Shown: in pieces, positions 1 to 64,000 of the stretch | Position numbering within the stretch: position 1 is the first letter of the stretch | How the letters are laid out: every line of letters starts with the position of its first letter | Translations under genes and position numbers: made by a program | The notes under the pieces: generated by a model | The model's input: the letters and a program-made list of their open reading frames with translations, nothing else | What the model was told of the DNA's origin: nothing | Database searches by the model: none | DNA from: Thermosulfurimonas sp. F29 | GTDB lineage: Bacteria > Desulfobacterota > Thermodesulfobacteria > Thermodesulfobacteriales > Thermodesulfobacteriaceae | Direction: 5' to 3' | Length of the DNA: 64,000 nt | Assembly: GCF_019688735.1 (NCBI RefSeq) | Contig: NZ_JAIFYA010000002.1 | Span: 310,001-374,000, forward strand

Positions 1-346
1 AGGTAGCGCAGCGGGTATTGGAAGCAAAGGCTGTCTCTCCATCATGACAGGCTCCACAGTATTTTCCGTTATAAAGAGCCTGCATATTAAAATCCTCATT
101 CTTTTGAGTACTTCCCGCTTCCATTTCAAATAAATCTTCATGACAATCCTCACAGGAAAGACCGGCTTTTTCTACATGAACCTTATGGTCAAAAATCACG
201 GCTTTAAGCGGTTTAGTAAAAATAATGGGCTCGGTGGGATACTCGGCCTCTTCCTGATCATTCTGTGATTGACTGAAAGTGGGCCAGATATGAAAGGTCA
301 ACCCTACTGCTAGAAAAATAATTAACAGAATAAGGATCCTTTTCAT
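1..346 (-). CDS. c3/c7-type multihaem cytochrome c, 3' end beyond the left edge
   Basis: Likely periplasmic electron carrier; the C-terminus lies outside the window, and 115 residues are visible. It opens with a short signal peptide (MKRILILLIIFLAVG) and then has haem c motifs CEDCH and CGACH, followed by HDGETAFA and a further Cys. The pattern of haem motif, spacer and HDG-x-x-AFA is typical of the cytochrome c3/c7 family found beside NrfD-type modules. The ATG at 346 has AGGAGGGAT upstream and follows the ferredoxin gene by 21 bp, so it belongs to the same transcript. Inference: it carries electrons between the ferredoxin/NrfD pair and periplasmic partners. Total haem number cannot be given because the gene is cut. 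Confidence 0.85.
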   Translation of the reverse strand, partial: MKRILILLIIFLAVGLTFHIWPTFSQSQNDQEEAEYPTEPIIFTKPLKAVIFDHKVHVEKAGLSCEDCHEDLFEMEAGSTQKNEDFNMQALYNGKYCGACHDGETAFASNTRCAT

Positions 347-367
347 GATAATCCCTCCTTAAGTGTA

Positions 368-1132
368 TTAATTGATGGTATAAAATACATTGGGTCTGGC
401 TCCTATTTCCGGTCTCAACACCCATATGGCTCTATGAGGATCGTGAACCAACTGAAACACCCGACTTTCGGGATCAGAGAGATCTCCGAAGATTCGAACC
501 CCCGCCGGACAGGCTTTGGCGCAGGCGGTAGGGAATTTACCCTTGGAAAGACGGGATTCCCAGCAAAAGTCGCATTTATCGATGGCTCGTTTTTCCTCAT
601 TGAAGTAGCGCATATCATAGGGGCAGGCCGCGGCACAGGTCTTACAGCCGATACATTTTCGGGGATTTACCCGAACAATGCCCGTTTCAGGATCCTTAAA
701 GGTGGCCTTGGTGGGGCACACTCTTACACAGGGTGGTTCGTTGCAGTGGTTACACAGAATGGGCATAAATCGTCGTTCCCAACCCCCCTTATTATCAGTG
801 GGAAGATGTTGCTCAAGAATACGGGTTCTCCAGCCATAAGGAGGTACATTATTTGTTTTTCGACACGCCTCCATACAGCGTTCACAATCAATACACCGAT
901 CAGTGCGCAAGACCATGCTGTAATGCGGCTTATAGGGATAATGCCCTACATATTCGGGAATGTCCGCATATACCTCCTGGACTTTGGATACTACGGAAAG
1001 TAATTTCCCTCCGGCATAAACTCCGGTGATTACCAATCCCATCTTGAGAAAAAGCCTTCTTTCCTCCGTAGAAATATGCTCCACCCCTTCATTTGGTAGC
1101 CTCTTAATCCATTTGGCAAAGTTTTTAAACAT
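368..1132 (-). CDS. Tat-exported 4Fe-4S ferredoxin subunit of a NrfD-type membrane redox complex
   Basis: DsrO/HybA/NrfC-like electron-transfer subunit. A twin-arginine motif (RRLFLK) and hydrophobic stretch lie near the N-terminus, so it should act outside the membrane. At least four Cys clusters follow: CIDCERC, CNHCNEPPC with CP, CIGCKTCAAACP and CDFC with the late CAKACP. That fits four [4Fe-4S] clusters. I start it at the ATG at 1132 (MFKNFAKW), which has GAGGGGG about 8 bases upstream, rather than at an ATG 57 bases earlier that would overlap the NrfD gene. It lies between the NrfD-like gene and the cytochrome, as in Qrc, Dsr and Nrf modules. The family is clear; the substrate is not. 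Confidence 0.88.
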   Translation of the reverse strand: MFKNFAKWIKRLPNEGVEHISTEERRLFLKMGLVITGVYAGGKLLSVVSKVQEVYADIPEYVGHYPYKPHYSMVLRTDRCIDCERCMEACRKTNNVPPYGWRTRILEQHLPTDNKGGWERRFMPILCNHCNEPPCVRVCPTKATFKDPETGIVRVNPRKCIGCKTCAAACPYDMRYFNEEKRAIDKCDFCWESRLSKGKFPTACAKACPAGVRIFGDLSDPESRVFQLVHDPHRAIWVLRPEIGARPNVFYTIN

Positions 1133-1160
1133 GACACACACCCCCTCTTTTAACGAATTT

Positions 1161-2324
1161 TTAATGCTCCTCAGGCCGATGCCCGTCAAAAGTCATCTCT
1201 CCCCAGAGGAAAAGCGAGCCAAATAGTCCCAGCGATCCTATTACTATCAACCACTCAGAAAGAGATGGAACATAATGATAATATTCCGGCAGCCCGTAAA
1301 TATGCATTCCCGCATAGTGAGGGACTATCTGTCCCCCGATGACCAGGTCGTAACGCATAACAAAGATAGCCAGCAGGGCTAATCCGGATACATAAGCCAT
1401 GGCATTAATATCCCGAGCCCGGACTCCCACTACCACCAAGAAGGGTAATACCAGCCCCAGGAAGACCTCAAAGACCCAGAAATTAAAGGCAAAAGGTCCC
1501 TTCAGCATAGCCATAATAGTTTCCCATTTGCCGTGTGGTTTTCCAGCCAGGCTGGCAATGATTTTCCAGATCGTAAAGAAGATTACCACCGCGGTAAGAA
1601 GAGCATAGACCTTCCCGGTTACCCGAAGGGCCTCCCGTACGGAATCTTCCATGGGGCGTTCGGAGAGCCTATAAGCCAGCCAGGTGAAGAAAATAATTGC
1701 TGCAGCTCCACTCATCATGGCCGAAGCGATAAAATAGATAGGCATATAAGGTCCGTACCAGAATTCATGGGCATGAATAAGGCCGAAGACGGCTCCCAGG
1801 TTACTGTGTGCGGCTACTCCGGAAATAACCCCCATAAGACCGGCCAGAGCCGCTTCCTTATGCCTTCCCAACCTTATAAGACCGAACTCAATAAGCATAA
1901 AAAACAGATAAGCTCCGTAAAGGGTCCCCATCCACCAGATGTTTGACCGAAGATTGGGGGAAAGAGCATTCCAGATGGGCAGTCGCCATGGATTTTCAAG
2001 TTCCAGCCCTATGGCAAAAAAGCCGGCCAATATGGTACATATAGCAAGAAAAATACTCCGACTCGCTACCGGTTCCATGGGTTTATATCCAAACACATGT
2101 CCTATAGAGGAGGTAAGACATAGTCCGGTAGATGTTACTACCCAAAATACATAAGTAGAAATCAAAATACCCCAGGGAATCTCTCGTGTAACTCCATAAG
2201 CTTCCAAATGTCCTACCATAAAACTTCTTATTCCTGTAACTAAACCTATTCCTAATAAAATTAAGGAAATTACAAACAGAGCTATAATCTTAGAATTTCT
2301 AACTTCCGACTGAGCTGTAAGCAT
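1161..2324 (-). CDS. NrfD/PsrC-like quinol-interacting membrane subunit
   Basis: Polytopic membrane protein of 387 residues with about ten hydrophobic segments, matching the NrfD/PsrC/DsrP family that exchanges electrons between membrane quinone and an exported ferredoxin subunit. The start at 2324 (MLTAQSEV) has a strong AAGGAGG; an ATG 21 bases upstream has none. It is first in a three-gene unit with the Tat ferredoxin and the cytochrome, and a good promoter (TTGACT, 18 bp, TATAAG) precedes it. Inference: the module connects the quinone pool with periplasmic cytochromes. No catalytic molybdopterin subunit is visible, so whether it reduces or oxidises quinone cannot be told. Confidence 0.87.
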   Translation of the reverse strand: MLTAQSEVRNSKIIALFVISLILLGIGLVTGIRSFMVGHLEAYGVTREIPWGILISTYVFWVVTSTGLCLTSSIGHVFGYKPMEPVASRSIFLAICTILAGFFAIGLELENPWRLPIWNALSPNLRSNIWWMGTLYGAYLFFMLIEFGLIRLGRHKEAALAGLMGVISGVAAHSNLGAVFGLIHAHEFWYGPYMPIYFIASAMMSGAAAIIFFTWLAYRLSERPMEDSVREALRVTGKVYALLTAVVIFFTIWKIIASLAGKPHGKWETIMAMLKGPFAFNFWVFEVFLGLVLPFLVVVGVRARDINAMAYVSGLALLAIFVMRYDLVIGGQIVPHYAGMHIYGLPEYYHYVPSLSEWLIVIGSLGLFGSLFLWGEMTFDGHRPEEH

Positions 2325-2363
2325 AAAAAACCTCCTTATCAGCAAATTTGGAGTTTAGATTTT

Positions 2364-2393
2364 CTTATATCAGAGCGAAATAGGGATAGTCAA
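2364..2393 (-). promoter_or_regulatory. sigma-70-like promoter for the NrfD-ferredoxin-cytochrome unit
   Basis: On the minus strand TTGACT (2393-2388) and TATAAG (2369-2364) are separated by 18 bp, about 30 bases upstream of the NrfD-like start codon. The region is AT-rich, so chance matches are possible, but position and spacing fit well. Confidence 0.6.
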
Positions 2394-2529
2394 ATCTGAT
2401 TTTTTCTAATTACGGGACTATAAAGTGGATATGAAGATGTTAAAAAATTTTTGACCTATCTTTTACAAGAAGAGACAAATTTCAGACCCCTAGAGGAGGG
2501 AAGTCCTAAAATCTCGTGCAGGAGAACAC

Positions 2530-2558
2530 GGGAGGCCCGGAATGGAACCGGACCTCCC
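2530..2558 (-). terminator. strong hairpin after the hexahaem cytochrome gene
   Basis: Two 11-base arms (GGGAGGCCCGG and CCGGACCTCCC) flank a 7-base loop. Read on the minus strand, the single mismatch becomes a G-U pair. It lies about 40 bases past the stop of the cytochrome gene. No T-run follows, so it may be an mRNA-stabilising or Rho-assisted end rather than a classical intrinsic terminator. Confidence 0.5.
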
Positions 2559-2599
2559 GGAATAACTAGAATTGATTGTTATTATTAATTCTGATCCAC

Positions 2600-4030
2600 T
2601 TATTCCTCTCCCACTATAGTATCTAAGACCTCAGGATTTTGTTCATCTTCGGCCAGCAAATTATGGCACAATGTGCAGTCTTGAGTAATTGTTTCTCCAT
2701 CCTTACTTTCAAACTCATCATTATGACATCTCCAGCATCCCTTATGACTGAGAAAATTAGGATATGTATTCCAGGATATTCTCATTTCAGGAAATACATT
2801 AAGCATATACGCTTCAATAGATGCCTTTATAGCTTCCTGTATTTTTTGTGAATCTTTCTTAACCAGCTCCGGATAATTTTTCTTATAGAACGACAGGATA
2901 TATTCACTTATTTTTTGCCGAGCCTCTTCCCTTGAAGCGTATTTCTTGGTTATGGCTTCCAGAGATACTTTTTTGATAAAAGGTATATCTTCAGGCATTT
3001 TCCCCTGAACAAATTCTAGATCTATAGCCTCTTCAGGAGAGTGGAAGATATGAGTAGGACGATTATGACAATCCAGACAATCCATTTTGCGAATATGTAC
3101 TTCTTTCTCCTCAGGTTTACCCTCAGAGTCTGCTTCCTCACTTTTCTTAAATATAGTCTTCTTTCCGTTTTCAATCTTTACTACCTCTACAATATTCTCC
3201 CTTTTCTCGTCAGTATATTTGTAAAATATCTGTACCTCAGGAGAAACATGCCAATGGATCCCCTGAGCCCTGTTCGCCCGCATACCGCCGGTTCCGGTTT
3301 TCATTAAAAGAATGGTGTAAAGTTTGCTATTTTTTTCATCAGGGGCTCTTTTTTCCTTAATAACTAATTTATAACCTATAAAGAACTCCGGACGATGACA
3401 TTCCTCACAGGTCTCCCTGGCAGGACGAAGGTTATGAAGAGGAGTAGGAATAGGACGCGGATACTTATTACTTAAATATTCCACTACTTCTCTCATACCG
3501 GATAATTTTGATTTCACAAACCAACTTGCTCCGGGACCAATATGACATTCAACACATTTCACATGAGAATGGGGGGAATGTTGGTAGGCGGTATACTCCG
3601 GCTTCATCACTCTATGACATAGCCTACCACAAAAATTAACTGATTCTGTATAATGGTAAGCACTATATACAATAGCTCCCATACAAATAAGAACAAGAGT
3701 TAGAACTACAGAAGTTACTAAAGCGGTTTCTTTCAATACCTTAGCCTTATCAGCTTTTTTAATCAATTCTCCAATAACAGCTGGAGAGAAAAAACCTTGG
3801 CGAGAAATAAAAATACCCACACAAAACAGAGCTAAACCAAAAACCATCAAAGGGAAAATTCCCAGATAGAATATTTCTTGCCATACAGGAGAGGAAACAT
3901 GGTAAGTACTATCTATAAAAGAAAATATTGTAAGAGGCGGAACTGTTATAAGCAAAATTATAGTACCAATAAGACAAAACTTATTCTGTTTGATAAAATT
4001 TCTAAAAAAAATCCACCCCTCCCTTAGCAT
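2600..4030 (-). CDS. NapC/NirT-like membrane-anchored hexahaem cytochrome c
   Basis: 476 residues. Three hydrophobic segments lie in the first 125 residues (about 18-40, 50-77 and 102-124). An extracytoplasmic domain follows with six haem motifs: CGRLCH (a CX3CH site at about 134-139), CVECH, CEECH, CLDCH, CWRCH and CTLCH. The block around the first two haems, with MKPEYTAYQ-SPHS and IGPGASWFVKSKLSG, is typical of the NapC/NirT family that takes electrons from quinol. A good ribosome site (AAGGAGGGG) precedes the ATG. Codon use is AT-rich, unlike genes beyond 5.5 kb. The hairpin after its stop separates it from the next unit. Likely role: quinol oxidation feeding periplasmic or outer-surface acceptors; the acceptor is unknown. 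Confidence 0.88.
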   Translation of the reverse strand: MLREGWIFFRNFIKQNKFCLIGTIILLITVPPLTIFSFIDSTYHVSSPVWQEIFYLGIFPLMVFGLALFCVGIFISRQGFFSPAVIGELIKKADKAKVLKETALVTSVVLTLVLICMGAIVYSAYHYTESVNFCGRLCHRVMKPEYTAYQHSPHSHVKCVECHIGPGASWFVKSKLSGMREVVEYLSNKYPRPIPTPLHNLRPARETCEECHRPEFFIGYKLVIKEKRAPDEKNSKLYTILLMKTGTGGMRANRAQGIHWHVSPEVQIFYKYTDEKRENIVEVVKIENGKKTIFKKSEEADSEGKPEEKEVHIRKMDCLDCHNRPTHIFHSPEEAIDLEFVQGKMPEDIPFIKKVSLEAITKKYASREEARQKISEYILSFYKKNYPELVKKDSQKIQEAIKASIEAYMLNVFPEMRISWNTYPNFLSHKGCWRCHNDEFESKDGETITQDCTLCHNLLAEDEQNPEVLDTIVGEE

Positions 4031-4075
4031 TACACCCCTCCTTAATAAAAATTTTGGGTATATTTAGAACATTTT

Positions 4076-4099
4076 AAAGGGGGGCTCCCGCCCCCCTTT
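4076..4099. terminator. intrinsic terminator hairpin, usable on both strands
   Basis: Perfect 10-bp stem (AAAGGGGGGC with GCCCCCCTTT) and a 4-base loop, with A and T runs outside the arms. It sits between the stop of the 59-residue peptide gene (4132) and the start of the hexahaem cytochrome gene (4030), so it should end the short peptide transcript. Confidence 0.75.
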
Positions 4100-4131
4100 T
4101 CTCAAGGGTTACAACTTTTGAGGTAAAATCT

Positions 4132-4311
4132 TTAAGAAGTAACAGCAGCTACATCCATCCCTTTCTCAGCATCAGAGACAGAATGATAGGCGGTTCCCAT
4201 CCTGGCAATAAACGCCAAACCAGCCAGCGCAGGAATAATAGCAAACGGTCCCAATACCATAAACCCGACCAACCCTAACACCAAAAGCACCAATTCTTTC
4301 AACCCTTTCAT
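4132..4311 (-). CDS. small hydrophobic membrane peptide, 59 residues
   Basis: Unrecognised small protein. One hydrophobic segment covers roughly residues 6-37 (rich in L, V, G, F and A), followed by a short polar tail ending AEKGMDVAAVTS. It is well supported as a gene despite its size: TAAGGAGGTC precedes the ATG, a near-consensus promoter lies just upstream and a strong terminator follows, making a monocistronic unit. It lies between an electron-transport cytochrome and a membrane protein, and could be a small subunit or regulator of a membrane complex. That role is a guess from position only. Confidence 0.75.
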   Translation of the reverse strand: MKGLKELVLLVLGLVGFMVLGPFAIIPALAGLAFIARMGTAYHSVSDAEKGMDVAAVTS

Positions 4312-4339
4312 CTTAGGACCTCCTTAGGGATTTTCTAAA

Positions 4340-4368
4340 AGTATATCTTACCTTTTTACCCATGTCAA
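4340..4368 (-). promoter_or_regulatory. near-consensus promoter for the 59-residue peptide gene
   Basis: TTGACA (4368-4363) and TATACT (4345-4340) on the minus strand are separated by 17 bp. This is one of the best sigma-70 matches in the window. Predicted transcription start is near 4333, giving a leader of about 20 bases ending in the ribosome site. Confidence 0.75.
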
Positions 4369-4502
4369 TACCATAAATTCCTAGAACAGCAATACCAGAG
4401 AACCAAAAACCTGTCAATATGGAAATAGCAATTTCCAACTTTTTATAATTCTAATCTCCACTAAAAATTACGAATAAAAATTGTTAAACCGGATTTTTAA
4501 AT

Positions 4503-5417
4503 TTATCGGAAACAAACAATCGTATTGTAATCGATTTTATGAAAGACATAAATACAGAAAAGAGAAATCATCAAATATAGCCAACGAGAGCGCCTTAGCG
4601 AAATGAAATACCACATTGACCAGCATTCCCAGGCGAAGGGAGGAAACCCGAGATATCCGGCCACGGGCATCTCAAAAAGCTTGAAACGCATGAGCCACTC
4701 CCAGGGCAGCGTGTATATCCACTTGGTACCGGCCCAGTAGTTCCAGGACTCCCAGAAAAATCCGCATATAAGTCCTGATAAAAGAAGAAGGGCGGGGCGC
4801 CGAAAGGAACCCCGCCGGAGATCTTCCAGAAGAGAATCCTCAGGTCGAAGCAGGTAATTGATGGGCTCAAGGAGCAAAAAGCCCCAGGCCCAGACCAGAG
4901 GGAAAAAGTAGCGGGGATAGGCCACGGGCAACAGGGCACATAGTAATCCTAAAACGGTGAGGAGGGGAAACCATCGGGGGGGATCCGGAACGGGACGGAC
5001 TTTAAAAGGAGCTTTCCAGAGGTAATCGAGTAAATCGTAGGTTTCAAAGATGCCCGGAAGGACGGTGGCAAAGGCCAGAGTATATCCGAGCCAGCGCACC
5101 CAGAGTGAGGCGGGCACATTGACATAGGCCCAGTTCTTAAGAAAGAGATTGAACCATTCAAAAACCAGCCACACGAACACCGAAATAAAGGAAAGTTCCA
5201 GGAACTCCCGGGGCCCGGAGGTGAGCCGGGAAGAACCTTTTAGCCTAAGGTTGAGCCAGTCCACGAAAAAGATGTAGTTCCACCAGGCGAAGAGATAAAA
5301 CCAGGTCTTCAGGAAGGGACAGCCCAGAGCCAACCCGATAGCCGCAGTCAGGAATACTCCCAGAGCCAGCGGGCCGTAAATTTTCCGGAGAGCCATCATA
5401 CGCCGGTCCCGGATCAT
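4503..5417 (-). CDS. polytopic integral membrane protein, function unknown
   Basis: About 304 residues with roughly eight hydrophobic segments rich in Trp and Phe. Motifs that look conserved are VFEWFN, PGIFETYD, CGFFWESWNYW and FEMPVAGYLGFPPFAWE. Acidic residues inside membrane segments suggest an enzyme or transporter acting on a lipid, but I do not recognise the family. The start at 5417 (MIRDRRMMALRK) has AGGA 7 bases upstream; an ATG 27 bases earlier is possible. It is transcribed away from the hydrogenase genes, and its last 20 codons run into AT-rich sequence. No role can be assigned from neighbours. Confidence 0.7.
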   Translation of the reverse strand: MIRDRRMMALRKIYGPLALGVFLTAAIGLALGCPFLKTWFYLFAWWNYIFFVDWLNLRLKGSSRLTSGPREFLELSFISVFVWLVFEWFNLFLKNWAYVNVPASLWVRWLGYTLAFATVLPGIFETYDLLDYLWKAPFKVRPVPDPPRWFPLLTVLGLLCALLPVAYPRYFFPLVWAWGFLLLEPINYLLRPEDSLLEDLRRGSFRRPALLLLSGLICGFFWESWNYWAGTKWIYTLPWEWLMRFKLFEMPVAGYLGFPPFAWECWSMWYFISLRRSRWLYLMISLFCIYVFHKIDYNTIVCFR

Positions 5418-5518
5418 AAGTATATCCTGCTTCTGTCGCCCCACATGGCGGAATCCGCCGGATATTTTTTCATGCCCGTAAAAGTTTTACAAGAATAAAG
5501 GATAATTATAGAGGTATT

Positions 5519-5535
5519 GACTTTCTTTTAAAGTC
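5519..5535. repeat. inverted repeat upstream of the hydrogenase genes
   Basis: GACTTT and AAAGTC are separated by 5 bases, about 45 bases before the large-subunit start, in an AT-rich divergent region. It could be an operator. A weak promoter-like pair (TTTTAC, 16 bp, TATAGA) lies just upstream. Confidence 0.3.
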
Positions 5536-5581
5536 TTTGCTACAAGTAAAAAAAATAATCCGGAAGATCGGATCGTACGCG

Positions 5582-7045
5582 ATGAAAAAGACCCTTTCAC
5601 CGCTTACACGGATAGAAGGGCACCTCAGTGTGGAAACCGAGGTGCGGGATGGGGTAGTGGTCTCGGCGCGCTGCCGCGGGGAGATGTATCGAGGTTTTGA
5701 GAATCTGTTAGTGGGGCGAAGACCGCTTGACGCTCAGCGTATTACCCAGCGTATCTGCGGAGTTTGTCACGAGGTTCACGGGGTAGCCTCGGCCCGGGCC
5801 CTGGCCCAACTCTACGGGATTGAACCACCGCCCAACGGACGCCTACTGCAGGACATAATCCTGGCCCTCCACATGGCCACCGACCACATCCTCCACTTTT
5901 ATCACCTCGCGCTCCCGGATTATGTGGACTTTGCCGTCGTGCTTTCCTATCGGGGAAGAGATCCGGCTCTAAAGCACTTAAGGGAGTGGGTCAGGATCCG
6001 CAAGCCCTGGCTTTTCGTGAAGAAGGTTCCGGGGGATTATCTCTCCGAGCCCTCTCAGGCCCTGCCTTTTGTAGCCCATTATTTTGAGGCCCTGGAGGTA
6101 GTGGGGCGGGGCGCGCAGGCTCTGGCGGTCTTCGGGGGGAAGGTGCCCTTTACTCATGCCATCTTTCCCGGGGGAGTCACGGTGGAACTCACCCCGGAAA
6201 AGGCGGCCAAGGTTTCGGAGATCGTTGACGAGCTTTATCGGTTTGCGGTGACGACCTATCTTCCGGATGTGGAAAGACTGGCCGGGATCTACCGTGAATA
6301 TTTCAGGATCGGTCGGGGGTACTTCAACCTCATTTCCTATGGAGGATTTGCCTCCCTTGGAGAGCCCCTATCCCGGCCCGGGGTACTCATAAACTTCGAG
6401 GAAAGGCCGTTTGAGGTGGAAAAGATCGTGGAGCATGTAGCGCATTCCTATTACGAGGGCGGTCTCCGTAGTTTCCGGGAGGGGGAGACCAGGCCGGCCT
6501 ACGGGAAGGCCGGGGCCTATTCCTGGATCAAGGCTCCGCGCTACGATGGCCATCCCATGGAAACCGGGCCACTTTCCCGGGTCTGGTTTTCCCAAAAAGG
6601 AAGGGCCTTACTCCTCAAGCGTCTCAAAACTCTGAAGCAAGCCAGGGAGGCCATCTTTTCCACCATGGGGCGTCATCTTTCCCGGGCGGTGGAATCGGTG
6701 ATACTTCTGGAATTCTGTCAGGAAGCTCTTTCGGCCCTTGACTTTACTCAGCCAACCATAGTGACCGTAAATCCCGAGGCCGCGGTAAGCGGTTCGGGCC
6801 TGGGCTTATCCAACGCCGCCCGGGGGGAGCTCCTCCATTATGTTGAGGCCGAAAGGGGCCGCATAACCCGTTATCAGTGCGTGGTGCCGAGCACCTGGAA
6901 TTTTTCTCCCAGGGACGCGGAGGGGAAACCCGGGCCGGTGGAAAAGGCCCTGGAGGGGTGTCCGGTGCGATTCGGGGAGGGGCTGATAGAGGTGGGAAGG
7001 GTGGTCAGAAGTTACGATCCCTGTCTGGCCTGCAGCATCCACTGA
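5582..7045 (+). CDS. [NiFe] hydrogenase large subunit without C-terminal extension
   Basis: 487-residue catalytic subunit. The N-terminus SPLTRIEGHL, the L1 nickel motif RICGVCHEVH (Cys59, Cys62, His66), the active-site segment DGHPMETGPLSRV and the L2 motif DPCLACSIH are all present. L2 ends exactly at the stop codon, so the usual C-terminal peptide removed by a maturation protease is absent. I start it at the ATG at 5582 because the conserved N-terminus begins there; an in-frame TTG lies at 5537. The large subunit precedes the small, the reverse of most group 1 operons. No cytochrome b, maturation protease or hyp genes follow. Instead a chemoreceptor is third in the unit, which suggests a sensory role. 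Confidence 0.93.
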   Translation: MKKTLSPLTRIEGHLSVETEVRDGVVVSARCRGEMYRGFENLLVGRRPLDAQRITQRICGVCHEVHGVASARALAQLYGIEPPPNGRLLQDIILALHMATDHILHFYHLALPDYVDFAVVLSYRGRDPALKHLREWVRIRKPWLFVKKVPGDYLSEPSQALPFVAHYFEALEVVGRGAQALAVFGGKVPFTHAIFPGGVTVELTPEKAAKVSEIVDELYRFAVTTYLPDVERLAGIYREYFRIGRGYFNLISYGGFASLGEPLSRPGVLINFEERPFEVEKIVEHVAHSYYEGGLRSFREGETRPAYGKAGAYSWIKAPRYDGHPMETGPLSRVWFSQKGRALLLKRLKTLKQAREAIFSTMGRHLSRAVESVILLEFCQEALSALDFTQPTIVTVNPEAAVSGSGLGLSNAARGELLHYVEAERGRITRYQCVVPSTWNFSPRDAEGKPGPVEKALEGCPVRFGEGLIEVGRVVRSYDPCLACSIH

Positions 7046-7057
7046 GGAGGGGGGCTG

Positions 7058-7999
7058 ATGGATCTTTACCTTAATCGCCGAGAGTTCCTCAAGTTTTGCG
7101 GGAAACTATCCGTAGCCCTCTGTGGCACGGAGTCTCTCACGGAGGACCTTGCCCGGGCCTTTATGAAAATCGCCCGGAAGGAACCACCCGTGATATGGCT
7201 TACGGGGCAGGCCTGTTCCGGGGATTCTGTATCTCTGGTTTACTGCGATTCTCCGGGGCTGGTGCCGTTGCTTACGGCTCTGGTGGATCTCAAGTTTCAT
7301 CCGGTTCTTTCCGTGGCTCAGGGTGAAGAGGTGCTGAGAATTATTCGGGACATGAGAAGGGCCGGGGGCTACATCCTCTGCTTTGAGGGAACCATTCCGA
7401 TGAAAATGAAGGGCGCGTGCACCCTGGGGGAGGATTATCTGGCGGATTTCCTGAAAGAGGTGGTTGAACCGGCCCTGGCGGTTGTAGCCTGCGGGACCTG
7501 TGCCTCTTACGGAGGAATTCCCGCTAAAAATCCCGAGACCGGGGCTGTAAGCGTTCCGGAGTATCTCGGAAGAACGGGTATTGAAAAGCCGGTGGTAAGA
7601 ATCCCGGGCTGTCCCATGAACGGGGTGCGTTTTACCGGCACGGTGGCCTATTTCGTGGCTTACGGACGGTTGCCGAAACTGGACAAGGATGGAAGGCCGG
7701 TGATGTACTACGAGGAGGTCATTCATCAGAACTGTCAGCGTTTTCAGTGGTTCAACCAGGACCAATATGTCATGGATTATGCCCGGGACAAGAGAAAGTG
7801 TCTCTTCAGAATGGGATGCCGGGGACCGGTAACCCATGCCGATTGTCCCTTAAGGCGCTGGAATCGTAACACCTCCTGGTGCGTGGATGCCAATACGCCC
7901 TGTGTGGGATGTGCTCATCCGGCCTGGCCCTGGTCCAGGGAGGAAGGAATTTATACCGATCCCCGGAAGATAAAACCCGAGGCCTTTATCGGAGGTTAA
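7058..7999 (+). CDS. [NiFe] hydrogenase small (Fe-S) subunit with Asp in the proximal-cluster motif
   Basis: 313 residues. The twin-arginine motif NRREFLKF suggests Tat export of the heterodimer to the periplasm. After PPVIWLTGQ, the proximal-cluster motif reads C53-S-G-D56 where most families have CxxC, so an Asp replaces the second Cys. The codon is clearly GAT. Further cluster Cys are in [32 protein letters not shown] and [12 protein letters not shown]. No C-terminal hydrophobic anchor is present, so it should be soluble or held by a partner. A comparable three-Cys one-Asp proximal cluster is known from the actinobacterial-type hydrogenase of Ralstonia eutropha. It starts 12 bp after the large subunit and stops one base before the receptor gene. 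Confidence 0.92.
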
Positions 8000-8000
8000 G

Positions 8001-9530
8001 ATGGCTTTCAAGTTGAGCCATAAGATTTTACTGCTGGTTTTTCTCATATGTTTTATCTTTACCGGTATTACCTATTATACCGAGAAAAGAGTACGAAGGC
8101 TCCTCGAGGGCACCCTCCTTACCAATATCCAGAATCTCTCCCGGATAGCGGTTCAGGGAGCCGTGGATTCCCTGCGAAAAGGGAACATGGCCAACTTTTC
8201 CCGGCTTCTAAAGGTCATTGCCCGGGAAAAAGGGGTCCTGGAATTCTCTCTCACCGACGGTCAGGGGCGGGTGCTTTATTCTTCCAGGGAAGATTCCAGA
8301 GGGAAAAATTACCGGACTCTTCTTCGGCAAACCATTCACATAAAAGAAAACGGTATCATTTCGGTGGTTCCGGTAAAGACCACCCGGTACTGTCTGAGAT
8401 GTCATCCGGGATGGCGGGAGGGACGGGCGGAAAGTTACTTTGTGCTTTTTTATTCCAATGAGGCACTGAGTAATCTTTCGGAACTTACACACCGGCGTTT
8501 CTATGTAATATTATTTACGGCTATCCTGGTACTGATTCTGGCCTGGCTATTTTATCACTTCAGTATAGGCCGTCCTTTAGAGAACCTGGTTCGGGGGATT
8601 GCCCGAATTTCCGAGGGCGATCTCAGCTATCGTTTTAAGGTCAGAGGACGGGATGAGATCGGGGAGATGACCAGGGACCTCAACCGTATGGTGGAGAGAC
8701 TTTCGGGAGATTTAGTAAATCTTGCGGAGAAGGCGGCCCGGATGGGAGAAATAACGGGCACGGTGGTTTCGGAGACGGAGAGCATTGGGGCGGAGGCCGA
8801 ACATCAAAAGGTCCTCGTGGAAAGAGCCAAGGGTAGCTCGGCTAAATTGGCGAGCGTTAAGGAGGAGACGGTCCGGGCGGAAGAAGCCGTTAAACAGGTG
8901 CATGAACTGGTCTCTTCCGGGGAGGCCCTTCTCAATCAGGTTCAGGGGCTTGCGGAACGCACCTCGGAAAGGGTTGAGCATGTATGGCGTAGTATTTCCC
9001 GTCTGCACGAACTTTCCGGAGAAATAGGAAGGATAAGCCAGACTATTCGGGATATTGCCAATCATACCCATCTTCTGGCGTTAAACGCCACTATTGAGGC
9101 CGCCCGGGCCGGAGAGGCCGGGAAGGGTTTTGCCGTGGTGGCCAATGAGGTCAAAGAGCTCTCCCGTCAGACCGAGGAGGCCACCGGCGAGATCGAGAAG
9201 CTGATCTCCGAGATCTCCGGAGGGGTGGAAGAGAGCGTAAACATCATGAAGGAGACCCTAGAAGAAGCCCGATCCGGTAAAGAAAAGGCGGCCGAGGTAT
9301 ACCAATTTTTCCAACAGATCTTTCAAGAAATGCAGACCGTATCGCAGACTTTTGAACATACCCGGACCGTGATGGAGGAAATGACGAAGGTGATCACCCG
9401 GGAGATCGGAGAAATTTATCAGGGAGCGTTAAAGAACGAGCAAACCATGGAGAGACTGAAAAATCTCTCGGTAGAGCTTCGCAACCTGGTAGAGGAACTG
9501 GAAAACCTGATAAAGAAGGTAAAGGGCTAG
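8001..9530 (+). CDS. methyl-accepting chemotaxis protein with periplasmic haem c motif
   Basis: 509-residue receptor. TM1 is at about 8-26, a periplasmic sensor domain spans about 28-165, TM2 lies at about 167-187, then a HAMP domain and a cytoplasmic signalling domain whose tip contains [27 protein letters not shown]. The sensor domain carries CLRCH (Cys131, Cys134, His135), a c-type haem site. Geobacter receptors with periplasmic haem c PAS-like domains are known precedents. The ATG follows the small-subunit stop by one base with GGAGG in front, so it is co-translated with the hydrogenase. Inference: it reads the redox state set by periplasmic H2 oxidation and signals to CheA. It might instead sense redox, CO or NO. 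Confidence 0.93.
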
Positions 9531-9663
9531 CAGGCCCGAAGTCCCTTTTGCGGCCCGATCCCGTATTTTACATAATATCCATTATCGGACATAACGGGGG
9601 GTGAGCTTAATCCTCTTCTTAAAAAAGATTGAATTTTGGGTTTCTTAAGTTTAAAGTTGGAAT

Positions 9664-10779
9664 ATGCTAAAACTCATCCTTCTGTTTATCCTGACTGTGG
9701 GAATCTATGTCTACTATCTTTTCCGGAAAAGATCGGCCTCAGAATTTCACTCCGGCCCGGGAATATCCACTTCGGGAACCCTCGAAAAGAGCCCCCCTGC
9801 GGAGTTTCCCCGGGATCTCGGTAAGGATCTCCGGGATCACCGGCATCAGCAGGATCAGGAAGTTGAAAATTTCGTCGTTTATGACCTGACCCGGTATGAG
9901 TGGATCCCGGGGTTCTCCTCTGAAAAAGTAGAAAAAGAGGTCACCGCTTTTCTCAAAAACATACCCCCGCCGGAAATACTCTCCTCCAAACTTCATCGGC
10001 TCCTGGCCAGTCCCGACGCCAACTTCAAGGAAATCGCCAGGATCATCTCTCTGGACCCCCTTCTCACCGCGGAAGTTCTCCGGATAGCCAACTCGGCCTA
10101 CTATCGAACCACCGCCTCCCAGAAGATCACTTCGGTCCATCGGGCCATCGTTCTTCTGGGATACAATCAGCTCCGCATGATCCTCCTGCATTATTTCTTT
10201 CGTAAAACCTTGGACAAGTATTCTCCGCTGAGTGCCCGGGAGATAAGAGACATCTGGAAACATTCCGTGGAAGTCTCCGGAATACTAGGCTATATAGCCC
10301 TCCGTAAAGGATACGACCCAGGACTTTACATCACCGCCGGCATCCTTCACGATGTGGGAAAATTCTTCCTTCCCCTCTTCGGAGAAGAAGGTTTTTGCTC
10401 CTCCAGTGCCTGCACGGAGGATTTGCCGCCTTTAAAGGAGGAGGAAATCAGGTACGGATTCGGCCATCACCTCCTCGGTGGGCTTCTGGTCAAATTCTGG
10501 GATCTGCCCTCGGAGATCTACGCGGCTACCGCCTATCACCATCCTGTATCCCGAGAGCAATTCTGGGATCTTCCGCCGGAGGAAAGAAAACTGGCCGCTT
10601 GGGTGGCGGTGGCCGATTACCTGTCCCACCTTTACGGGGGCCTCGAAAGCAGGTACGCCTACCGAATTCCGGGATGGATCTACCGGATCCTCGAAATCAG
10701 AGGACCGGCCGAAAAACTGGCCACCGGGGAACTCCTCTCCTCCCTGCGAAAGGCCTCCCTGGTGGCCGAAGGACTCTAG
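9664..10779 (+). CDS. membrane-anchored HDOD-domain signalling protein
   Basis: 371 residues. One N-terminal membrane segment (about 2-18) precedes a low-complexity linker and an HDOD domain (about 90-300) with ISLDPLLTAEVLRIANSAYY, an HD-like GILHDVGK and YHHPVS. HDOD proteins are usually non-catalytic adaptors in bacterial signalling, often linked with chemotaxis or cyclic-di-GMP pathways. It lies 133 bp after the haem receptor on the same strand, which may indicate joint function; there is no clear terminator between them. The ribosome site is weak. Its stop overlaps the stop of the convergent formate dehydrogenase gene by a few bases (CTAG). Confidence 0.82.
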   Translation: MLKLILLFILTVGIYVYYLFRKRSASEFHSGPGISTSGTLEKSPPAEFPRDLGKDLRDHRHQQDQEVENFVVYDLTRYEWIPGFSSEKVEKEVTAFLKNIPPPEILSSKLHRLLASPDANFKEIARIISLDPLLTAEVLRIANSAYYRTTASQKITSVHRAIVLLGYNQLRMILLHYFFRKTLDKYSPLSAREIRDIWKHSVEVSGILGYIALRKGYDPGLYITAGILHDVGKFFLPLFGEEGFCSSSACTEDLPPLKEEEIRYGFGHHLLGGLLVKFWDLPSEIYAATAYHHPVSREQFWDLPPEERKLAAWVAVADYLSHLYGGLESRYAYRIPGWIYRILEIRGPAEKLATGELLSSLRKASLVAEGL

Positions 10780-13700
10780 ACCTTTTCCACCCTCACCGCC
10801 GCTACCTTGTATTCCGGGGTGTGCACCTTAACATCGAGCCCGGGGCTGGTAACCAGATTGGTAAGGGGTTCCTCGAAGTGGAAATCCATGAAGAGGATTC
10901 CCGGATTGACCCGGGAGGAGATGTGCACCCTTGCGGAGATGGCCGCCCGGCGGCTCACGATGCGAACGAGATCCCTCTCCCGTAGCTTCAGACGGCGGGC
11001 GTCCTTGGGATGCATCTCCACCAGCTCCTCGGGAACCAGCTCCATGAGACCCTCTATCCTCCTGGTCATGGAACCGCAATTGTAATGGTAAAGGCGTCTT
11101 CCGGTGATGAGAAGAAAGGGGTAATCCCCTCCGGGTTCCTCCTCCGAGGGCCAGTACCTGGGAAGGGCAAAACTGGCCTTCCCGGAGGCCGTGGCAAACC
11201 TTTCCGTGAACATGAGCTCGGTGCCGGGATGGTCTTCGTCGGGAACGGGCCAGCACAGGCCCTTTTCCTCGAGTCTTTCGTAGGTTATGCCCGCAAAGGC
11301 AGGTATCACCCGGCGCATCTCCTCGAAGATGTCCCGGGACGAACGATAGGGCATCTCGTACCCCAGACGCCGGGAAATCTCGGCGATGATCCACCAATCC
11401 GGAGGCACCCCCGCCGGCGGATCCACCAGCTTCCTTATCCGCTGAACCCGGCGTTCTCCGTTGTCCGTGGTGCCGTCCTTTTCAAAAAGACAGGCCACCG
11501 GAAACACCACATGGGCGAATTCCCCGGTCCTGGGGAAGAAGATGTCGTGCACCACCAGAAGCTCCAGGTTCCTCAGGGCCCGGTGCACCATGGTGAGGTT
11601 GCCGTGCGTCATCGCAATGTCGTAACCCACTACATAGAGGGCCTTGAAACGCCCGGCCAGGGCCTCCTGATACATCCGGGGCTCCGTAAGACCGGGTTTT
11701 TCCGGAAGAGGACGCCCCCAGATCTCCTCGAACTTTTTGCGCACCAGGGGGTCCTCCGGCTTCTGATACCCCGGAAGCACATAGGGAAGGGCCCCCATGT
11801 CGCAGGCCCCCTGCACATTGTTCTGTCCCCGCAGGGGCATGGCCCCGGTGCCCGGACGCCCCACATGCCCGCACAGAAGGGCCAGATTGGCCAGCGACAT
11901 CACCCCGTAACTTCCGCTGCGGTGCTCCGCCACCCCCAGTCCCCACAGAATTAAAGCCCTTTCGGCCCGGGCGTAAAGGCGGGCCACCTGTTCTATGTAT
12001 TCCCGCCGGATACCCGTCAGTCTTTCCACCTTCTCCAGGGGCCACTCCGTAAGGATGTAGCGGGCGTAGGCCTCGAAGTTCTCGGTGCGCTTCCGTATGA
12101 ATTCCTCGTCGTAAAGGCCTTCTCTCAGGATGACATGCGCGATGCCGTTGGCCAGCGCCACATTGGTGCCGGGCCGAAGCGGAAGCCACAGATCGGCCAG
12201 CGCGGCGAGCTCCGTCTTCCGGGGATCCACCACCACCAGTTTGAGCCCCCTCTCCAGGGCCCGCCTGATTTTGTAGCCCACGATGGGATGGGCCTCGGTG
12301 GGGTTGGCTCCCCAGAGCACGAGAACCTCGGCCCTCAGGATCTCGTCGAAGCTTCCCGTGGCCGCTCCGGATCCGAAGGTGGCCGCGAGACCCGCGACCG
12401 AGGGAGCGTGTCAGACGCGGGCCGGATTGTCTACATTGTGGGTCCCCAGCACCGCCCGGGCGAACTTCTGAGCCACATAGGTCTCCTCGTTGGTGGTCCG
12501 CGCCGAACACAGGACCCCTATGGCTTCCGGTCCGTCCTTGTCCCGGATCTCCCTGAGGCGTTCGGCCACGAAATCGAGGGCCTCCTCCCAGGAGACCTCC
12601 CGAAAGGGTTGCCCCCGGTCGGTGCGCATGAGGGGTTTGCGAAGGCGGTCCGGATGACGATAGAAGGTGTATCCGAAGCGTCCCTTCACGCATAATTCCC
12701 CGTAATTGGGAGGCACCGGAGCCCCGGTGACCTCAAGGATGCTTCCGTTCTTGACCCGGGCCAGCAGGTTGCAACCCGTCCCGCAATAAACGCAAACCGT
12801 GCGAATTTCCCGGGCCTCTCCCCGTCCGAAAGGCACCGTGGAATCCTTTCTGGTAAGGGCCCCGGTGGGACAGGCGTCCACGCAGGCCCCGCAGGAAACG
12901 CAGTTTTCCGTAAAACTGAAGTGGATCTCCTCTTCCTCCGTGCCCTGAGCGTAAATCTTGAGCTCCAGGCCCTCGTGATTGCAGCTTCTCACGCAGCGGA
13001 AACACCCCACGCACTTGTTGGAGTCCACCTCTATGAAGGGATGATCCGTCTCCAGCCGGTACTTGGCCCGTTTGCGCCCCCGGGCTGGCACATCCTCGGC
13101 TATAAGAATCTCCCGGAAGGTGCACTTGTGAAACCCCAGACAGCCGCACTTGAGACACCTCTCGGCCTCCCTCCGGGCCTCCTCCTCCGCTAGGGTCCCC
13201 ACCACCTCGGAAAAGTCCCCTACCCTTTCCCCGGGATCCCTTTCCGGAGGACTGACCCTTTCGGCCGGGGGAAACTGTCCGTAGAACTCGAGATCCATCT
13301 CCTCGGGCCGACGCCCGCGATTGAAGTCGAACTTCACCGTGGGAAGGGCCCGGGGTTTCTTCAGGCCCGTCAGGTAGGCGTGAATGGCCTCGGCCGCGCG
13401 GCGCCCCGAGGCCACCGCCTGAATCACCGTCTTGGGACCGGTGACGAAATCCCCTCCGGCAAACACCCCGGAAAGACTGGTGGCCTGGCTTCCGCTCTGG
13501 ACCTTCAGTTGACCCGTGGGGGTGGTGGCCAGTTGAGCCTCCAGCTCCCCGAAGTTCCTGAAGGAGGTGTCCGGTTCCTCCCCCCAGGCCCGCACCACCA
13601 GGTCAAACTCGTAATCCCTTTCGCTTCCCTCAAGAGGTACCACCTTGCGGGCCTTGGTTTTGGGATCCGGTTCGGAAAGGACCGTGCGGGCTATCCGCAC

Positions 13701-14873
13701 CCGATAACCGCTTTCCGTCTTTTCGATCCCCAGCGGAAGGGCCATCAGGAAGAGCTCCACCCCCTCGGCCTCGGCGGCCCTCACCTCCCTCTGCGGGGCG
13801 GGCATCTCCACCCGCGAGCGGGGATAGACCAGGGTCACCCGGGCCCCGAGACGCACCAGCGCCCGCGCCGTATCCACCGCGGTGTACCCGCCCCCCATAA
13901 CCAGAACCCTCTGCCCCTCTCTTACGGGAAGATCCCTTCCCGCGGCAAGCTCCTCCAGCAATTCCAGCCCCGAAAGGGCCTCCTCCTCCCCGGGCACCCC
14001 GTGTCCCCGATCCCGGAAGGCCCCTACGGCCAGAAAGATCGCGTCGTACCCCCGGTCAAAGAGATCCTTGAGGGTGAAATCCCGTCCCCAGGCCGTCCCG
14101 GTACGAAGCTCAATCCCCAGGGAAAGCAAGCCTTCAATTTCGCGTCTTACCACCTCCTTGGGAAGCTTGAATTCAGGAATGGCCCAGCGGGGCATTCCTC
14201 CCGGCTCTTCCCGAGCTTCGAAAATGGTCACTTCATGTCCACGGAGCCTCAGGTAGTAGGCCGCGGAGAGGCCGGCCGGCCCGGCTCCCACCACCGCCAC
14301 GCGTTTGCCCGTGGGAGGAGCCGTCTCCGGTCTGATCTCACCGTGCTCAAGGCCCCAGTCCGCCACGAAACGCTTGAGGTCGTTTATGGCCACCGGGGCG
14401 TCCACCAGAGCCCGGCGGCAACGGGGTTCACAGAAGCGGGGACAAACCCTTCCCACCGTGGCCGGAAGGGGAAGCTTTTCCTTGATGAGGCTTAAGGCCG
14501 AGGCGTATTCTCCCCGGGCGATAAAGGCGATGTAGCCCTGGATGTTGAGCCCTCCCGGACAGGGCTGACTGCAGGGGGCCTTGCAGTCCCCGTAATGGTT
14601 GGCTACCAGGGCCTCGAGTTTTTTGCGACGGGCCTCTTTTACGGCCTCTGAAACGGTGTTTACCCTGAGACCATCTTCCACCTTGGTGACGCAGGCCCGC
14701 ACCAGACCCCGGCCCTCCACCTCCACGAGACACAGCCCGCAAGGGGAAGGCGGCTCCGAGGCCCCGGGAAGGTAACACAGGGTGGGAATTTCGATGTTGG
14801 CCCTTCTGGCCACCTCAAGAAGGGTCTCCCCGGCCCGAACCTCTATCTCCTTTTCGTCCAGCCAGATCTTCAT
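10776..14873 (-). CDS. fdhA: selenocysteine formate dehydrogenase fused to 2Fe-2S and FAD/NAD(P) oxidoreductase domains
   Basis: 1365 residues with selenocysteine at 821. Domains in order: 2Fe-2S ferredoxin (1-100, Cys in CGLC), a GltD-like FAD/NAD(P) module (about 110-480, VGAGPAGLSAAYYL), a two-cluster ferredoxin (about 625-690, CVGCFRC and CVSCGACVDACP), then the formate dehydrogenase domain starting with the [4Fe-4S] motif VCVYCGTGC. An in-frame UGA at 12413-12411 falls exactly where FdhF-type enzymes have Sec (ARV-U-HAPSVAGL), and a SECIS-like hairpin follows. The reading frame continues intact to a TAG. Role: CO2 reduction to formate for the methyl branch. The fused flavin module suggests NAD(P)H and perhaps ferredoxin as electron sources. 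Last gene of the operon. Confidence 0.93.
12381..12399 (-). promoter_or_regulatory. SECIS element of fdhA
   Basis: On the minus strand the RNA forms a 7-bp stem (GGUCGCG with CGCGGCC, one G-U pair) and the loop GGUCU, the loop of the E. coli fdhF SECIS. The stem starts 11 bases after the UGA at 12413-12411, inside the coding region, as usual in bacteria. Confidence 0.88.
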
Positions 14874-14900
14874 AATGGTCCCCCGTTGCCCCCGAATTCC

Positions 14901-14936
14901 AAAAAAACCCCGCTTCCGATCCCGAAAGGGATGAAG
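14901..14936 (-). terminator. possible leaky terminator between acsE and fdhA
   Basis: Immediately after the acsE stop, the minus strand reads CTTC-ATCCC-loop-GGGAT-(CG)-GAAG and then, after CGGGG, seven T. The stem has a 2-base bulge and the T-run is offset by five bases, so it may only reduce transcription into fdhA. Confidence 0.4.
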
Positions 14937-14938
14937 AC

Positions 14939-15835
14939 CTAGAGCTCCAGCCAGGACTCCGAGAAGATGGTCTTTCCGAGAAGCACCCTGGCGGTCTTGT
15001 AGATCTCCAGCTCCTTCGGGGAGAGACTCTTAGGATCCGGCTCGTCACCGTCCATCATGTCGTGCACCAGCTTGACCCAGTCGGGGTGCTTTCCCTTGGC
15101 GATCTCCACCAGCTCTTGATCGTAGACATTGAGAATTGCGGAATGGATGTTGTACTTCATGAGCATCATGAGATAGACCCGATCCAGGTAGGGCCGAAGA
15201 TGAGGAGCCACGCCGTTGGAGACATTGGAAAGCCCCACGGTGCTCTTGGCGCCGGGGGCGATGTCCTGAAGCATGGAGAGAAACTCAAGCCCGGCCAGAA
15301 TCTGATCCGCCCCCAGGGTGATGGGAGTGGCGATGGGATCCACCCAGATCTTCTCGTTGGGAATTCCGGCCTCGTTCAGCTTCATGATGAGATCCACCGC
15401 GAGCGCCGCCCGTTCGTTGGCGTCCCGCGGCATCCCCTCCGGCCCCCACAGGAGCGCCACCACATCGCAACCCAGTTCCGCCGCCACCGGGATGAGTTTC
15501 TCCATCCGCTCGGGCTGCGCCGAAATGGAGTTCATGAGACAGCGGGAGGGATTCTTCGAGGCCTTGAGCCCCGCGGCCATGGCCTCGGGATTGGTGGTAT
15601 CCAGAGATACGGGCACATCGGTGACCTCCTCCACCACCCTGACGATCCAGGTGGCAAGCTCCGGACCATCCTTCTTGGCCGGCCCGATGTTAAGATCGAG
15701 GTAATCCGCCCCCCTTTCGGCCTCCTCCCGGGCCATCTGCTGAATGGGCTCGGGATTCCTCTCCTTCATCGCCGGTCCGATCCGCTTGGACATAATATTG
15801 ATGCTTTCGGCAATACAGACCACCTGCTGACTCAT
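14939..15835 (-). CDS. acsE: methyl-H4folate:corrinoid Fe-S protein methyltransferase
   Basis: 298 residues. Moves the methyl group from 5-methyltetrahydrofolate to the cobalt of the corrinoid Fe-S protein. It has the pterin-binding TIM-barrel layout: IAESINIMSKRIG at the N-terminus, the folate-binding block DYLDLNIGPAKKDGPE, then VPVSLDTTNPEAM, a KIWVDPIATP strand and GLSNVSNG near the end. I start it at 15835 (MSQQVVCI), which has GGAGGGAGG upstream, rather than 15 bases earlier. It lies directly after acsC, whose product part it methylates, and before fdhA. Confidence 0.95.
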   Translation of the reverse strand: MSQQVVCIAESINIMSKRIGPAMKERNPEPIQQMAREEAERGADYLDLNIGPAKKDGPELATWIVRVVEEVTDVPVSLDTTNPEAMAAGLKASKNPSRCLMNSISAQPERMEKLIPVAAELGCDVVALLWGPEGMPRDANERAALAVDLIMKLNEAGIPNEKIWVDPIATPITLGADQILAGLEFLSMLQDIAPGAKSTVGLSNVSNGVAPHLRPYLDRVYLMMLMKYNIHSAILNVYDQELVEIAKGKHPDWVKLVHDMMDGDEPDPKSLSPKELEIYKTARVLLGKTIFSESWLEL

Positions 15836-15866
15836 AACCTCCCTCCTCAAAATATTTTATTTGCCC

Positions 15867-17219
15867 CTAGGCCGCCTTCCACTCTTTCAGGAAGGCCGGA
15901 AGTCCGCTGGCCTCCCGCGGCCCGATGATGATCTCCCAGTCAGGAAGCTCGTCCTCAAGCTCACCCTTGATAGAAGCGAGATAGCCGGGTATCACCAGCT
16001 TCCGGTGCTTGACCTTGTCCGCTATACCGCACTTCTTGACGAACTCGGCAATGGTGTCCGCCCCGAACTTACCCGCGGCCCAGGCCGTGAGCACCGAAAG
16101 CCCCTCGGTGTCCTTGATTAGAAGCCAGGAGGGGACCCGGCTGCCCTCCACCTCTCCGGAAACGATGAAGTAGGTGAGGGCGAAGTTGCAGGTCACCAGC
16201 ACCGGAGAGTTCTCGTCCGGTCCGTTGATGGGATAGATCCCCTCCTCCACCACCAGGGGCTTCTGCGGATCGGTAAAGATGTTCATCCTCTCCACGAAGA
16301 GCGGAAAGAGTACATCGCCCCGGAAGTCGGAAAGGATCATGGCCCCGGCGTACTTGGGGATGAGCACCGCAGCCAGAATGGCCTCGGCCATGAAGTTCTC
16401 CGCATACCGGTAGGGGAAGGTTATGGTGGGAAACCCGAAGGGCTTGAAGCGCTTCTTGATGGCCGCCCGGCGGACAATGACCTGGTCCTCGTAAAGCTCC
16501 CGCACGCTCCGGGCCCCGGTATCCAGCACCAGGTCCTTAAGCCCCATCTTGACGAGTTCCTCGGAGATGCGGGCCGTCTCCCCGAGACTGTCACCCTTTA
16601 CCGCCAGCGCCGCCTTCTTCTCCTTGGCCAGTTCTCCCATCTCCTTGAAGTTGTCGAGGGTGGCGGCGTAAAGAAGCGGCCTGTGTTCCCCGCAGATATC
16701 ACAGGCCGCCGAAAGCGCCTCCCGATCCCCGCTCATGAGAACCAGGACCGCCTCGGGTACCTCCTCCCGCACCTTCCTGACCAGACCACAGAAGGCCTCT
16801 TTACCAGCCCCAGTGTCCTCCACCGCCACCATGTCGGCCTTGAGCTCCACCCCTACCCGTTCCCACCTGAACCTGCGAAAGGCCTCAAGACGCCGCTCGA
16901 CCTCCTCGGCGCTCATGTCCGTGGCGATACGCACCCCGATGGCCGTGGGGTTCTCAAAACGCTTCTCGTGCCGGAAGAGAACGGTCTCCCCGCCGAGCTT
17001 AACCTGATGCTCCCCGCTTCCCAGAACCACCGTGCGAATGGGCGGAGCGGAGGCCTCGGCGATCTCCTCCTTCACCGCCGGGTCCACATGCGGACACTTG
17101 TCGATCTCCGCCTGACCCGCCGCCACCTTCATGGCAAAGGCCAGACAGGTGGGAAAACCGCAGTCCCCGCAGTTGGTCTTGGGTAACTTCTGCATTATTT
17201 GGATGCCGGTGAGTCCCAT
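15867..17219 (-). CDS. acsC: corrinoid Fe-S protein large (gamma) subunit
   Basis: 450 residues, normal length. Carries the [4Fe-4S] cluster that keeps the cobalt reduced (N-terminal motif NCGDCGFPTC with a fourth Cys at DKCP), a TIM barrel and a C-terminal B12-binding domain. Works as a heterodimer with AcsD, which here is fused to MetF. Ribosome site GGGAGGAGGGG precedes the ATG. It starts 13 bp after acsB, in the order acsB-acsC-acsE. Confidence 0.95.
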   Translation of the reverse strand: MGLTGIQIMQKLPKTNCGDCGFPTCLAFAMKVAAGQAEIDKCPHVDPAVKEEIAEASAPPIRTVVLGSGEHQVKLGGETVLFRHEKRFENPTAIGVRIATDMSAEEVERRLEAFRRFRWERVGVELKADMVAVEDTGAGKEAFCGLVRKVREEVPEAVLVLMSGDREALSAACDICGEHRPLLYAATLDNFKEMGELAKEKKAALAVKGDSLGETARISEELVKMGLKDLVLDTGARSVRELYEDQVIVRRAAIKKRFKPFGFPTITFPYRYAENFMAEAILAAVLIPKYAGAMILSDFRGDVLFPLFVERMNIFTDPQKPLVVEEGIYPINGPDENSPVLVTCNFALTYFIVSGEVEGSRVPSWLLIKDTEGLSVLTAWAAGKFGADTIAEFVKKCGIADKVKHRKLVIPGYLASIKGELEDELPDWEIIIGPREASGLPAFLKEWKAA

Positions 17220-17232
17220 CTCCCCTCCTCCC

Positions 17233-19455
17233 TTACATCAGAGGTTCCATCTCAAGCACCGGATGCTTGACCTTTTCAATCCACTCCTTGACTTCCTGCT
17301 CGGTGGTGGCCACCGTCTCGTCGGCGATCTTGTCGATGAGATCCGGGATGCCCAGTTCCTCGGCCCGGGCCTTGAGCTTGTCCCTGAGCTCCTCCTTGAG
17401 CATCTTGGGCATCCACACCACCCGCTTGAGACCGCCTTCGGCCAGGAGGAACTTCCGGGAGGTAATGTAATGCTTAGACACCCCCATGAAACCGGGAGTA
17501 ACCTGCCCTCCTCCCACCATGCCGGCCATGGTGGAAAACTTCATGCCCGTGGGAGTCATCCCCAGATAATCGCGGTTAACGATCATGATCCCGCTAACCG
17601 AAGGCAACACCGCGGCGATACACTCGAAACATCCGCAGGCCGTCATGGGGTCCACCAGGATGCTGTAGAGACTCACCCGCTCCACCTTGCCCCGGCTGGC
17701 CTTCTTGACGAACTCGTTGATGCCGGAGAACTGTCCCAGGCGTTCGTCGAGAAGCTCCCCCTTCTCGATGGGCTGATTGGGGCCCGCGGGATTGAGCTCG
17801 TAGCAGGCCTTACCGTCCAGCCAGTTGTAAGCTCCGCACATCCCGATCCGCTCCGGGGTGATCACGCACACATGGCTCGGGGCGAAACTCTGACACAGGG
17901 TGCAGGAATAGTAGACATCCACGCTCTCGTCGGTCATTCCGGCGATCCGGGCATCCCGCTTGGCGTACACCTCCTTGGCCAGCTCGAGGATCTTTTTGAC
18001 CTTGTCCTCCTCGGTGTAGATGGTCACCTGACACTTGTCCACGATGGCCCCGAACTCCTGACGCATCTTGGCGTAGAGGATCTCACCGATGTGCCTGAAG
18101 AGGAAGCCCTTCTCCACCGCGGCCTTGCTGATCCGGAGCCACATGATGTTCCGCTGCCCCACATGCATGATGCCCTGGGCGTAGTTGATGAGGTGGTGGA
18201 ACTGGCGCTCCAGAATGGCCTCGAAGTCCTCCTGCATGTTGGCACCGGCCACCTCCACCACCACCGCGAAGGGCAACCGATAGGGCGGACCCTGGAGACC
18301 GAGCTTTTCCACCTCGTTTATCTCCGGACCGATGACCTCGATTCTCCCGTCCTCCACCTCCTCGAGGGGCTTCGAGAGCAGCAGCTCCACCGCCGGGGTC
18401 CGTCCACCACCGCACTCCAGATAGAGATCGTCCTTGCGCACCCGCTCTCCCTCGAAGGCCGGGGCGTAGGCCACCGGAATGTCCAGCTTTACCGTGGTGA
18501 CCTTGAGCCCCCGCACCTCGATGGCCCGATCCACGATCTCCTCGTGCGGCACCCTGGAGACCACATGTTCGTAAGTGCAGATGCCGTAGGGCTTTATCTC
18601 CGGCTCGTCCCAGTCGGAGATCACCGGGAAGCCCCAGTTGATGGCCCCGGCACCGTTGGCGTACCACTCATCCGAAATGGGGCCGAAGGTGATGGCGAAG
18701 GCGAAGGTCCGATCCTTGTTGTAAAGGAGGTTACCCATGTAGTCACCGGGCTTGATTCCCCCGAAGGCCATGGCCACCCGGCAGGCGAACCCGATGGCGA
18801 AGACCACCGAGGTGTAATCCGGACCGAAGGGGATGAGACGGGTGGGCCAGCCAAGCTGCACTCCGGCCTCCTTCAGCATTTCGGGCATGTAGCGCCCGTC
18901 GGTGTGATGGTGCATGAACACATAGAGGTTCTTTTCCTGAAGCTCCTGGGCAATCCTCACCGCCGTTTCCCTGTCCGGCGGGGCTCCCAGGATGGCCGCA
19001 AACCCCGGGGCCGTGCCGTCCACGAACTCCACCCCGCGCTTCCGGAAGATCACATCGTCCGCCGCCCCCAGCCAGATGTTCCCGTTCACCGGCTCCTCGG
19101 TCTTGGTGTAAAAGTTCGGCTCCTCGAGGTACCGGATGGCCTCGATGACCTCCTCGGCGAAAAAGGTGGCCATGCCGGCGTCCAGGGCCGGCCCCAGATA
19201 AGGGGTCCAGAGCTTCTCGTCCGGGACGGGCGGAAGAAGCCGACGCGCCTCCTCCAGCACCTCCCCGCAATCCCCCAGCTTCTTCACCGGATACCCCAGC
19301 ATGGCGTAGATTATGGGAAGGTAATAGGCGGTGTTCGGAAAGGACACCTCCTGGTCCTTTCCGAACTTCTTCACCGCCTCCTCGTATTTCTCCTGGGCCC
19401 GCTCCACGATCTTGTGGGCCCCGCGAATGGCCTTGGTGGCGATGATCTTGGACAT
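17233..19455 (-). CDS. acsB: acetyl-CoA synthase catalytic subunit
   Basis: 740 residues, close to the usual bacterial length. Condenses the methyl group from the corrinoid protein with CO and CoA on the nickel A-cluster. The A-cluster region is visible as CTLCQSFAPSHVC, MCGAYNWLDGKAC and, further on, ACGCFECI. The full N-terminal domain that contacts CO dehydrogenase is present, so it is the bacterial type rather than the short archaeal CdhC. A good ribosome site (AAAGGAGGGG) precedes the ATG. The CO dehydrogenase gene lies about 8 kb upstream in the same operon, separated by the methyl-branch reductase genes. Confidence 0.95.
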   Translation of the reverse strand: MSKIIATKAIRGAHKIVERAQEKYEEAVKKFGKDQEVSFPNTAYYLPIIYAMLGYPVKKLGDCGEVLEEARRLLPPVPDEKLWTPYLGPALDAGMATFFAEEVIEAIRYLEEPNFYTKTEEPVNGNIWLGAADDVIFRKRGVEFVDGTAPGFAAILGAPPDRETAVRIAQELQEKNLYVFMHHHTDGRYMPEMLKEAGVQLGWPTRLIPFGPDYTSVVFAIGFACRVAMAFGGIKPGDYMGNLLYNKDRTFAFAITFGPISDEWYANGAGAINWGFPVISDWDEPEIKPYGICTYEHVVSRVPHEEIVDRAIEVRGLKVTTVKLDIPVAYAPAFEGERVRKDDLYLECGGGRTPAVELLLSKPLEEVEDGRIEVIGPEINEVEKLGLQGPPYRLPFAVVVEVAGANMQEDFEAILERQFHHLINYAQGIMHVGQRNIMWLRISKAAVEKGFLFRHIGEILYAKMRQEFGAIVDKCQVTIYTEEDKVKKILELAKEVYAKRDARIAGMTDESVDVYYSCTLCQSFAPSHVCVITPERIGMCGAYNWLDGKACYELNPAGPNQPIEKGELLDERLGQFSGINEFVKKASRGKVERVSLYSILVDPMTACGCFECIAAVLPSVSGIMIVNRDYLGMTPTGMKFSTMAGMVGGGQVTPGFMGVSKHYITSRKFLLAEGGLKRVVWMPKMLKEELRDKLKARAEELGIPDLIDKIADETVATTEQEVKEWIEKVKHPVLEMEPLM

Positions 19456-19471
19456 GGCCTAAACCCCTCCT

Positions 19472-21934
19472 TTAATTTTGTTGCATAAGTCCCTTTATTA
19501 TCGTTTTTGTTAGCTCAATGGCTTTGGGATGCCGCATGATGAAAAGATCTCCTCCGGCCAGGGCCAGGGCCACCGAGGTGATGGCCTCCATTAGGACTCC
19601 GCGCACCTCCTGGTCCCCGAGCAGGTCGTCCGAGGGAAGGCCCACCTCCTTGGTCTTCCACACCTCGCGACCCACATTGCAGACGAAGGGGACCTGGAGC
19701 TTTTCGTCCTGCGCGTAAAGGGCGGCGAGCCTTATCCTCTCCATCACCGAGTAGGTGTACTCCAGACCGTATCCCAGGGCCCCGATGGAGGGATCCATGA
19801 GAATCTTGTCCAGGGCCACCCCCACATTCTCGAGCAGGATGTTCAGCTGCTTGGCGAGATTCACATCGATGGGACTGGAGGCGATCACCGGCAACCCGTA
19901 TCCCATGGCCGTAGCCCCGATGGTCCGGTGATTGGCCTCCTCCACCGGCCCGATCACCGCCCCCCTATCCCCCAGGACTTCGGCCACCTCCCGCAGCACC
20001 TCCACATCCTTTTCCGCGTGTCCGGATCCCCAGACGATGATGGGCACATCCACCGCCCCGGCGACCTTCTCCACCACCTCCCGGGCGTGCCCGGCGTCCA
20101 GATTGAGATAGTTGGGATCCGTCCCCATGAGGTATACGCACACGGCCTCGGCTCCGTAGGTCTCCACGCACTTTCGGGCCCAGGCCGCGGGATCGTCCAG
20201 GACATCCGCAAAGTACCTGGTGAGGCTTTCCGGCCAGTTCTCGGGCTTTACATCCAGAACCTCCATGGCAATCCGCGGCTCGTGCCGCATCTCGCCCTCA
20301 AAAAGATGGAAGGGCAGAACATTCGTACCGCCCACTTTGAAGGCCTTCTCCCCCTTTCCGACCTCCACCTCGCGGATAAAAGCCGTACCGGGCTCCTTGT
20401 AAAGGTCCTCCGGGAGCCCCGCCGCCCGCTCGGAAAGGGGACGATACTCTCCGGAAAAGGCCCCGATCTCCACCCCCTCGGCCGGGACCGCCGGCGCAGG
20501 CTTCTCTTCCGGTTGGACCTCCTCCGGTTTTTCCTCGGGCTTCTCTTCCACCCGAGCTTCGACCTTTTCTTCGGGTTCGGGTTTCTCTTCTTTGACTTCG
20601 GGCCTGGCCTCTTCCACCGGAGGTTTGGCTTCCTCAACCGGAGGCTTCTCCTCCACCGGGGGTTTTTCCGCCACCGGAGGCTTCTCTTCCGCTACCGGCT
20701 TCTTTTCCTCCACCGGAGGCTTCTCTTCCACCCGGACCTCAACCCGCGGCGCCTCCGGGATCTCCGCCGGGGGCACCACCTCACCCCCGAGAAGGGCCCG
20801 CTCGAGACGCGCCAGACTGTCGTGGAGCATATTGAAGCCCTCGCGCAGGGCCTCCATGCTCGAGCGCACCGTGGAAAAGACCTCCTTGAGGGCCTCCACG
20901 GGAATCTCCACCCTGGGCGGGGCCTCCTCCGGCACCTCCTCGGCCGGCGGAGCCGCCACCTCCACCCTCTCCACTGGCCGCTCCACCTCCACCACGAAGG
21001 GCGGACGCACCTCGGCCTCGAGCGGACGGGGATGAAGCCCGGCCCGCTTCACGATCTCGGGCACGGCCTCCTCCCACTCGATGGCCATGATGTGCACCCC
21101 GGCCACCCCCGGGATCTCCCGCACCTGCTGAATGATCTCCACCGCGATGTTGATACCCTCCTCGCGCTTGTCCCTGGCCTCCTTCATGCGGCGGAGAATT
21201 TCGTCCGGAACATCAAGACCGGGCACGAAGTACTTCATGTAGCGGGCCATTCCGAAGGACTTGGGCGGGGTTATTCCGGCCAGGATGTACACCTTTTCCG
21301 TGAGCCCGAGATCCCGGGCCATCTCCATGAACTTACGAAACCGCTCCACATTGTAGATGATCTGGGTCTGAATGAACTCCGCCCCGGCCCGGACCTTCTT
21401 TTCCAGACGCCGGACCCGGAACTCAAAGGGATCGGCGAAGGGATTTTCCACCGCTCCCAGGAAGAACTCCGGCCTGGCTCCGGTCAGCTCCTCCCCGCAC
21501 AGAAACTTCCCCTCGTCCCGCATCCTCCGGACCATGGCCACCAGCTGGATGGAATCCAGGTCGAACACCCCCTTGGCCTCGGGATGGTTGCCGAACTTCT
21601 GGTGGTCGCCGGTGATGCACAGGAGGTTCCTCACCCCCAGAGCCGCCGCTCCCAGGAGGTCGGCCTGGATGCCGATCCGGTTTCGATCCCGACAGGTCAT
21701 CTGAACCACCGGCTCCACCCCCTCGGCCATAACCAGCACCGCCGAGGCTATGGAGGACATGCGGACGATGGCGGTCTGACAGTCGGTAATGTTGGCCGCA
21801 TCCACATACCCCTTGAGCAACCGGGCCTTGCGCCGCACCACCTCGGCGTCGGCGCTCTTGGGAGGCCCGATCTCCGCGGTCACCGCAAAGTGTCCCTCGG
21901 AAAGGACCCTAGCGAGATGACTTCTAGGCTCCAC
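19472..21934 (-). CDS. fusion of methylene-H4folate reductase (MetF) and corrinoid Fe-S protein small subunit (AcsD)
   Basis: 820 residues. Residues 1-300 are a MetF-type flavoprotein (EIGPPKSADAE, NITDCQTA, LLCITGDH, IQTQIIYN, ILAGITPPKS). Residues 301-485 form a linker with an amphipathic helix (about 346-383) and a Pro/Glu/Lys repeat of the type EEKPPVEE. Residues 490-820 are the AcsD/CdhD TIM barrel (VGGTNVLPFHLFEGEM, MGTDPNYLNLDAGHA, ASSPIDVNLAKQLN, MDPSIGALGYGLEY). It is read in one frame from a GTG with GGAGGGAG before it. AcsE acts between the two halves, so tethering would keep the methyl donor near the corrinoid acceptor. The order metV, metF-acsD, acsB agrees with both roles. Confidence 0.93.
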   Translation of the reverse strand: MEPRSHLARVLSEGHFAVTAEIGPPKSADAEVVRRKARLLKGYVDAANITDCQTAIVRMSSIASAVLVMAEGVEPVVQMTCRDRNRIGIQADLLGAAALGVRNLLCITGDHQKFGNHPEAKGVFDLDSIQLVAMVRRMRDEGKFLCGEELTGARPEFFLGAVENPFADPFEFRVRRLEKKVRAGAEFIQTQIIYNVERFRKFMEMARDLGLTEKVYILAGITPPKSFGMARYMKYFVPGLDVPDEILRRMKEARDKREEGINIAVEIIQQVREIPGVAGVHIMAIEWEEAVPEIVKRAGLHPRPLEAEVRPPFVVEVERPVERVEVAAPPAEEVPEEAPPRVEIPVEALKEVFSTVRSSMEALREGFNMLHDSLARLERALLGGEVVPPAEIPEAPRVEVRVEEKPPVEEKKPVAEEKPPVAEKPPVEEKPPVEEAKPPVEEARPEVKEEKPEPEEKVEARVEEKPEEKPEEVQPEEKPAPAVPAEGVEIGAFSGEYRPLSERAAGLPEDLYKEPGTAFIREVEVGKGEKAFKVGGTNVLPFHLFEGEMRHEPRIAMEVLDVKPENWPESLTRYFADVLDDPAAWARKCVETYGAEAVCVYLMGTDPNYLNLDAGHAREVVEKVAGAVDVPIIVWGSGHAEKDVEVLREVAEVLGDRGAVIGPVEEANHRTIGATAMGYGLPVIASSPIDVNLAKQLNILLENVGVALDKILMDPSIGALGYGLEYTYSVMERIRLAALYAQDEKLQVPFVCNVGREVWKTKEVGLPSDDLLGDQEVRGVLMEAITSVALALAGGDLFIMRHPKAIELTKTIIKGLMQQN

Positions 21935-21953
21935 CGTCTCCCTCCTCTTTGAT

Positions 21954-22625
21954 TTATCCCACCTTAAGGTCTTCCCTTATTCTTTCCCGGGGGCCACCGT
22001 GTCCGGCCGGACGCCAGTCCTTGGCCGGGAAAAACTCCATGAGCCGATCCAGCTCCCCCCGGGCGGAAAGTCGCTCGTAAATCTGGTGCCACACGCAGGG
22101 CACCTCCGGACGAATCTCGCAACGCCCTCCCTGGGACCCCCCGCAGGGTCCGTTAAGGAGATTCTTCGCACACCGCGCGATGGGACAGAGCCCGCCGGTC
22201 ACATCCAGGATGCAGTCCCCGCAACCCCGGCACTTTTCCTGCCATTCCCCCAGGGCCGGATTGGCCCCGTAAAAGCTGGTGTCCACCCCAGGGTAAACCC
22301 GGATCTCGGGAAAGAGGTCCGCAATGAGGTTCACCCCCACCCCGCAGGCCATGGACACCACCGCCTCGTAGTCCCCGGCCATCTCCTTAAGAGGAGCCAG
22401 GTACTCCGGATCGCACTGGCGAATAAGGGTGGCCTCCCCGGTCTCAAGGGGCCTTCCCGCAAGTTTGCGCGCCAGGCGCAGGGCCGCGGCCATGGTCTCC
22501 ACCTCACGGTCGCCCCCCGCCGAACACACCGCCACACACCCCCGACATCCCAGAACCAGGACCTTTTCGTAAGGCTCTATGGCCTTGAGGACTTTAGGAA
22601 TCGGTCTTCTCTCTGCAATTATCAT
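21954..22625 (-). CDS. metV: MetV, Cys-rich partner of methylene-H4folate reductase
   Basis: 223 residues. MetV links flavin-containing MetF to an Fe-S or Hdr-type electron donor in acetogens. Many Cys are seen: VLGCRGCVAVC, SMACGVG, KCRGCGDC, GLCPIARCAKNLLNGPCGG and CEIRPEVPC. The segment from GGLCPIARCAK to GPCGG is typical of the family. AGGAG precedes the ATG. It lies between the second MvhD-like gene and the MetF fusion, which supports the electron path HdrA/MvhD to MetV to MetF. Confidence 0.9.
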   Translation of the reverse strand: MIIAERRPIPKVLKAIEPYEKVLVLGCRGCVAVCSAGGDREVETMAAALRLARKLAGRPLETGEATLIRQCDPEYLAPLKEMAGDYEAVVSMACGVGVNLIADLFPEIRVYPGVDTSFYGANPALGEWQEKCRGCGDCILDVTGGLCPIARCAKNLLNGPCGGSQGGRCEIRPEVPCVWHQIYERLSARGELDRLMEFFPAKDWRPAGHGGPRERIREDLKVG

Positions 22626-22638
22626 TTTGTCTTTCTCC

Positions 22639-23019
22639 TCAAGACTTAGACTTCATATTTAAAGCTGTTTCGAAGGTTCTCTTAACCTCCTCCATGAAGG
22701 GCCCAGTATCCAGGCGCGGGAGAAAGGCAAAGCGCACCCGCTCCGGTTCAAGACCGATCTCCTCGATGATCTTCCGGGCCGAAAGCGCCTTCTTCTCGGC
22801 CCGGAGACTTCCCGAGAGATTATGGCACCTGTCCTTTTCGCAGCCGGCCACCAGCACCGCCTCCGCCCCCTCCTCGAAGGTGCGGAGGATGTCCGCCACC
22901 TCGATGTGACCGGAGCAGGGATAACGCCGCACGATCACCGTGCCCGGAAGGCCCTGAAAGTCCTCCTCACCGGCCTGGTTGGTGTAGTGGCAGCAAAGCA
23001 CCCCTATGGTTACGGTCAT
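22639..23019 (-). CDS. short MvhD-like iron-sulfur subunit
   Basis: 126 residues. MvhD-family fold with Cys at LCCHYTN, RYPCSGHIE and AGCEKDRCHN; the last corresponds to GCHPGDCHY in canonical MvhD. In hydrogenase-heterodisulfide reductase complexes MvhD joins the donor module to HdrA through a [2Fe-2S] cluster. Here it overlaps the HdrC-like gene by 4 bp and precedes metV, so it may pass electrons from the Hdr core to MetV-MetF. It is a second, diverged copy beside the selenocysteine mvhD. Confidence 0.8.
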   Translation of the reverse strand: MTVTIGVLCCHYTNQAGEEDFQGLPGTVIVRRYPCSGHIEVADILRTFEEGAEAVLVAGCEKDRCHNLSGSLRAEKKALSARKIIEEIGLEPERVRFAFLPRLDTGPFMEEVKRTFETALNMKSKS

Positions 23020-23570
23020 GAGATCCCCACCCCCACCTTCATGGTCTCGAATTCTGCCGCGGGCTTAAGCTCGATGGCCCGGGCCGGGCACTCCCGCACG
23101 CAGATCCCGCAGGCGTGGCACTTGGCCGGATCAATCACCGCGTACCCCTCCTCCCGGATGCTCGGCGCCCCGAAGGGACAGACCCGCACGCAGGTGAGAC
23201 ACGCCACGCACTTTCCGGGCTGTACCCGGGCCAGCCGCCCGGCCTCAAAGAGCGTCTCCTCGTCGGCAAGCCCCGTCCGTAAGGCGTATCCCCGCAGGGC
23301 CCTGATGACCTCCGCGGGTTTCACCTCCATGGGACACACCGGCACGCAGCTTTCGCACTGCGAACAGTGCCAGAGGATCGGCGTGCCGAAGAGCTTTTCC
23401 CGCAACCCCAGAACGGTGGCATGCACGATCACTCGGGGATCAAAGTCTCTCCGTATCTTCTTTACCGGACAGATTCCCGAACAGGCCCCGCACCGGAAAC
23501 ACTGGGCATAGGTCTCCGGCAGCCCCTCCACCTCCGGAAGCCAGTCTCTCGCAAGCTCCATTCTCATCAT
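23016..23570 (-). CDS. HdrC-like protein with additional ferredoxin domain
   Basis: 184 residues. The N-terminal half is HdrC-like with two cluster motifs, CFRCGACSGICP and CSQCESCVPVCP; the C-terminal half adds a two-cluster ferredoxin, CVACLTCVRVCP and CHACGICVRECP. Sixteen cluster-type Cys would allow four [4Fe-4S] centres in series. It overlaps mvhD by 4 bp at its start and the short mvhD by 4 bp at its end, so the three are translationally coupled. No HdrB is encoded nearby, so it probably conducts electrons within the MTHF reductase complex rather than to a heterodisulfide. Confidence 0.85.
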   Translation of the reverse strand: MMRMELARDWLPEVEGLPETYAQCFRCGACSGICPVKKIRRDFDPRVIVHATVLGLREKLFGTPILWHCSQCESCVPVCPMEVKPAEVIRALRGYALRTGLADEETLFEAGRLARVQPGKCVACLTCVRVCPFGAPSIREEGYAVIDPAKCHACGICVRECPARAIELKPAAEFETMKVGVGIS

Positions 23571-24283
23571 TTTTTCCCCTTCTCCAAGGCCTTGAGTATT
23601 CCGGTCAACTCCTCCTCAGAGGCCCCGGTGGCCTCCGCAAGAGCATCGAGACTCTTCGGTCCCTGGGCCAGAAGTTCCTTTACCTCGGCCTCAAATATCC
23701 TCTTCCTGATCTGGGGCACGAGCTTCTTCTCCACTAGGGCCGCTATGTTCTCGGCACTGTAGTCCCCTAATTTCTTGATCTCCTTGGCCAGATTGCCGTA
23801 CTGGGCCCGGAATTGCATATTCTGACAGAGTTTGCGCGCCGCTTCAAGACGGAAACGCAGCCTGTCCCTGGAAAGCCCCTCCCGCTCCCCTAGAGGGCCG
23901 AGCCCCCGAACTTTCTCCGTAAAGTCCGTAAGCAACCTCACGAACCTGGGCCCCTCCGCCGCCGAGGCCCAGTCGATATAAAACCTATCGGGAAGGATCC
24001 CCACCGCCTCGAGGATCCTCCTTACCGTTTCGGCCATAATCAGGGCTTCGTAATTACCAGACTGGTAATGGCATTCCCCGAGGTGTCACCCGCCCACGAA
24101 GACCCCGTCGGACCCTACATAGAAGGCCTCTACCACGAAACGGGGATCCATACGGCCGGTGCACATGATGCGGATGACCCGGTTGTTGGGCGGATAACTG
24201 AACCGGGCCACTCCGGCGGAATCCGCCGCCGCATAACAACACCAGTTGCAGAGAAAACTGAGTATCCTCGGCTCAAATCCCAT
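23567..24283 (-). CDS. mvhD: selenocysteine-containing MvhD-type electron-transfer subunit
   Basis: 238 residues with selenocysteine at 66. The N-terminal Cys (12, 15, 16 and 41: LCNWCC and MCTGRMDP) and the block DGVFVGG-U-HLGECHY match MvhD, with the in-frame UGA (24088-24086) in place of the Cys in GCHPGDCHY. The frame stays open for 172 codons after it, with normal family sequence (FYIDWASAAEGPRF). A hairpin suited to SECIS follows. Sec at this position is known from VhuD of methanococci. Start ATG at 24283 with GGAGGGCGG. Lies 11 bp after hdrA and is coupled to the HdrC-like gene. Confidence 0.9.
24053..24069 (-). promoter_or_regulatory. SECIS-like hairpin of mvhD
   Basis: On the minus strand AUUACC and GGUAAU close on the loop AGUCU, 16 bases after the UGA. 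It resembles the GGUCU loop of known bacterial SECIS elements but has A in the first position. Confidence 0.7.
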
Positions 24284-24294
24284 AACCGCCCTCC

Positions 24295-27200
24295 TTAAGC
24301 GGCTTCTTTTTCGGCCTCAGCCGCGGACTTTTCCTCCGCCTCCTCCTGCCCGAAGGCCCGGATCTGCTCCAGAATGGCCTCGTCGGTGAATCCGCCCAGG
24401 GTGATGGCGAAGACCGGACAGTGCGATCCGCAGATCCCGCAGCCCTTGCAGGCCGCCGCGATCACCCGGGCCTTCCGGCGTTTTTCCACTTTGACCATCT
24501 CTATGGCGCTGTAGGGACACAGGGAGGCGCAGATCCCGCAACCGATGCACTTCTTCTCCTCCACCCGCGAAACGATGGGCGGAACCTCCACGAACCCCTT
24601 GGCCAGAGGCACCGCCGCCTTGGCCGCCGCGGCCCTGGCCTGAGCCAGGGTCTCGGAAAGGGGTTTCGGGCCGTGAGCCAGACCGCACACATATACCCCG
24701 TCCACCGCCACCTCCACGGGCTTGAGCTTCACATGGGCCTCCAGGATGAACCCCTCCGGGTTAAGCGGGGTCTTGAGGATCTGGGCCACGGGATTGTCCT
24801 TCTCGGCCTCAATCCCCACCGAAAGCACCACCAGGTCCGCGGGAATCTCCACCTCTTCACCCAGAAGCCTGTCGTAGGCCCGAACCACCACTCCTCTCCC
24901 CTTCTTCACCACCTCGGGTCGCCGATCCGGACTGTAGCGCAGGAAGATTACCCCGCGATTGCGGGCCTCCCGGTAGAGCTCCTCGTAAAACCCGTAAGTC
25001 CGCATGTCCCGGTAAAGAATAAAGACCTCCGCCTCAGGCTGAAGCTCCTTCAGGCGCAGGGCGTTTTTCACCGCCTGCTGACAGCAGATCTTGCTGCAGT
25101 GAGAGAGCTCCTCCCCCCGGGAGCCGGCACACTGGATCATCACCACCCGCTTGACCTTTCCAAGGGAGCGTTTCCCCCGGGCCAGTTTTTCCTCAAACTC
25201 GAGCTGGGTGAGCACCTTCGAGCTTTCCCCGTAAAGATATCCCGACGGACGATGCTCCCGGGCTCCGGTGGCCACCACCACCACGCCGTGGTTCACCACC
25301 TCGGATCCCTCCTCGGCCCGGATGGTGGAGGTGAAATTGCCTACATAACCCGAGATGTTCTCCACCGTGGCCCGGGTGAAGACCCGGATCCGGGGGTGCC
25401 TTTCCACCTTTTTGATCAGGTCTTTCAGGATCTTCCGCGGATCCTCTCCCTCGGCCAGGAAACGCACCCGCCGAAGGTTGCCTCCCAGCTCGGCCTCCTT
25501 TTCCACCAGATAGACCTCAAAGCCCTGCTCCGCGATGGAAAGCGCCGCGGTCATTCCCGCCGCCCCTCCTCCGATCACCAGGGCCGAGGGGGTCACCTTT
25601 ACCTTCTGGAGCTCCAGGGGCTTGAGCCTCCTCGCCTTGGCCACCGCCATCCGCACCTGATCCTTGGCCTTGGCCGTGGCCGCCTCGGGATCGTCGGCGT
25701 GCACCCAGGAACACTGGTCCCGAATGTTGGCCATCTCCACCAGGGCCAGGTTGAGCCCCGCCTCCCGCAGGGTCTCCTGGAAGAGGGGTTCGTGGGTACG
25801 GGGGCTGCAGGCCGCAATCACCAGCCGGTTGAGTTTGTGCTCCCGAATGATCTCCTTGAGTCTTTCCAGGGAATCCTGGGCGCAGGAGTAGACCGTGGTG
25901 TCGGCGTACACCACCCCCGGGAGCTTCGCCGCGTACTCCTTCACCGCCTCCACATCCACCACCCCGGCGATGTTCACCCCGCAGTGACAGACGAAAACGC
26001 CAATTCTCACCGGCATCGAAAGAAGCTCTTCGTCCTCCGGCGGAAAGCTCTTCTCCACCGCGTCCCTTCCGCGCACCTCGGAGAGCAACTCGGACACCCG
26101 GGCCGCGGCCCCGCTCGCCTGCATCACGCTCTCGGGGATGTCCTTCGGCCCCTGAAAGGCCCCGGCCACATATATGCCGGGCTTGACCGTTAGGGGATCA
26201 GCCACCGAGGTTCTGGCGAAGCCGAAAGGATTGAGCTCGATCCCGAACTTCCGGGCCAATTCCTCTGCCCCGGGCGGGGCCGAAAGTCCCACGGAAAGCA
26301 CCACCATGTCGAAGAGCTCCCTATGGACCTCGCCGTCTTCGGTCACATAGGTGATCCCCAGACGGCCGTCCACGCTCTCCACCTTGGGCACCCGGGCGTA
26401 AACGGTGCGCAGGCCGTACTTCTCCACCGCTCGCTCAAAGGCCGCGTCAAAACCCTTGCCCTGGGTGCGCACATCCATGAAAAAGAGGGTGATCTCCGCC
26501 TCCGGGGCGTGTTCCTTGAGCATGGAGGCCTCTTTCATAGCGTACATGCAGCAAACCGAGGAGCAGAAGGGCCTCCCGCAGGAAACATCCCTGGAGCCCA
26601 CGCACTGAAGAAAGGCGATCTTACGGGGATGAGAGAGGTCCGAGGGGCGCAGGATCTCCCCCTCCGTGGGTCCGGAAACGCACATGAGGCGTTCCACCTC
26701 GAGACTGGTCATTACATCGGGATACTTCCCGTAGCCGTACTTGGTGAGGGCCTCCTCCGGCACCTCCCCGAATCCCGGGCACAATACCACCGCCCCCACC
26801 TCGAGCTCCCGCACCTCAGGTCTCTGATCGAAGTCGATGGCCTTGGGCCCGCACACATTGGTGCAGATCTGACAGGTCTCGTGGTTGAGGCGGAGACACC
26901 GCTCCTCGTCGATGTAGTAGGCCGTGGGCACGGCCTGAGGAAAGTCGATCCGGGCCGCCCGGGTGAAGTCCAGCCTCTCGTTGTATTCGTCCACCGCCTC
27001 CCGGGGACAGTACTGCATGCACTGTCCACAGGCCGTACACCGGTCCGGATCGATGTACCGGGGACGCACCCGCACCCGGGCCTTGAAGTGCCCAGGTTTC
27101 CCGGAGAGGGCCTCCACCTCCGCCAGCGTCAGGATCTCAATGTTGGGAGACCGACCGGCCTCCACCATCTTCGGCGCCAGTATTCAGATGCTGCAATCGT

Positions 27201-27360
27201 TGGTGGGAAAGGTCTTGTCGAGCTTGGCCATTACGCCCCCGATGGTGGCCTTCTTCTCCACCAGGTAGACATAATAGCCAAGCTCCGCGAGATCCAGGGC
27301 CGTCTGGATCCCGGCGATACCTCCTCCCACCACGAGCACCTTTCCCGATTTTCCGGCCAT
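24295..27360 (-). CDS. hdrA: selenocysteine-containing HdrA, large form
   Basis: 1021 residues with selenocysteine at 59. The N-terminus has an FAD site ([13 protein letters not shown]) and the motif [14 protein letters not shown], where the UGA (27186-27184) takes the place of a conserved Cys. A ferredoxin domain ([12 protein letters not shown], about 107-118), a thioredoxin-reductase-like core, an HdrA FAD domain ([12 protein letters not shown], about 590), and a C-terminal pair of [4Fe-4S] motifs ([24 protein letters not shown]) follow. HdrA flavins carry out electron bifurcation or confurcation. Starting at 27360 rather than at the ATG after the UGA restores the FAD-binding N-terminus and has AAAGGAGGG. 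It heads the Hdr/Mvh/Met module and follows cooS by 15 bp. Confidence 0.92.
27146..27163 (-). promoter_or_regulatory. SECIS element of hdrA
   Basis: On the minus strand GGAGGCC pairs with GGUCUCC (one G-U) around the loop GGUC, 20 bases after the UGA at 27186-27184. Loop and distance fit bacterial SECIS elements. Confidence 0.8.
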
Positions 27361-27375
27361 CCTTTAAGCCCTCCT

Positions 27376-29421
27376 TTAAGCTTTTTGCCCTTCCTCCTCC
27401 GGCAAGACCCTTAGGTGCGCGGGACCGAAACAACCCAGCCCGTGGAAGGGACTGGTGACCTTCGGGCTCTCCAGCGCCCGGCGCATGGCCATGTCGAAGA
27501 GGACCCGCGGCTTGGGCTTGTCGATCCCGAGGGCCTTGCGCTTGGCCTTGATGTGGTCGATCATCACCGCCGCAAACTCCGAAGCCGTCTTGGCCACCCG
27601 CCATCCGGCCCCGAAGATCCTCTCCATCTCGTGGAAGAGGAAGTCCGTGGCCACCTGGCTCTTCAGCGTGGGGAAGGTGGGCCCGAAGACCACGGTGGCC
27701 CCGCTGGCCACGAAGTACTGCCCGATGGTGATGGCCTTCTCGCTCATCCACTGCGGGGCACAACCCACGGCCGGAAGGTCGGAGATGTCCTCCCCGAGCC
27801 CTCCGGTGTTGGCCATCTCCGTGAGGGCCAGCAGAATTCGACTGTTGTCCACGCAGGAACCCATGTGAAGCACCGGCGGACACCCCACGGCCTCGAGCAC
27901 CTCCCGCAGGCTGTCCCCGGCCAGCTCCGCGGCCTCCGGGCGCAGAAGACCGGCCCGCCCCATGTTGGTGGCCGCGCAACCGGTGGTCACCACCAGGACA
28001 TTGTTGGCGATGAGTTCCTTGGCCAGCTCGATGTGCGTCTCCTCGTCCACCCTGAAGTTGTCACACCCCACTATCGCCGCCACCCCCAGAATCTTTCCGT
28101 TGATGATGTTCTCGTTAAGGGGCTTGTACGAAGCCCGGAAACGCCCGCCCAGCATGTAGAGGATGGTCTCGTGGCTGAACCCTACGATTACATCCACGGA
28201 ATGGTCCGGGATGTTCACCTTGGATTTGTCCCGTTTTGGGAACCGGGCAATAGCCGTACGCAAAATCTCTTTGGCACAGTCCAGGGCCTTGCGGGCGTCG
28301 AATTCTATGTGGATGTCTCCCTCCATCCGGGCCCGGGGGTTGGTGGTGATCACCGCGGTGTGAAAGTGCCTGGCGATCTCCACCACATTCTGCATGATGC
28401 ACTGTACATCCACCACCACGGCCTCCAGCGCCCCGGTGGCGATGGCCGCCTCCTGCTGCAGGAAGCTTCCGGCCACCGGGATCCCCCGGCGCATCAGGAT
28501 CTCGTTTCCGGTGCAGCAGATCCCGGCCAGATTCACCCCCTTGGCTCCGACCTTCTTCGCCTCCTCCACGATCTCGGGGTCGCTCGCGGCCATGGCCAGG
28601 GCCTCGGCCAGCACCGGCTCGTGGCCGTGCACAGCCACATTAACCATGTCCTCCCGGATAACGCTCAACCCGATGTTAACCCGGGCCTTTATGGGGCCGG
28701 GGTTTCCGAAGAGAAGGTCCTGAAGCTCGGTGGCCACCATGGACCCACCCCACCCGTCGGCAAGCGCCGTCCGGGCGCAGGCCATGAAGATGCTGCGGTG
28801 GTCCTGATCCACCCCGATGGTGGTGCGGTGAAGAAGCTCCACCACCTCCCGATCCACTCCCCTGGGCCACACCCCGAGCTCCCGCCAGAGCTGCTGGCGC
28901 TTTTCCGGGGCCCGTCTCAGAAGGGGAATCTCCCCCTCCTGCTGATTAAAGACGCGAAGGGCCGCTTCGGCCATATCCTTGAGCAATTCCTCTTCTTCCT
29001 TGTTCGGATCAAGACCAAAGGCCTGGGCCACCACGCGGAGCTTGCGCTTGTCCTTCACCTCAAAGGGGGTCTCTCCGTGCACGGTTTCGTAAAAGTCAAT
29101 GGCCACCTGACGACCGTGGTCGGAGTGGGCGGAACCTCCCCCGGCCACCATGCGCCCGAAGTTCCGCGCCACCACCGTGGCCGCACTGGCCCCGCAGACC
29201 CCTCGCAGCTCCTCCACTCCCTCCACCACCTGGCAGGGACCCATGTTGCACACCCGGCAGCAGGTACCGCCCTTTCCGAAGAGACAGGGAGTGGTGCCCC
29301 GACGCTCCACCCGGGCCGGGGTGGTAAACACCTCCTCGCCCAGTCTCTCGTAAATGACCTGCGCGGTCTTGCTGGCCACCTTAGGGGCGGCCTTGTCCTT
29401 GAACCTCGCCCTGGTGTCCAT
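27376..29421 (-). CDS. cooS: carbon monoxide dehydrogenase catalytic subunit
   Basis: 681 residues, full length (also called acsA in CODH/ACS operons). Reduces CO2 to CO at the nickel C-cluster and passes CO to AcsB. Visible motifs include the B/D-cluster region (CLFGKGGTCCRVCNMGPC and CGASAATVVARNFGRM), the VHGHEP segment, GICCTGNE, VGCDNF, TTGCAATNMGRAG and MGSCVDNSR. AAGGAGG precedes the ATG. It is third in the operon after fhs and folD; hdrA follows by 15 bp. No nickel-insertion ATPase (CooC) is in the window. Confidence 0.95.
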   Translation of the reverse strand: MDTRARFKDKAAPKVASKTAQVIYERLGEEVFTTPARVERRGTTPCLFGKGGTCCRVCNMGPCQVVEGVEELRGVCGASAATVVARNFGRMVAGGGSAHSDHGRQVAIDFYETVHGETPFEVKDKRKLRVVAQAFGLDPNKEEEELLKDMAEAALRVFNQQEGEIPLLRRAPEKRQQLWRELGVWPRGVDREVVELLHRTTIGVDQDHRSIFMACARTALADGWGGSMVATELQDLLFGNPGPIKARVNIGLSVIREDMVNVAVHGHEPVLAEALAMAASDPEIVEEAKKVGAKGVNLAGICCTGNEILMRRGIPVAGSFLQQEAAIATGALEAVVVDVQCIMQNVVEIARHFHTAVITTNPRARMEGDIHIEFDARKALDCAKEILRTAIARFPKRDKSKVNIPDHSVDVIVGFSHETILYMLGGRFRASYKPLNENIINGKILGVAAIVGCDNFRVDEETHIELAKELIANNVLVVTTGCAATNMGRAGLLRPEAAELAGDSLREVLEAVGCPPVLHMGSCVDNSRILLALTEMANTGGLGEDISDLPAVGCAPQWMSEKAITIGQYFVASGATVVFGPTFPTLKSQVATDFLFHEMERIFGAGWRVAKTASEFAAVMIDHIKAKRKALGIDKPKPRVLFDMAMRRALESPKVTSPFHGLGCFGPAHLRVLPEEEGQKA

Positions 29422-29477
29422 CCAAAGCCTCCTTGAGGATAGATTCGTTCTAAGTTTAAACGGATTTTAAGAAGTGT

Positions 29478-30380
29478 CTAGCCCACCTCACAGGGAAGAC
29501 CGGCCCAGAGCTTGGCCGCCTCCACGGTGTTTTTCATGAGCATGGTGATGGTCATGGGCCCCACGCCCCCGGGCACGGGAGTGATGGCCGAGGCCTTTTC
29601 CTTAACCGCCTCAAAGTCCACATCACCACAGAGGATGGCCTTGCCCTCCGGGGTGGTCCCGATGCGGTTGACCCCCACATCTATCACCACCGCCCCCTCC
29701 TTGACCATGTCCGCGGTGATGACCTTGGGACGCCCCGCGGCTACGATGAGAATATCCGCCCGGCGGGTATGGGCGGCCATGTCCCGGGTGCCGGTGTGAC
29801 ACACGGTAACCGTGGCGTTCCCCACGGGTTTCCGTTTCTGCATAAGGAGATTGGCCACGGGTTTGCCCACGATGTTGCTGCGCCCCACCACCACCACATC
29901 CGCCCCGTCCACCTGAACCCCGGCCCGCTCAAGCATCACCAGGATCCCGTGCGGCGTACAGGGCAGAAAACAGGGCTCCCCGATCACCATCTTGCCCACA
30001 TTTACCGGATGAAATCCGTCCACATCCTTCCGGGGATCAATGGCGTAAATGATCTTTCGCTCGTTTATGTGTTTGGGAAGAGGCAACTGCACCAGAATTC
30101 CATGGATCTTTTCATCTTTATTATACTTTTCGATCATCCCGAGGAGTTCTTCCTCGCTCACATTCTCGGGAAGGTTCTCCTGCACGGAATAAAACCCCAG
30201 ATCCTTGGCCGTGCGCTGCTTGGCCGTCACATAGGAAACCGAGGCCGGATTCTCCCCCACCAGGATGGTCACCAGCCCCGGAGTGACGCCGTGTTTTTCC
30301 TTGAGCTCCTGGACCTCCTTTCTCAGTTCCTCGCGAATCTGCTGGGAAATCTCCTTGCCGCTGATAATCCTGGCTGACAT
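29478..30380 (-). CDS. folD: bifunctional methylene-H4folate dehydrogenase/methenyl-H4folate cyclohydrolase
   Basis: 300 residues. Converts formyl-H4folate-derived methenyl to methylene-H4folate with NAD(P)H. The FolD signatures are clear: SYVTAKQRTAKDLGF around the catalytic Lys, IHGILVQLPLPKHIN, KDVDGFHPVN, CTPHGIL, VVVGRSNIVGKPVANLL and PVPGGVGPMTI. ATG at 30380 has GGGAGGT 6 bases upstream; a GTG immediately before is less likely. Separated from fhs by 185 bp that may hold a 25-codon Cys-rich reading frame. Confidence 0.96.
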   Translation of the reverse strand: MSARIISGKEISQQIREELRKEVQELKEKHGVTPGLVTILVGENPASVSYVTAKQRTAKDLGFYSVQENLPENVSEEELLGMIEKYNKDEKIHGILVQLPLPKHINERKIIYAIDPRKDVDGFHPVNVGKMVIGEPCFLPCTPHGILVMLERAGVQVDGADVVVVGRSNIVGKPVANLLMQKRKPVGNATVTVCHTGTRDMAAHTRRADILIVAAGRPKVITADMVKEGAVVIDVGVNRIGTTPEGKAILCGDVDFEAVKEKASAITPVPGGVGPMTITMLMKNTVEAAKLWAGLPCEVG

Positions 30381-30414
30381 CACATACCTCCCGCGTTTTT
30401 ATTGGGATGGCCCC

Positions 30415-30492
30415 CTATGCAAAAAAGAGGCCATAAAAGCAAGCTCGGCATGTTTGGCATAACCCGTTATCATCCTGGCAAAAATTAAACAT
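30415..30492 (-). CDS. possible 25-residue Cys-rich peptide between fhs and folD
   Basis: A short open frame reads MFNFCQDDNGLCQTC and then RACFYGLFFA, giving Cys spacing C-x6-C-x2-C-x2-C. It occupies most of the only sizeable gap in an otherwise tight operon. Support is weak: the purine-rich AAAAAAGGG abuts the ATG with no spacing, and nothing similar is known to me. It could be spacer sequence. Confidence 0.3.
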   Translation of the reverse strand: MFNFCQDDNGLCQTCRACFYGLFFA

Positions 30493-30565
30493 CCCTTTTT
30501 TCGGATCGATTCCCGGGGACGAGGCAAAACGCCCCGCCCCCGGGGGAAATCTCCCCTCGCCTCGG

Positions 30566-32329
30566 TTAGAAAAGCCCCTTGACCTTGCCGGTCTCCACAT
30601 CCACATCGATGCGGCGGTAGGCCGGATCGGATCCCGTTCCGGGCATGAGGCTTATGTCTCCGGCCACCGGGACGATGAAGCCCGATCCGCGATAGATGAG
30701 CACATCCCGCACCCGGAGGTTCCAGCCCCTGGGCACCCCTTTCTTGTTGGGATCGTCGGAAAGGGAAAGGTGCGTCTTCACCATGCAGATGGGCATCCGG
30801 CGCAGCTCCGGATCGGCCTCGATCATACGGATCTTGTCCTCCGCCGCCGGGAGGTACACCACGCCGTCGGCCCCGTAGACCTCCCGGGCGATCTTCTCGA
30901 TCCGGTCCTTGACCGGCTCGTCAAGCTCGTAGAGGAAGCGAAAGTCGCTCTTTTCCTCGCAGGCCTCCGCCACGGCGTCGGCAAGCTCGAGGGCCCCCTC
31001 TCCGCCCTTGAGCCAGTGTTCGGAGAAGGCCACCCGCACCCCGTTTTCCTCACAGATGCGCCGCACGGCCTCGATCTCGGCCTTGGTGTCGGTATGGAAG
31101 GCGTTGATACAGACCACCGGGGTGGAACCGCTCTTCCTGACGATGTTAACGCAGTGAAGCAGGTTCTCGCAGCCCTTCTCCACCCACTCCACATTTTCCT
31201 CGAAGTACTCCTTGGGAATGGGTTTGCCCGGAGGCGGTATCGGGGCTCCGCCGTGGCACTTAAGGGCCCGTATGGTGGCCACCACCACCACGCAGTCGGG
31301 CTTTAGCCCCGAAAGCCGGCACTTTATGTTCCAGAACTTCTCAAACCCGATGTCGGCGGCGAACCCGGACTCGGTGACCAGATAATCCGAGAGCTTGAGA
31401 CCCACATAGTCGGCGATGATGGAGGATTGCCCGATGGCGATGTTGGCGAAGGGCCCGGCGTGGATGAGAACTGGCTGTCCTTCCAGGGTCTGCATGAGAT
31501 TGGGATTGATGGCGTCCACCATCCAGGCGGTCATGGCCCCGGCCACCTCCAGATCCTCGGTGGTGATGGGGTTTCCGAACTTGTCGAAGGCCACCACGAT
31601 GCGCCCGATCCGTTCCCTCAGGTCCTTGAGGTCCTTCGCCACCGCCAGGATGGCCATCACCTCCGAGGCCACCGCGATCCAGAACTTGCTTTCCATGGGG
31701 TAGCCATCGCGCTTGCCCCCGAGACCGATCACGATGTGCCTCAGGGCCTGGGCGCAGTAGTCGATTACCCAGCCCATCTCCACCCGCTTGGGATCTATGT
31801 TGAGACGCCTGAGACCGCGTTTGGCCAGGAACTCGTCGTCGTAGTTGGCCTCGTGCTGCATCCGGGCGGTAAGGGCCACCATGGCGAGATTGTGGGCGTT
31901 CATCACCGCGTTGATGTCCCCGGTAAGCCCCAGAGAGAACTTGTCCAGAGGAATGATCTGGGAAAGTCCTCCCCCCGCCGCGCTTCCCTTAATGTTAAAG
32001 GTGGGCCCCCCGGAGGGCTGGCGCAGGGCCCCGATCACATTTTTTCCCCGTTTCCCCAGCCCCTGAATGAGACCGATGGCCGTGGTGGACTTCCCCTCCC
32101 CCAGAGGGGTGGGAGTGATGGCCGTGACATCGATGTACTTACCGTTGGGACGGTCCCTGAGACGCTCCATCACCTTCCTGTAGTCGATCTTGGCCACATA
32201 GTGACCGTAGGGAAGAAGCTCCTCCTTGGTGAGCCCCAGTTCCTCGGCCAGTTGATAAACGGTCTTCATGTGTTTTTCGCATTCCGCGGCTATCTCCCAG
32301 TCCTTCATCTTGGTGGGGTCAAGCTTCAT
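30566..32329 (-). CDS. fhs: formate-tetrahydrofolate ligase
   Basis: 587 residues, slightly longer than the 555-560 of acetogen enzymes. Makes 10-formyl-H4folate from formate with ATP. Contains the P-loop [42 protein letters not shown], the HAGPFANIA block and [11 protein letters not shown] at the C-terminus. AAAGGAGGGTG precedes the ATG. It is first in the Wood-Ljungdahl operon, with a promoter in the short divergent region shared with the VKOR-like gene. Confidence 0.97.
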
Positions 32330-32360
32330 GGCACCCTCCTTTCGTCTGGACTTTTAGGGC

Positions 32361-32389
32361 TAAATAATTTATATTTTCTTTCTTGGCAA
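32361..32389 (-). promoter_or_regulatory. promoter of the Wood-Ljungdahl operon
   Basis: TTGCCA (32389-32384) and TATTTA (32366-32361) on the minus strand, 17 bp apart, about 31 bases before the fhs ATG in a short AT-rich divergent region. All genes down to fdhA could be read from it. Confidence 0.6.
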
Positions 32390-32400
32390 GTGAGGATAGC

Positions 32401-33243
32401 ATGCTTTTTAGGCCACTCCACTCCAAACTTCTCAGGTTTTCCCTTTTAGTAGCCCTTTTTTGGACGCTGGGCTTAAGTATTGAATTTTTCATGAATCTTA
32501 AGGGAAAAAGTTTCTGCACCTCCTCGAGCTGTCTGGTGGTGGGGGAACTGTCCCGCCTGGCCCACAGGGAGATGGTTCTCCTGGGGCTTGCGTACTTCCT
32601 CTCTCTGGGCCTGGCCCTGGCCCTCGGGGCCCCGGCCGGACTTCTGGGGCTTCTCGCCTCGGGAGGGCTTTTTGCCGAGGCGATCTTCGTGGCCCGTCAG
32701 GTGTTCGAGTACCGACTTTTATGCCCCTTCTGTCTGGTGACCGGGATCGGGGTGGTGCTTACCGCCCTTCCGGTGCTTTACGGCCTGCGGGGGCCGAAGG
32801 CCTCGCTCGCGGGGGCGCTGGTGGGAGTGCTTGCGGGCTTCTGGCTCACGGCCAATCCTCTGGTCCCACTCAAGGCCGAGGCCCGTCCCGCCTTTGCCGA
32901 TCGCCCCCCGGTGACGGACCTCTACCTCATCTACTCCCCCGAATGTCCCCACTGCCACGAGGTGCTTGAGGTCTGTCGGAACCTTCCCGGGGCCAACCTC
33001 AACCTGTGTCGCAGGGAAAAGGCCCGGGGACTTTTCCGGCTGCTCGGTTTAAAGGGGGTTCCGGTTCTGGTGGTGGAGAGGGCCTCACGGTGGGAGATCC
33101 TCGAGGGCTCGGGTCCCATTATCGCTTACCTTAAAGAGAGATTCGGCTCAAAGCCCTCTTCCGTCGGTCCCGCACTCCTGGAGGGCATCCTGATCCCCGA
33201 GAACGGAGGTGTGTGCAGTGAACTCAAGCCCCGCTGCGAGTGA
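32401..33243 (+). CDS. VKOR-family membrane oxidoreductase fused to a thioredoxin-like domain
   Basis: 280 residues. About four or five membrane segments carry Cys pairs FCTSSSC and the active-site CPFC, as in bacterial vitamin K epoxide reductase homologues that reoxidise disulfide-forming proteins with quinone. The C-terminal third is a thioredoxin-like domain with YSPECPHCHEV and GVPVLVVE. The fused pair is a known arrangement for disulfide bond formation outside the cytoplasm. ATG at 32401 has GAGG 5 bases before; a TTG lies 18 bases earlier. It overlaps the next gene by 26 bp, so they are coupled, though their functions appear unrelated. Confidence 0.85.
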   Translation: MLFRPLHSKLLRFSLLVALFWTLGLSIEFFMNLKGKSFCTSSSCLVVGELSRLAHREMVLLGLAYFLSLGLALALGAPAGLLGLLASGGLFAEAIFVARQVFEYRLLCPFCLVTGIGVVLTALPVLYGLRGPKASLAGALVGVLAGFWLTANPLVPLKAEARPAFADRPPVTDLYLIYSPECPHCHEVLEVCRNLPGANLNLCRREKARGLFRLLGLKGVPVLVVERASRWEILEGSGPIIAYLKERFGSKPSSVGPALLEGILIPENGGVCSELKPRCE

Positions 33244-34291
33244 GCTTGCCGGAAAGCCCACCCTTATCGGAAGCTTCCCTTTCACCGAGCACCGGGAGGC
33301 CGTTAGACTCGTCCTGGAGTACACGCCCGAGATCCCCTGCTGGCCCCAGCTTCCGGCCCGGGGCGAGGGGATGCTGGTGCAGTTTTCCTCCGGGCTTCCG
33401 GGGTTTGACCCGGAAAAACTGGTGGTGGATCCCGGAAGGGACGATTTCGAGGAGGAGAGACTCCGTTTTTACGAGGAATACCTATCGGTAACCGAGGGAG
33501 GGGGAACCCTCGCGGAGACCCGTTTCTTCCCTACCCCGGACGAAGTCCCGGGCCTTTATGTGCTCCTCGAGGCCGTATCCGGAGGACCCTCCCCCCTGGC
33601 TCTCAAGGGCCAGATCACCGGTCCCTTCACCCTGACCACCGGCCTCAAGACTCCGGACGGAAGGGCGCTCTTCTACGATCCGGAACTGAGGGACCTGGTG
33701 ATCAAGCTCGTGGCCTTAAAGGCCCGCGCCCAGGCGGAACTCCTGGGTAAAGCCGGCCGTCCGGTAGTCGTCTTCCTGGACGAACCGGCCCTTTCCGGCT
33801 TCGGCTCCTCGGCCTTCGTGGGGGTCTCCCGGGAAGAGGTCCTCTCGGCCCTCTCCGAGGTGATCAGCGAGATCCGTCGGGCCGGAGCCCTCGTCGGGAT
33901 CCATGTGTGCGGAAACACCGACTGGAGTCTCCTTACCGAAAGTCCCATCCAGATCGTTAACTTCGACGCTTACGATTTTTCCGAAAAATTCATAGCTTAC
34001 GATAGGGAATTAAAGGAGTTTATCAAAAAGGGCGGGCTGGTGGCTTGGGGGCTGGTGCCCACCCTGCGCAGGGAGGATCTGGAGAGGGTAAGGCCCGGGG
34101 ATCTTCTCCGGAAATTCGAGTCGCTGGTGGAGGAGCTTTCCTCGCGCACCGGACTTTCGCCCGGGGAGATCTTGAGGGCCTCCCTTTTTACCCCCTCCTG
34201 CGGAATGGGCACCCTTTCTCCGGAGCTGGTACGCAAGGCCCTGAGCGACCTCCGTTCCCTCTCGGAGGCCCTGAGTCCCTCCTTCCGTTGA
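33218..34291 (+). CDS. core-MetE type methionine synthase
   Basis: 357 residues, equal to only the catalytic C-terminal half of MetE. Zinc ligands are visible: His and Cys in GIHVCGNTDW and the late Cys in FTPSCGMGT. The start IGSFPFT and the substrate block IVNFDAYDFSEKF fit the family. It lacks the N-terminal half that full MetE needs to use methyl-folate triglutamate. Core-MetE proteins in Dehalococcoides and some anaerobes with CODH/ACS are believed to take the methyl group from the corrinoid Fe-S protein. The gene lies beside such an operon. GTG at 33218 has GGAGG 8 bases before. Alternative: an unrelated UROD/MetE-like methyltransferase. Confidence 0.82.
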   Translation: MNSSPAASELAGKPTLIGSFPFTEHREAVRLVLEYTPEIPCWPQLPARGEGMLVQFSSGLPGFDPEKLVVDPGRDDFEEERLRFYEEYLSVTEGGGTLAETRFFPTPDEVPGLYVLLEAVSGGPSPLALKGQITGPFTLTTGLKTPDGRALFYDPELRDLVIKLVALKARAQAELLGKAGRPVVVFLDEPALSGFGSSAFVGVSREEVLSALSEVISEIRRAGALVGIHVCGNTDWSLLTESPIQIVNFDAYDFSEKFIAYDRELKEFIKKGGLVAWGLVPTLRREDLERVRPGDLLRKFESLVEELSSRTGLSPGEILRASLFTPSCGMGTLSPELVRKALSDLRSLSEALSPSFR

Positions 34292-34316
34292 CAGGGCAAG
34301 CCCGAAAGACTATTCT
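34288..34316 (+). promoter_or_regulatory. promoter of the copper-type ATPase gene
   Basis: TTGACA (34288-34293) overlaps the core-MetE stop, and TATTCT (34311-34316) follows after 17 bp. The spacer contains the inverted repeat GGGC-AA-GCCC, a possible regulator site. Just past the predicted start is an AT-only palindrome (34325-34342). Confidence 0.65.
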
Positions 34317-34354
34317 GGAATCTTAAAGAAAAAATTTTCTTTTTTGGAGTTTTT

Positions 34355-36403
34355 ATGGATAACCACTCCCATCATACCGTATCTCCTCACGATTCCCATC
34401 TCGGACACGCCTCTCACGGGAGCGAGACGGGGGCTTCCCCTCACGCCTCCCACGGAACCTCGCATCACGGGGACATGGTGGCGGACTTCCGGCGTCGTTT
34501 CTGGATCTGCCTGGTTCTCACCCTCCCGGTGCTGCTGTTCTCCCCTCTCATCCAGAAGCTTCTCGGTCTGCAGGCCATCATCTCCTTTCCCGGTCAGAGG
34601 TACCTGCTCTTTCTCCTCTCCTCGGCGATCTTCTTTTACGGCGGATATCCGTTCCTGAGCGGTTTCCTGGGGGAGCTTCGCCGGCTCCGTCCCGGGATGA
34701 TGACCCTCATCGCGCTCGCCATAACCGTGGCCTACGGTTACAGCTCGGCGGTGGTTTTCGGTCTTCCGGGAAAGATGTTCTTCTGGGAGCTGGCCACGCT
34801 CATCGACATCATGCTGCTCGGCCACTGGCTGGAGATGAAGAGCGTGCTCGGGGCCTCGCGGGCCCTGGAGGAACTGGCCAGCCTCATGCCCTCGGCGGCT
34901 CACAGGCTTCGTGCCGACGGAACCACCGAGGAGGTTCCGCTGGAGGAGCTGCGTCCCGGCGATCGGGTGCTGGTGAAACCGGGGGAGAAGATTCCGGCCG
35001 ACGGGGTGGTGATTTCCGGGGAGAGCGCGGTGAACGAGGCCATGCTGACCGGGGAATCGAGACCCGTTTCCAAAAAGCCCGGAGACGAGGTTATCGGCGG
35101 GGCCATAAACGGGGAAGGGTCTCTGGTGGTGGAAATCCGGCGCACCGGTGAGGAGTCCTTTCTCTCCCAGGTCATCAATCTGGTGCGCGAGGCGCAGGAA
35201 AGCAAGTCCCGCACTCAGGACCTGGCCAACCGGGCGGCCCTGTGGCTCACCCTTATCGCCCTTTCCGCAGGCTCGCTGACCCTTGCGGTGTGGCTCTTTC
35301 TGGGGCAGGATCTGGCCTTTGCTTTGGAGCGCACGGTCACCGTGATGGTGATCACCTGTCCGCACGCCCTGGGGCTGGCGGTGCCTCTGGTGGTGGCGGT
35401 CTCCACGGGTATTGCGGCCAAGCGGGGGCTCCTCATACGCAATCGGGGGGCTTTCGAACGGGCCCGCCTGGTTAACGCGGTGATCTTCGACAAGACCGGC
35501 ACCCTGACCAGAGGGGAATTCGGAGTCACGGATGTGGTGGCGTTGGAGGAGAGCCTCTCCCCGGACGAGATCCTGCGCCTGGCCGCGGCGGTGGAGACCA
35601 ACTCCGAACATCCCATCGCCAGAGGGATCGTGGCCTCGGTAAAGGGCGAAATCCCTCCGGTGGAGGAGTTCCGGGCCCTGGCCGGAAAAGGGGCCCTCGG
35701 TCGGGTGGAGGGGCGCGAGGTCATGGTGGTGAGCCCCGGGTACTTGCGGGAAAAGGGCCTCGAGGTGGCGGACGAGAGGGTGAAACGCCTTCTCGATCAG
35801 GGCAAGACCGTGGTCTTCCTCCTGCTGGAGGGGAAACCGGTCGGGGCCATTGCCCTGGCGGATGTGATTCGCGAGGAGTCCCGGGAGGCCATAACCCGGC
35901 TAAAGGCCCGGGGGATAAAGTGCCTCATGCTTACCGGGGACAACCGACAGGTAGCCCGCTGGGTGGCCGGGGAACTGGGGCTGGACGACTTTCTGGCCGA
36001 GGTCCTTCCCCAGGACAAGGCCCGCAAGGTTAAGGAGATCCAGACTCAGGGGCACATCGTGGCCATGACCGGCGACGGGGTGAACGACGCCCCGGCTCTG
36101 GCTCAGGCCGATGTGGGTATTGCCATCGGAGCGGGCACGGATGTGGCCGTGGAGACGGCGGATGTGATCCTAGTGCGCAGCAATCCTCTGGATGTGGTGG
36201 TCATCCTGGAACTCTCCCGGGCCACCTATCGCAAGATGATCCAGAACCTCGTCTGGGCCACGGGTTACAACGCCTTTGCCATTCCCCTGGCCGCGGGTGT
36301 TCTTTATAAATACGGTCTGCTGCTGAGCCCGGCTATCGGTGCCCTCTTCATGTCGCTGAGCACGGTCATCGTGGCCGTAAACGCCAAGCTCTTGAAAATC
36401 TAA
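34355..36403 (+). CDS. CopB-type heavy-metal P-type ATPase
   Basis: 682 residues. A His-rich N-terminus (about 14 His in the first 40 residues) replaces the Cys-type metal domains of CopA. Eight membrane segments include the CPH motif (VITCPHALGLAVP), marking subclass P1B-3. The actuator TGES, phosphorylation site DKTGTLT, HP motif (SEHPIARG), and hinge GDGVNDAPALAQADVG are all present. P1B-3 ATPases export copper, mainly Cu(II) or Cu(I), from the cytoplasm. It stands alone behind its own promoter with no metallochaperone or regulator beside it. The start ATG has GGAG 6 bases before it. Confidence 0.92.
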   Translation: MDNHSHHTVSPHDSHLGHASHGSETGASPHASHGTSHHGDMVADFRRRFWICLVLTLPVLLFSPLIQKLLGLQAIISFPGQRYLLFLLSSAIFFYGGYPFLSGFLGELRRLRPGMMTLIALAITVAYGYSSAVVFGLPGKMFFWELATLIDIMLLGHWLEMKSVLGASRALEELASLMPSAAHRLRADGTTEEVPLEELRPGDRVLVKPGEKIPADGVVISGESAVNEAMLTGESRPVSKKPGDEVIGGAINGEGSLVVEIRRTGEESFLSQVINLVREAQESKSRTQDLANRAALWLTLIALSAGSLTLAVWLFLGQDLAFALERTVTVMVITCPHALGLAVPLVVAVSTGIAAKRGLLIRNRGAFERARLVNAVIFDKTGTLTRGEFGVTDVVALEESLSPDEILRLAAAVETNSEHPIARGIVASVKGEIPPVEEFRALAGKGALGRVEGREVMVVSPGYLREKGLEVADERVKRLLDQGKTVVFLLLEGKPVGAIALADVIREESREAITRLKARGIKCLMLTGDNRQVARWVAGELGLDDFLAEVLPQDKARKVKEIQTQGHIVAMTGDGVNDAPALAQADVGIAIGAGTDVAVETADVILVRSNPLDVVVILELSRATYRKMIQNLVWATGYNAFAIPLAAGVLYKYGLLLSPAIGALFMSLSTVIVAVNAKLLKI

Positions 36404-36495
36404 GGGAGCCCGTGATTTGACCTCCCTCAAGGCCCCTCCTCCCTCTCAATCTTATTCTAAAAGTAGATCCAGAATAAATAGAAAGGAGGTAGGTC

Positions 36496-36690
36496 ATGGC
36501 CAGGAGACTGGTGGTTAATCAGGAGGAGTGCATAGGTTGCGGATCGTGCGTGGAGATCTGTCCGGAGGTCTTCGAGCTCGACGAAAACGAAAAGTCGTAT
36601 GTGAAAAATCAGGAGGCCTGTAACACCTGCGACTGCGAGGAGGCCATCGACACCTGTCCGGTGGGGGCCATCTCGTGGGAGGACGAATAA
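36496..36690 (+). CDS. small single-cluster ferredoxin
   Basis: 64 residues. Cluster motif CIGCGSC with CP, and a distal Cys in DTCPVGAI; two further Cys (CNTCDC) replace the second cluster, the pattern of Desulfovibrio gigas-type 1x[4Fe-4S] ferredoxins. Very acidic. Strong ribosome site (AAAGGAGGT). A soluble cytoplasmic electron carrier that could serve CODH, Hdr or formate dehydrogenase. Its stop lies one base before the GTG of the DUF1566 gene. Confidence 0.93.
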   Translation: MARRLVVNQEECIGCGSCVEICPEVFELDENEKSYVKNQEACNTCDCEEAIDTCPVGAISWEDE

Positions 36691-36691
36691 G

Positions 36692-37705
36692 GTGATTCCG
36701 GCTACCGGCCAGGACAAGTGCTACGACGCCTCCGGGCGGGAGATCCCCTGTGCCGGGACCGGCCAGGACGGAGAGTTCCGCTCCGGGCTTTCGGCCCGGC
36801 CCCGTTTCAGGCTGGAGGGAGAACTCGTACGGGATCTACTCACCGGGCTCCTCTGGCCCAAAAACGCCTCTCTTTTCGAATTTCCCATGAGCTGGGAGGC
36901 CGCCCTTTCGGCGATCAGGCGTCTTAATCGGGAAAGGTTTCTGGGTTTTTCGGACTGGCGCCTTCCGAACCGGAGGGAACTTCGCACTCTGGTCTTCTTT
37001 CAGGCCAAAAATCCGGTTCTCCCTCCGGGGCATCCCTTTGAGGGGGTCTTTCACGGCTGGTACTGGACCTCCACCACCGCGGCCATCAATCCCCGCTACG
37101 CCTGGAATGTGCACTTCGGCGGCGGACGAATGTTTTACAGCCACAAGGAGGACGAACGGATGGTGTGGCCGGTAAGGGGCCCTTTTCGCCTTCCGGCCAC
37201 CGGCCAGCGCACCTGCTACGACGCCTCCGGGCGGGAGATCTCCTGTGCCGGAACCGGTCAGGACGGAGAGCTCCGGGTTGGAATACCCTGGCCCGAGCCC
37301 CGCTTCGAGGTTCGGAAAGAGGTGGTCCGGGATCGGCTTACCGGTCTGTGGTGGACCCGGAGGGCGGATCTCGCCGGGGGGCTAACCACCTGGGAGGAGG
37401 CCTTTGAGGTGGTAAAAGCGCTCAATCGGGAAAGATACGGCGGCTTTTCCGACTGGAGGCTTCCCAACATTAACGAGCTCGAGAGTCTGGTGGACGCCGA
37501 ACACCACTCCCCTGCCCTGCCCCGGGATCACCCCTTTCTTGAGGTGCGGGAGTTCTACTGGTCCTCCACCACCAGTTTTTACGATCCCCTCTGGGCCTGG
37601 GCCTTATATCTGACCAAGGGTGCGGTGGGGATCGGTCTAAAACGCGGCCGGCACTTCCATGTCTGGGCGGTCCGCAATTTTTCCGGAGTTCCTGCCAGAG
37701 ACTAA
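36692..37705 (+). CDS. tandem Lcl/DUF1566-domain protein
   Basis: 337 residues without a signal peptide, built of two Lcl C-terminal (DUF1566) domains. Each begins with CYDASGREI and CAGTGQDGE, then D-L/R-LTGL-W, GFSDWRLPN and W-STT. The two opening segments are nearly identical at the DNA level (about 36718-36777 and 37212-37268), which indicates recent duplication or gene conversion. These domains have a lectin-like fold and are usually exported, so absence of a leader is odd. The GTG start directly follows the ferredoxin stop, with GGGAGG in the ferredoxin 3' end. Function unknown. Confidence 0.82.
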   Translation: MIPATGQDKCYDASGREIPCAGTGQDGEFRSGLSARPRFRLEGELVRDLLTGLLWPKNASLFEFPMSWEAALSAIRRLNRERFLGFSDWRLPNRRELRTLVFFQAKNPVLPPGHPFEGVFHGWYWTSTTAAINPRYAWNVHFGGGRMFYSHKEDERMVWPVRGPFRLPATGQRTCYDASGREISCAGTGQDGELRVGIPWPEPRFEVRKEVVRDRLTGLWWTRRADLAGGLTTWEEAFEVVKALNRERYGGFSDWRLPNINELESLVDAEHHSPALPRDHPFLEVREFYWSSTTSFYDPLWAWALYLTKGAVGIGLKRGRHFHVWAVRNFSGVPARD

Positions 37706-37765
37706 CCCCTCAGGCATTCGGGAAGACCTTCATCCGCCCCGGGGCTTCTGACTTGCCTGACTTGC

Positions 37766-37795
37766 TTGACATTTAAGGGGAATTTTTGTTATGGT
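37766..37795 (+). promoter_or_regulatory. promoter of the PEP synthase gene
   Basis: TTGACA (37766-37771) and TATGGT (37790-37795), spacer 18 bp. The predicted leader is about 137 bases, long enough for regulation; it ends with a small hairpin (CCTGAA with TTCAGG) right before the ribosome site AAAGGAGGG. Confidence 0.65.
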
Positions 37796-37938
37796 GTCTT
37801 TGACAGAGATGGGGTATTCACGGGTCCAGCACCGATGACGGAAGCGGACATATCAAAGGTATTCAAAATATCATTACGATCCTTTTCCATCTGCCAAAAT
37901 CCTGAATTATTCAAAAATTTCAGGAAAGGAGGGTCTTC

Positions 37939-40368
37939 ATGGGCGAGGCTCCGCTTATTCTGTGGTTTGACGAGATAGGGATCAAGGATGTGCCGCTGGT
38001 GGGCGGAAAGAACGCCTCGCTGGGGGAGATGTTTCAGCATCTCTCCCCCAAAGGGGTTCGCGTGCCCGACGGTTTTGCGGTCACGGCGGAGGCTTATCGA
38101 TATTTCATCCGGGAGAATCATCTGGACGAAAAGATTCGCAAGGCCCTCGAGGGTCTGGACACCCACGATGTAAAGGACCTTCAGAAGCGGGGGCGCAAGG
38201 TCCGGAACCTGATCCTGAAGGCCAAGATGCCCCCCAGACTCGCAGAGGAGATACGAAAGGCCTACGCCCGGCTGGAGGAGAAGTACGGCAGGAATGTGGA
38301 TGTGGCGGTGCGCTCCTCGGCCACGGCGGAGGATCTTCCCGACGCCTCCTTTGCCGGCCAGCAGGAGACCTATCTCAATGTGCGCGGGGCGGAAAAGGTC
38401 ATCGAGCATGTTAAGAAGTGCTTCGCCTCTCTCTTCACCGACCGGGCCATATCCTACCGGGAGGACAAGGGGTTCGACCACTTCAATGTGTACCTTTCGG
38501 TGGCGGTCCAGAAGATGGTCCGCAGCGACCGGGCCTGTTCGGGGGTCATGTTCACCCTGGACACCGAGAGCGGTTTCCGGGATGTGGTTTACATCACCGG
38601 AGCCTGGGGGCTCGGCGAAAATGTGGTCCAGGGCAAGGTAAACCCGGACGAATTCTATGTCTTCAAGCCCACCCTCAAGAAGGGGTTTCGTTCCATCGTG
38701 TCCAAGAAGCTGGGAAGCAAGGAAATAAAGATGATCTACAGCCGTGATCCGGAGCATCCGGTGCGCGATGTGAAGACCACCCGGCGTGAACGGGAGCGTT
38801 TTGTGCTTTCCGACGACGAGATCCTTAAGCTGGCCGAGTGGGCCGTGATCATCGAGGAACACTACGGGCGCCCCATGGATATCGAGTGGGCCAAGGACGG
38901 AGACGGGAAGACCGTGGGCACCGGGGAGCTTTTCATCGTGCAGGCCCGACCGGAAACGGTCCACGGGGCCAAGAGGGAAAGGTTCTACGAGACTTACAAA
39001 CTCAAGGGCGAGGGCAAGGTGCTCGCGGTGGGCAAGGCCGTGGGCAGCAAGATCGGCCAGGGCAAGGCCCGCGTGATCCTGGATGTCTCCGGCATCCAGG
39101 AGTTTCAGCCCGGGGAGGTCCTCATCACGGACATGACCGATCCGGACTGGGAACCCATCATGAAGGTGGCCAGCGCCATCGTCACCAACCGCGGCGGACG
39201 GACCTGTCACGCAGCCATCATCTCCCGGGAGTTGGGTATCCCCTGCATCGTGGGAACCGGAAACGCCACCGAGGTGGTCCGGACCGGCATGGAGGTCACC
39301 GTGGATTGCTCCCAGGGGGAGGAGGGACGCCTGCTTGAGGGTTTGGTCCCCTACGAGGTGGAACGGATCGATCTCGAAAAACTCCCCCGCACCAGGACCA
39401 GGATCATGATGAATGTGGGGATTCCCGAGCAGGCCTTCTCCCAGGCCCAGATCCCCAACGACGGGGTGGGACTGGCCCGGCTGGAATTCATCATCGGTTC
39501 CCACATCGGCATTCACCCTCTGGCCCTTCTCGAATTCGAGGAGCTCAGGAAGCGGGCGGGGGAGGATCGCAGGATCCGGGCGCTGGTTCGGGAGATAGAG
39601 AAGCGCACCGCAGCCTACGAGGACAAGGCCGAGTTTTTCGTGGACAAGCTGGCCCAGGGAGTGGGCACCATCGCCGCGGCCTTTTATCCCAACGATGTGA
39701 TCGTGCGTCTTTCCGACTTCAAGAGCAACGAGTACGCCAATCTCCTGGGGGGATGGCTTTACGAACCGGTGGAGCACAACCCCATGATCGGCTGGCGCGG
39801 GGCCTCCCGTTACTACGACCCCAAGTTCGAGCCGGCCTTTGCCCTGGAGTGCCGGGCGCTCAAACGCGTGCGGGACGAAATGGGACTCACCAATGTCAAG
39901 GTCATGGTTCCCTTCTGCCGTACCCCCGAGGAGGGCAAAAAGGTCATCTCCGTCATGGAGAAGTACGGTCTCAAACAGGGTGAAAACGGACTGGAGATCT
40001 ATGTAATGTGCGAGATCCCCAGCAATGTGATCCTGGCGGACCAGTTCGCCGACATCTTCGACGGATTCTCCATCGGTTCAAACGACCTCACCCAGCTCAC
40101 CCTGGGGCTGGATCGGGACTCCGAGCTGGTCTCCCACATCTACGACGAGCGCAACGAGGCCGTTAAGCGTCTGGTGCGACAGGTCATAAGGGTGGCCAAG
40201 GAACGGGGGCGAAAGATCGGCATCTGCGGACAGGCTCCCAGCGACTTTCCCGACTTCGCCGAGTTTCTGGTGGAGTGCGGCATCGACTCCATGAGCCTCA
40301 CCCCGGACACCGTGGTGAAAACCAGACTGCTGGTGGCGGAGAAGGAAAAGCAGATGGGTGTGAAGTGA
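37939..40368 (+). CDS. ppsA: pyruvate, water dikinase (PEP synthase)
   Basis: 809 residues, normal length. Converts pyruvate and ATP to phosphoenolpyruvate, AMP and phosphate, the entry to gluconeogenesis in an acetyl-CoA pathway autotroph. N-terminal ATP-grasp domain (GGKNASLGEM, VRSSATAEDLPDASFAGQQET), central phosphohistidine domain (GGRTCHAAIISRELGIPC, catalytic His) and C-terminal TIM barrel (GWRGASRY, CEIPSNV, IGSNDLTQL, GICGQAPSD). AAAGGAGGG precedes the ATG. bioB starts one base after its stop. Confidence 0.96.
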   Translation: MGEAPLILWFDEIGIKDVPLVGGKNASLGEMFQHLSPKGVRVPDGFAVTAEAYRYFIRENHLDEKIRKALEGLDTHDVKDLQKRGRKVRNLILKAKMPPRLAEEIRKAYARLEEKYGRNVDVAVRSSATAEDLPDASFAGQQETYLNVRGAEKVIEHVKKCFASLFTDRAISYREDKGFDHFNVYLSVAVQKMVRSDRACSGVMFTLDTESGFRDVVYITGAWGLGENVVQGKVNPDEFYVFKPTLKKGFRSIVSKKLGSKEIKMIYSRDPEHPVRDVKTTRRERERFVLSDDEILKLAEWAVIIEEHYGRPMDIEWAKDGDGKTVGTGELFIVQARPETVHGAKRERFYETYKLKGEGKVLAVGKAVGSKIGQGKARVILDVSGIQEFQPGEVLITDMTDPDWEPIMKVASAIVTNRGGRTCHAAIISRELGIPCIVGTGNATEVVRTGMEVTVDCSQGEEGRLLEGLVPYEVERIDLEKLPRTRTRIMMNVGIPEQAFSQAQIPNDGVGLARLEFIIGSHIGIHPLALLEFEELRKRAGEDRRIRALVREIEKRTAAYEDKAEFFVDKLAQGVGTIAAAFYPNDVIVRLSDFKSNEYANLLGGWLYEPVEHNPMIGWRGASRYYDPKFEPAFALECRALKRVRDEMGLTNVKVMVPFCRTPEEGKKVISVMEKYGLKQGENGLEIYVMCEIPSNVILADQFADIFDGFSIGSNDLTQLTLGLDRDSELVSHIYDERNEAVKRLVRQVIRVAKERGRKIGICGQAPSDFPDFAEFLVECGIDSMSLTPDTVVKTRLLVAEKEKQMGVK

Positions 40369-40369
40369 T

Positions 40370-41308
40370 GTGAATGCGCCTCGCCGAGATACCCTTCTGC
40401 GTCTTCTTTCCGGGGAGGAGGAGCTGTGGCCCCATCTTGAGGCCGCCCGCCGGATTCGGGAGCGGCATTTCGGCAAGCGGGTGGAAACCTGCGCCATCGT
40501 GAACGCCAAAAGCGGGCGGTGTCCCTCCGACTGCAGCTTCTGCGCCCAGTCGGCCCGATGGAAGACCGGGGCCCCGGAATATCCCCTGCTCTCCCCGGAC
40601 GAGCTCCTTCGCGCCGCCGAAAGAGCGGCCACCTCCGGGGTGGATCGCTTCAGCTTCGTAATAAGCGGTATCCGGCCTTCCCCCCCGGAGCTGGAGCGTC
40701 TGCTTTCGGTGATCGAGCGGGTGCGCCGGGAATTCCCGGATCTTTCCCTCTGTGCCTCGCTGGGGCAGCTCGAGGAGGACGAACTTTCGGCCCTTAAGGA
40801 GGCGGGACTCTCCAGATACCACCACAATCTCGAGACCGCGGAGAGTTTCTATCCCCGGGTCTCCACGGTGCAGCGCTGGCGCGATCGATTCGACACGGTG
40901 CTCAGGGCCCGCAGGGCGGGGCTTTCCGTGTGTTCGGGGGGAATCTTCGGCCTGGGCGAGGGGCCGGAGGAGGTCCTGGAGCTGGCCCGGGCCCTTCGGG
41001 AACTCTCCGTGGACTCCATCCCGGTGAACTTCCTCCACCCCATTCCCGGAACCCCTCTCGAGAGAGCCCGGCACCTCACCCCGCGGAAGGCCCTGGCCAT
41101 CCTGGTGGTTTTGCGGTTTCTCTTTCCCGAAACGCAGATTCGCGTCTGCGGAGGACGGGAATACAACCTGAGGGAGCTCCAGGTCCTGATACCTCTGGTG
41201 GCCGACTCTCTCATGGTGGGCCATTATCTCACCACCCGGGGGCGTCGCCTCGCCGACGATCGGCAGATGATCCTGGATCTCGGCTACACCTGTGGGCTCA
41301 GGGCCTGA
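40370..41308 (+). CDS. bioB: biotin synthase
   Basis: 312 residues. Radical SAM enzyme that inserts sulfur into dethiobiotin. The [4Fe-4S] motif CPSDCSFC, the auxiliary-cluster residues (AQSARW region, LCASLG, YHHNLETAESFYP), and the FLHPIPGTPLE segment are present. GTG start one base after ppsA, with which it is probably co-transcribed. Its 3' end overlaps bioD on the opposite strand by 11 bp, so transcripts collide. Confidence 0.95.
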   Translation: MNAPRRDTLLRLLSGEEELWPHLEAARRIRERHFGKRVETCAIVNAKSGRCPSDCSFCAQSARWKTGAPEYPLLSPDELLRAAERAATSGVDRFSFVISGIRPSPPELERLLSVIERVRREFPDLSLCASLGQLEEDELSALKEAGLSRYHHNLETAESFYPRVSTVQRWRDRFDTVLRARRAGLSVCSGGIFGLGEGPEEVLELARALRELSVDSIPVNFLHPIPGTPLERARHLTPRKALAILVVLRFLFPETQIRVCGGREYNLRELQVLIPLVADSLMVGHYLTTRGRRLADDRQMILDLGYTCGLRA

Positions 41309-41990
41309 GTCCCGGAGTATTCAGAAGGAACTCCTTTACCTCCTCGAGATCCCCCGGATCCCCGGAAAGGTCCCCTACCTCCAGAACCGGGATGGGACCG
41401 AAGATCCGCAGGATGTCCCGCAGACTGGTCCCGGCAAGATAGGGATCCGGGGAAAAGTACAGGTTGTAGATCAGGGCCGGAATCACCAGGGAACGGCTGC
41501 GAAGGGCCTCGAGGGTCAACACGGTGTGATTGATGGTGCCCAGACGCGCGGCGGAGACCACCACCACCGGGGCCATAAAGAGCTGAATCAGATCGAGAAG
41601 GGTCTCCCGGGGCGTGAAGGGCACGAAGAGGCCTCCGGCCCCTTCCACCAGGACGATCTCGAACCGCCGGCCGAGTTCGCGAAGCGCGGACACGATACGC
41701 GGAAGCTCCACCGTCCTTCCCTCTTTTTCCGCGGCGGTGGCCGGGGCCGCCGGATACTCGAAGAGGTAGGGGCAGGTGAGTTCCAGAAGCTCGGGAGGAT
41801 CCGGGGGAACTCCCATGAGTCGCCGATGCACGAGCAGGTCCTCGGGTTCGCGAGCTCCGGTCTGCACGGGCTTTGCGGTGATGACCCTCACCCCTAACTC
41901 CCGGTAAGCCCGGGCCAGAAGCCCGGTGGCATAGGTCTTGCCCACCCCCGTGTCCGTGCCCACGACGAAGATCAGGCGTCCTTCCGCCAT
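41298..41990 (-). CDS. bioD: dethiobiotin synthetase
   Basis: 230 residues. ATP-dependent ureido ring closure from 7,8-diaminopelargonate. P-loop GTDTGVGKTYATGLLA at the start, KPVQTGARE, and EGAGGLFVPF are the family signatures. Last gene of the bioA-F-G-C-D operon, overlapping bioC by 19 bp. Confidence 0.95.
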   Translation of the reverse strand: MAEGRLIFVVGTDTGVGKTYATGLLARAYRELGVRVITAKPVQTGAREPEDLLVHRRLMGVPPDPPELLELTCPYLFEYPAAPATAAEKEGRTVELPRIVSALRELGRRFEIVLVEGAGGLFVPFTPRETLLDLIQLFMAPVVVVSAARLGTINHTVLTLEALRSRSLVIPALIYNLYFSPDPYLAGTSLRDILRIFGPIPVLEVGDLSGDPGDLEEVKEFLLNTPGLRP

Positions 41991-42706
41991 AGCAGGATAA
42001 AGGTTTCAAAGGTAAGGGGATATCCCCGGAGGGGATCCTTCGCGGGGCTCTCTCTCAACCATCTCATTATCTCCCCGAGCGAGATCTCTTCCGGAAGATC
42101 CCCCAGGGCACCGGTCTCCCGCACATGTCTTAACATGGAAAGCGGGGAATCGAAATAGAGGGTCTCCGTCCGGCTCTCCGCCTTGAGGAGCCGCAATCCC
42201 GGGGGACGCAGGGCCACCAGGGTGCTAAGGGGAAGAAGTCCGGGAGGAAGTTTTTTCCGGGGCAGTTCCCGCATGGTCTCCGGGCCGAAGGAGGAGAGGG
42301 CCAGAAGTCCTCCGGGGGATAGCTTTTCGGCCAGGGCCGCAAGGGCCTCCCCCGGACGGAGGAACCACTGGAGCACGGCATTTCCCGCCACCAGATCGAA
42401 AAGTCCCCGGGCCCAGGAGGGATTCTCGCCGTCGGCCACCACGAAGGTCACCCCCAGGGGGCTCACGAAGGAGGAACAGTCCGGCACCAGGTCGCAGGCC
42501 AGATACTCCTCGTACCGGAGGCGCCGGGAGGCCAGCCGGGTGAAGAATCCGGTGCCGCAGCCAATCTCGAGGATCCGGGGCCACCGCCGGTCCACCTCCA
42601 GAATCGCGGCCAGCAGCCGTTCGGCCAGACGCCGCTGCACCAGAGCCCTGGTCTCGTAGGTCCTGAGGGCCCTGCGGAAACGCCGCACCAGAAGCTCACG
42701 GGACAT
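41972..42706 (-). CDS. bioC: malonyl-ACP O-methyltransferase
   Basis: 244 residues. SAM-dependent methyltransferase that starts pimelate synthesis. SAM motif ILEIGCGTGFFTR, then VADGEN, LVAGNAVLQWF and LSPGGLLALSSFGPETM, the last typical of BioC. Overlaps bioG upstream by 11 bp and bioD downstream by 19 bp. Confidence 0.93.
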   Translation of the reverse strand: MSRELLVRRFRRALRTYETRALVQRRLAERLLAAILEVDRRWPRILEIGCGTGFFTRLASRRLRYEEYLACDLVPDCSSFVSPLGVTFVVADGENPSWARGLFDLVAGNAVLQWFLRPGEALAALAEKLSPGGLLALSSFGPETMRELPRKKLPPGLLPLSTLVALRPPGLRLLKAESRTETLYFDSPLSMLRHVRETGALGDLPEEISLGEIMRWLRESPAKDPLRGYPLTFETFILLWRKDA

Positions 42707-43355
42707 CGCCGAACCATTCGATGAGATCTCGGAAGGCGTAAAAGGGAAAGTGCCCTCCGGGTACGGGCCGATACTCTCCCCCCAGCCTCCTCCAGAATCG
42801 CTCCTGAGCCGGGGGCGGCACGATCCGATCCCCGGTGGGAACGAAGATGCGGGTTCCCTCCGGAAGCTCCGGGAAGAGGGGCGGAAGGCCCGCCGCCATC
42901 TCCAGCTCCTCGATCACCTCGGAAAGTTTCCTCCGGGGGAGGTGGTGCCTGAATCTTCTCGCGTGTTCCTCGTCCGCGAACATGCGCCGGTAAAACCTTT
43001 CGAGAACCGGAGGGCCGTCTCTTTTGAGCGCCTCCAGGGTCAGATCCAGGGCCCGGGGGTCAATCCCGTAGAGACGATCCCTAAAGGCCCCGGTTCCGGC
43101 CAGAAAAACGAACCGGGCGGGGAGCCTTTCGGCGTGGTGGAGGGCCGCGTATACCCCCAGGGACCAGGCCAGCACCAGAGTCCTTCCGGGAACCCGGGGG
43201 AGCTCCGGAAGGGAGAGATCCCTGTAGTCGAAAAGCACCGCCACGCGCACCCCTTCGGGAAGGAGGGACAGAAAGGGCCGTTCGTCCATGGCCCAGCCGT
43301 TGAAAAGGATCAGGAGGTTCCGGGCCTCCGGATTCCCGAGAAGCTTCAGGCGCAT
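42696..43355 (-). CDS. bioG: BioG-type pimeloyl-ACP methyl ester esterase
   Basis: 219 residues. Alpha/beta hydrolase of the BioG (DUF452) type with LLILFNGWAMDE near the N-terminus, the nucleophile elbow LAWSLGVYAA, and a late His in GGHFPFY. Removes the methyl ester to free pimeloyl-ACP. The start at 43355 overlaps the bioF stop by 10 bp; a start 42 bases upstream would lie deep inside bioF. Position between bioF and bioC supports the assignment. Confidence 0.88.
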   Translation of the reverse strand: MRLKLLGNPEARNLLILFNGWAMDERPFLSLLPEGVRVAVLFDYRDLSLPELPRVPGRTLVLAWSLGVYAALHHAERLPARFVFLAGTGAFRDRLYGIDPRALDLTLEALKRDGPPVLERFYRRMFADEEHARRFRHHLPRRKLSEVIEELEMAAGLPPLFPELPEGTRIFVPTGDRIVPPPAQERFWRRLGGEYRPVPGGHFPFYAFRDLIEWFGDVP

Positions 43356-44494
43356 GATTCCCTCAGAATCCCGGCCAGCCTTTCCAGATCCCTCCATTCC
43401 ATATCGGCCCTGAGGGAAAGGCGCAGCCGAGCGGTCCCCTCCGGCACGGTGGGTGGTCTTATGGCCGGGGCCAGAAACCCGGCGGAAAACAGCTTTTCGG
43501 AAAGGGAAAGCGCCCTCTCCTCCTCGCCCACGATGACCGGCACTATGGGAACCTCGTCCGCTAGCCCCCCGGAGGTCTCTCCCAGGGCCTGGCGAAAGGC
43601 CCGGGCCAGGGCCCGCACCCTTGCCCTTCGCTCTGCCGAGGTGGTGGCCTCGCGGAGCCCCGCCAGAGAAGCCGCCACCACCACCGGGGGAAGGGCCGTG
43701 GTGAAGATGAAACTCCGGGCGCGATTTATCAGATAGGTCCGCACGGTATCCTCCGCCACCACGAAGGCCCCGTAACTGCCCAGGGCTTTCCCGAAGGTCC
43801 CGATGAGAACATCTATCTCGGAAAGGACACCCATCTCCTCGGCGAGCCCCAGGCCCTTCTCCCCGAAGACCCCCACGGCGTGAGCCTCGTCCACCACCAG
43901 AAAGGCCTCGTAGCGACGGGCAAGTTCCACCATCCGGGGAAGATCCGGAAAGTCTCCGTCCATGCTGAAGACGGATTCCGTGAGGATCATGGCCCGGCGG
44001 AAGCGTCCCCGGTGTTTTTTCAGCAGATCCTCCAGGGCCTTGAGGTCGCGATGGGGGTACCGGAAAAAGCTCGCCCCGGAAAGACGCATCCCGTCGATGA
44101 GGCTGGCGTGGACCAGCCTGTCGGCGAAGACGGCGTCTTTCCTCCCGACGAGTCCGGAGATCACCCCCAGATTGGCCAGATATCCGCTGGAAAAGACCAG
44201 GGCCGGCCGGCCGTAGAGCTCGGCCAAGGCCTCCTCGAGCCGGGCGTAATACAGGTGGTTCCCGGAAAGAAGGCGAGCAGCCCCGGCCCCCAGGCCGAAC
44301 TCCTCAAGCACCGCCAGCACGCTTTCCGGAGAAAGCCCGGTGGCAAGCCCCAGATAGTCATTGGAGGAGAGATTGAGGAGCCACCGTCCCTCCACCCGCA
44401 CCCGGGGGCCCTCTCTGGCGGAGATCACCCTGAGGGTGCGCCGGCGCCCCCGGGCCGAAAGAGAGTCGAGCTCTCTCCTGAGGTCCTCCAGCAT
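43346..44494 (-). CDS. bioF: 8-amino-7-oxononanoate synthase
   Basis: 382 residues. PLP enzyme condensing pimeloyl-ACP with alanine. SSNDYLGLA, GAGAARLLSGNH, FSSGYLANLG, SVFSMDGDFPDL, VDEAHAVGVFGEKG and TFGKALGSYGAFV (PLP lysine) are visible. Lies 10 bp after bioA. Confidence 0.95.
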   Translation of the reverse strand: MLEDLRRELDSLSARGRRRTLRVISAREGPRVRVEGRWLLNLSSNDYLGLATGLSPESVLAVLEEFGLGAGAARLLSGNHLYYARLEEALAELYGRPALVFSSGYLANLGVISGLVGRKDAVFADRLVHASLIDGMRLSGASFFRYPHRDLKALEDLLKKHRGRFRRAMILTESVFSMDGDFPDLPRMVELARRYEAFLVVDEAHAVGVFGEKGLGLAEEMGVLSEIDVLIGTFGKALGSYGAFVVAEDTVRTYLINRARSFIFTTALPPVVVAASLAGLREATTSAERRARVRALARAFRQALGETSGGLADEVPIVPVIVGEEERALSLSEKLFSAGFLAPAIRPPTVPEGTARLRLSLRADMEWRDLERLAGILRESCA

Positions 44495-44504
44495 AAAGGG
44501 TCCC

Positions 44505-45893
44505 TCAGGAAATCTCTCCGATCACCCGATCCATGACGCGGAGACTTCGGGTGAGGATCTCGTCGAGATCACCTTCGGTCACGCACAGGGGAAGGAACCA
44601 GTAGATCACATCCCCCAGCGGACGCAGCACCAGCCCCTCTTCGAGGGAAGCCATGTAGATGCGAAATCCCACCCTCTTTTCCGGGGGGAAGGGCTCCCGG
44701 CCGGTCCGATCCCGCACCAGCTCCACCGCCCCCACATACCCCAGATACCGGATGTCCCCCACATAGGGGCGCCCGGAAAACAATTCCAGCAGGCGCCGGT
44801 GGAAGAACTCGCGGACCCTTCGTCCCCTCTCAAGGGGTCTTTCCTCCTGGAAAAGTCGCAGGTTGGCCGCGGCCACCGCACAGGCCAGGGGGTTGGCCGT
44901 AAAGGTGTGACCGTGATAGAAGGTCTTTCCCTCCAGGTAGTCCGCGTAGAAGGCCCGATAGATCTCCTCGGTGGTGACGGTGAGGGCCAGGGGGAGGTAG
45001 CCCGCGGTGAGTCCCTTGGAGAGGCACACGATGTCCGGCACCACCCCGGCGCTCTCCATGGCGAACATGGTGCCGGTGCGTCCGAACCCCGTGGCCACCT
45101 CGTCGAAGATGAGGAGGATACCGTACCGTCGGGTGATCTCCCTCAGGCGGCGCAGATACTCCGCCGGATAAACGATCATCCCCCCCGCCGCAAGCAACCG
45201 GGGCTCCACGATCACGGCACAAATTTCATCACAATGTTCTTTAACAATGCTCTCCAACACTGCTACACAATGAAAATTGCAATCAATGTCTTCGGCATCC
45301 CGGGTGAAATCCGGGGAGGGATTTTCCGGGCAGCGGTAGCAGTAGGGGGCGGGGGCGCGCAGGGCCTCGAAGGTGAGGGGCCGGTAGAGGCGAAAGAAGA
45401 GGTCCACCCCGCCCACGCTGACCGCTCCCAGGGTATCGCCGTGATAGGCCTCGCGGAGGGCCAGAAACCGGGTGCGCCGGGTCTCGCCCCGGTTCTGCCA
45501 GTACTGGAAGGCCATCTTCAGGGCCACCTCCACCGCGGTGGAGCCGTTGTCGGAAAAGAAGTACCGGGAGAGCGCGGCCGGAAGAAAGGCCCTGAGGCGT
45601 TCCACCACCTCCGCGGCCCAAGGATGGGTGAAACCGGAGAAGTTCACATGCTCCAGGTGCTCAAGCTGCTCCGCAAGGGCCCGGTTCAGGGCCGGATGGA
45701 GGTGTCCGTGGATATTGGCCCACCAGGAGGAAATGGTGTCGTAAAGTTCGCGGCCGTCGGCGGTGAAGAGCTTGAGCCCGCGGGCACCGGTTATGACCAC
45801 CGGATCCCGGCCCTCGTAGTCCTTCATCTGGGTGTAGGGGTGCCAGATGTGGCGTCGGTCGATCTCTAGGATGCGCTTTTTATCCCACCTCAT
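44505..45893 (-). CDS. bioA: adenosylmethionine-8-amino-7-oxononanoate aminotransferase
   Basis: 462 residues. PLP aminotransferase with HIWHPYTQM at the N-terminus, WWANIHGHLHP, SDNGSTAVEVALKMA, REAYHGDT, LLIFDEVATGFGRTG and GLTAGYLPLA. Cys are seen at YCYRC, DCNFHC and EHCDEIC. I start it at 45893 (MRWDKK), though an ATG at 45902 is equally possible. A stretch of about 90 bases (45210-45300) is strikingly AT-rich compared with the rest. First of the bio genes proper; the radical SAM gene lies 40 bp upstream. Confidence 0.93.
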   Translation of the reverse strand: MRWDKKRILEIDRRHIWHPYTQMKDYEGRDPVVITGARGLKLFTADGRELYDTISSWWANIHGHLHPALNRALAEQLEHLEHVNFSGFTHPWAAEVVERLRAFLPAALSRYFFSDNGSTAVEVALKMAFQYWQNRGETRRTRFLALREAYHGDTLGAVSVGGVDLFFRLYRPLTFEALRAPAPYCYRCPENPSPDFTRDAEDIDCNFHCVAVLESIVKEHCDEICAVIVEPRLLAAGGMIVYPAEYLRRLREITRRYGILLIFDEVATGFGRTGTMFAMESAGVVPDIVCLSKGLTAGYLPLALTVTTEEIYRAFYADYLEGKTFYHGHTFTANPLACAVAAANLRLFQEERPLERGRRVREFFHRRLLELFSGRPYVGDIRYLGYVGAVELVRDRTGREPFPPEKRVGFRIYMASLEEGLVLRPLGDVIYWFLPLCVTEGDLDEILTRSLRVMDRVIGEIS

Positions 45894-45933
45894 GGGCCCC
45901 ATTCTAGCCCCGGGGGACCGGCCCGGCAATCGT

Positions 45934-46869
45934 CTATTCCAGGTACTTTCCCTGATAGAGCCCGCGATTGAGGAGGGTCTCCTCGATGAGGCGACGGGTT
46001 CCGGACTTGTCCCGGGCCCAGTCCGGGGCCACCAGCTCCTCCGGCCTGGGGTCCCCAGTGAGCCGCTGAATGACCACCCGGGAGGGCAGATGGGCGATGG
46101 CCTCCGCCACCAGGTCCGCGTATTCACCCTGAGTGAGGGGTCTGTACCGCCCCTCCCGGTAAAGTTTCTCCATCCCCGAGCCCCTGACCACATAGAGTTC
46201 GTGAAATTTTATACCGTCCACGGGCAATCGGGCGAGTGTCCTTACGGTCTCGAGCATCTCAACAGGTCCCTCACCGGGAAGTCCGAAGATGATGTGCACG
46301 CAGACGAGGAGGTCCCGGGCCTTCAGGATCTCCAGGGCCCGCACGAAGTCCTCGAAGGTGTGCCCCCGGTTGATCCGGGCCAGGGTCTCGTTGTGGACGC
46401 TCTGAAGCCCCAGCTCCACCCAGACCATGAGGCCCCGGTCCCGGAACTCCTCAAGGACCCCGGCCACGGCCTCGTCCACGCAGTCCGGCCGCGTCCCCAC
46501 GCAGAGCCCCACCACGCGTTCGTCCACCAGGGCCTCCTCGTATCGTTTTCGAAGAAGCTCCGGCGGGCCGTAGGTGTTGGAGAAGGCCTGAAAATAGGCC
46601 AGGAACTTGCGGGCCCCGTAGCGGCGGGCCATGTGCTCCATGCCGCGAAGCATCTGTTCCCTTACGGAAAGTCCCCGGCGGGCCGCTCCGGTCCCCGAGC
46701 CGTAGGCGTTGCAATACAGGCACCCCCCGCGACCCCTGGTGCCGTCCCGATTGGGACAGGTAAACCCCGCATCGAGCGGCACCTTCTGCACCCGCTCCCC
46801 GAACCTCTCCTTCAGATACTGATTCAGCGAACGATAGAGGCCCCTCACGACCAGACCCCGGACCTTCAA
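45934..46869 (-). CDS. TIGR01212-family (YhcC-like) radical SAM protein
   Basis: 311 residues. Radical SAM motif in the unusual spacing of this family (FTCPNRDGTRGRGGCLYC), then YFQAFSNTYGP, GTRPDCVD, ELGLQSVH and HIIFGLPGE. The substrate is unknown. The apparent start is a TTG at 46869; a GTG 21 bases downstream with GGGG before it may be the true start. Probably co-transcribed with the biotin genes that follow by 40 bp, but no link to biotin is known. Confidence 0.88.
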   Translation of the reverse strand: MKVRGLVVRGLYRSLNQYLKERFGERVQKVPLDAGFTCPNRDGTRGRGGCLYCNAYGSGTGAARRGLSVREQMLRGMEHMARRYGARKFLAYFQAFSNTYGPPELLRKRYEEALVDERVVGLCVGTRPDCVDEAVAGVLEEFRDRGLMVWVELGLQSVHNETLARINRGHTFEDFVRALEILKARDLLVCVHIIFGLPGEGPVEMLETVRTLARLPVDGIKFHELYVVRGSGMEKLYREGRYRPLTQGEYADLVAEAIAHLPSRVVIQRLTGDPRPEELVAPDWARDKSGTRRLIEETLLNRGLYQGKYLE

Positions 46870-46992
46870 ACAATATTACCCGAATTCCCGTCTTCTTTCA
46901 TTTTTCGACGGAGTCCATCCGGGTTATGGGAACCTTGGAATTACACGGCCCCTGGACCGAAGGAGGGGGACCGGGTGAGGTATTCGGATCTG

Positions 46993-47016
46993 AAAAAAAC
47001 CGGGATTTATCTCCCG
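46993..47016 (-). terminator. intrinsic terminator after the paaK-ACT unit
   Basis: On the minus strand CGGGA and TCCCG flank a 6-base loop that contains the stop codon of the ACT gene, followed by G and seven T. The stem is short (5 bp) but the T-run is good. Confidence 0.6.
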
Positions 47017-47453
47017 TAAAAGAATAGAGGTTCCACCAGTTTCAGACCTCCGCCGGAGAGGGTCTCAAGGGCCCGCTCCAATTCCTCATCGGGGACCCTC
47101 AGGATGAGGACGGCCTTCTCCCCACCTCCCACAAAGGCGTAGGTATAATCCACATTGATGTCGGCATCGGCCAGCAGTTTTACCACCTGATAGAAACCCC
47201 CGGGCCTGTCCTCCACCTCCACGGCGAAGACCTCCTGTTCTTTAACCGTGAAGCCCGCGGCGGAAAGCACGCTCCGGGCCTTTTCGGGATTGTCCACCAC
47301 CAGACGCAGAATCCCGAACTCGGCGCTTTCCGCCAGGGCAAGGGCCCGAATGTTCACCCCGGCCCGGTAAAGGATCTCGGTCAGCTCCTTGAGGCGGCCC
47401 TTCCGGTTCTCCAGGAACACCGAAAGCTGCTTGATGGCGTACCGACTCCGCAT
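47007..47453 (-). CDS. tandem ACT-domain protein
   Basis: 148 residues made of two ACT domains (about 5-70 and 73-140). Such proteins are commonly encoded next to phenylacetate-CoA ligase in anaerobes and are thought to sense amino acids. It starts 3 bp after the paaK stop, so it is co-translated, which suggests feedback control of aromatic acid activation. Confidence 0.88.
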   Translation of the reverse strand: MRSRYAIKQLSVFLENRKGRLKELTEILYRAGVNIRALALAESAEFGILRLVVDNPEKARSVLSAAGFTVKEQEVFAVEVEDRPGGFYQVVKLLADADINVDYTYAFVGGGEKAVLILRVPDEELERALETLSGGGLKLVEPLFFYGR

Positions 47454-47456
47454 GGA

Positions 47457-48770
47457 TTACCTCCCCAGTTTTTCTTCCAGTTCCCGCCGGTCGATGACCC
47501 GTTTGGCCTTGCCCATGGACCGTTCCAGGGTCCTGGGCTCCACCAGCTTCACCCGGGCCCTCAGGAAGAGATGATTGGCCAGTTCCTCCTCGAGCTGATG
47601 CTTGAGATTCTCGAGACTCCCCAGGTCTCCGGTGAAGATCCTCTCGTCCACCTCCACCCACACCTCGAGCACATCCAGCACTCCCTTCTTGTCCACCACG
47701 ATGACATAGTTGGGGGTAAGGCCCTCCACCTTGGTCAACACATGTTCCACCTGGGAGGGGAACACATTTACTCCGGAGACGATGAGCATGTCGTCGCTCC
47801 TTCCCACCACGCGGCCCATGCGGATGAGGGTGCGTCCGCAGCGGCAGGGCTCCCGGTAGAGCCGGGAAATGTCCCGGGTGCGGTAGCGGATGAGGGGAAG
47901 GGCCTGCTTGGTAAGCGTGGTGAAAACCAGCTCCCCCTCCTCGCCCTCCGGGAGCACCTCCCCGGTCTCGGGGTCGATGATTTCGGGATAGAAGTGATCC
48001 TCGAAGATGTGTAGCTCCCCGTACTCGCAGGAGGCGGCCACCCCCGGGCCTATGATCTCCGAGAGCCCGTAGGCCTCGAAGTACTTGAGGCCCCAGGCCT
48101 CGGCCACCGCCCGGCGAAGCCCCTCGGAGGCCGGTTCGGCTCCGAAAAATCCCGCCCGGAGGCGAAAGTCCCGGTGCGGGTCGAGCCCCTCCTCCCGGGC
48201 CACCTCCGCAAGGTGAAGCGCGTAGGAGGGGGTACAGCACAGCACCGTGGCTCCGAAGTCCCGCATCAGCATGAGCTGCCGCTTGGTGAAGCCGACGCTG
48301 GAGGGCACCACCGCCGCCCCCAGGGCCTCGGCCCCGTAGTGAAACCCGAGCCCCCCGGTAAAAAGCCCGTAACCGTAAGCATTGTGCACCACATCCCCGG
48401 GCCCCACCCGGGCCATGAGCATGGTGCGCATCATCACCTCGGTCCACACCCGCATGTCGTGCTCCGTATAGGCCACCACCGTGGGCTTCCCCGTGGTGCC
48501 CGAGGAGGAATGGATGCGCACCACCTGGTCCAGGGGCACGGCCAGCAATCCGAAGGGATAGTGCTCACGGAGGTCCTGTTTTACGGTAAAAGGAAGGCGC
48601 CTGAGATCCTCAAGGCTCCGCACCTCTTCGGGCTTCACCCCGACCTCGTCGAATTTGGTCCTGTAAAAAGGGACCAGGTGATAAACCCGGCGAATCGTCT
48701 CCTTAAGACGCCTGAGCTGGAGGGTCTCCAGATCCTCCCGGGAAAGATAATCCGCCGCGTTAGCCTTCAT
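47457..48770 (-). CDS. paaK: phenylacetate-CoA ligase
   Basis: 437 residues. AMP-forming ligase: [13 protein letters not shown] (ATP loop), [27 protein letters not shown], and [18 protein letters not shown] with [20 protein letters not shown] at the hinge. The C-terminal RVIDRR and Lys region is complete. ATG at 48770 has GGGAGG 8 bases upstream; the frame is open 87 bases further but without family sequence. In a strict autotroph it may serve aromatic amino acid metabolism, for instance with indolepyruvate or phenylpyruvate oxidoreductase. Confidence 0.93.
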
Positions 48771-48892
48771 CCTCCCTTCCTCCCGGACTTTTAGCCCTTC
48801 CATACCAGAAAGAGGCCTTCCCGACAACCCGAACATTTCAGAGAGAGGAAAGCTCACGGAATCATCCGGGAAGAAAACAGGGGACTTTTACA

Positions 48893-48952
48893 CGGAACTC
48901 CCTTCCAGCAAAGAAGGAGACCCGCGGCCCGGAGCCGCCGAACGGAGTTCCT
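48893..48952. other. branched secondary structure in the gap before paaK
   Basis: An outer 8-bp stem (GGAACTCC 48894-48901 with GGAGTTCC 48944-48951) encloses two small hairpins (CTTC with GAAG, and GCGGC with GCCGC around 48924-48938), giving a three-way junction. It lies between the stop of the PEP-CTERM-like gene and the start of paaK, in a 200-base gap with no other content that I can see. Confidence 0.4.
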
Positions 48953-48971
48953 CCAAAAGAGGTCTCTCACC

Positions 48972-49733
48972 TCAGGACCGTAACCTTCTCCGCCTCCGTT
49001 CCGCAATTCCAAGGCCCGCAAGACCGGCCCCGAGCAGCCACACCCCCGCCGGAAGCGGAACCGGCGATGAGGCCGAGGCCCCGATCCCGATCGAAATATG
49101 TCCCACATCCCCGTCATTAAAGTACGAGGACAACACCAGCCACCCGTCCTCGGACCACTGTCCGACATCATCATGATATATATTTATTGAAGTGTCGGAG
49201 TAATACCCTGACTCCTCTGATTGGTCCCGCCATACTCCCCCCCAGGCCCACACGGAGGTCCAGCCCCCCTTCACATTCGTCATCTCCCAGTGAAAGGGGA
49301 CCTTGAAGAGGAGGATACCCGTCCCGTTTACCGTGAAGGAACCGTAACGCTCTCCGTCTCCGAAGGCGTTGTTCCCCAGGGCGGAGGCCGTAGCAGACAT
49401 GATATTTTCGGAAAGCTCGACCTCGGCGGAGGCCCCGGGAGCACTAGCCGAGACATCCAGGGGGGTGCTCCAGTCCTTGGAGGAATTGGAACTGGAGATC
49501 TCCCCGGCATAGGCCTCGGCCTCCTGGTTCAGATTACTCCAGGAGGAGATGGTCGGAACACCGTCGCCCACATCGATACCCTGAATCTCGGCCCTGCTCC
49601 AGTCCAGGGAAATGTAGGCACTGGCCCCGTTCACCACCGCGGCTCGTCCCCATACAGCGCCGGCCAACACCAGAACAACCGCTAGGAGAAAGACCCGGAC
49701 CCCTTTCCCAAGACACAAACGGCGTATGACCAT
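48972..49733 (-). CDS. exported protein with PEP-CTERM-like sorting signal
   Basis: 253 residues. Signal peptide (VFLLAVVLVLAGAVWGRA), a beta-rich, Ser/Gly-rich body with no recognised domain, and a C-terminal tripartite signal: VPLPAGVWLLGAGLAGLG followed by an Arg-rich tail. The Pro motif, hydrophobic segment and basic end fit PEP-CTERM proteins processed by exosortase and often tied to exopolysaccharide. Cys are absent. The start at 49733 has AGGAGGT. Exosortase is not in the window. The leader is long, and a possible TTGACA lies near 49900. Confidence 0.8.
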   Translation of the reverse strand: MVIRRLCLGKGVRVFLLAVVLVLAGAVWGRAAVVNGASAYISLDWSRAEIQGIDVGDGVPTISSWSNLNQEAEAYAGEISSSNSSKDWSTPLDVSASAPGASAEVELSENIMSATASALGNNAFGDGERYGSFTVNGTGILLFKVPFHWEMTNVKGGWTSVWAWGGVWRDQSEESGYYSDTSINIYHDDVGQWSEDGWLVLSSYFNDGDVGHISIGIGASASSPVPLPAGVWLLGAGLAGLGIAERRRRRLRS

Positions 49734-49912
49734 CACGCACCTCCTGATAAAATTAAAAAACACGCTTCTGAAAACCAGAAAACCTCCACCCCCCACCCCG
49801 TTCTTTCCAAAGAAGATTTTTATTTTAAACTTTCCTTTTTATTAAATTTCTTCTTACTTTCCCCTAACACAGAAGACATTCCCTGTCAAGGGTCAAAATC
49901 TCTCCTGCCCGA

Positions 49913-49939
49913 AAAAAATAGGATCCGATCCTATTTTTT
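49913..49939. repeat. 27-bp perfect palindrome in a divergent intergenic region
   Basis: Thirteen-base arms (AAAAAATAGGATC and GATCCTATTTTTT) around a single C, between the divergent PEP-CTERM-like gene and the HD-domain gene. It resembles a bidirectional terminator, yet no gene ends there, so an operator role is possible. Confidence 0.5.
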
Positions 49940-49984
49940 GAGAGCGGGTTTACAGGTCGGGGGGAGGGTTTTACCTTTGAGGGC

Positions 49985-50560
49985 ATGAGTTCCTACCGGC
50001 GTCTGGCCCGTAGTCTCTTTGAGGCGGCCATGCTGAAACGCCTCCGGCGCACCGGTTACGCTTACCTGGGCACCGGCGAGGAAAGCGTGGCGGCCCACAG
50101 CTTCGGGGTGGTGTATTGCGCCTGGTTGCTCGCCTCCCTCGTCCCCGAAGCCGACACCGAAAAGGTCCTCAAGATGGCCGTCCTGCACGACCTGGCCGAG
50201 GCCCGCATCGGGGACCTCAATTCGGTGAACAAGCTCTACGACGCCACCGACGAGGAAAGAGCCTTCCGGGACGCCCTCTCCGGGCTTCCCTTCGAGGAAG
50301 AGGCCCGGGACCTCGTCCGGGAATACCTGGCCCGGGAGAGTCTCGAGGCCCGTCTGGTTCACGACGCCGACCAGCTGGACCTCATGATTATGTTGAAGGA
50401 ACAGAAGGACCTGGGGAATCCCTACGCCTCCCGGTGGCTCGCCTACGCCCGGAAAAGGCTCAAAACCGAGGCCGGAAAACGCCTGGCCGAGGCCATCCTC
50501 GAGACCGACTGGGCCTCCTGGTGGCTGGATGAGTTCGTAAGCCGGGATGAAAGGGCCTGA
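49985..50560 (+). CDS. HD-domain phosphohydrolase, HDDC2/YfbR-like
   Basis: 191 residues. Metal-binding HD residues: His in ESVAAHSFGV, HD in AVLHDLAEA, and Asp in LVHDADQLD. This pattern matches 5'-deoxynucleotidase-like HDDC2 proteins that hydrolyse nucleoside monophosphates; exact substrate unknown. GAGGGC precedes the ATG. Overlaps the Fe-S gene by 14 bp, first of a dense + strand run. Confidence 0.82.
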   Translation: MSSYRRLARSLFEAAMLKRLRRTGYAYLGTGEESVAAHSFGVVYCAWLLASLVPEADTEKVLKMAVLHDLAEARIGDLNSVNKLYDATDEERAFRDALSGLPFEEEARDLVREYLARESLEARLVHDADQLDLMIMLKEQKDLGNPYASRWLAYARKRLKTEAGKRLAEAILETDWASWWLDEFVSRDERA

Positions 50561-51500
50561 TCTCTCCCTCTGCAGTCGCTGCGGACGGTGTCTTTCCGTC
50601 TGTCCCACCTATCTCGAAACCGGCCTGGAAACCCTTTCTCCGCGGGGCAGGATCTTTCTCATCACCCGGGGTCTGGAACGACATCCCGCGGTGGAGGCGT
50701 GTCTGCGGTGCGGGAGGTGCGAAGGGATCTGCCCCAACAGGGTCCCCCTCCCCGAATATCTCCTCCTTTCCGGAGGCCCGCGCCGGTGGTTTCCCGGACC
50801 TTTGCTCGAAAAAATGAGACGACATCTCCTCCGGAAAAAATCCCCTCCCGTACGGATAAACCGGAAGGGCTCCCCTACCCTCTTCCTTTCCTGCGGCGCC
50901 ACGGTTCTCTACCCGGAGGCCACCCGCAGGCTCCTCCGTCTCCTTGAAAGCACGGGAAGCCGACCCGCCGTAACCGCTACCCTCTGCTGCGGTCTCCCCC
51001 ACCTAACGCTTGCGGGAAAGAGGGCCTTCCTCCGGGTGGCCCGAAAAACCCTGGAGGAACTCTCCCGCCTGAATCCTCCTCTTCTGACCCTCTGCGCCTC
51101 CTGCCTGTGGGTCCTGCGCCGCATCTATCCCCTCGCCTTTCAAAACACCAACCTGGAGGCAAAGGCCGTAGCCTTATCCGCAATGGTTGAAGACGCGGTC
51201 CTTTTCGTGGTCAGCCGGGGAGGAACCTTCCGGAAGGGAGGCGTACATTTTCATCTACCCTGTCACCTGGAAGAAGGAAGGGAGACTCTTCCCGGGGAAA
51301 GAATTATTGAAGCCTGTTGCGGATCAATCCGTCCGGAGGATTTTATTTCCGGGAGGCCTACTCGCGAGCTCCTCCGGAAAGCCCTTCTTCACGGCCCGGA
51401 AGTACTTGCCACGGCGTGCACCGGTTGCTATCTTAAACTAAAGCACATTCTCAGACCCCCTCCGGAAATCCGGCACTGGGTGGAGTACTTGAGTGTTTGA
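50547..51500 (+). CDS. GlcF/HdrB-like iron-sulfur oxidoreductase subunit
   Basis: 317 residues. Two N-terminal [4Fe-4S] motifs (CSRCGRCLSVCPTY and CLRCGRCEGICPN), then two CCG-type domains with TLCCGLPH, LCASC, HLPCHLEE and ACCGS. This is the layout of glycolate oxidase GlcF and related Fe-S subunits. No FAD subunit (GlcD) is next to it, so substrate cannot be assigned. Overlaps both neighbours by 8-14 bp. Confidence 0.82.
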   Translation: MKGPDLSLCSRCGRCLSVCPTYLETGLETLSPRGRIFLITRGLERHPAVEACLRCGRCEGICPNRVPLPEYLLLSGGPRRWFPGPLLEKMRRHLLRKKSPPVRINRKGSPTLFLSCGATVLYPEATRRLLRLLESTGSRPAVTATLCCGLPHLTLAGKRAFLRVARKTLEELSRLNPPLLTLCASCLWVLRRIYPLAFQNTNLEAKAVALSAMVEDAVLFVVSRGGTFRKGGVHFHLPCHLEEGRETLPGERIIEACCGSIRPEDFISGRPTRELLRKALLHGPEVLATACTGCYLKLKHILRPPPEIRHWVEYLSV

Positions 51501-52419
51501 ACCCTCTTATGTGAAGTTGGTGGAATCCGGAGAAATCGAAAAACGCATCCAGGCCCTTTACGAACGGATGGACCCCTGTCTCCTCTGTCCCAACGAATGC
51601 GGCGTGGATCGGCTTTCCGGTGAAAAGGGGATCTGTCAGGTAGGGTCCCGGCCCATGGTCTCGAGCTACGGGCCACACTTCGGAGAGGAGATGCCTCTCG
51701 TGGGCTTCGGAGGCTCCGGAACCATCTTTTTCACCTACTGCAACATGGCCTGCGTCTACTGTCAGAACTGGGAAATAAGCCATCTCGGGGAGGGGGAGGA
51801 GATCTCCGTGGAGGATCTGGCCCGGATCATGCTTCTCCTTCAGGCCCGTGGCTGTCACAACATAAACCTGGTCACCCCCACCCATCAGGTTCCCTTTATC
51901 GTGGAGGCCGTAAAAATAGCGGCCCGGGAGGGGTTGCGTCTCCCCCTGGTTTACAACTGCGGAGGATACGAGTCGGTGGAGACCCTCCGGCTTCTTGAGG
52001 GGATCGTGGACATTTACATGCCCGATCTCAAGTACGCCGACGAAAGAATCGCCTTCAGGCTCTCCAAGGTTCCGGATTACCCCCGGATCGCCCGGGAGGC
52101 CATAAAGGAGATGCACCGCCAGGTGGGAGACCTGGAAATAAGGGAGGGTCTGGCGGTGAAGGGGCTTCTGGTGCGGCATCTCGTGCTGCCGGGGGACCTT
52201 TCCGGCACGAGAGAGGTTCTGGAATTCCTGGCCCGGGAGATTTCTCCCAACACCTACCTGAATCTCATGGATCAGTATCGCCCGTGCGGAGAGGCCTGGA
52301 AGTATCCCCCGCTGGACCGAAGTCTAACCCGGGAGGAATACGAAAAGGCTCTGGAGATGGCGCACGAGGTGGGGCTTGAGCGGCTCGATCCCGGCCGTTC
52401 GCGGTTTTTAGACCTATAA
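51493..52419 (+). CDS. PflX-like radical SAM protein
   Basis: 308 residues. An N-terminal Cys block (CLLCPNECGVDR and GICQVG) precedes GSGTIFFTYCNMACVYCQNWEIS with the radical SAM triad. That matches COG1313 (PflX), related to pyruvate formate-lyase activases, whose target is unknown. GTG start overlapping the upstream stop by 8 bp. Precedent suggests activation of a glycyl-radical or other protein, but no such partner is nearby. Confidence 0.85.
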   Translation: MFEPSYVKLVESGEIEKRIQALYERMDPCLLCPNECGVDRLSGEKGICQVGSRPMVSSYGPHFGEEMPLVGFGGSGTIFFTYCNMACVYCQNWEISHLGEGEEISVEDLARIMLLLQARGCHNINLVTPTHQVPFIVEAVKIAAREGLRLPLVYNCGGYESVETLRLLEGIVDIYMPDLKYADERIAFRLSKVPDYPRIAREAIKEMHRQVGDLEIREGLAVKGLLVRHLVLPGDLSGTREVLEFLAREISPNTYLNLMDQYRPCGEAWKYPPLDRSLTREEYEKALEMAHEVGLERLDPGRSRFLDL

Positions 52420-52434
52420 AGTACGGCGGGGAAA

Positions 52435-53079
52435 ATGAGAATTTTTGCCGTGGGAGACATTCACGGGTGCGCGGAGGCCCTGGAAAGACTCCTCGGGATC
52501 CTTCCTCTGGACCTGGAAAGGGATCTCCTGGTCTTTCTCGGGGATTACATAGACCGGGGCCCCTCCCCGCGGCGGGTCGTAGAGATGGTTAAGGAGCTCA
52601 GGGAACGCTACCCGGAAAGGGTCATTCCCCTCTGCGGGAATCACGAGTGGATGTTCAAACGCTACCTCAAAGGCATAGAAACCGAGGTCTTCCTCTACAA
52701 CGGTGGAGAAAGCACCCTGCGGGATTACTACACCGAAGGGCGTCTGGAGATCCCCCCGGAACATCTGTCGTTCCTCGAGGGACTCCCTCTTTATTTCGAA
52801 ACCGAGGAGTTCTTTTTCGTTCACGCCGGGATACGGCCGGAAAGGGCCCTTTCGGCCCAGGTCGAGGAGGATCTCCTCTGGATCCGGGAGGCCTTTTATT
52901 ACTACCCCGGGCGTCTTCCCAAGACCATCGTATTCGGGCACACTCCCTTCCCGGATGTGCTCCTTCTCGACGATCGCATAGGAATTGACACCGGCTGCGT
53001 TTACGGAGGAAAACTTACCGCCATAGAACTTCCGGCCCGAAAAATCTACCAGGTGGAATGCCCGAGGAGGTGGCCATGA
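52435..53079 (+). CDS. calcineurin-like serine/threonine phosphatase family protein
   Basis: 214 residues. Metallophosphoesterase motifs in order: GDIHG, GDYIDRGP, GNHEWM, HAGIRPE, FGHTPF and GIDTGCVYGG. This is the PP1-like bacterial phosphatase/ApaH pattern; substrate could be phosphoproteins or dinucleoside polyphosphates. The next gene overlaps its stop by 4 bp. Confidence 0.88.
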   Translation: MRIFAVGDIHGCAEALERLLGILPLDLERDLLVFLGDYIDRGPSPRRVVEMVKELRERYPERVIPLCGNHEWMFKRYLKGIETEVFLYNGGESTLRDYYTEGRLEIPPEHLSFLEGLPLYFETEEFFFVHAGIRPERALSAQVEEDLLWIREAFYYYPGRLPKTIVFGHTPFPDVLLLDDRIGIDTGCVYGGKLTAIELPARKIYQVECPRRWP

Positions 53080-53597
53080 GCGTGGTTTTTGACGATTACG
53101 AGGACGACTATTACGAAAAAAGACCTTCCTGGCGGGAGATCGATCGCCGGAGGGACCGCAGTCCGCACGCCCGTTTGCGGGAAAAACGCGAACGGGAGAC
53201 CGCTCGCAAGGCCACTCAGCGTTCGAACTGGCTCAAGGAGAAGTACCTGAGAGAGGTGGAGAAGCTCTTTTCCGGAAAAAAGGCCTCTCCGGAACACGAA
53301 AAGGCCCTCAAGAAACTTCAAAACGCTTACGGGACCAGGCGTTTCACCAAAACGGCCCGGGACTATGTGAAGGAGTACGGTTTGCCGGAGGACTGGAACA
53401 CCCTCATCCTCCTTCTCGAGGCCAACGACGAGAAACTGGTCTGCGAGACCCTGGAGAGTCTCTCCCGCATGGCTCCGGAGCGGAGTCCCATCGAGAGACA
53501 GGGGTTTCTGGCCAAGGTTCGCAGCCTGCTCCTGGTTACGGAGAGTGCCCGGGTGAAGGCCTGTGCGGAAAAGATTCTCGCGGAGGCCGGGGCGTGA
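53076..53597 (+). CDS. charged conserved-type protein of unknown function
   Basis: 173 residues from the ATG at 53076 (MSVVFDDYEDDYYEK), which overlaps the upstream stop as ATGA and has GAGGAGG in front. The N-terminal third is highly charged with an acidic start and an Arg/Lys-rich helix; the C-terminal two-thirds look helical, with LQNAYGTRRFTKTARDYVKEYG and a short repeat-like helical end. I do not recognise it. Tight coupling to the phosphatase and to the recombinase argues that it is a real gene. Confidence 0.7.
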   Translation: MSVVFDDYEDDYYEKRPSWREIDRRRDRSPHARLREKRERETARKATQRSNWLKEKYLREVEKLFSGKKASPEHEKALKKLQNAYGTRRFTKTARDYVKEYGLPEDWNTLILLLEANDEKLVCETLESLSRMAPERSPIERQGFLAKVRSLLLVTESARVKACAEKILAEAGA

Positions 53598-54481
53598 GAG
53601 AGACGGTGGCGGACTTTCTGGCCTATCTGGAGCTGGAAAGAAACCTTTCCGCCAATACGGTGGCGGCCTACGCCCGGGATCTTGCGGACTTCGAAAACTT
53701 TCTGCGCGAGGCCGGAATCGCCTCCTTTGAGGAGGTGGGACCGGAGGAGATAATGAGCTTTCTTGCGGAGTTAAGGGCCCGGGGGCTCTCCGCCCGCAGT
53801 GTGGCCCGCAAGCTCTCGGCCCTCAAGACCTTTTACCGGTACCTCGAACTGGAAAGGGGACTCGCCCGAAACCCCCTCCTCCTGGTGGAAGGGCCCAAAC
53901 TGCCCCGTACCCTTCCCAAGGTCCTCACCGTGGAGGAAGTGGAAAGGCTCATCAAGGCCCCGGATCTCTCCACCCCTCAGGGGTTGCGGGATCGAGCCAT
54001 GCTCGAAACCCTCTACGCCACCGGGATGAGGGTCTCGGAACTGGTGCGTCTCACCTTTGCCCAGCTCAATCTCTCCGCGGGATTCGTGCGGGTTTACGGC
54101 AAGGGAGCCAAGGAGAGGCTGATCCCCCTAGGGGATCTGGCCAGGGAATACCTGGAAAGATACCTCCGGGAGGCCCGCCCCATTCTCTCTCAGGGGAGGG
54201 ATACACCCTTTGTGTTCCTGAACCGTCACGGACAACCGCTCACCCGCCAGCGTTTCTGGCAGATCATAAAGGACTACGCCCGCCGGGTGGGCATAACCAG
54301 CGAGATCTCTCCCCATGTATTGCGACACTCCTTTGCCACTCACCTCCTCGAAAGAGGGGCGGATCTCCGGGCCGTGCAGATGATGCTGGGGCACGCGAGT
54401 CTCGCCACCACTCAGATTTACACCCACCTGGATGTGGGGAACCTCAGAGCCGTACATGAAAAACACCACCCTCGCGGTTAA
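53594..54481 (+). CDS. xerD: XerC/XerD-type tyrosine recombinase
   Basis: 295 residues. N-terminal SAM-like domain (ELERNLSANTVAAYARDLADF) and catalytic domain with Arg in YATGMRVSELVRL, HVLRHSFATHLL (H-x-x-R), LGHASLATTQIYTH and the nucleophile Tyr in IYTHLD. Full length for a chromosome dimer resolvase. The GTG start overlaps the upstream stop. Location in a housekeeping run favours Xer over a phage integrase. No dif site was found. Confidence 0.9.
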   Translation: MRETVADFLAYLELERNLSANTVAAYARDLADFENFLREAGIASFEEVGPEEIMSFLAELRARGLSARSVARKLSALKTFYRYLELERGLARNPLLLVEGPKLPRTLPKVLTVEEVERLIKAPDLSTPQGLRDRAMLETLYATGMRVSELVRLTFAQLNLSAGFVRVYGKGAKERLIPLGDLAREYLERYLREARPILSQGRDTPFVFLNRHGQPLTRQRFWQIIKDYARRVGITSEISPHVLRHSFATHLLERGADLRAVQMMLGHASLATTQIYTHLDVGNLRAVHEKHHPRG

Positions 54482-55715
54482 GCCCTTTCCCTATTCCGAG
54501 TTGCTTCGTTCGGTGGAGGATCCGGAGGTTCTGGTGCTCGCCGCGGAGGTAGGGGAGGAACTGAAACGCCCTATTTACCTGGTGGGTGGACCGGTCCGGG
54601 ACTTCTTCCTCAAACAGCCGGTTAAGGACCTGGATCTGGTGGTGGAGGGTGAGGCCGGGGAGGTGGCCGAGGCGCTGGCCCGGAAACTGAAAGGCACGGT
54701 AAAGGCCCGCTCCCTCTTCCACACCTTTAAGATCGCCTATCCCGGAGGCACCCTGGATCTGGCCATGGCCCGAAAGGAGGTCTATCCCCAACCCGCGGCC
54801 CTGCCGGAGGTGTGCCCGGCGGGTATAGCCGAGGACCTCCTGCGCCGGGATTTCACGGCCAATGCCATGGCCGTGGGGCTTTCCGGCCCCTTTCGCCGCA
54901 AACTTCTGGATCCCCTGGACGGACTCCGGGACCTCGAGCGGGGGACCCTGCGGGTGCTCCACCCCGACTCCTTCGTGGACGACCCCACTCGCATCTTTCG
55001 GGCCGCCCGCTATGCCGTGCGTTTCCGGTGGAGCCTTTCCCGCGAAAGCCACCGGGCCCTGGGACGGGCCTACCTTCTGGAAACCCCGAAACGCCTTTCC
55101 CCGGCCCGTATCCTGGGGGAGCTAAAACGCATCCTGGCCGAACCCGACCCCGAAAGGGTGCTTCTCTGCCTGGAAGAGCTGGGCCTGTGGCCGGCCCTGG
55201 ACCTCCCCGCTCCTCCCTCCGGGGCAGGGGAACTGTGGAGGCTTTCCCGTTCCCTGTGGGGAGAAAAGAGTCTCCTCAAGGCCCTGGTGGTGGCCCTGGC
55301 CTGCGGTAAGGAGGATAATATGGTGCGGCTGGGGCTGGCTTCCTCCGAGGCCCGGGTCTTTTCCGACTCCTGGTCCGGACTGGCCGAAGCGTCCGAGAAA
55401 CTGAAAAGGAGCCCTCGCCCCAGCGAACGGTACCGCCTGCTCAAACGCTTTCCCCGGGAAGTCGTTCTGGGATTTTTCCTGAAACACAATGAGTTAGGAT
55501 CAATTTTTAAGGAATTTCTTTATTCGGAAAGGACGCGTCCGGAGCTCACGGGCCGAGATCTCGGGAAGCTTTTCGGCCTCTCGCCGGGGCCGCGAATGGG
55601 GAGAATCCTCGCCGAGCTCCTCCGGGCTCGACTTGACGGAGAGGTCAAAACCCGGGAAGATGAGGAACGACTGGTGCTTGCGCTTTTGAGAGGCAAAGAA
55701 GATGTGGCTACCTGA
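54456..55715 (+). CDS. CCA-adding enzyme/poly(A) polymerase family nucleotidyltransferase
   Basis: 419 residues. Head domain with YLVGGPVRDFFL and DLDLVV (metal-binding DxD), RRDFTANAMAV, and a neck with DDPTRIFRAARYAVRF. The C-terminal body is divergent and lacks an obvious HD motif. Probably tRNA 3'-end CCA addition, or a class that adds only part of CCA. Start at 54456 overlaps xerD by 26 bp; another ATG lies 24 bases earlier. Confidence 0.87.
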   Translation: MKNTTLAVKPFPYSELLRSVEDPEVLVLAAEVGEELKRPIYLVGGPVRDFFLKQPVKDLDLVVEGEAGEVAEALARKLKGTVKARSLFHTFKIAYPGGTLDLAMARKEVYPQPAALPEVCPAGIAEDLLRRDFTANAMAVGLSGPFRRKLLDPLDGLRDLERGTLRVLHPDSFVDDPTRIFRAARYAVRFRWSLSRESHRALGRAYLLETPKRLSPARILGELKRILAEPDPERVLLCLEELGLWPALDLPAPPSGAGELWRLSRSLWGEKSLLKALVVALACGKEDNMVRLGLASSEARVFSDSWSGLAEASEKLKRSPRPSERYRLLKRFPREVVLGFFLKHNELGSIFKEFLYSERTRPELTGRDLGKLFGLSPGPRMGRILAELLRARLDGEVKTREDEERLVLALLRGKEDVAT

Positions 55716-56322
55716 TCTTTCCGGACTTCTGTTGGTGGCTCCGCCGCTTCTTGCGGCCATTACCTTTCACGAACTGGCCCACGGCTGGGTGGCTTACCGC
55801 CTGGGGGATCCCACGGCTAAGGCTGCGGGTAGGCTCTCCCTGAATCCCCTGCGCCACCTCGACCCGGTGGGCACCCTGGTTCTGGTGCTCACTCAGGCCA
55901 TCGGATGGGCCCGGCCGGTTCCGGTAAATCCGAACTACTTTCGTCATCCCCGGCGGGACATGATGTGGGTGGGGCTGGCCGGCCCGGGGGCCAACCTCCT
56001 GCTGGCCCTGGCCCTGGCCCTGATCTATCAGTCCCTGGCCCCTCTTCTTCCCCGCACCGGGCCGGGGGGATACCTTCGCCTGATGCTCACCCTGGGGGTC
56101 CAGATCAATGTGGGGCTCGCCGTCTTCAACCTCCTCCCCGTGCCTCCGCTTGACGGAAGCCGGGTGCTGGCCGGAGTGCTTCCCGCGGATCTGGCCCGGT
56201 CCTACCTGCGCTACGAATTCGCGGGCTTTGCCCTTCTGGTGCTCCTTATCTTTACAGGCGTGGTGGGAAAAATTATATTCCCCTTGATTTTCGGACTCTC
56301 CAGACTCCTTCTCGGAGGATAA
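55702..56322 (+). CDS. site-2 protease family (M50) membrane metalloprotease
   Basis: 206 residues with five or six membrane segments. Zinc motif HELAH in TFHELAHGWVAYRLGD and the distal LPVPPLDGSRVL. Short form lacking PDZ or CBS domains, typical of the YwhC-like M50 group. Substrate unknown. Overlaps the upstream gene by 14 bp; trpS follows 3 bases after its stop. Confidence 0.88.
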   Translation: MWLPDLSGLLLVAPPLLAAITFHELAHGWVAYRLGDPTAKAAGRLSLNPLRHLDPVGTLVLVLTQAIGWARPVPVNPNYFRHPRRDMMWVGLAGPGANLLLALALALIYQSLAPLLPRTGPGGYLRLMLTLGVQINVGLAVFNLLPVPPLDGSRVLAGVLPADLARSYLRYEFAGFALLVLLIFTGVVGKIIFPLIFGLSRLLLGG

Positions 56323-56325
56323 ATC

Positions 56326-57330
56326 GTGGCGGAGAAGAGGGTTTTGAGCGGAATGCGTCCCACCGGTCCCCTTCACCTGGGGCACCTGCACGGGGTTCTG
56401 AAAAACTGGCTCGAATTGCAGGATCGCTACCGGTGTTTTTACTTCGTGGCGGACTGGCACGCCCTCACCACGGAATACGAGAATCCCCGTCGCATACCCG
56501 GCTTCAGCAGGGAGCTCCTTCTGGAATGGCTCTCCGTGGGACTGGATCCGGAAAAGTGCACCCTTTTCGTGCAGTCGGCCGTCAAAGAACACGCCGAGCT
56601 GTATCTGCTTTTCGGTATGATCGTTCCGGTGCCCTGGCTGGAGAGGAATCCCACCTACAAGGACATGCTTCAAAACCTGGAGCACAGGGATCTATCCACT
56701 TACGGTTTTCTGGGCTATCCGGTTCTTCAGGCCGCGGACATACTGATTTACAAAGCCGCGAAGGTTCCGGTGGGGGTGGATCAACTACCCCATCTGGAGC
56801 TCACCCGTGAGATCGCCCGTCGTTTCAATTACCTTTACGGAAAAGAGGTGTTTCCGTTGCCGGAACCCCTCCTTTCCCCCGAGGCGGCCAAGGTGCCTGG
56901 AATCGACGGCCGCAAGATGAGCAAGAGTTACGGGAACGCCATCTTCCTGAACGATTCGGAGGAGGAGGTCCGGCAAAAAGTCCTCTCGATGGTCACGGAC
57001 ACCCGGCGACCCCGCCGGAGCGATCCCGGGGACCCGGAAAACCGCTGCGTGGCCTTCAACCTCATTAAACTCTACACCCCGGAGGAACGCCTGCGGGAGA
57101 TCGTGGCCGACTGCAGGGCCGCGCGGCTGGGTTGTAAGGACTGCAAGCGGGAGCTGGCCGAGCGGGTGATCGGGGCGCTGGCTCCCATCTGGGAGAGGCG
57201 TTCCCGACTCGAGGCGCGCCGGCAACTCTTCGAGGAAATACTCGAGGAAGGGAATCGACGGGCCCGGGAGGTGGCCCGCACCACCCTGGAGGAGGTAAAG
57301 GAGGTCCTCTGGGGGGGACGCTACTTTTAG
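56326..57330 (+). CDS. trpS: tryptophanyl-tRNA synthetase
   Basis: 334 residues. Class I signature motifs PLHLGHLHG and KMSKSYGN, GMRPTGPLHL at the N-terminus, GYPVLQAADILIYKA and VPVGVDQ. GTG start with GGAGG 7 bases before. Its stop overlaps the stop of sfsA on the opposite strand. Confidence 0.95.
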   Translation: MAEKRVLSGMRPTGPLHLGHLHGVLKNWLELQDRYRCFYFVADWHALTTEYENPRRIPGFSRELLLEWLSVGLDPEKCTLFVQSAVKEHAELYLLFGMIVPVPWLERNPTYKDMLQNLEHRDLSTYGFLGYPVLQAADILIYKAAKVPVGVDQLPHLELTREIARRFNYLYGKEVFPLPEPLLSPEAAKVPGIDGRKMSKSYGNAIFLNDSEEEVRQKVLSMVTDTRRPRRSDPGDPENRCVAFNLIKLYTPEERLREIVADCRAARLGCKDCKRELAERVIGALAPIWERRSRLEARRQLFEEILEEGNRRAREVARTTLEEVKEVLWGGRYF

Positions 57331-58019
57331 GCCCTCACCGGCACGAACCTTTCGAGATAGAGGGCCTTTCCGTCGTAGGAGAGCACCGCCGCCCTGGCCG
57401 CAAGCCCCTTATCCAGGGCCCGGGCCAGGGCTTCGGCAAAATCCGGGTCCACCTCCGCCGCCGCTCTCACCTCCTCCACCTCGCGGCGAAAGACCAGGAA
57501 GAGAAGCCCGGCCCTCCGGTCCGAGTCCAGCAGTTCCGTAAGAAGCCTGAGGTGGCGAAGTCCTCGAAGGGTCGGAGCGTCCGGAAATAGTCCCACACGG
57601 TCGCGGGCCCAGGTTACGCCCTTCACCTCAAGCCACAATTCCCCGGCCGGGCCCTGGAGGAGAAAATCCAGCCGCCCCTCCCCTACCCCGGGCTCCGGTC
57701 GAAGCTCCTCGAAGGGTCCGAAGGGATGAGTCCCGCGCAGAAGGGCCTCGGCCACCCCTCGATGATAACCCGAGTGGCAGAAACACCAGTAATCTTTCTT
57801 CCGGAAGGCCAGGAGATCCCACTGCGTCTTTCGACGGGAATGGGCGGCGTGGCGGAGAAGAACCCTCCGGCCGGGGGTCAGGAGATCCGGAAGGCGTCCG
57901 GGATCGTGAAGGTGAACCTCCACCCACTCCCCGGGGGAGAGCCGCACCCGGATGAGAAATCTATTCACCCTTTCAACGAACCTTCCCTCCCGATCCGCCG
58001 GAAGATTCAGCAACCGCAT
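57327..58019 (-). CDS. sfsA: SfsA family DNA/RNA nuclease-like protein
   Basis: 230 residues. N-terminal OB-like part (RFVERVNRFLIRV, HLHDPGRLPDLLTPGRRV) and nuclease-like part with RLDFLLQGPAGELWLEVKGVTW and the DPDFAEAL end. Family once named sugar fermentation stimulation protein; now thought to bind or cut nucleic acid. Lies 3 bp after dprA. Confidence 0.92.
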   Translation of the reverse strand: MRLLNLPADREGRFVERVNRFLIRVRLSPGEWVEVHLHDPGRLPDLLTPGRRVLLRHAAHSRRKTQWDLLAFRKKDYWCFCHSGYHRGVAEALLRGTHPFGPFEELRPEPGVGEGRLDFLLQGPAGELWLEVKGVTWARDRVGLFPDAPTLRGLRHLRLLTELLDSDRRAGLLFLVFRREVEEVRAAAEVDPDFAEALARALDKGLAARAAVLSYDGKALYLERFVPVRA

Positions 58020-58022
58020 CCC

Positions 58023-59018
58023 TCAGGTCCTCTGGTAATACCTTCCGGGAAGCTCCTGAACGAGTCCGGCCAGTTCCAGCTCCAGGAGACGGGCGGAAAG
58101 TTCGGTGACCGTGAGGCCGCTTTCGGCCACCAGCTCGTCGAAGTGTTTTGGATAGGGTGGAATGAGGGCGAGAAGGGGATCTTGCGGGCCTTCGGATTCC
58201 GGTGCCGGTGCGGGTGTGGCCGCGGAGGAAAGCCCCAGGGCCTCGAGGAGGTCTTTCGGAGAGGTGGCCGGCCAGGCCCCTGCTTTTAGCAGGTGGTGTG
58301 TTCCGCGACTCAGGGGAGAGAATACGCTTCCGGGCACGGCCAGGACCTCGCGCCCGAGATCGGCGGCCAGTCGCGCCGTGATGAGGGAACCGCTTCGTTC
58401 CGCGGCCTCCACCACCAGCACGGCCCTGGAAAGACCGGCGATGATCCGATTCCGTCGGGGGAAACGCCACCGTTCCGGACCGGCCCCCAGGGGAAATTCC
58501 GAGAGCACCGCTCCGCCCCGGGCCACGATTTCGGAGGCCAGCCCCCGATTCGGATAGGGATAAATTACATCCGCCCCGGAGCCGAGCACCGCCACCGTGT
58601 AGCCTTCCCCCTCGAGCGCTCCCCGATGGGCCGCGGTATCCACCCCGAGGGCCAGCCCCGAAACCACTCCGGCCCCGGCCCGGACCACCTCCCGCGACCA
58701 CTCCCGGGCGATCCTGAGTCCGTAGGGGGTGGCCTTGCGGGCTCCCACCACCGCAAGAAGGGGCCGATCCCCCCGCACCCTTCCCCGCACATAAAGAAAA
58801 GCCGGAGGATCGGATATTTCGCGCAGGAGTTCGGGATAATCAGGATCCCCGTAAAAGGTCAGGGAAAAACCCCTCTCCCCCGCCCTCTCCCACTCCCGCC
58901 GGCCCTCGGAGATCAATTCCTCCTCTCCCGCGGGAAGGTTCCGCACCGGCCACACCGGGGCGTAACCCTTTCGCACCGCAAGTCCGACGAGAATGAGTCT
59001 CTCCTCGGAGGGCTCCAT
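58023..59018 (-). CDS. dprA: DNA processing protein A
   Basis: 331 residues. Rossmann domain with VVGARKATPYG, SGLALGVDTAAHRGAL, AVLGSGADVIYPYPNRGL, SEFPLGAGPERWRFPRRNRIIAGLS split across the conserved block, and a C-terminal winged helix. Loads RecA on incoming single-stranded DNA during transformation. The start overlaps the upstream stop as TGATG. Confidence 0.95.
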   Translation of the reverse strand: MEPSEERLILVGLAVRKGYAPVWPVRNLPAGEEELISEGRREWERAGERGFSLTFYGDPDYPELLREISDPPAFLYVRGRVRGDRPLLAVVGARKATPYGLRIAREWSREVVRAGAGVVSGLALGVDTAAHRGALEGEGYTVAVLGSGADVIYPYPNRGLASEIVARGGAVLSEFPLGAGPERWRFPRRNRIIAGLSRAVLVVEAAERSGSLITARLAADLGREVLAVPGSVFSPLSRGTHHLLKAGAWPATSPKDLLEALGLSSAATPAPAPESEGPQDPLLALIPPYPKHFDELVAESGLTVTELSARLLELELAGLVQELPGRYYQRT

Positions 59019-59626
59019 CAGGAGGGAAGGGTAATCTTCACCCTTTCGGGGTTGACCTCGAGTCCGGCCTCCGGGGATAGAATTTCCCGGGCGGCTTTCA
59101 GGTAGGGACTTTCCGGTTCAATAAGGGCCGGGGCCACCTCGAGGTTGAGCTCCACGCCCTCTTCGCCTCCGGTGGCCGAAACGCAGAGACGCCCCCGCTT
59201 TTCGGCGAGCCCGAAGACCAGGGCGAAAAAAGTGGCACACAGGGCCCCTCGCAGACGATTGTAGGGGAAGCTTACTCTCAGATCCTCGGGAAGGTCAATC
59301 TTCTTTTCCACCTTGTGTTTAAACTCGAGCTCGGCCCGCCAGAAGGAAAGCTCCTTCTCCAGGAGTTCCTTCAGGGACCAGGGGCCGGTATCCTCCCGGC
59401 CCAGATCGTCCTCAGCGCTGGCAAGCAGATCCACTATTTGAAAGACTTGCTTTTTCATTCTGGAAAGGGCCTCTCCGACTTTCTCCGACTCTCCGGAAAG
59501 AGGAAGACGGTTCTCCAGGATCTCGATCTGCATGAGGAGGGTCTGTAGAGGCCCCCTCAGGTTGTGGAGATACCCCTTGAAAAGACAACCCAGGGCAGCC
59601 TTGCGCAAAAGCTCCGAGGAAGTCAT
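59018..59626 (-). CDS. HisKA-like protein, reduced histidine kinase
   Basis: 202 residues. The segment LHNLRGPLQTLLMQIEIL resembles the phospho-acceptor helix of histidine kinases (His followed by LRGPL). The rest loosely resembles an HATPase domain but I see no N, G1 or G2 boxes. It could be a phosphotransfer or dimerisation protein. Starts at the ATG at 59626 with a weak ribosome site. Coupled to dprA by overlap, though no functional link is evident. Confidence 0.6.
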   Translation of the reverse strand: MTSSELLRKAALGCLFKGYLHNLRGPLQTLLMQIEILENRLPLSGESEKVGEALSRMKKQVFQIVDLLASAEDDLGREDTGPWSLKELLEKELSFWRAELEFKHKVEKKIDLPEDLRVSFPYNRLRGALCATFFALVFGLAEKRGRLCVSATGGEEGVELNLEVAPALIEPESPYLKAAREILSPEAGLEVNPERVKITLPS

Positions 59627-59668
59627 CAGAAAACTCTGTAGCAAATCAAAAATTGAAAGTCAACACTA

Positions 59669-59688
59669 GTTTCCGGTTAACCGGAAAC
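59669..59688. repeat. 20-bp perfect palindrome
   Basis: GTTTCCGGTTAACCGGAAAC reads the same on both strands. It lies between the stop of the coiled-coil gene and the start region of the HisKA-like gene. A slightly degenerate relative is at 60344-60364. Confidence 0.6.
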
Positions 59689-59694
59689 CGGGGG

Positions 59695-60204
59695 CTAAAG
59701 CAGACCGAAACTCCTTAACACCTCCGCCAGGCGCCGATCCTCCCTGGCCAGCTCCCGCAGGGCCTCAAGAATCACCCTCCACCGCCCCTCCGCCTCCACC
59801 TTCTCAAAAGCCTCCTCCCGCGCTCGCCTTATCGTCGTCCGCCTATCCCACAAAGCAAACCCTATCACCGCCACCACAAGCGCCGTAAATATCCCCGTAA
59901 TGATCCAGAGAAAGGTGTAAAGCTGCTCAAATCGTCTGTCCACCTGCTCGAATCTGGCGTTCATGTCCGCACGCATCTCCTCAAACCTCTTATCCACCTG
60001 TTCAAAACGCTTGTCCACCGACTCCCTGAACTCCCGAAACTGCGCCTCAAGCACCGCCTGCCTTCGTTCCAGCTGCACCAGCCGCTTCTCCACCTCCAGC
60101 AGCTTCTCGTAAATCATCTCGTTGGTCACCCGGAGACCCTCCCCTCCGTAGCTCACCCCGCCCAACACCAGAAAGATCAGAATGAAAAAGGGAAAAATCC
60201 TCAT
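59695..60204 (-). CDS. exported coiled-coil protein with membrane anchor
   Basis: 169 residues. Signal peptide (FFILIFLVLGGVSYGG), then a heptad-repeat coiled coil (about 28-95) with repeated DKRFEQVDKRFEE-type units, a membrane segment (about 96-118) and a charged helical tail. Proteins of this build are common in Aquificae and Thermodesulfobacteria, without known function. Own unit: about 160 bases separate it from cheX. Flanked on both sides by related palindromes. Confidence 0.72.
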   Translation of the reverse strand: MRIFPFFILIFLVLGGVSYGGEGLRVTNEMIYEKLLEVEKRLVQLERRQAVLEAQFREFRESVDKRFEQVDKRFEEMRADMNARFEQVDRRFEQLYTFLWIITGIFTALVVAVIGFALWDRRTTIRRAREEAFEKVEAEGRWRVILEALRELAREDRRLAEVLRSFGLL

Positions 60205-60302
60205 TTTTTTCGAGACCTCCTTTCCGGGGATCTGCCTCTATTATAAAAATTCGGGGAAGATAGTGAAGGCCAAAATTCCCGAATAAGTCCGGCTCCCGCG
60301 TC

Positions 60303-60317
60303 GGGGGCTTCGCCCCC
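60303..60317. terminator. GC hairpin between cheX and the coiled-coil gene
   Basis: GGGGGC and GCCCCC enclose TTC. It follows the cheX stop by about 45 bases on the minus strand but has no T-run, so termination is uncertain. Confidence 0.4.
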
Positions 60318-60343
60318 AAACCCCCGTGGTGCCTGTGGAGACG

Positions 60344-60364
60344 GGTTTCCGTTAACCAGAAACC
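60344..60364. repeat. imperfect palindrome related to 59669-59688
   Basis: GGTTTC and GAAACC arms around a GTTAAC core; compared with the perfect copy one G is missing and one base differs. It abuts the cheX stop codon. Confidence 0.45.
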
Positions 60365-60831
60365 TAAGATTGTCTGTCCAGACAGAATTCAACGACCAGG
60401 GGATGTCCGGAAAGATCAAATTCCAGGGCCAGAAAATCGGACTTACAGAGGGTATGAATGTGATAATCCTTCCCGGTGACGATGGAGGGGGTGGAGGCGG
60501 AAAGGGTAATGCCCTGTTTTTCAAACCGACGACGAAAGGCCCCGCAGATCATGTTGGCCATCTCTCCGGCGGCGTCCTCCACCTCCTCGGTGGTTTCCCG
60601 GGGGCAGGAACCGAAAAGGGCACACACGATCCTGAAAAGGGCCTCGCGCGAAAAGGAGACCACGAAGGCCCCGCTGAGTTTGTTTCCCGTAAGGCCGGCC
60701 ACGGCCGTGACCTCTCCCAGGGCCACCTTATCCTGTTTAACGAACTGCCTCCTGAGCACCGGGGTCTCCCCGGTGTAGGTTCCGATCACCTCGGCCACCG
60801 ATTCCTTAATGATTTCCACCAGAGAGTCCAT
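60364..60831 (-). CDS. cheX: CheX-family CheY-P phosphatase
   Basis: 155 residues. CheX fold with the catalytic helix E-DAAGEMANMI (Glu and Asn of the E-x-x-N motif), and GAFVVSFS before it. Removes phosphate from CheY and so ends chemotactic signals. It may serve the haem receptor at 8001-9530, although they are far apart. Overlaps the YkgJ-like gene by 26 bp. Confidence 0.85.
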   Translation of the reverse strand: MDSLVEIIKESVAEVIGTYTGETPVLRRQFVKQDKVALGEVTAVAGLTGNKLSGAFVVSFSREALFRIVCALFGSCPRETTEEVEDAAGEMANMICGAFRRRFEKQGITLSASTPSIVTGKDYHIHTLCKSDFLALEFDLSGHPLVVEFCLDRQS

Positions 60832-61213
60832 GTTCCAGCCACTTCCTCAGTTCTTCCCAGGTAAGTCCCTCCCGGAAGCCCGGACAGGTGGAACGAATTA
60901 TTTCAAAGTTTTCCGGATCTTTCAATATGCTGGGGTGAAGAGGCCACTGACGACATCGATCCGGCTTTACCGGATGCACCAGGCAGCCCTCCTCTCCCCG
61001 GTAAAAAATGCAGTGCCCGTCCACCGTGCGCATCTCGAGACGCCCTCCCCGGTAAACCGTGTAGCGCCGGAGGAACTCCTCCCGGGAGAGCCCCAAAAAG
61101 GCCGCCATGCGACGCACCTCTTCCTCCGAAAGCGAGACCGTACTTTCCCCCTGACAGCAGAAACCACAGCGCTTACACTCAAAGGGTTCGGAAGGGCTTT
61201 CACCTTCGGGCAT
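60806..61213 (-). CDS. YkgJ-family Cys-cluster protein
   Basis: 135 residues. Cys pattern CKRCGFCCQG, then GHCIFY, GCLVHPVKPDRCRQWP and a final Cys, the metal-binding set of the YkgJ (zinc or iron chelating) family. Function unknown. ATG at 61213 overlaps the queC stop by a few bases. Confidence 0.85.
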   Translation of the reverse strand: MPEGESPSEPFECKRCGFCCQGESTVSLSEEEVRRMAAFLGLSREEFLRRYTVYRGGRLEMRTVDGHCIFYRGEEGCLVHPVKPDRCRQWPLHPSILKDPENFEIIRSTCPGFREGLTWEELRKWLEHGLSGGNH

Positions 61214-61218
61214 AAGGG

Positions 61219-61905
61219 CTATTCTTCCCCTACCGGAATTTCGTAAGGGATGGGATCCCTGATTCCGGCCTCGCGGAAGGCCCTGAGACGGAGACGACAG
61301 GATTCGCACCGTCCGCAGGCCACCTCCTCTCGCTGGTAGCAGGACCAGGTGAGGTGAAAGGGGGCCCCCAGTTTCGCTCCCAGTCTCACGATCTCCACCT
61401 TGGTGAGGTTGATGAGCGGGGTCTCTATCCGTATGCGGGTTTCGGGTCGTGTGCCCTCCTCTATGGCCCTCTCGAAAGCGTCGAAGAAACTCCGCCGGCA
61501 GTCGGGATACCCGGAAAAGTCCACCTGATTGGCCCCGATGAAGATGGCCCCGGCCCCCAGGACCTCGGCCCAGGAGGCGGCTATGGCCAGAAAGTGAGCG
61601 TTTCGAAAGGGCACATAGGTGACCGGGATCCTTGAGGGATCGGGTTCCTCCTCCGGCACGGAAATCTTCCGGTCGGTGAGGGCCGAGCCCCCGATGGCCT
61701 TAAGCGCTGGGACTTCGGTGATCAGCCGATGCCTTGGTTCGAAGTGCTCGCACAGCCGCAGAAAGGCCTGCTCCTCCCGGGCTTCGGTGCGCTGGCCGTA
61801 CTTCACATGCAGAAAGGCCAGTTCCCAGTCTCGGGCGGCCACCGCCGCGGTAACGCAGGAGTCGAGCCCCCCGGAAAGAAGGACCACCGCAAGGCCTTTC
61901 TTCAT
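61219..61905 (-). CDS. queC: 7-cyano-7-deazaguanine synthase
   Basis: 228 residues. PP-loop VLLSGGLDSCVTA and the C-terminal zinc site (SCYQREEVACGRCESCRLR). Makes preQ0 for queuosine in tRNA. Its ATG follows the ahcY stop directly. Confidence 0.95.
   Translation of the reverse strand: MKKGLAVVLLSGGLDSCVTAAVAARDWELAFLHVKYGQRTEAREEQAFLRLCEHFEPRHRLITEVPALKAIGGSALTDRKISVPEEEPDPSRIPVTYVPFRNAHFLAIAASWAEVLGAGAIFIGANQVDFSGYPDCRRSFFDAFERAIEEGTRPETRIRIETPLINLTKVEIVRLGAKLGAPFHLTWSCYQREEVACGRCESCRLRLRAFREAGIRDPIPYEIPVGEE

Positions 61906-64000
<2,095 letters not shown>

Follow-up and report, generated by a model that had tools for sequence, protein, structure and literature searches.

The window (the whole stretch of 64,000 nucleotides that was analysed) encodes an exported [NiFe] hydrogenase and a putative haem c chemoreceptor in a three-gene unit. 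On the best reading, the unit belongs to a class, so far unreported, in which exported [NiFe] hydrogenases act as sensors for c-haem transducers. The three genes probably specify a periplasmic H2-sensing chemoreceptor complex in which an electron is passed to the haem and swimming is steered. The unit is composed of the following features:

5582–7045, + strand: [NiFe] hydrogenase large subunit (LSU), 487 residues; the ATG start at 5582 agrees with the genus relative L058
7016–7045, + strand: LSU C-terminus without extension, DPCLACSIH followed by the stop codon; sensor-type
7058–7999, + strand: hydrogenase small subunit (SSU), 313 residues, with three Fe-S sites and no C-terminal membrane anchor
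7073–7093, + strand: Tat signal motif NRREFLK of the SSU, read from the sequence; RR is conserved in receptor-linked SSUs
7223–7225, + strand: Asp replacing the second proximal-cluster Cys of the SSU (CSGD), by comparison with relatives
8001–9530, + strand: transmembrane chemoreceptor (MCP), 509 residues, with a periplasmic Cache domain (predicted to carry c-haem), HAMP and MCP signalling domains
8082–8510, + strand: periplasmic sensor domain of the receptor, single Cache fold in the structure model (pLDDT 85.6)
8187–8189, + strand: receptor Met63, predicted distal haem ligand, invariant in linked mono-haem receptors (compare Met60/His144 of GSU0935; PMC8396549)
8391–8405, + strand: CLRCH, predicted covalent haem c site, receptor residues 131–135
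8562–8705, + strand: HAMP domain of the receptor (Pfam)
8937–9395, + strand: MCP signalling domain of the receptor (Pfam)

All three reading frames are complete and lie on the + strand, separated by 12 bases (LSU-SSU) and 1 base (SSU-MCP). These spacings are as given in the preliminary description, which had also placed a CLRCH haem site in the receptor, now located at residues 131–135, and had reported a unit devoid of cytochrome b, anchor and maturation gene. No cytochrome b or hyp gene adjoins the unit, and cytochrome, anchor and peptidase are absent from the unit itself. The missing LSU extension, the invariant Met of the receptor, the proximal Cys-to-Asp replacement and the wide conservation are additional to that description. 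Pfam assigns the LSU to NiFeSe_Hases (PF00374, 1e-114), the SSU to NiFe_hyd_SSU_C (6.5e-26) and also to Oxidored_q6, and the receptor to HAMP (5.5e-17) and MCPsignal (1.1e-34). Downstream of the hydrogenase genes there is only the receptor; upstream lies a divergent gene for which Pfam gave no match. Pfam also identified a multihaem cytochrome near the three-gene unit. Elsewhere, the genome carries HypD, three TatC genes, flagellin and a che/flagellar cluster.

The closest PDB relatives of the LSU are periplasmic NiFeSe/NiFe enzymes such as 5JSU, 1CC1 and 3MYR (310-bit match). Its nickel site holds Cys and not Sec; the Cys codon at this position rules out a selenocysteine-containing NiFeSe enzyme. 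A degenerate or inactive hydrogenase was likewise rejected, because neither CxxC nickel motif is damaged and, one proximal Cys-to-Asp replacement apart, no Fe-S ligand is missing. An Asp-ligated proximal cluster is of a known type. The position concerned is Cys in most relatives and Glu in L057, and it is the only Fe-S ligand that varies among the receptor-linked SSUs, all of which keep the surface-located distal His/Cys3 site. In the present SSU, which starts with the Tat motif and has no hydrophobic anchor after its last Cys, the distal His/Cys3 ligands are retained and the medial cluster is all-Cys, as in NiFeSe hydrogenases with their four medial Cys. Judged by its sequence, the enzyme thus resembles the group 1 periplasmic [NiFeSe]/[NiFe] uptake hydrogenases in being a Tat-exported heterodimer of the same fold with three Fe-S clusters. 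It differs from them in gene order, with the LSU gene first and the receptor where the cytochrome would be; in the uptake enzymes, a C-terminal extension is cleaved off and the operon includes respiratory partners (cytochrome or Fe-S).

The most prominent feature of the receptor-linked LSUs is their C-terminus. They stop exactly at the DPCxACxxH nickel motif and lack the cleaved extension of the respiratory type, so that no proteolytic (endopeptidase) maturation step is needed. By chance, 0.00 matches to the extension-less C-terminal motif are expected in the window. The known H2 sensor RH also has no C-terminal extension, a trait shared by the HoxBC/HupUV large subunits (PMC8229454). These [NiFe] group 2b enzymes with their kinases HoxJ/HupT are also similar in that an H2 sensor for a kinase pathway is co-encoded with its transducer. 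However, they are cytoplasmic, have no Tat signal (the present SSU starts with an RREFLK signal) and act through a soluble PAS kinase without haem c in the control of transcription. HupV-like sequences form a clade of their own (100% support) on a long branch (1.44) of the LSU tree, whereas the best PDB matches of the present protein are NiFeSe/group 1 enzymes. Membership in HupUV (group 2b) is ruled out by the Tat signal and the tree, although the extension-less C-terminus is shared.

Next, we examined how widely the unit occurs. A survey of 395 genomes of the phylum, in which neighbouring genes were called by phmmer on all open reading frames, yielded the LSU-SSU-receptor order at 21 other loci, and a genome-wide motif scan of about 85,000 species genomes recovered the same order in several further phyla. 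In the scan, every readable LSU-to-SSU locus (44/44) had the LSU-SSU-receptor order: 26 with a mono-haem MCP, 3 with a di-haem MCP, 4 with MCP pairs, 7 with a haem-less MCP, 3 incomplete and 1 with a CheA-like protein. Adjacency across genomes had been set beforehand as a check on the proposal, and it was found in the phylum and beyond, not in this genome only; chance adjacency of hydrogenase and receptor is ruled out by the 21 other phylum loci together with the motif scan. In the phylum survey, a CxxCH MCP lies beside 21 of the 26 extension-less LSUs but beside none of the 34 with an extension (Fisher p = 8e-12, kinship ignored); three of the remaining five adjoin a di-haem CheA-like kinase and two lie at contig ends. 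In an 84-row LSU tree, from which L274 was left out, a single branch with a support of 97 separates the 56 linked LSUs from the 28 others. The L274 locus carries the same sensor domain on a PAS-GGDEF protein (diguanylate cyclase). The outputs of the module are of three kinds, MCP, CheA-like kinase and GGDEF, with the mono-haem Met/CxxCH sensor kept in the MCP and GGDEF forms. A few extension-less LSUs (L152, L185 and L194) are found in Hdr/MetF-type clusters without a receptor alongside, which means that a missing extension alone is no proof of sensing.

These data bear on whether the enzyme is an ordinary periplasmic uptake hydrogenase accompanied by a general redox or energy-taxis receptor. 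Soluble cytochromes c would then be the main electron acceptors, with the receptor reading the overall redox state, as in the proposals for DcrA and GSU0582. The best PDB matches are indeed periplasmic respiratory NiFeSe/NiFe enzymes, sensing of the redox state is an established role of haem c receptors (PMC8396549), and a multihaem cytochrome is encoded nearby. We nevertheless regard this explanation as improbable: the extension is absent in every linked LSU and present in nearly all unlinked ones, the linked LSUs form a single clade, the output domain has been swapped while the hydrogenase was kept, the unit has no cytochrome, anchor or peptidase, and the same genome contains a separate, extension-bearing group 1 hydrogenase (L074). 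The earlier idea that hydrogenase and receptor work together in sensing H2 receives strong support from the gene order across phyla, the sensor-type C-terminus, the single clade and the MCP, CheA-like and GGDEF outputs, and we are confident that hydrogenase and receptor constitute an H2-sensing unit.

The receptor is the only one of the eight MCPs of the genome with a CxxCH motif. An AF2 model of its sensor domain matches the Cache folds of WalK, GSU0935 and GSU0582 (3B42/3B47); the Tll0287-like (DUF3365) Pfam family weakly matches 13 of the 46 linked domains (best 0.0015) and not the copy in the window. Alignment of the 46 linked sensor domains revealed G34, M36, L57, C104, C107 and H108 as the only invariant columns. 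Haem site and Met are thus kept in 46/46 linked domains of the mono-haem branches; receptors without CxxCH also lack the Met, so that the two co-vary. The domain is comparable to GSU0582/GSU0935 of Geobacter, DcrA of Desulfovibrio and the sCache_heme/Tll0287 family, which likewise combine a periplasmic Cache/PAS-like domain, CxxCH and MCP output; GSU0935 has a Met as distal haem ligand (PMC8396549), as predicted here for Met63. Sequence similarity to the present domain is weak, however, and sensing of redox, NO or O2 has been proposed for these proteins. A link to a hydrogenase is mentioned in neither PMC12889525 nor PMC8396549.

The haem potentials of GSU0582 and GSU0935 are −156 and −251 mV (PMC8396549). 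They lie above the H2 couple, and electron transfer from H2 to such a haem would therefore be downhill. Entry of electrons from the hydrogenase into the receptor haem fits the Fe-S chain with its distal His/Cys3 ligands and the invariant CxxCH plus Met, and is likely for the present unit, but it is not universal in the family because of the Planctomycete versions without haem. These receptors, linked to the same hydrogenase type, have neither CxxCH nor the Met, which indicates that haem is not required everywhere; as their SSUs keep the clusters, haem reduction cannot be the sole signalling route in the family. One could envisage a hydrogenase bound to the Cache domain whose redox or catalytic state is sensed through a change in shape, with the haem serving as a gate or as an additional input (redox or NO) instead of an electron acceptor. 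Such contact sensing is favoured by the Planctomycete receptors, which keep the hydrogenase linkage. The same mode has been proposed for HoxBC, which signals by way of the kinase HoxJ while in complex with it (PMC10073562). Moreover, fused sCache_heme domains are reported to bind NO and to behave as NO sensors (PMC12889525), so the receptor haem could sense a ligand. A contact sensor would need neither the haem site and Met found in 46/46 domains of the mono-haem branches nor the distal cluster ligands present in all SSUs, and we consider it unlikely.

For the preferred reading, electron transfer to the haem, the following sequence of events can be envisaged. The Tat system would export the folded LSU-SSU dimer, which would remain in the periplasm and help the receptor to sense H2, with no respiratory role. 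Oxidation of H2 at the NiFe site would reduce the proximal, medial and distal Fe-S clusters, from which an electron would pass to the haem c of the Cache domain. Reduction of the haem could move Met63 on or off the haem, and the altered Cache/HAMP conformation would change CheA activity and with it the swimming bias of the flagellated cell. The inferred steps of this scheme are that the proteins form a complex, that the haem is reduced in an H2-dependent manner and that taxis has a given direction.

The output in the present organism is probably flagellar H2 taxis, as suggested by the flagellar che cluster, in which CheA, CheB, CheR and CheY are encoded together with FliA, FlhA, FlhB and FliP. 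Alternatively, the unit may sense H2 with its receptor signalling into a different chemosensory pathway (pili, c-di-GMP or gene expression). CheA-like/CheX/CheY and GGDEF outputs are used elsewhere in the family, and CheW-domain proteins are encoded at more than one locus of the genome; but given the standard MCP signalling domain of the receptor and the location of the che genes within the flagellar cluster, we consider it unlikely that swimming is bypassed here.

Chemotaxis linked to a hydrogenase has been suggested before: HydDB lists [FeFe] group C2 as "chemotactic (putative)", besides [NiFe] groups 2b and 2c (PMC5037454). Group C2 is similarly proposed to sense H2 via MCPs but is a non-homologous metal enzyme; the present protein is a PF00374 [NiFe] hydrogenase, which rules out membership. 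Group 2c is diguanylate-cyclase-linked, with H2 sensing via c-di-GMP proposed, but is a group 2 enzyme. Neither listing (C2 or 2c) mentions export or a haem link (PMC5037454). The earlier statement that no system of this form had been described holds in so far as we found neither an exported [NiFe] sensor nor H2 taxis via a hydrogenase-MCP unit in the open-access literature; it needs qualifying in view of the HydDB groups C2, 2b and 2c and of DcrA, an earlier haem c MCP. We know of no bacterial H2 chemoreceptor. A methanogen is described as swimming toward H2 (Brileya et al., as cited in PMC12403587).

Taken together, the pairing of an exported hydrogenase with a haem-bearing membrane receptor implies that the cells probably sense H2 and, in this organism, swim accordingly. 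On balance, we favour a class of H2 sensors in which a clade of exported [NiFe] hydrogenases has abandoned respiration and delivers electrons from H2 directly to the periplasmic haem of transmembrane transducers with MCP, CheA-like or diguanylate cyclase outputs in several phyla, the Planctomycete branch having later shed the haem. This haem-less branch offers a ready natural control. The unit provides a concrete candidate for an H2 chemoreceptor in sulfate/sulfur bacteria, cultured Gammaproteobacteria (Thiocystis, Sedimenticola) and others. If correct, it would clearly exemplify signalling in which an enzyme passes an electron to a receptor, and would give the periplasmic haem c receptors, puzzling in other respects, a physiological input.

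The hydrogenase and chemoreceptor genes of the window form the compact three-gene unit that the preliminary description had proposed, as borne out by their coordinates and by secure family assignments:

5582-7045, hydrogenase large subunit (LSU)
7058-7999, hydrogenase small subunit (SSU), 12 bases after the LSU
8001-9530, methyl-accepting chemotaxis protein (MCP), 1 base after the SSU

The hydrogenase finds its best solved-structure matches among periplasmic NiFeSe and NiFe hydrogenases (∼310 bits). Its SSU contains an RREFLK motif and no membrane anchor, and, again as described, no maturation or cytochrome gene lies beside the unit. Elsewhere, the source genome (2.35 Mb, 99.95% complete) encodes HypD, TatC and flagellin, a chemotaxis set within its flagellar cluster (CheA, CheR, CheB, CheY, FliA, FlhF, FlhA, FlhB and FliP), and acetyl-CoA-pathway, Nrf-like and multihaem cytochrome genes. 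The last three kinds of gene may point to a member of Thermodesulfobacteria. The covalent haem c site, CxxCH, occurs in only one of its eight MCPs, the receptor of the unit. The surroundings of the unit contain the following features:

2001-4000, G+C of 0.37 compared with ~0.6 over most of the window, possibly acquired DNA
2600-4030, minus strand, NapC/NrfH-like multihaem cytochrome gene overlapped by the low-G+C stretch and adjoining NrfC- and NrfD-like genes
4503-5444, minus strand, multi-pass membrane protein of 313 residues, divergent from the hydrogenase and without a Pfam or NCBIfam match
10776-14873, minus strand, formate-dehydrogenase-like gene, split by ORF calling into 820 and 514 residues; it is a single frame with a TGA at 12411-12413 within ARV*HAPSVAG, the usual selenocysteine site

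Most [NiFe] LSUs carry a C-terminal extension that is cut off by an endopeptidase, whereas the LSU of the H2-sensing regulatory hydrogenase (RH) lacks it (PMC8229454). An LSU relative was detected at 1e-60 in 110 of 395 genomes of the phylum, and the gene order around ∼60 loci was inspected. The order LSU-SSU-MCP recurred in 21 further loci, with CxxCH in all 21 receptors; the conserved adjacency extends to further phyla. The window LSU and all 21 linked ones end exactly at DPCxACxxH. Altogether 26 LSUs of the phylum set are extension-less: 21 adjoin a CxxCH MCP, two lie at contig ends, and three precede a di-CxxCH membrane protein. No CxxCH MCP was found beside any of the 34 extension-bearing LSUs of this set, NiFeSe enzymes with a Sec codon included (Fisher p = 8e-12, kinship ignored). 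The extension-less C-terminus appears to be a hallmark shared with RH; alone it is no proof of sensing, because a few extension-less LSUs lie in Hdr/MetF-type clusters.

We then scanned ∼85,000 species genomes with a DNA motif for this C-terminus, designed blind to neighbouring genes, which matched all linked LSUs collected and none of the extension-bearing ones. The scan yielded at least 80 loci. Among the matches listed, 44 showed an LSU followed by an SSU and a readable next gene, which was a transducer or transducer-like start in every case: 26 mono-haem MCPs, three di-haem MCPs, four MCP pairs, seven MCPs without CxxCH, three genes cut before the haem site and one CheA-like kinase. Hosts among these listed matches include Desulfobulbaceae, Desulfobacterales, Desulfuromonas, Verrucomicrobia, Riflebacteria, Hydrogenedentes, Planctomycetota, Sulfurimonas, Thiocystis violacea DSM 208 and Sedimenticola selenatireducens DSM 17993; the other listed matches were HupV-like enzymes (several followed by hypF), the Hdr/MetF-type clusters, contig ends and non-LSU matches. 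One Verrucomicrobial genome (L279) encodes a divergent pair of extension-less hydrogenases. Two haem receptors come after one of them; directly after the other (5762-8207, minus strand) no recognisable transducer was found. In Desulfotignum/Desulfobacula units (L143, 5637-8000; L172, 3317-8000; L174, 1423-5656) the SSU is followed by an additional receptor in which no periplasmic haem domain can be recognised, and the haem receptor comes next in L172 and L174, where the locus extends far enough.

In an unrooted site-mixture tree of 84 LSUs, one branch (support 97) separates 56 transducer-linked sequences from 28 others; HupV-like sequences occupied their own long branch in a larger quick tree. 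The class, as sampled together with the window's genome, comprises only 41 genomes. Two more genomes of the genus have the LSU at 81-82% identity; in L059 the unit runs on intact as far as the MCP, and in L058 a contig end cuts it off. No close relative was found in three other genomes of the genus or in any other sampled genome of the family. Further out, the nearest relatives sit in a different family of the order (69%) and in a different group within the phylum (62%). Because of these gaps and affinities, the patchily distributed unit was probably transferred between lineages.

The 46 linked mono-haem sensor domains share 20-71% identity with that of the window and only six invariant columns, G34, M36, L57, C104, C107 and H108. 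The invariant Met lies 70-85 residues ahead of the haem His, a spacing like that in GSU0935, whose distal ligand Met60 precedes His144 by 84 residues and whose proposed signal is the redox-linked gain or loss of Met60 (PMC8396549). The window domain as modelled by AF2 (pLDDT 85.6) has fold matches among Cache domains (WalK, 4e-5) and in GSU0935/GSU0582. Planctomycete linked receptors (L148, L117, L147, L153, L266-L272 and L284-L286) lack CxxCH and have Tyr, Phe, Ala, Gln, Ser, Thr, Gly or Val at the Met site; the model of a haem-less domain is likewise a Cache fold, but a less confident one (pLDDT 74). The exception, a Phycisphaerae locus from a different LSU branch (L273), keeps both CxxCH and Met. 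In di-haem receptors the site is Arg. Because Met and CxxCH are lost together, the sequences fit a role of the Met as haem ligand.

We favour a pathway in which electrons from H2 would pass through the NiFe site and the Fe-S chain to haem c, whose Met switch would act through HAMP and CheA on the flagella. The anatomy of these parts is observed, and we infer that the proteins form a complex, that electrons are transferred and that the cell responds in its behaviour. In 69 linked SSUs the ligands of the distal (His, three Cys) and medial (four Cys) clusters never vary, and neither do three of the four proximal ones. At the position of the second proximal Cys, the window's clade (CSGD) and two Planctomycetes have Asp, and two others have Glu; an Asp-ligated proximal cluster is known in the actinobacterial-type hydrogenase. 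Planctomycete hydrogenases whose receptors lost CxxCH and Met retain the Fe-S clusters. Their branch shows that the haem is dispensable somewhere in the family, and a contact-based signal from hydrogenase to receptor therefore stays a serious rival to the electron pathway. By analogy with fused sCache_heme domains, which are reported to sense NO (PMC12889525), the haem could possibly serve NO sensing.

The preliminary description knew of no system of this form. This stands in that HydDB has no exported [NiFe] sensor among its groups, and neither a Geobacter chemotaxis review (PMC8396549) nor the 2026 sCache_heme preprint (PMC12889525) mentions a hydrogenase; it is weakened in that HydDB already lists a kinase-linked group ([NiFe] 2b) and putative diguanylate-cyclase ([NiFe] 2c) and chemotactic ([FeFe] C2) groups. 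As our literature search covered open-access sources, an earlier description elsewhere is possible. Outputs other than MCPs also occur. In three loci an extension-less exported hydrogenase is directly followed by the di-CxxCH membrane protein:

L106, 896-3241
L109, 2557-5816
L111, 3793-6129

The two such proteins scanned (L106 and L109) contain Hpt and HATPase domains, and CheX and CheY follow in L109; hydrogenase and di-haem membrane kinase are a candidate second type of H2-signalling unit. In Denitrovibrio sp. BM701 the post-hydrogenase protein (L274, 6367-8283) combines the haem Cache sensor of the linked MCPs (Met/CTRCH) with a PAS-GGDEF output, and a second unit of this genome (L281) has an MCP. 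A SAR324 genome (L275) has a divergent CheA-kinase-like gene adjoining the hydrogenase. Such variety is difficult to account for were the hydrogenase no more than a metabolic neighbour. Because MCP, CheA-like and GGDEF outputs are all found behind the hydrogenase, the module consists of hydrogenase and periplasmic haem sensor, with an MCP, a CheA-like kinase or a diguanylate cyclase as its output.
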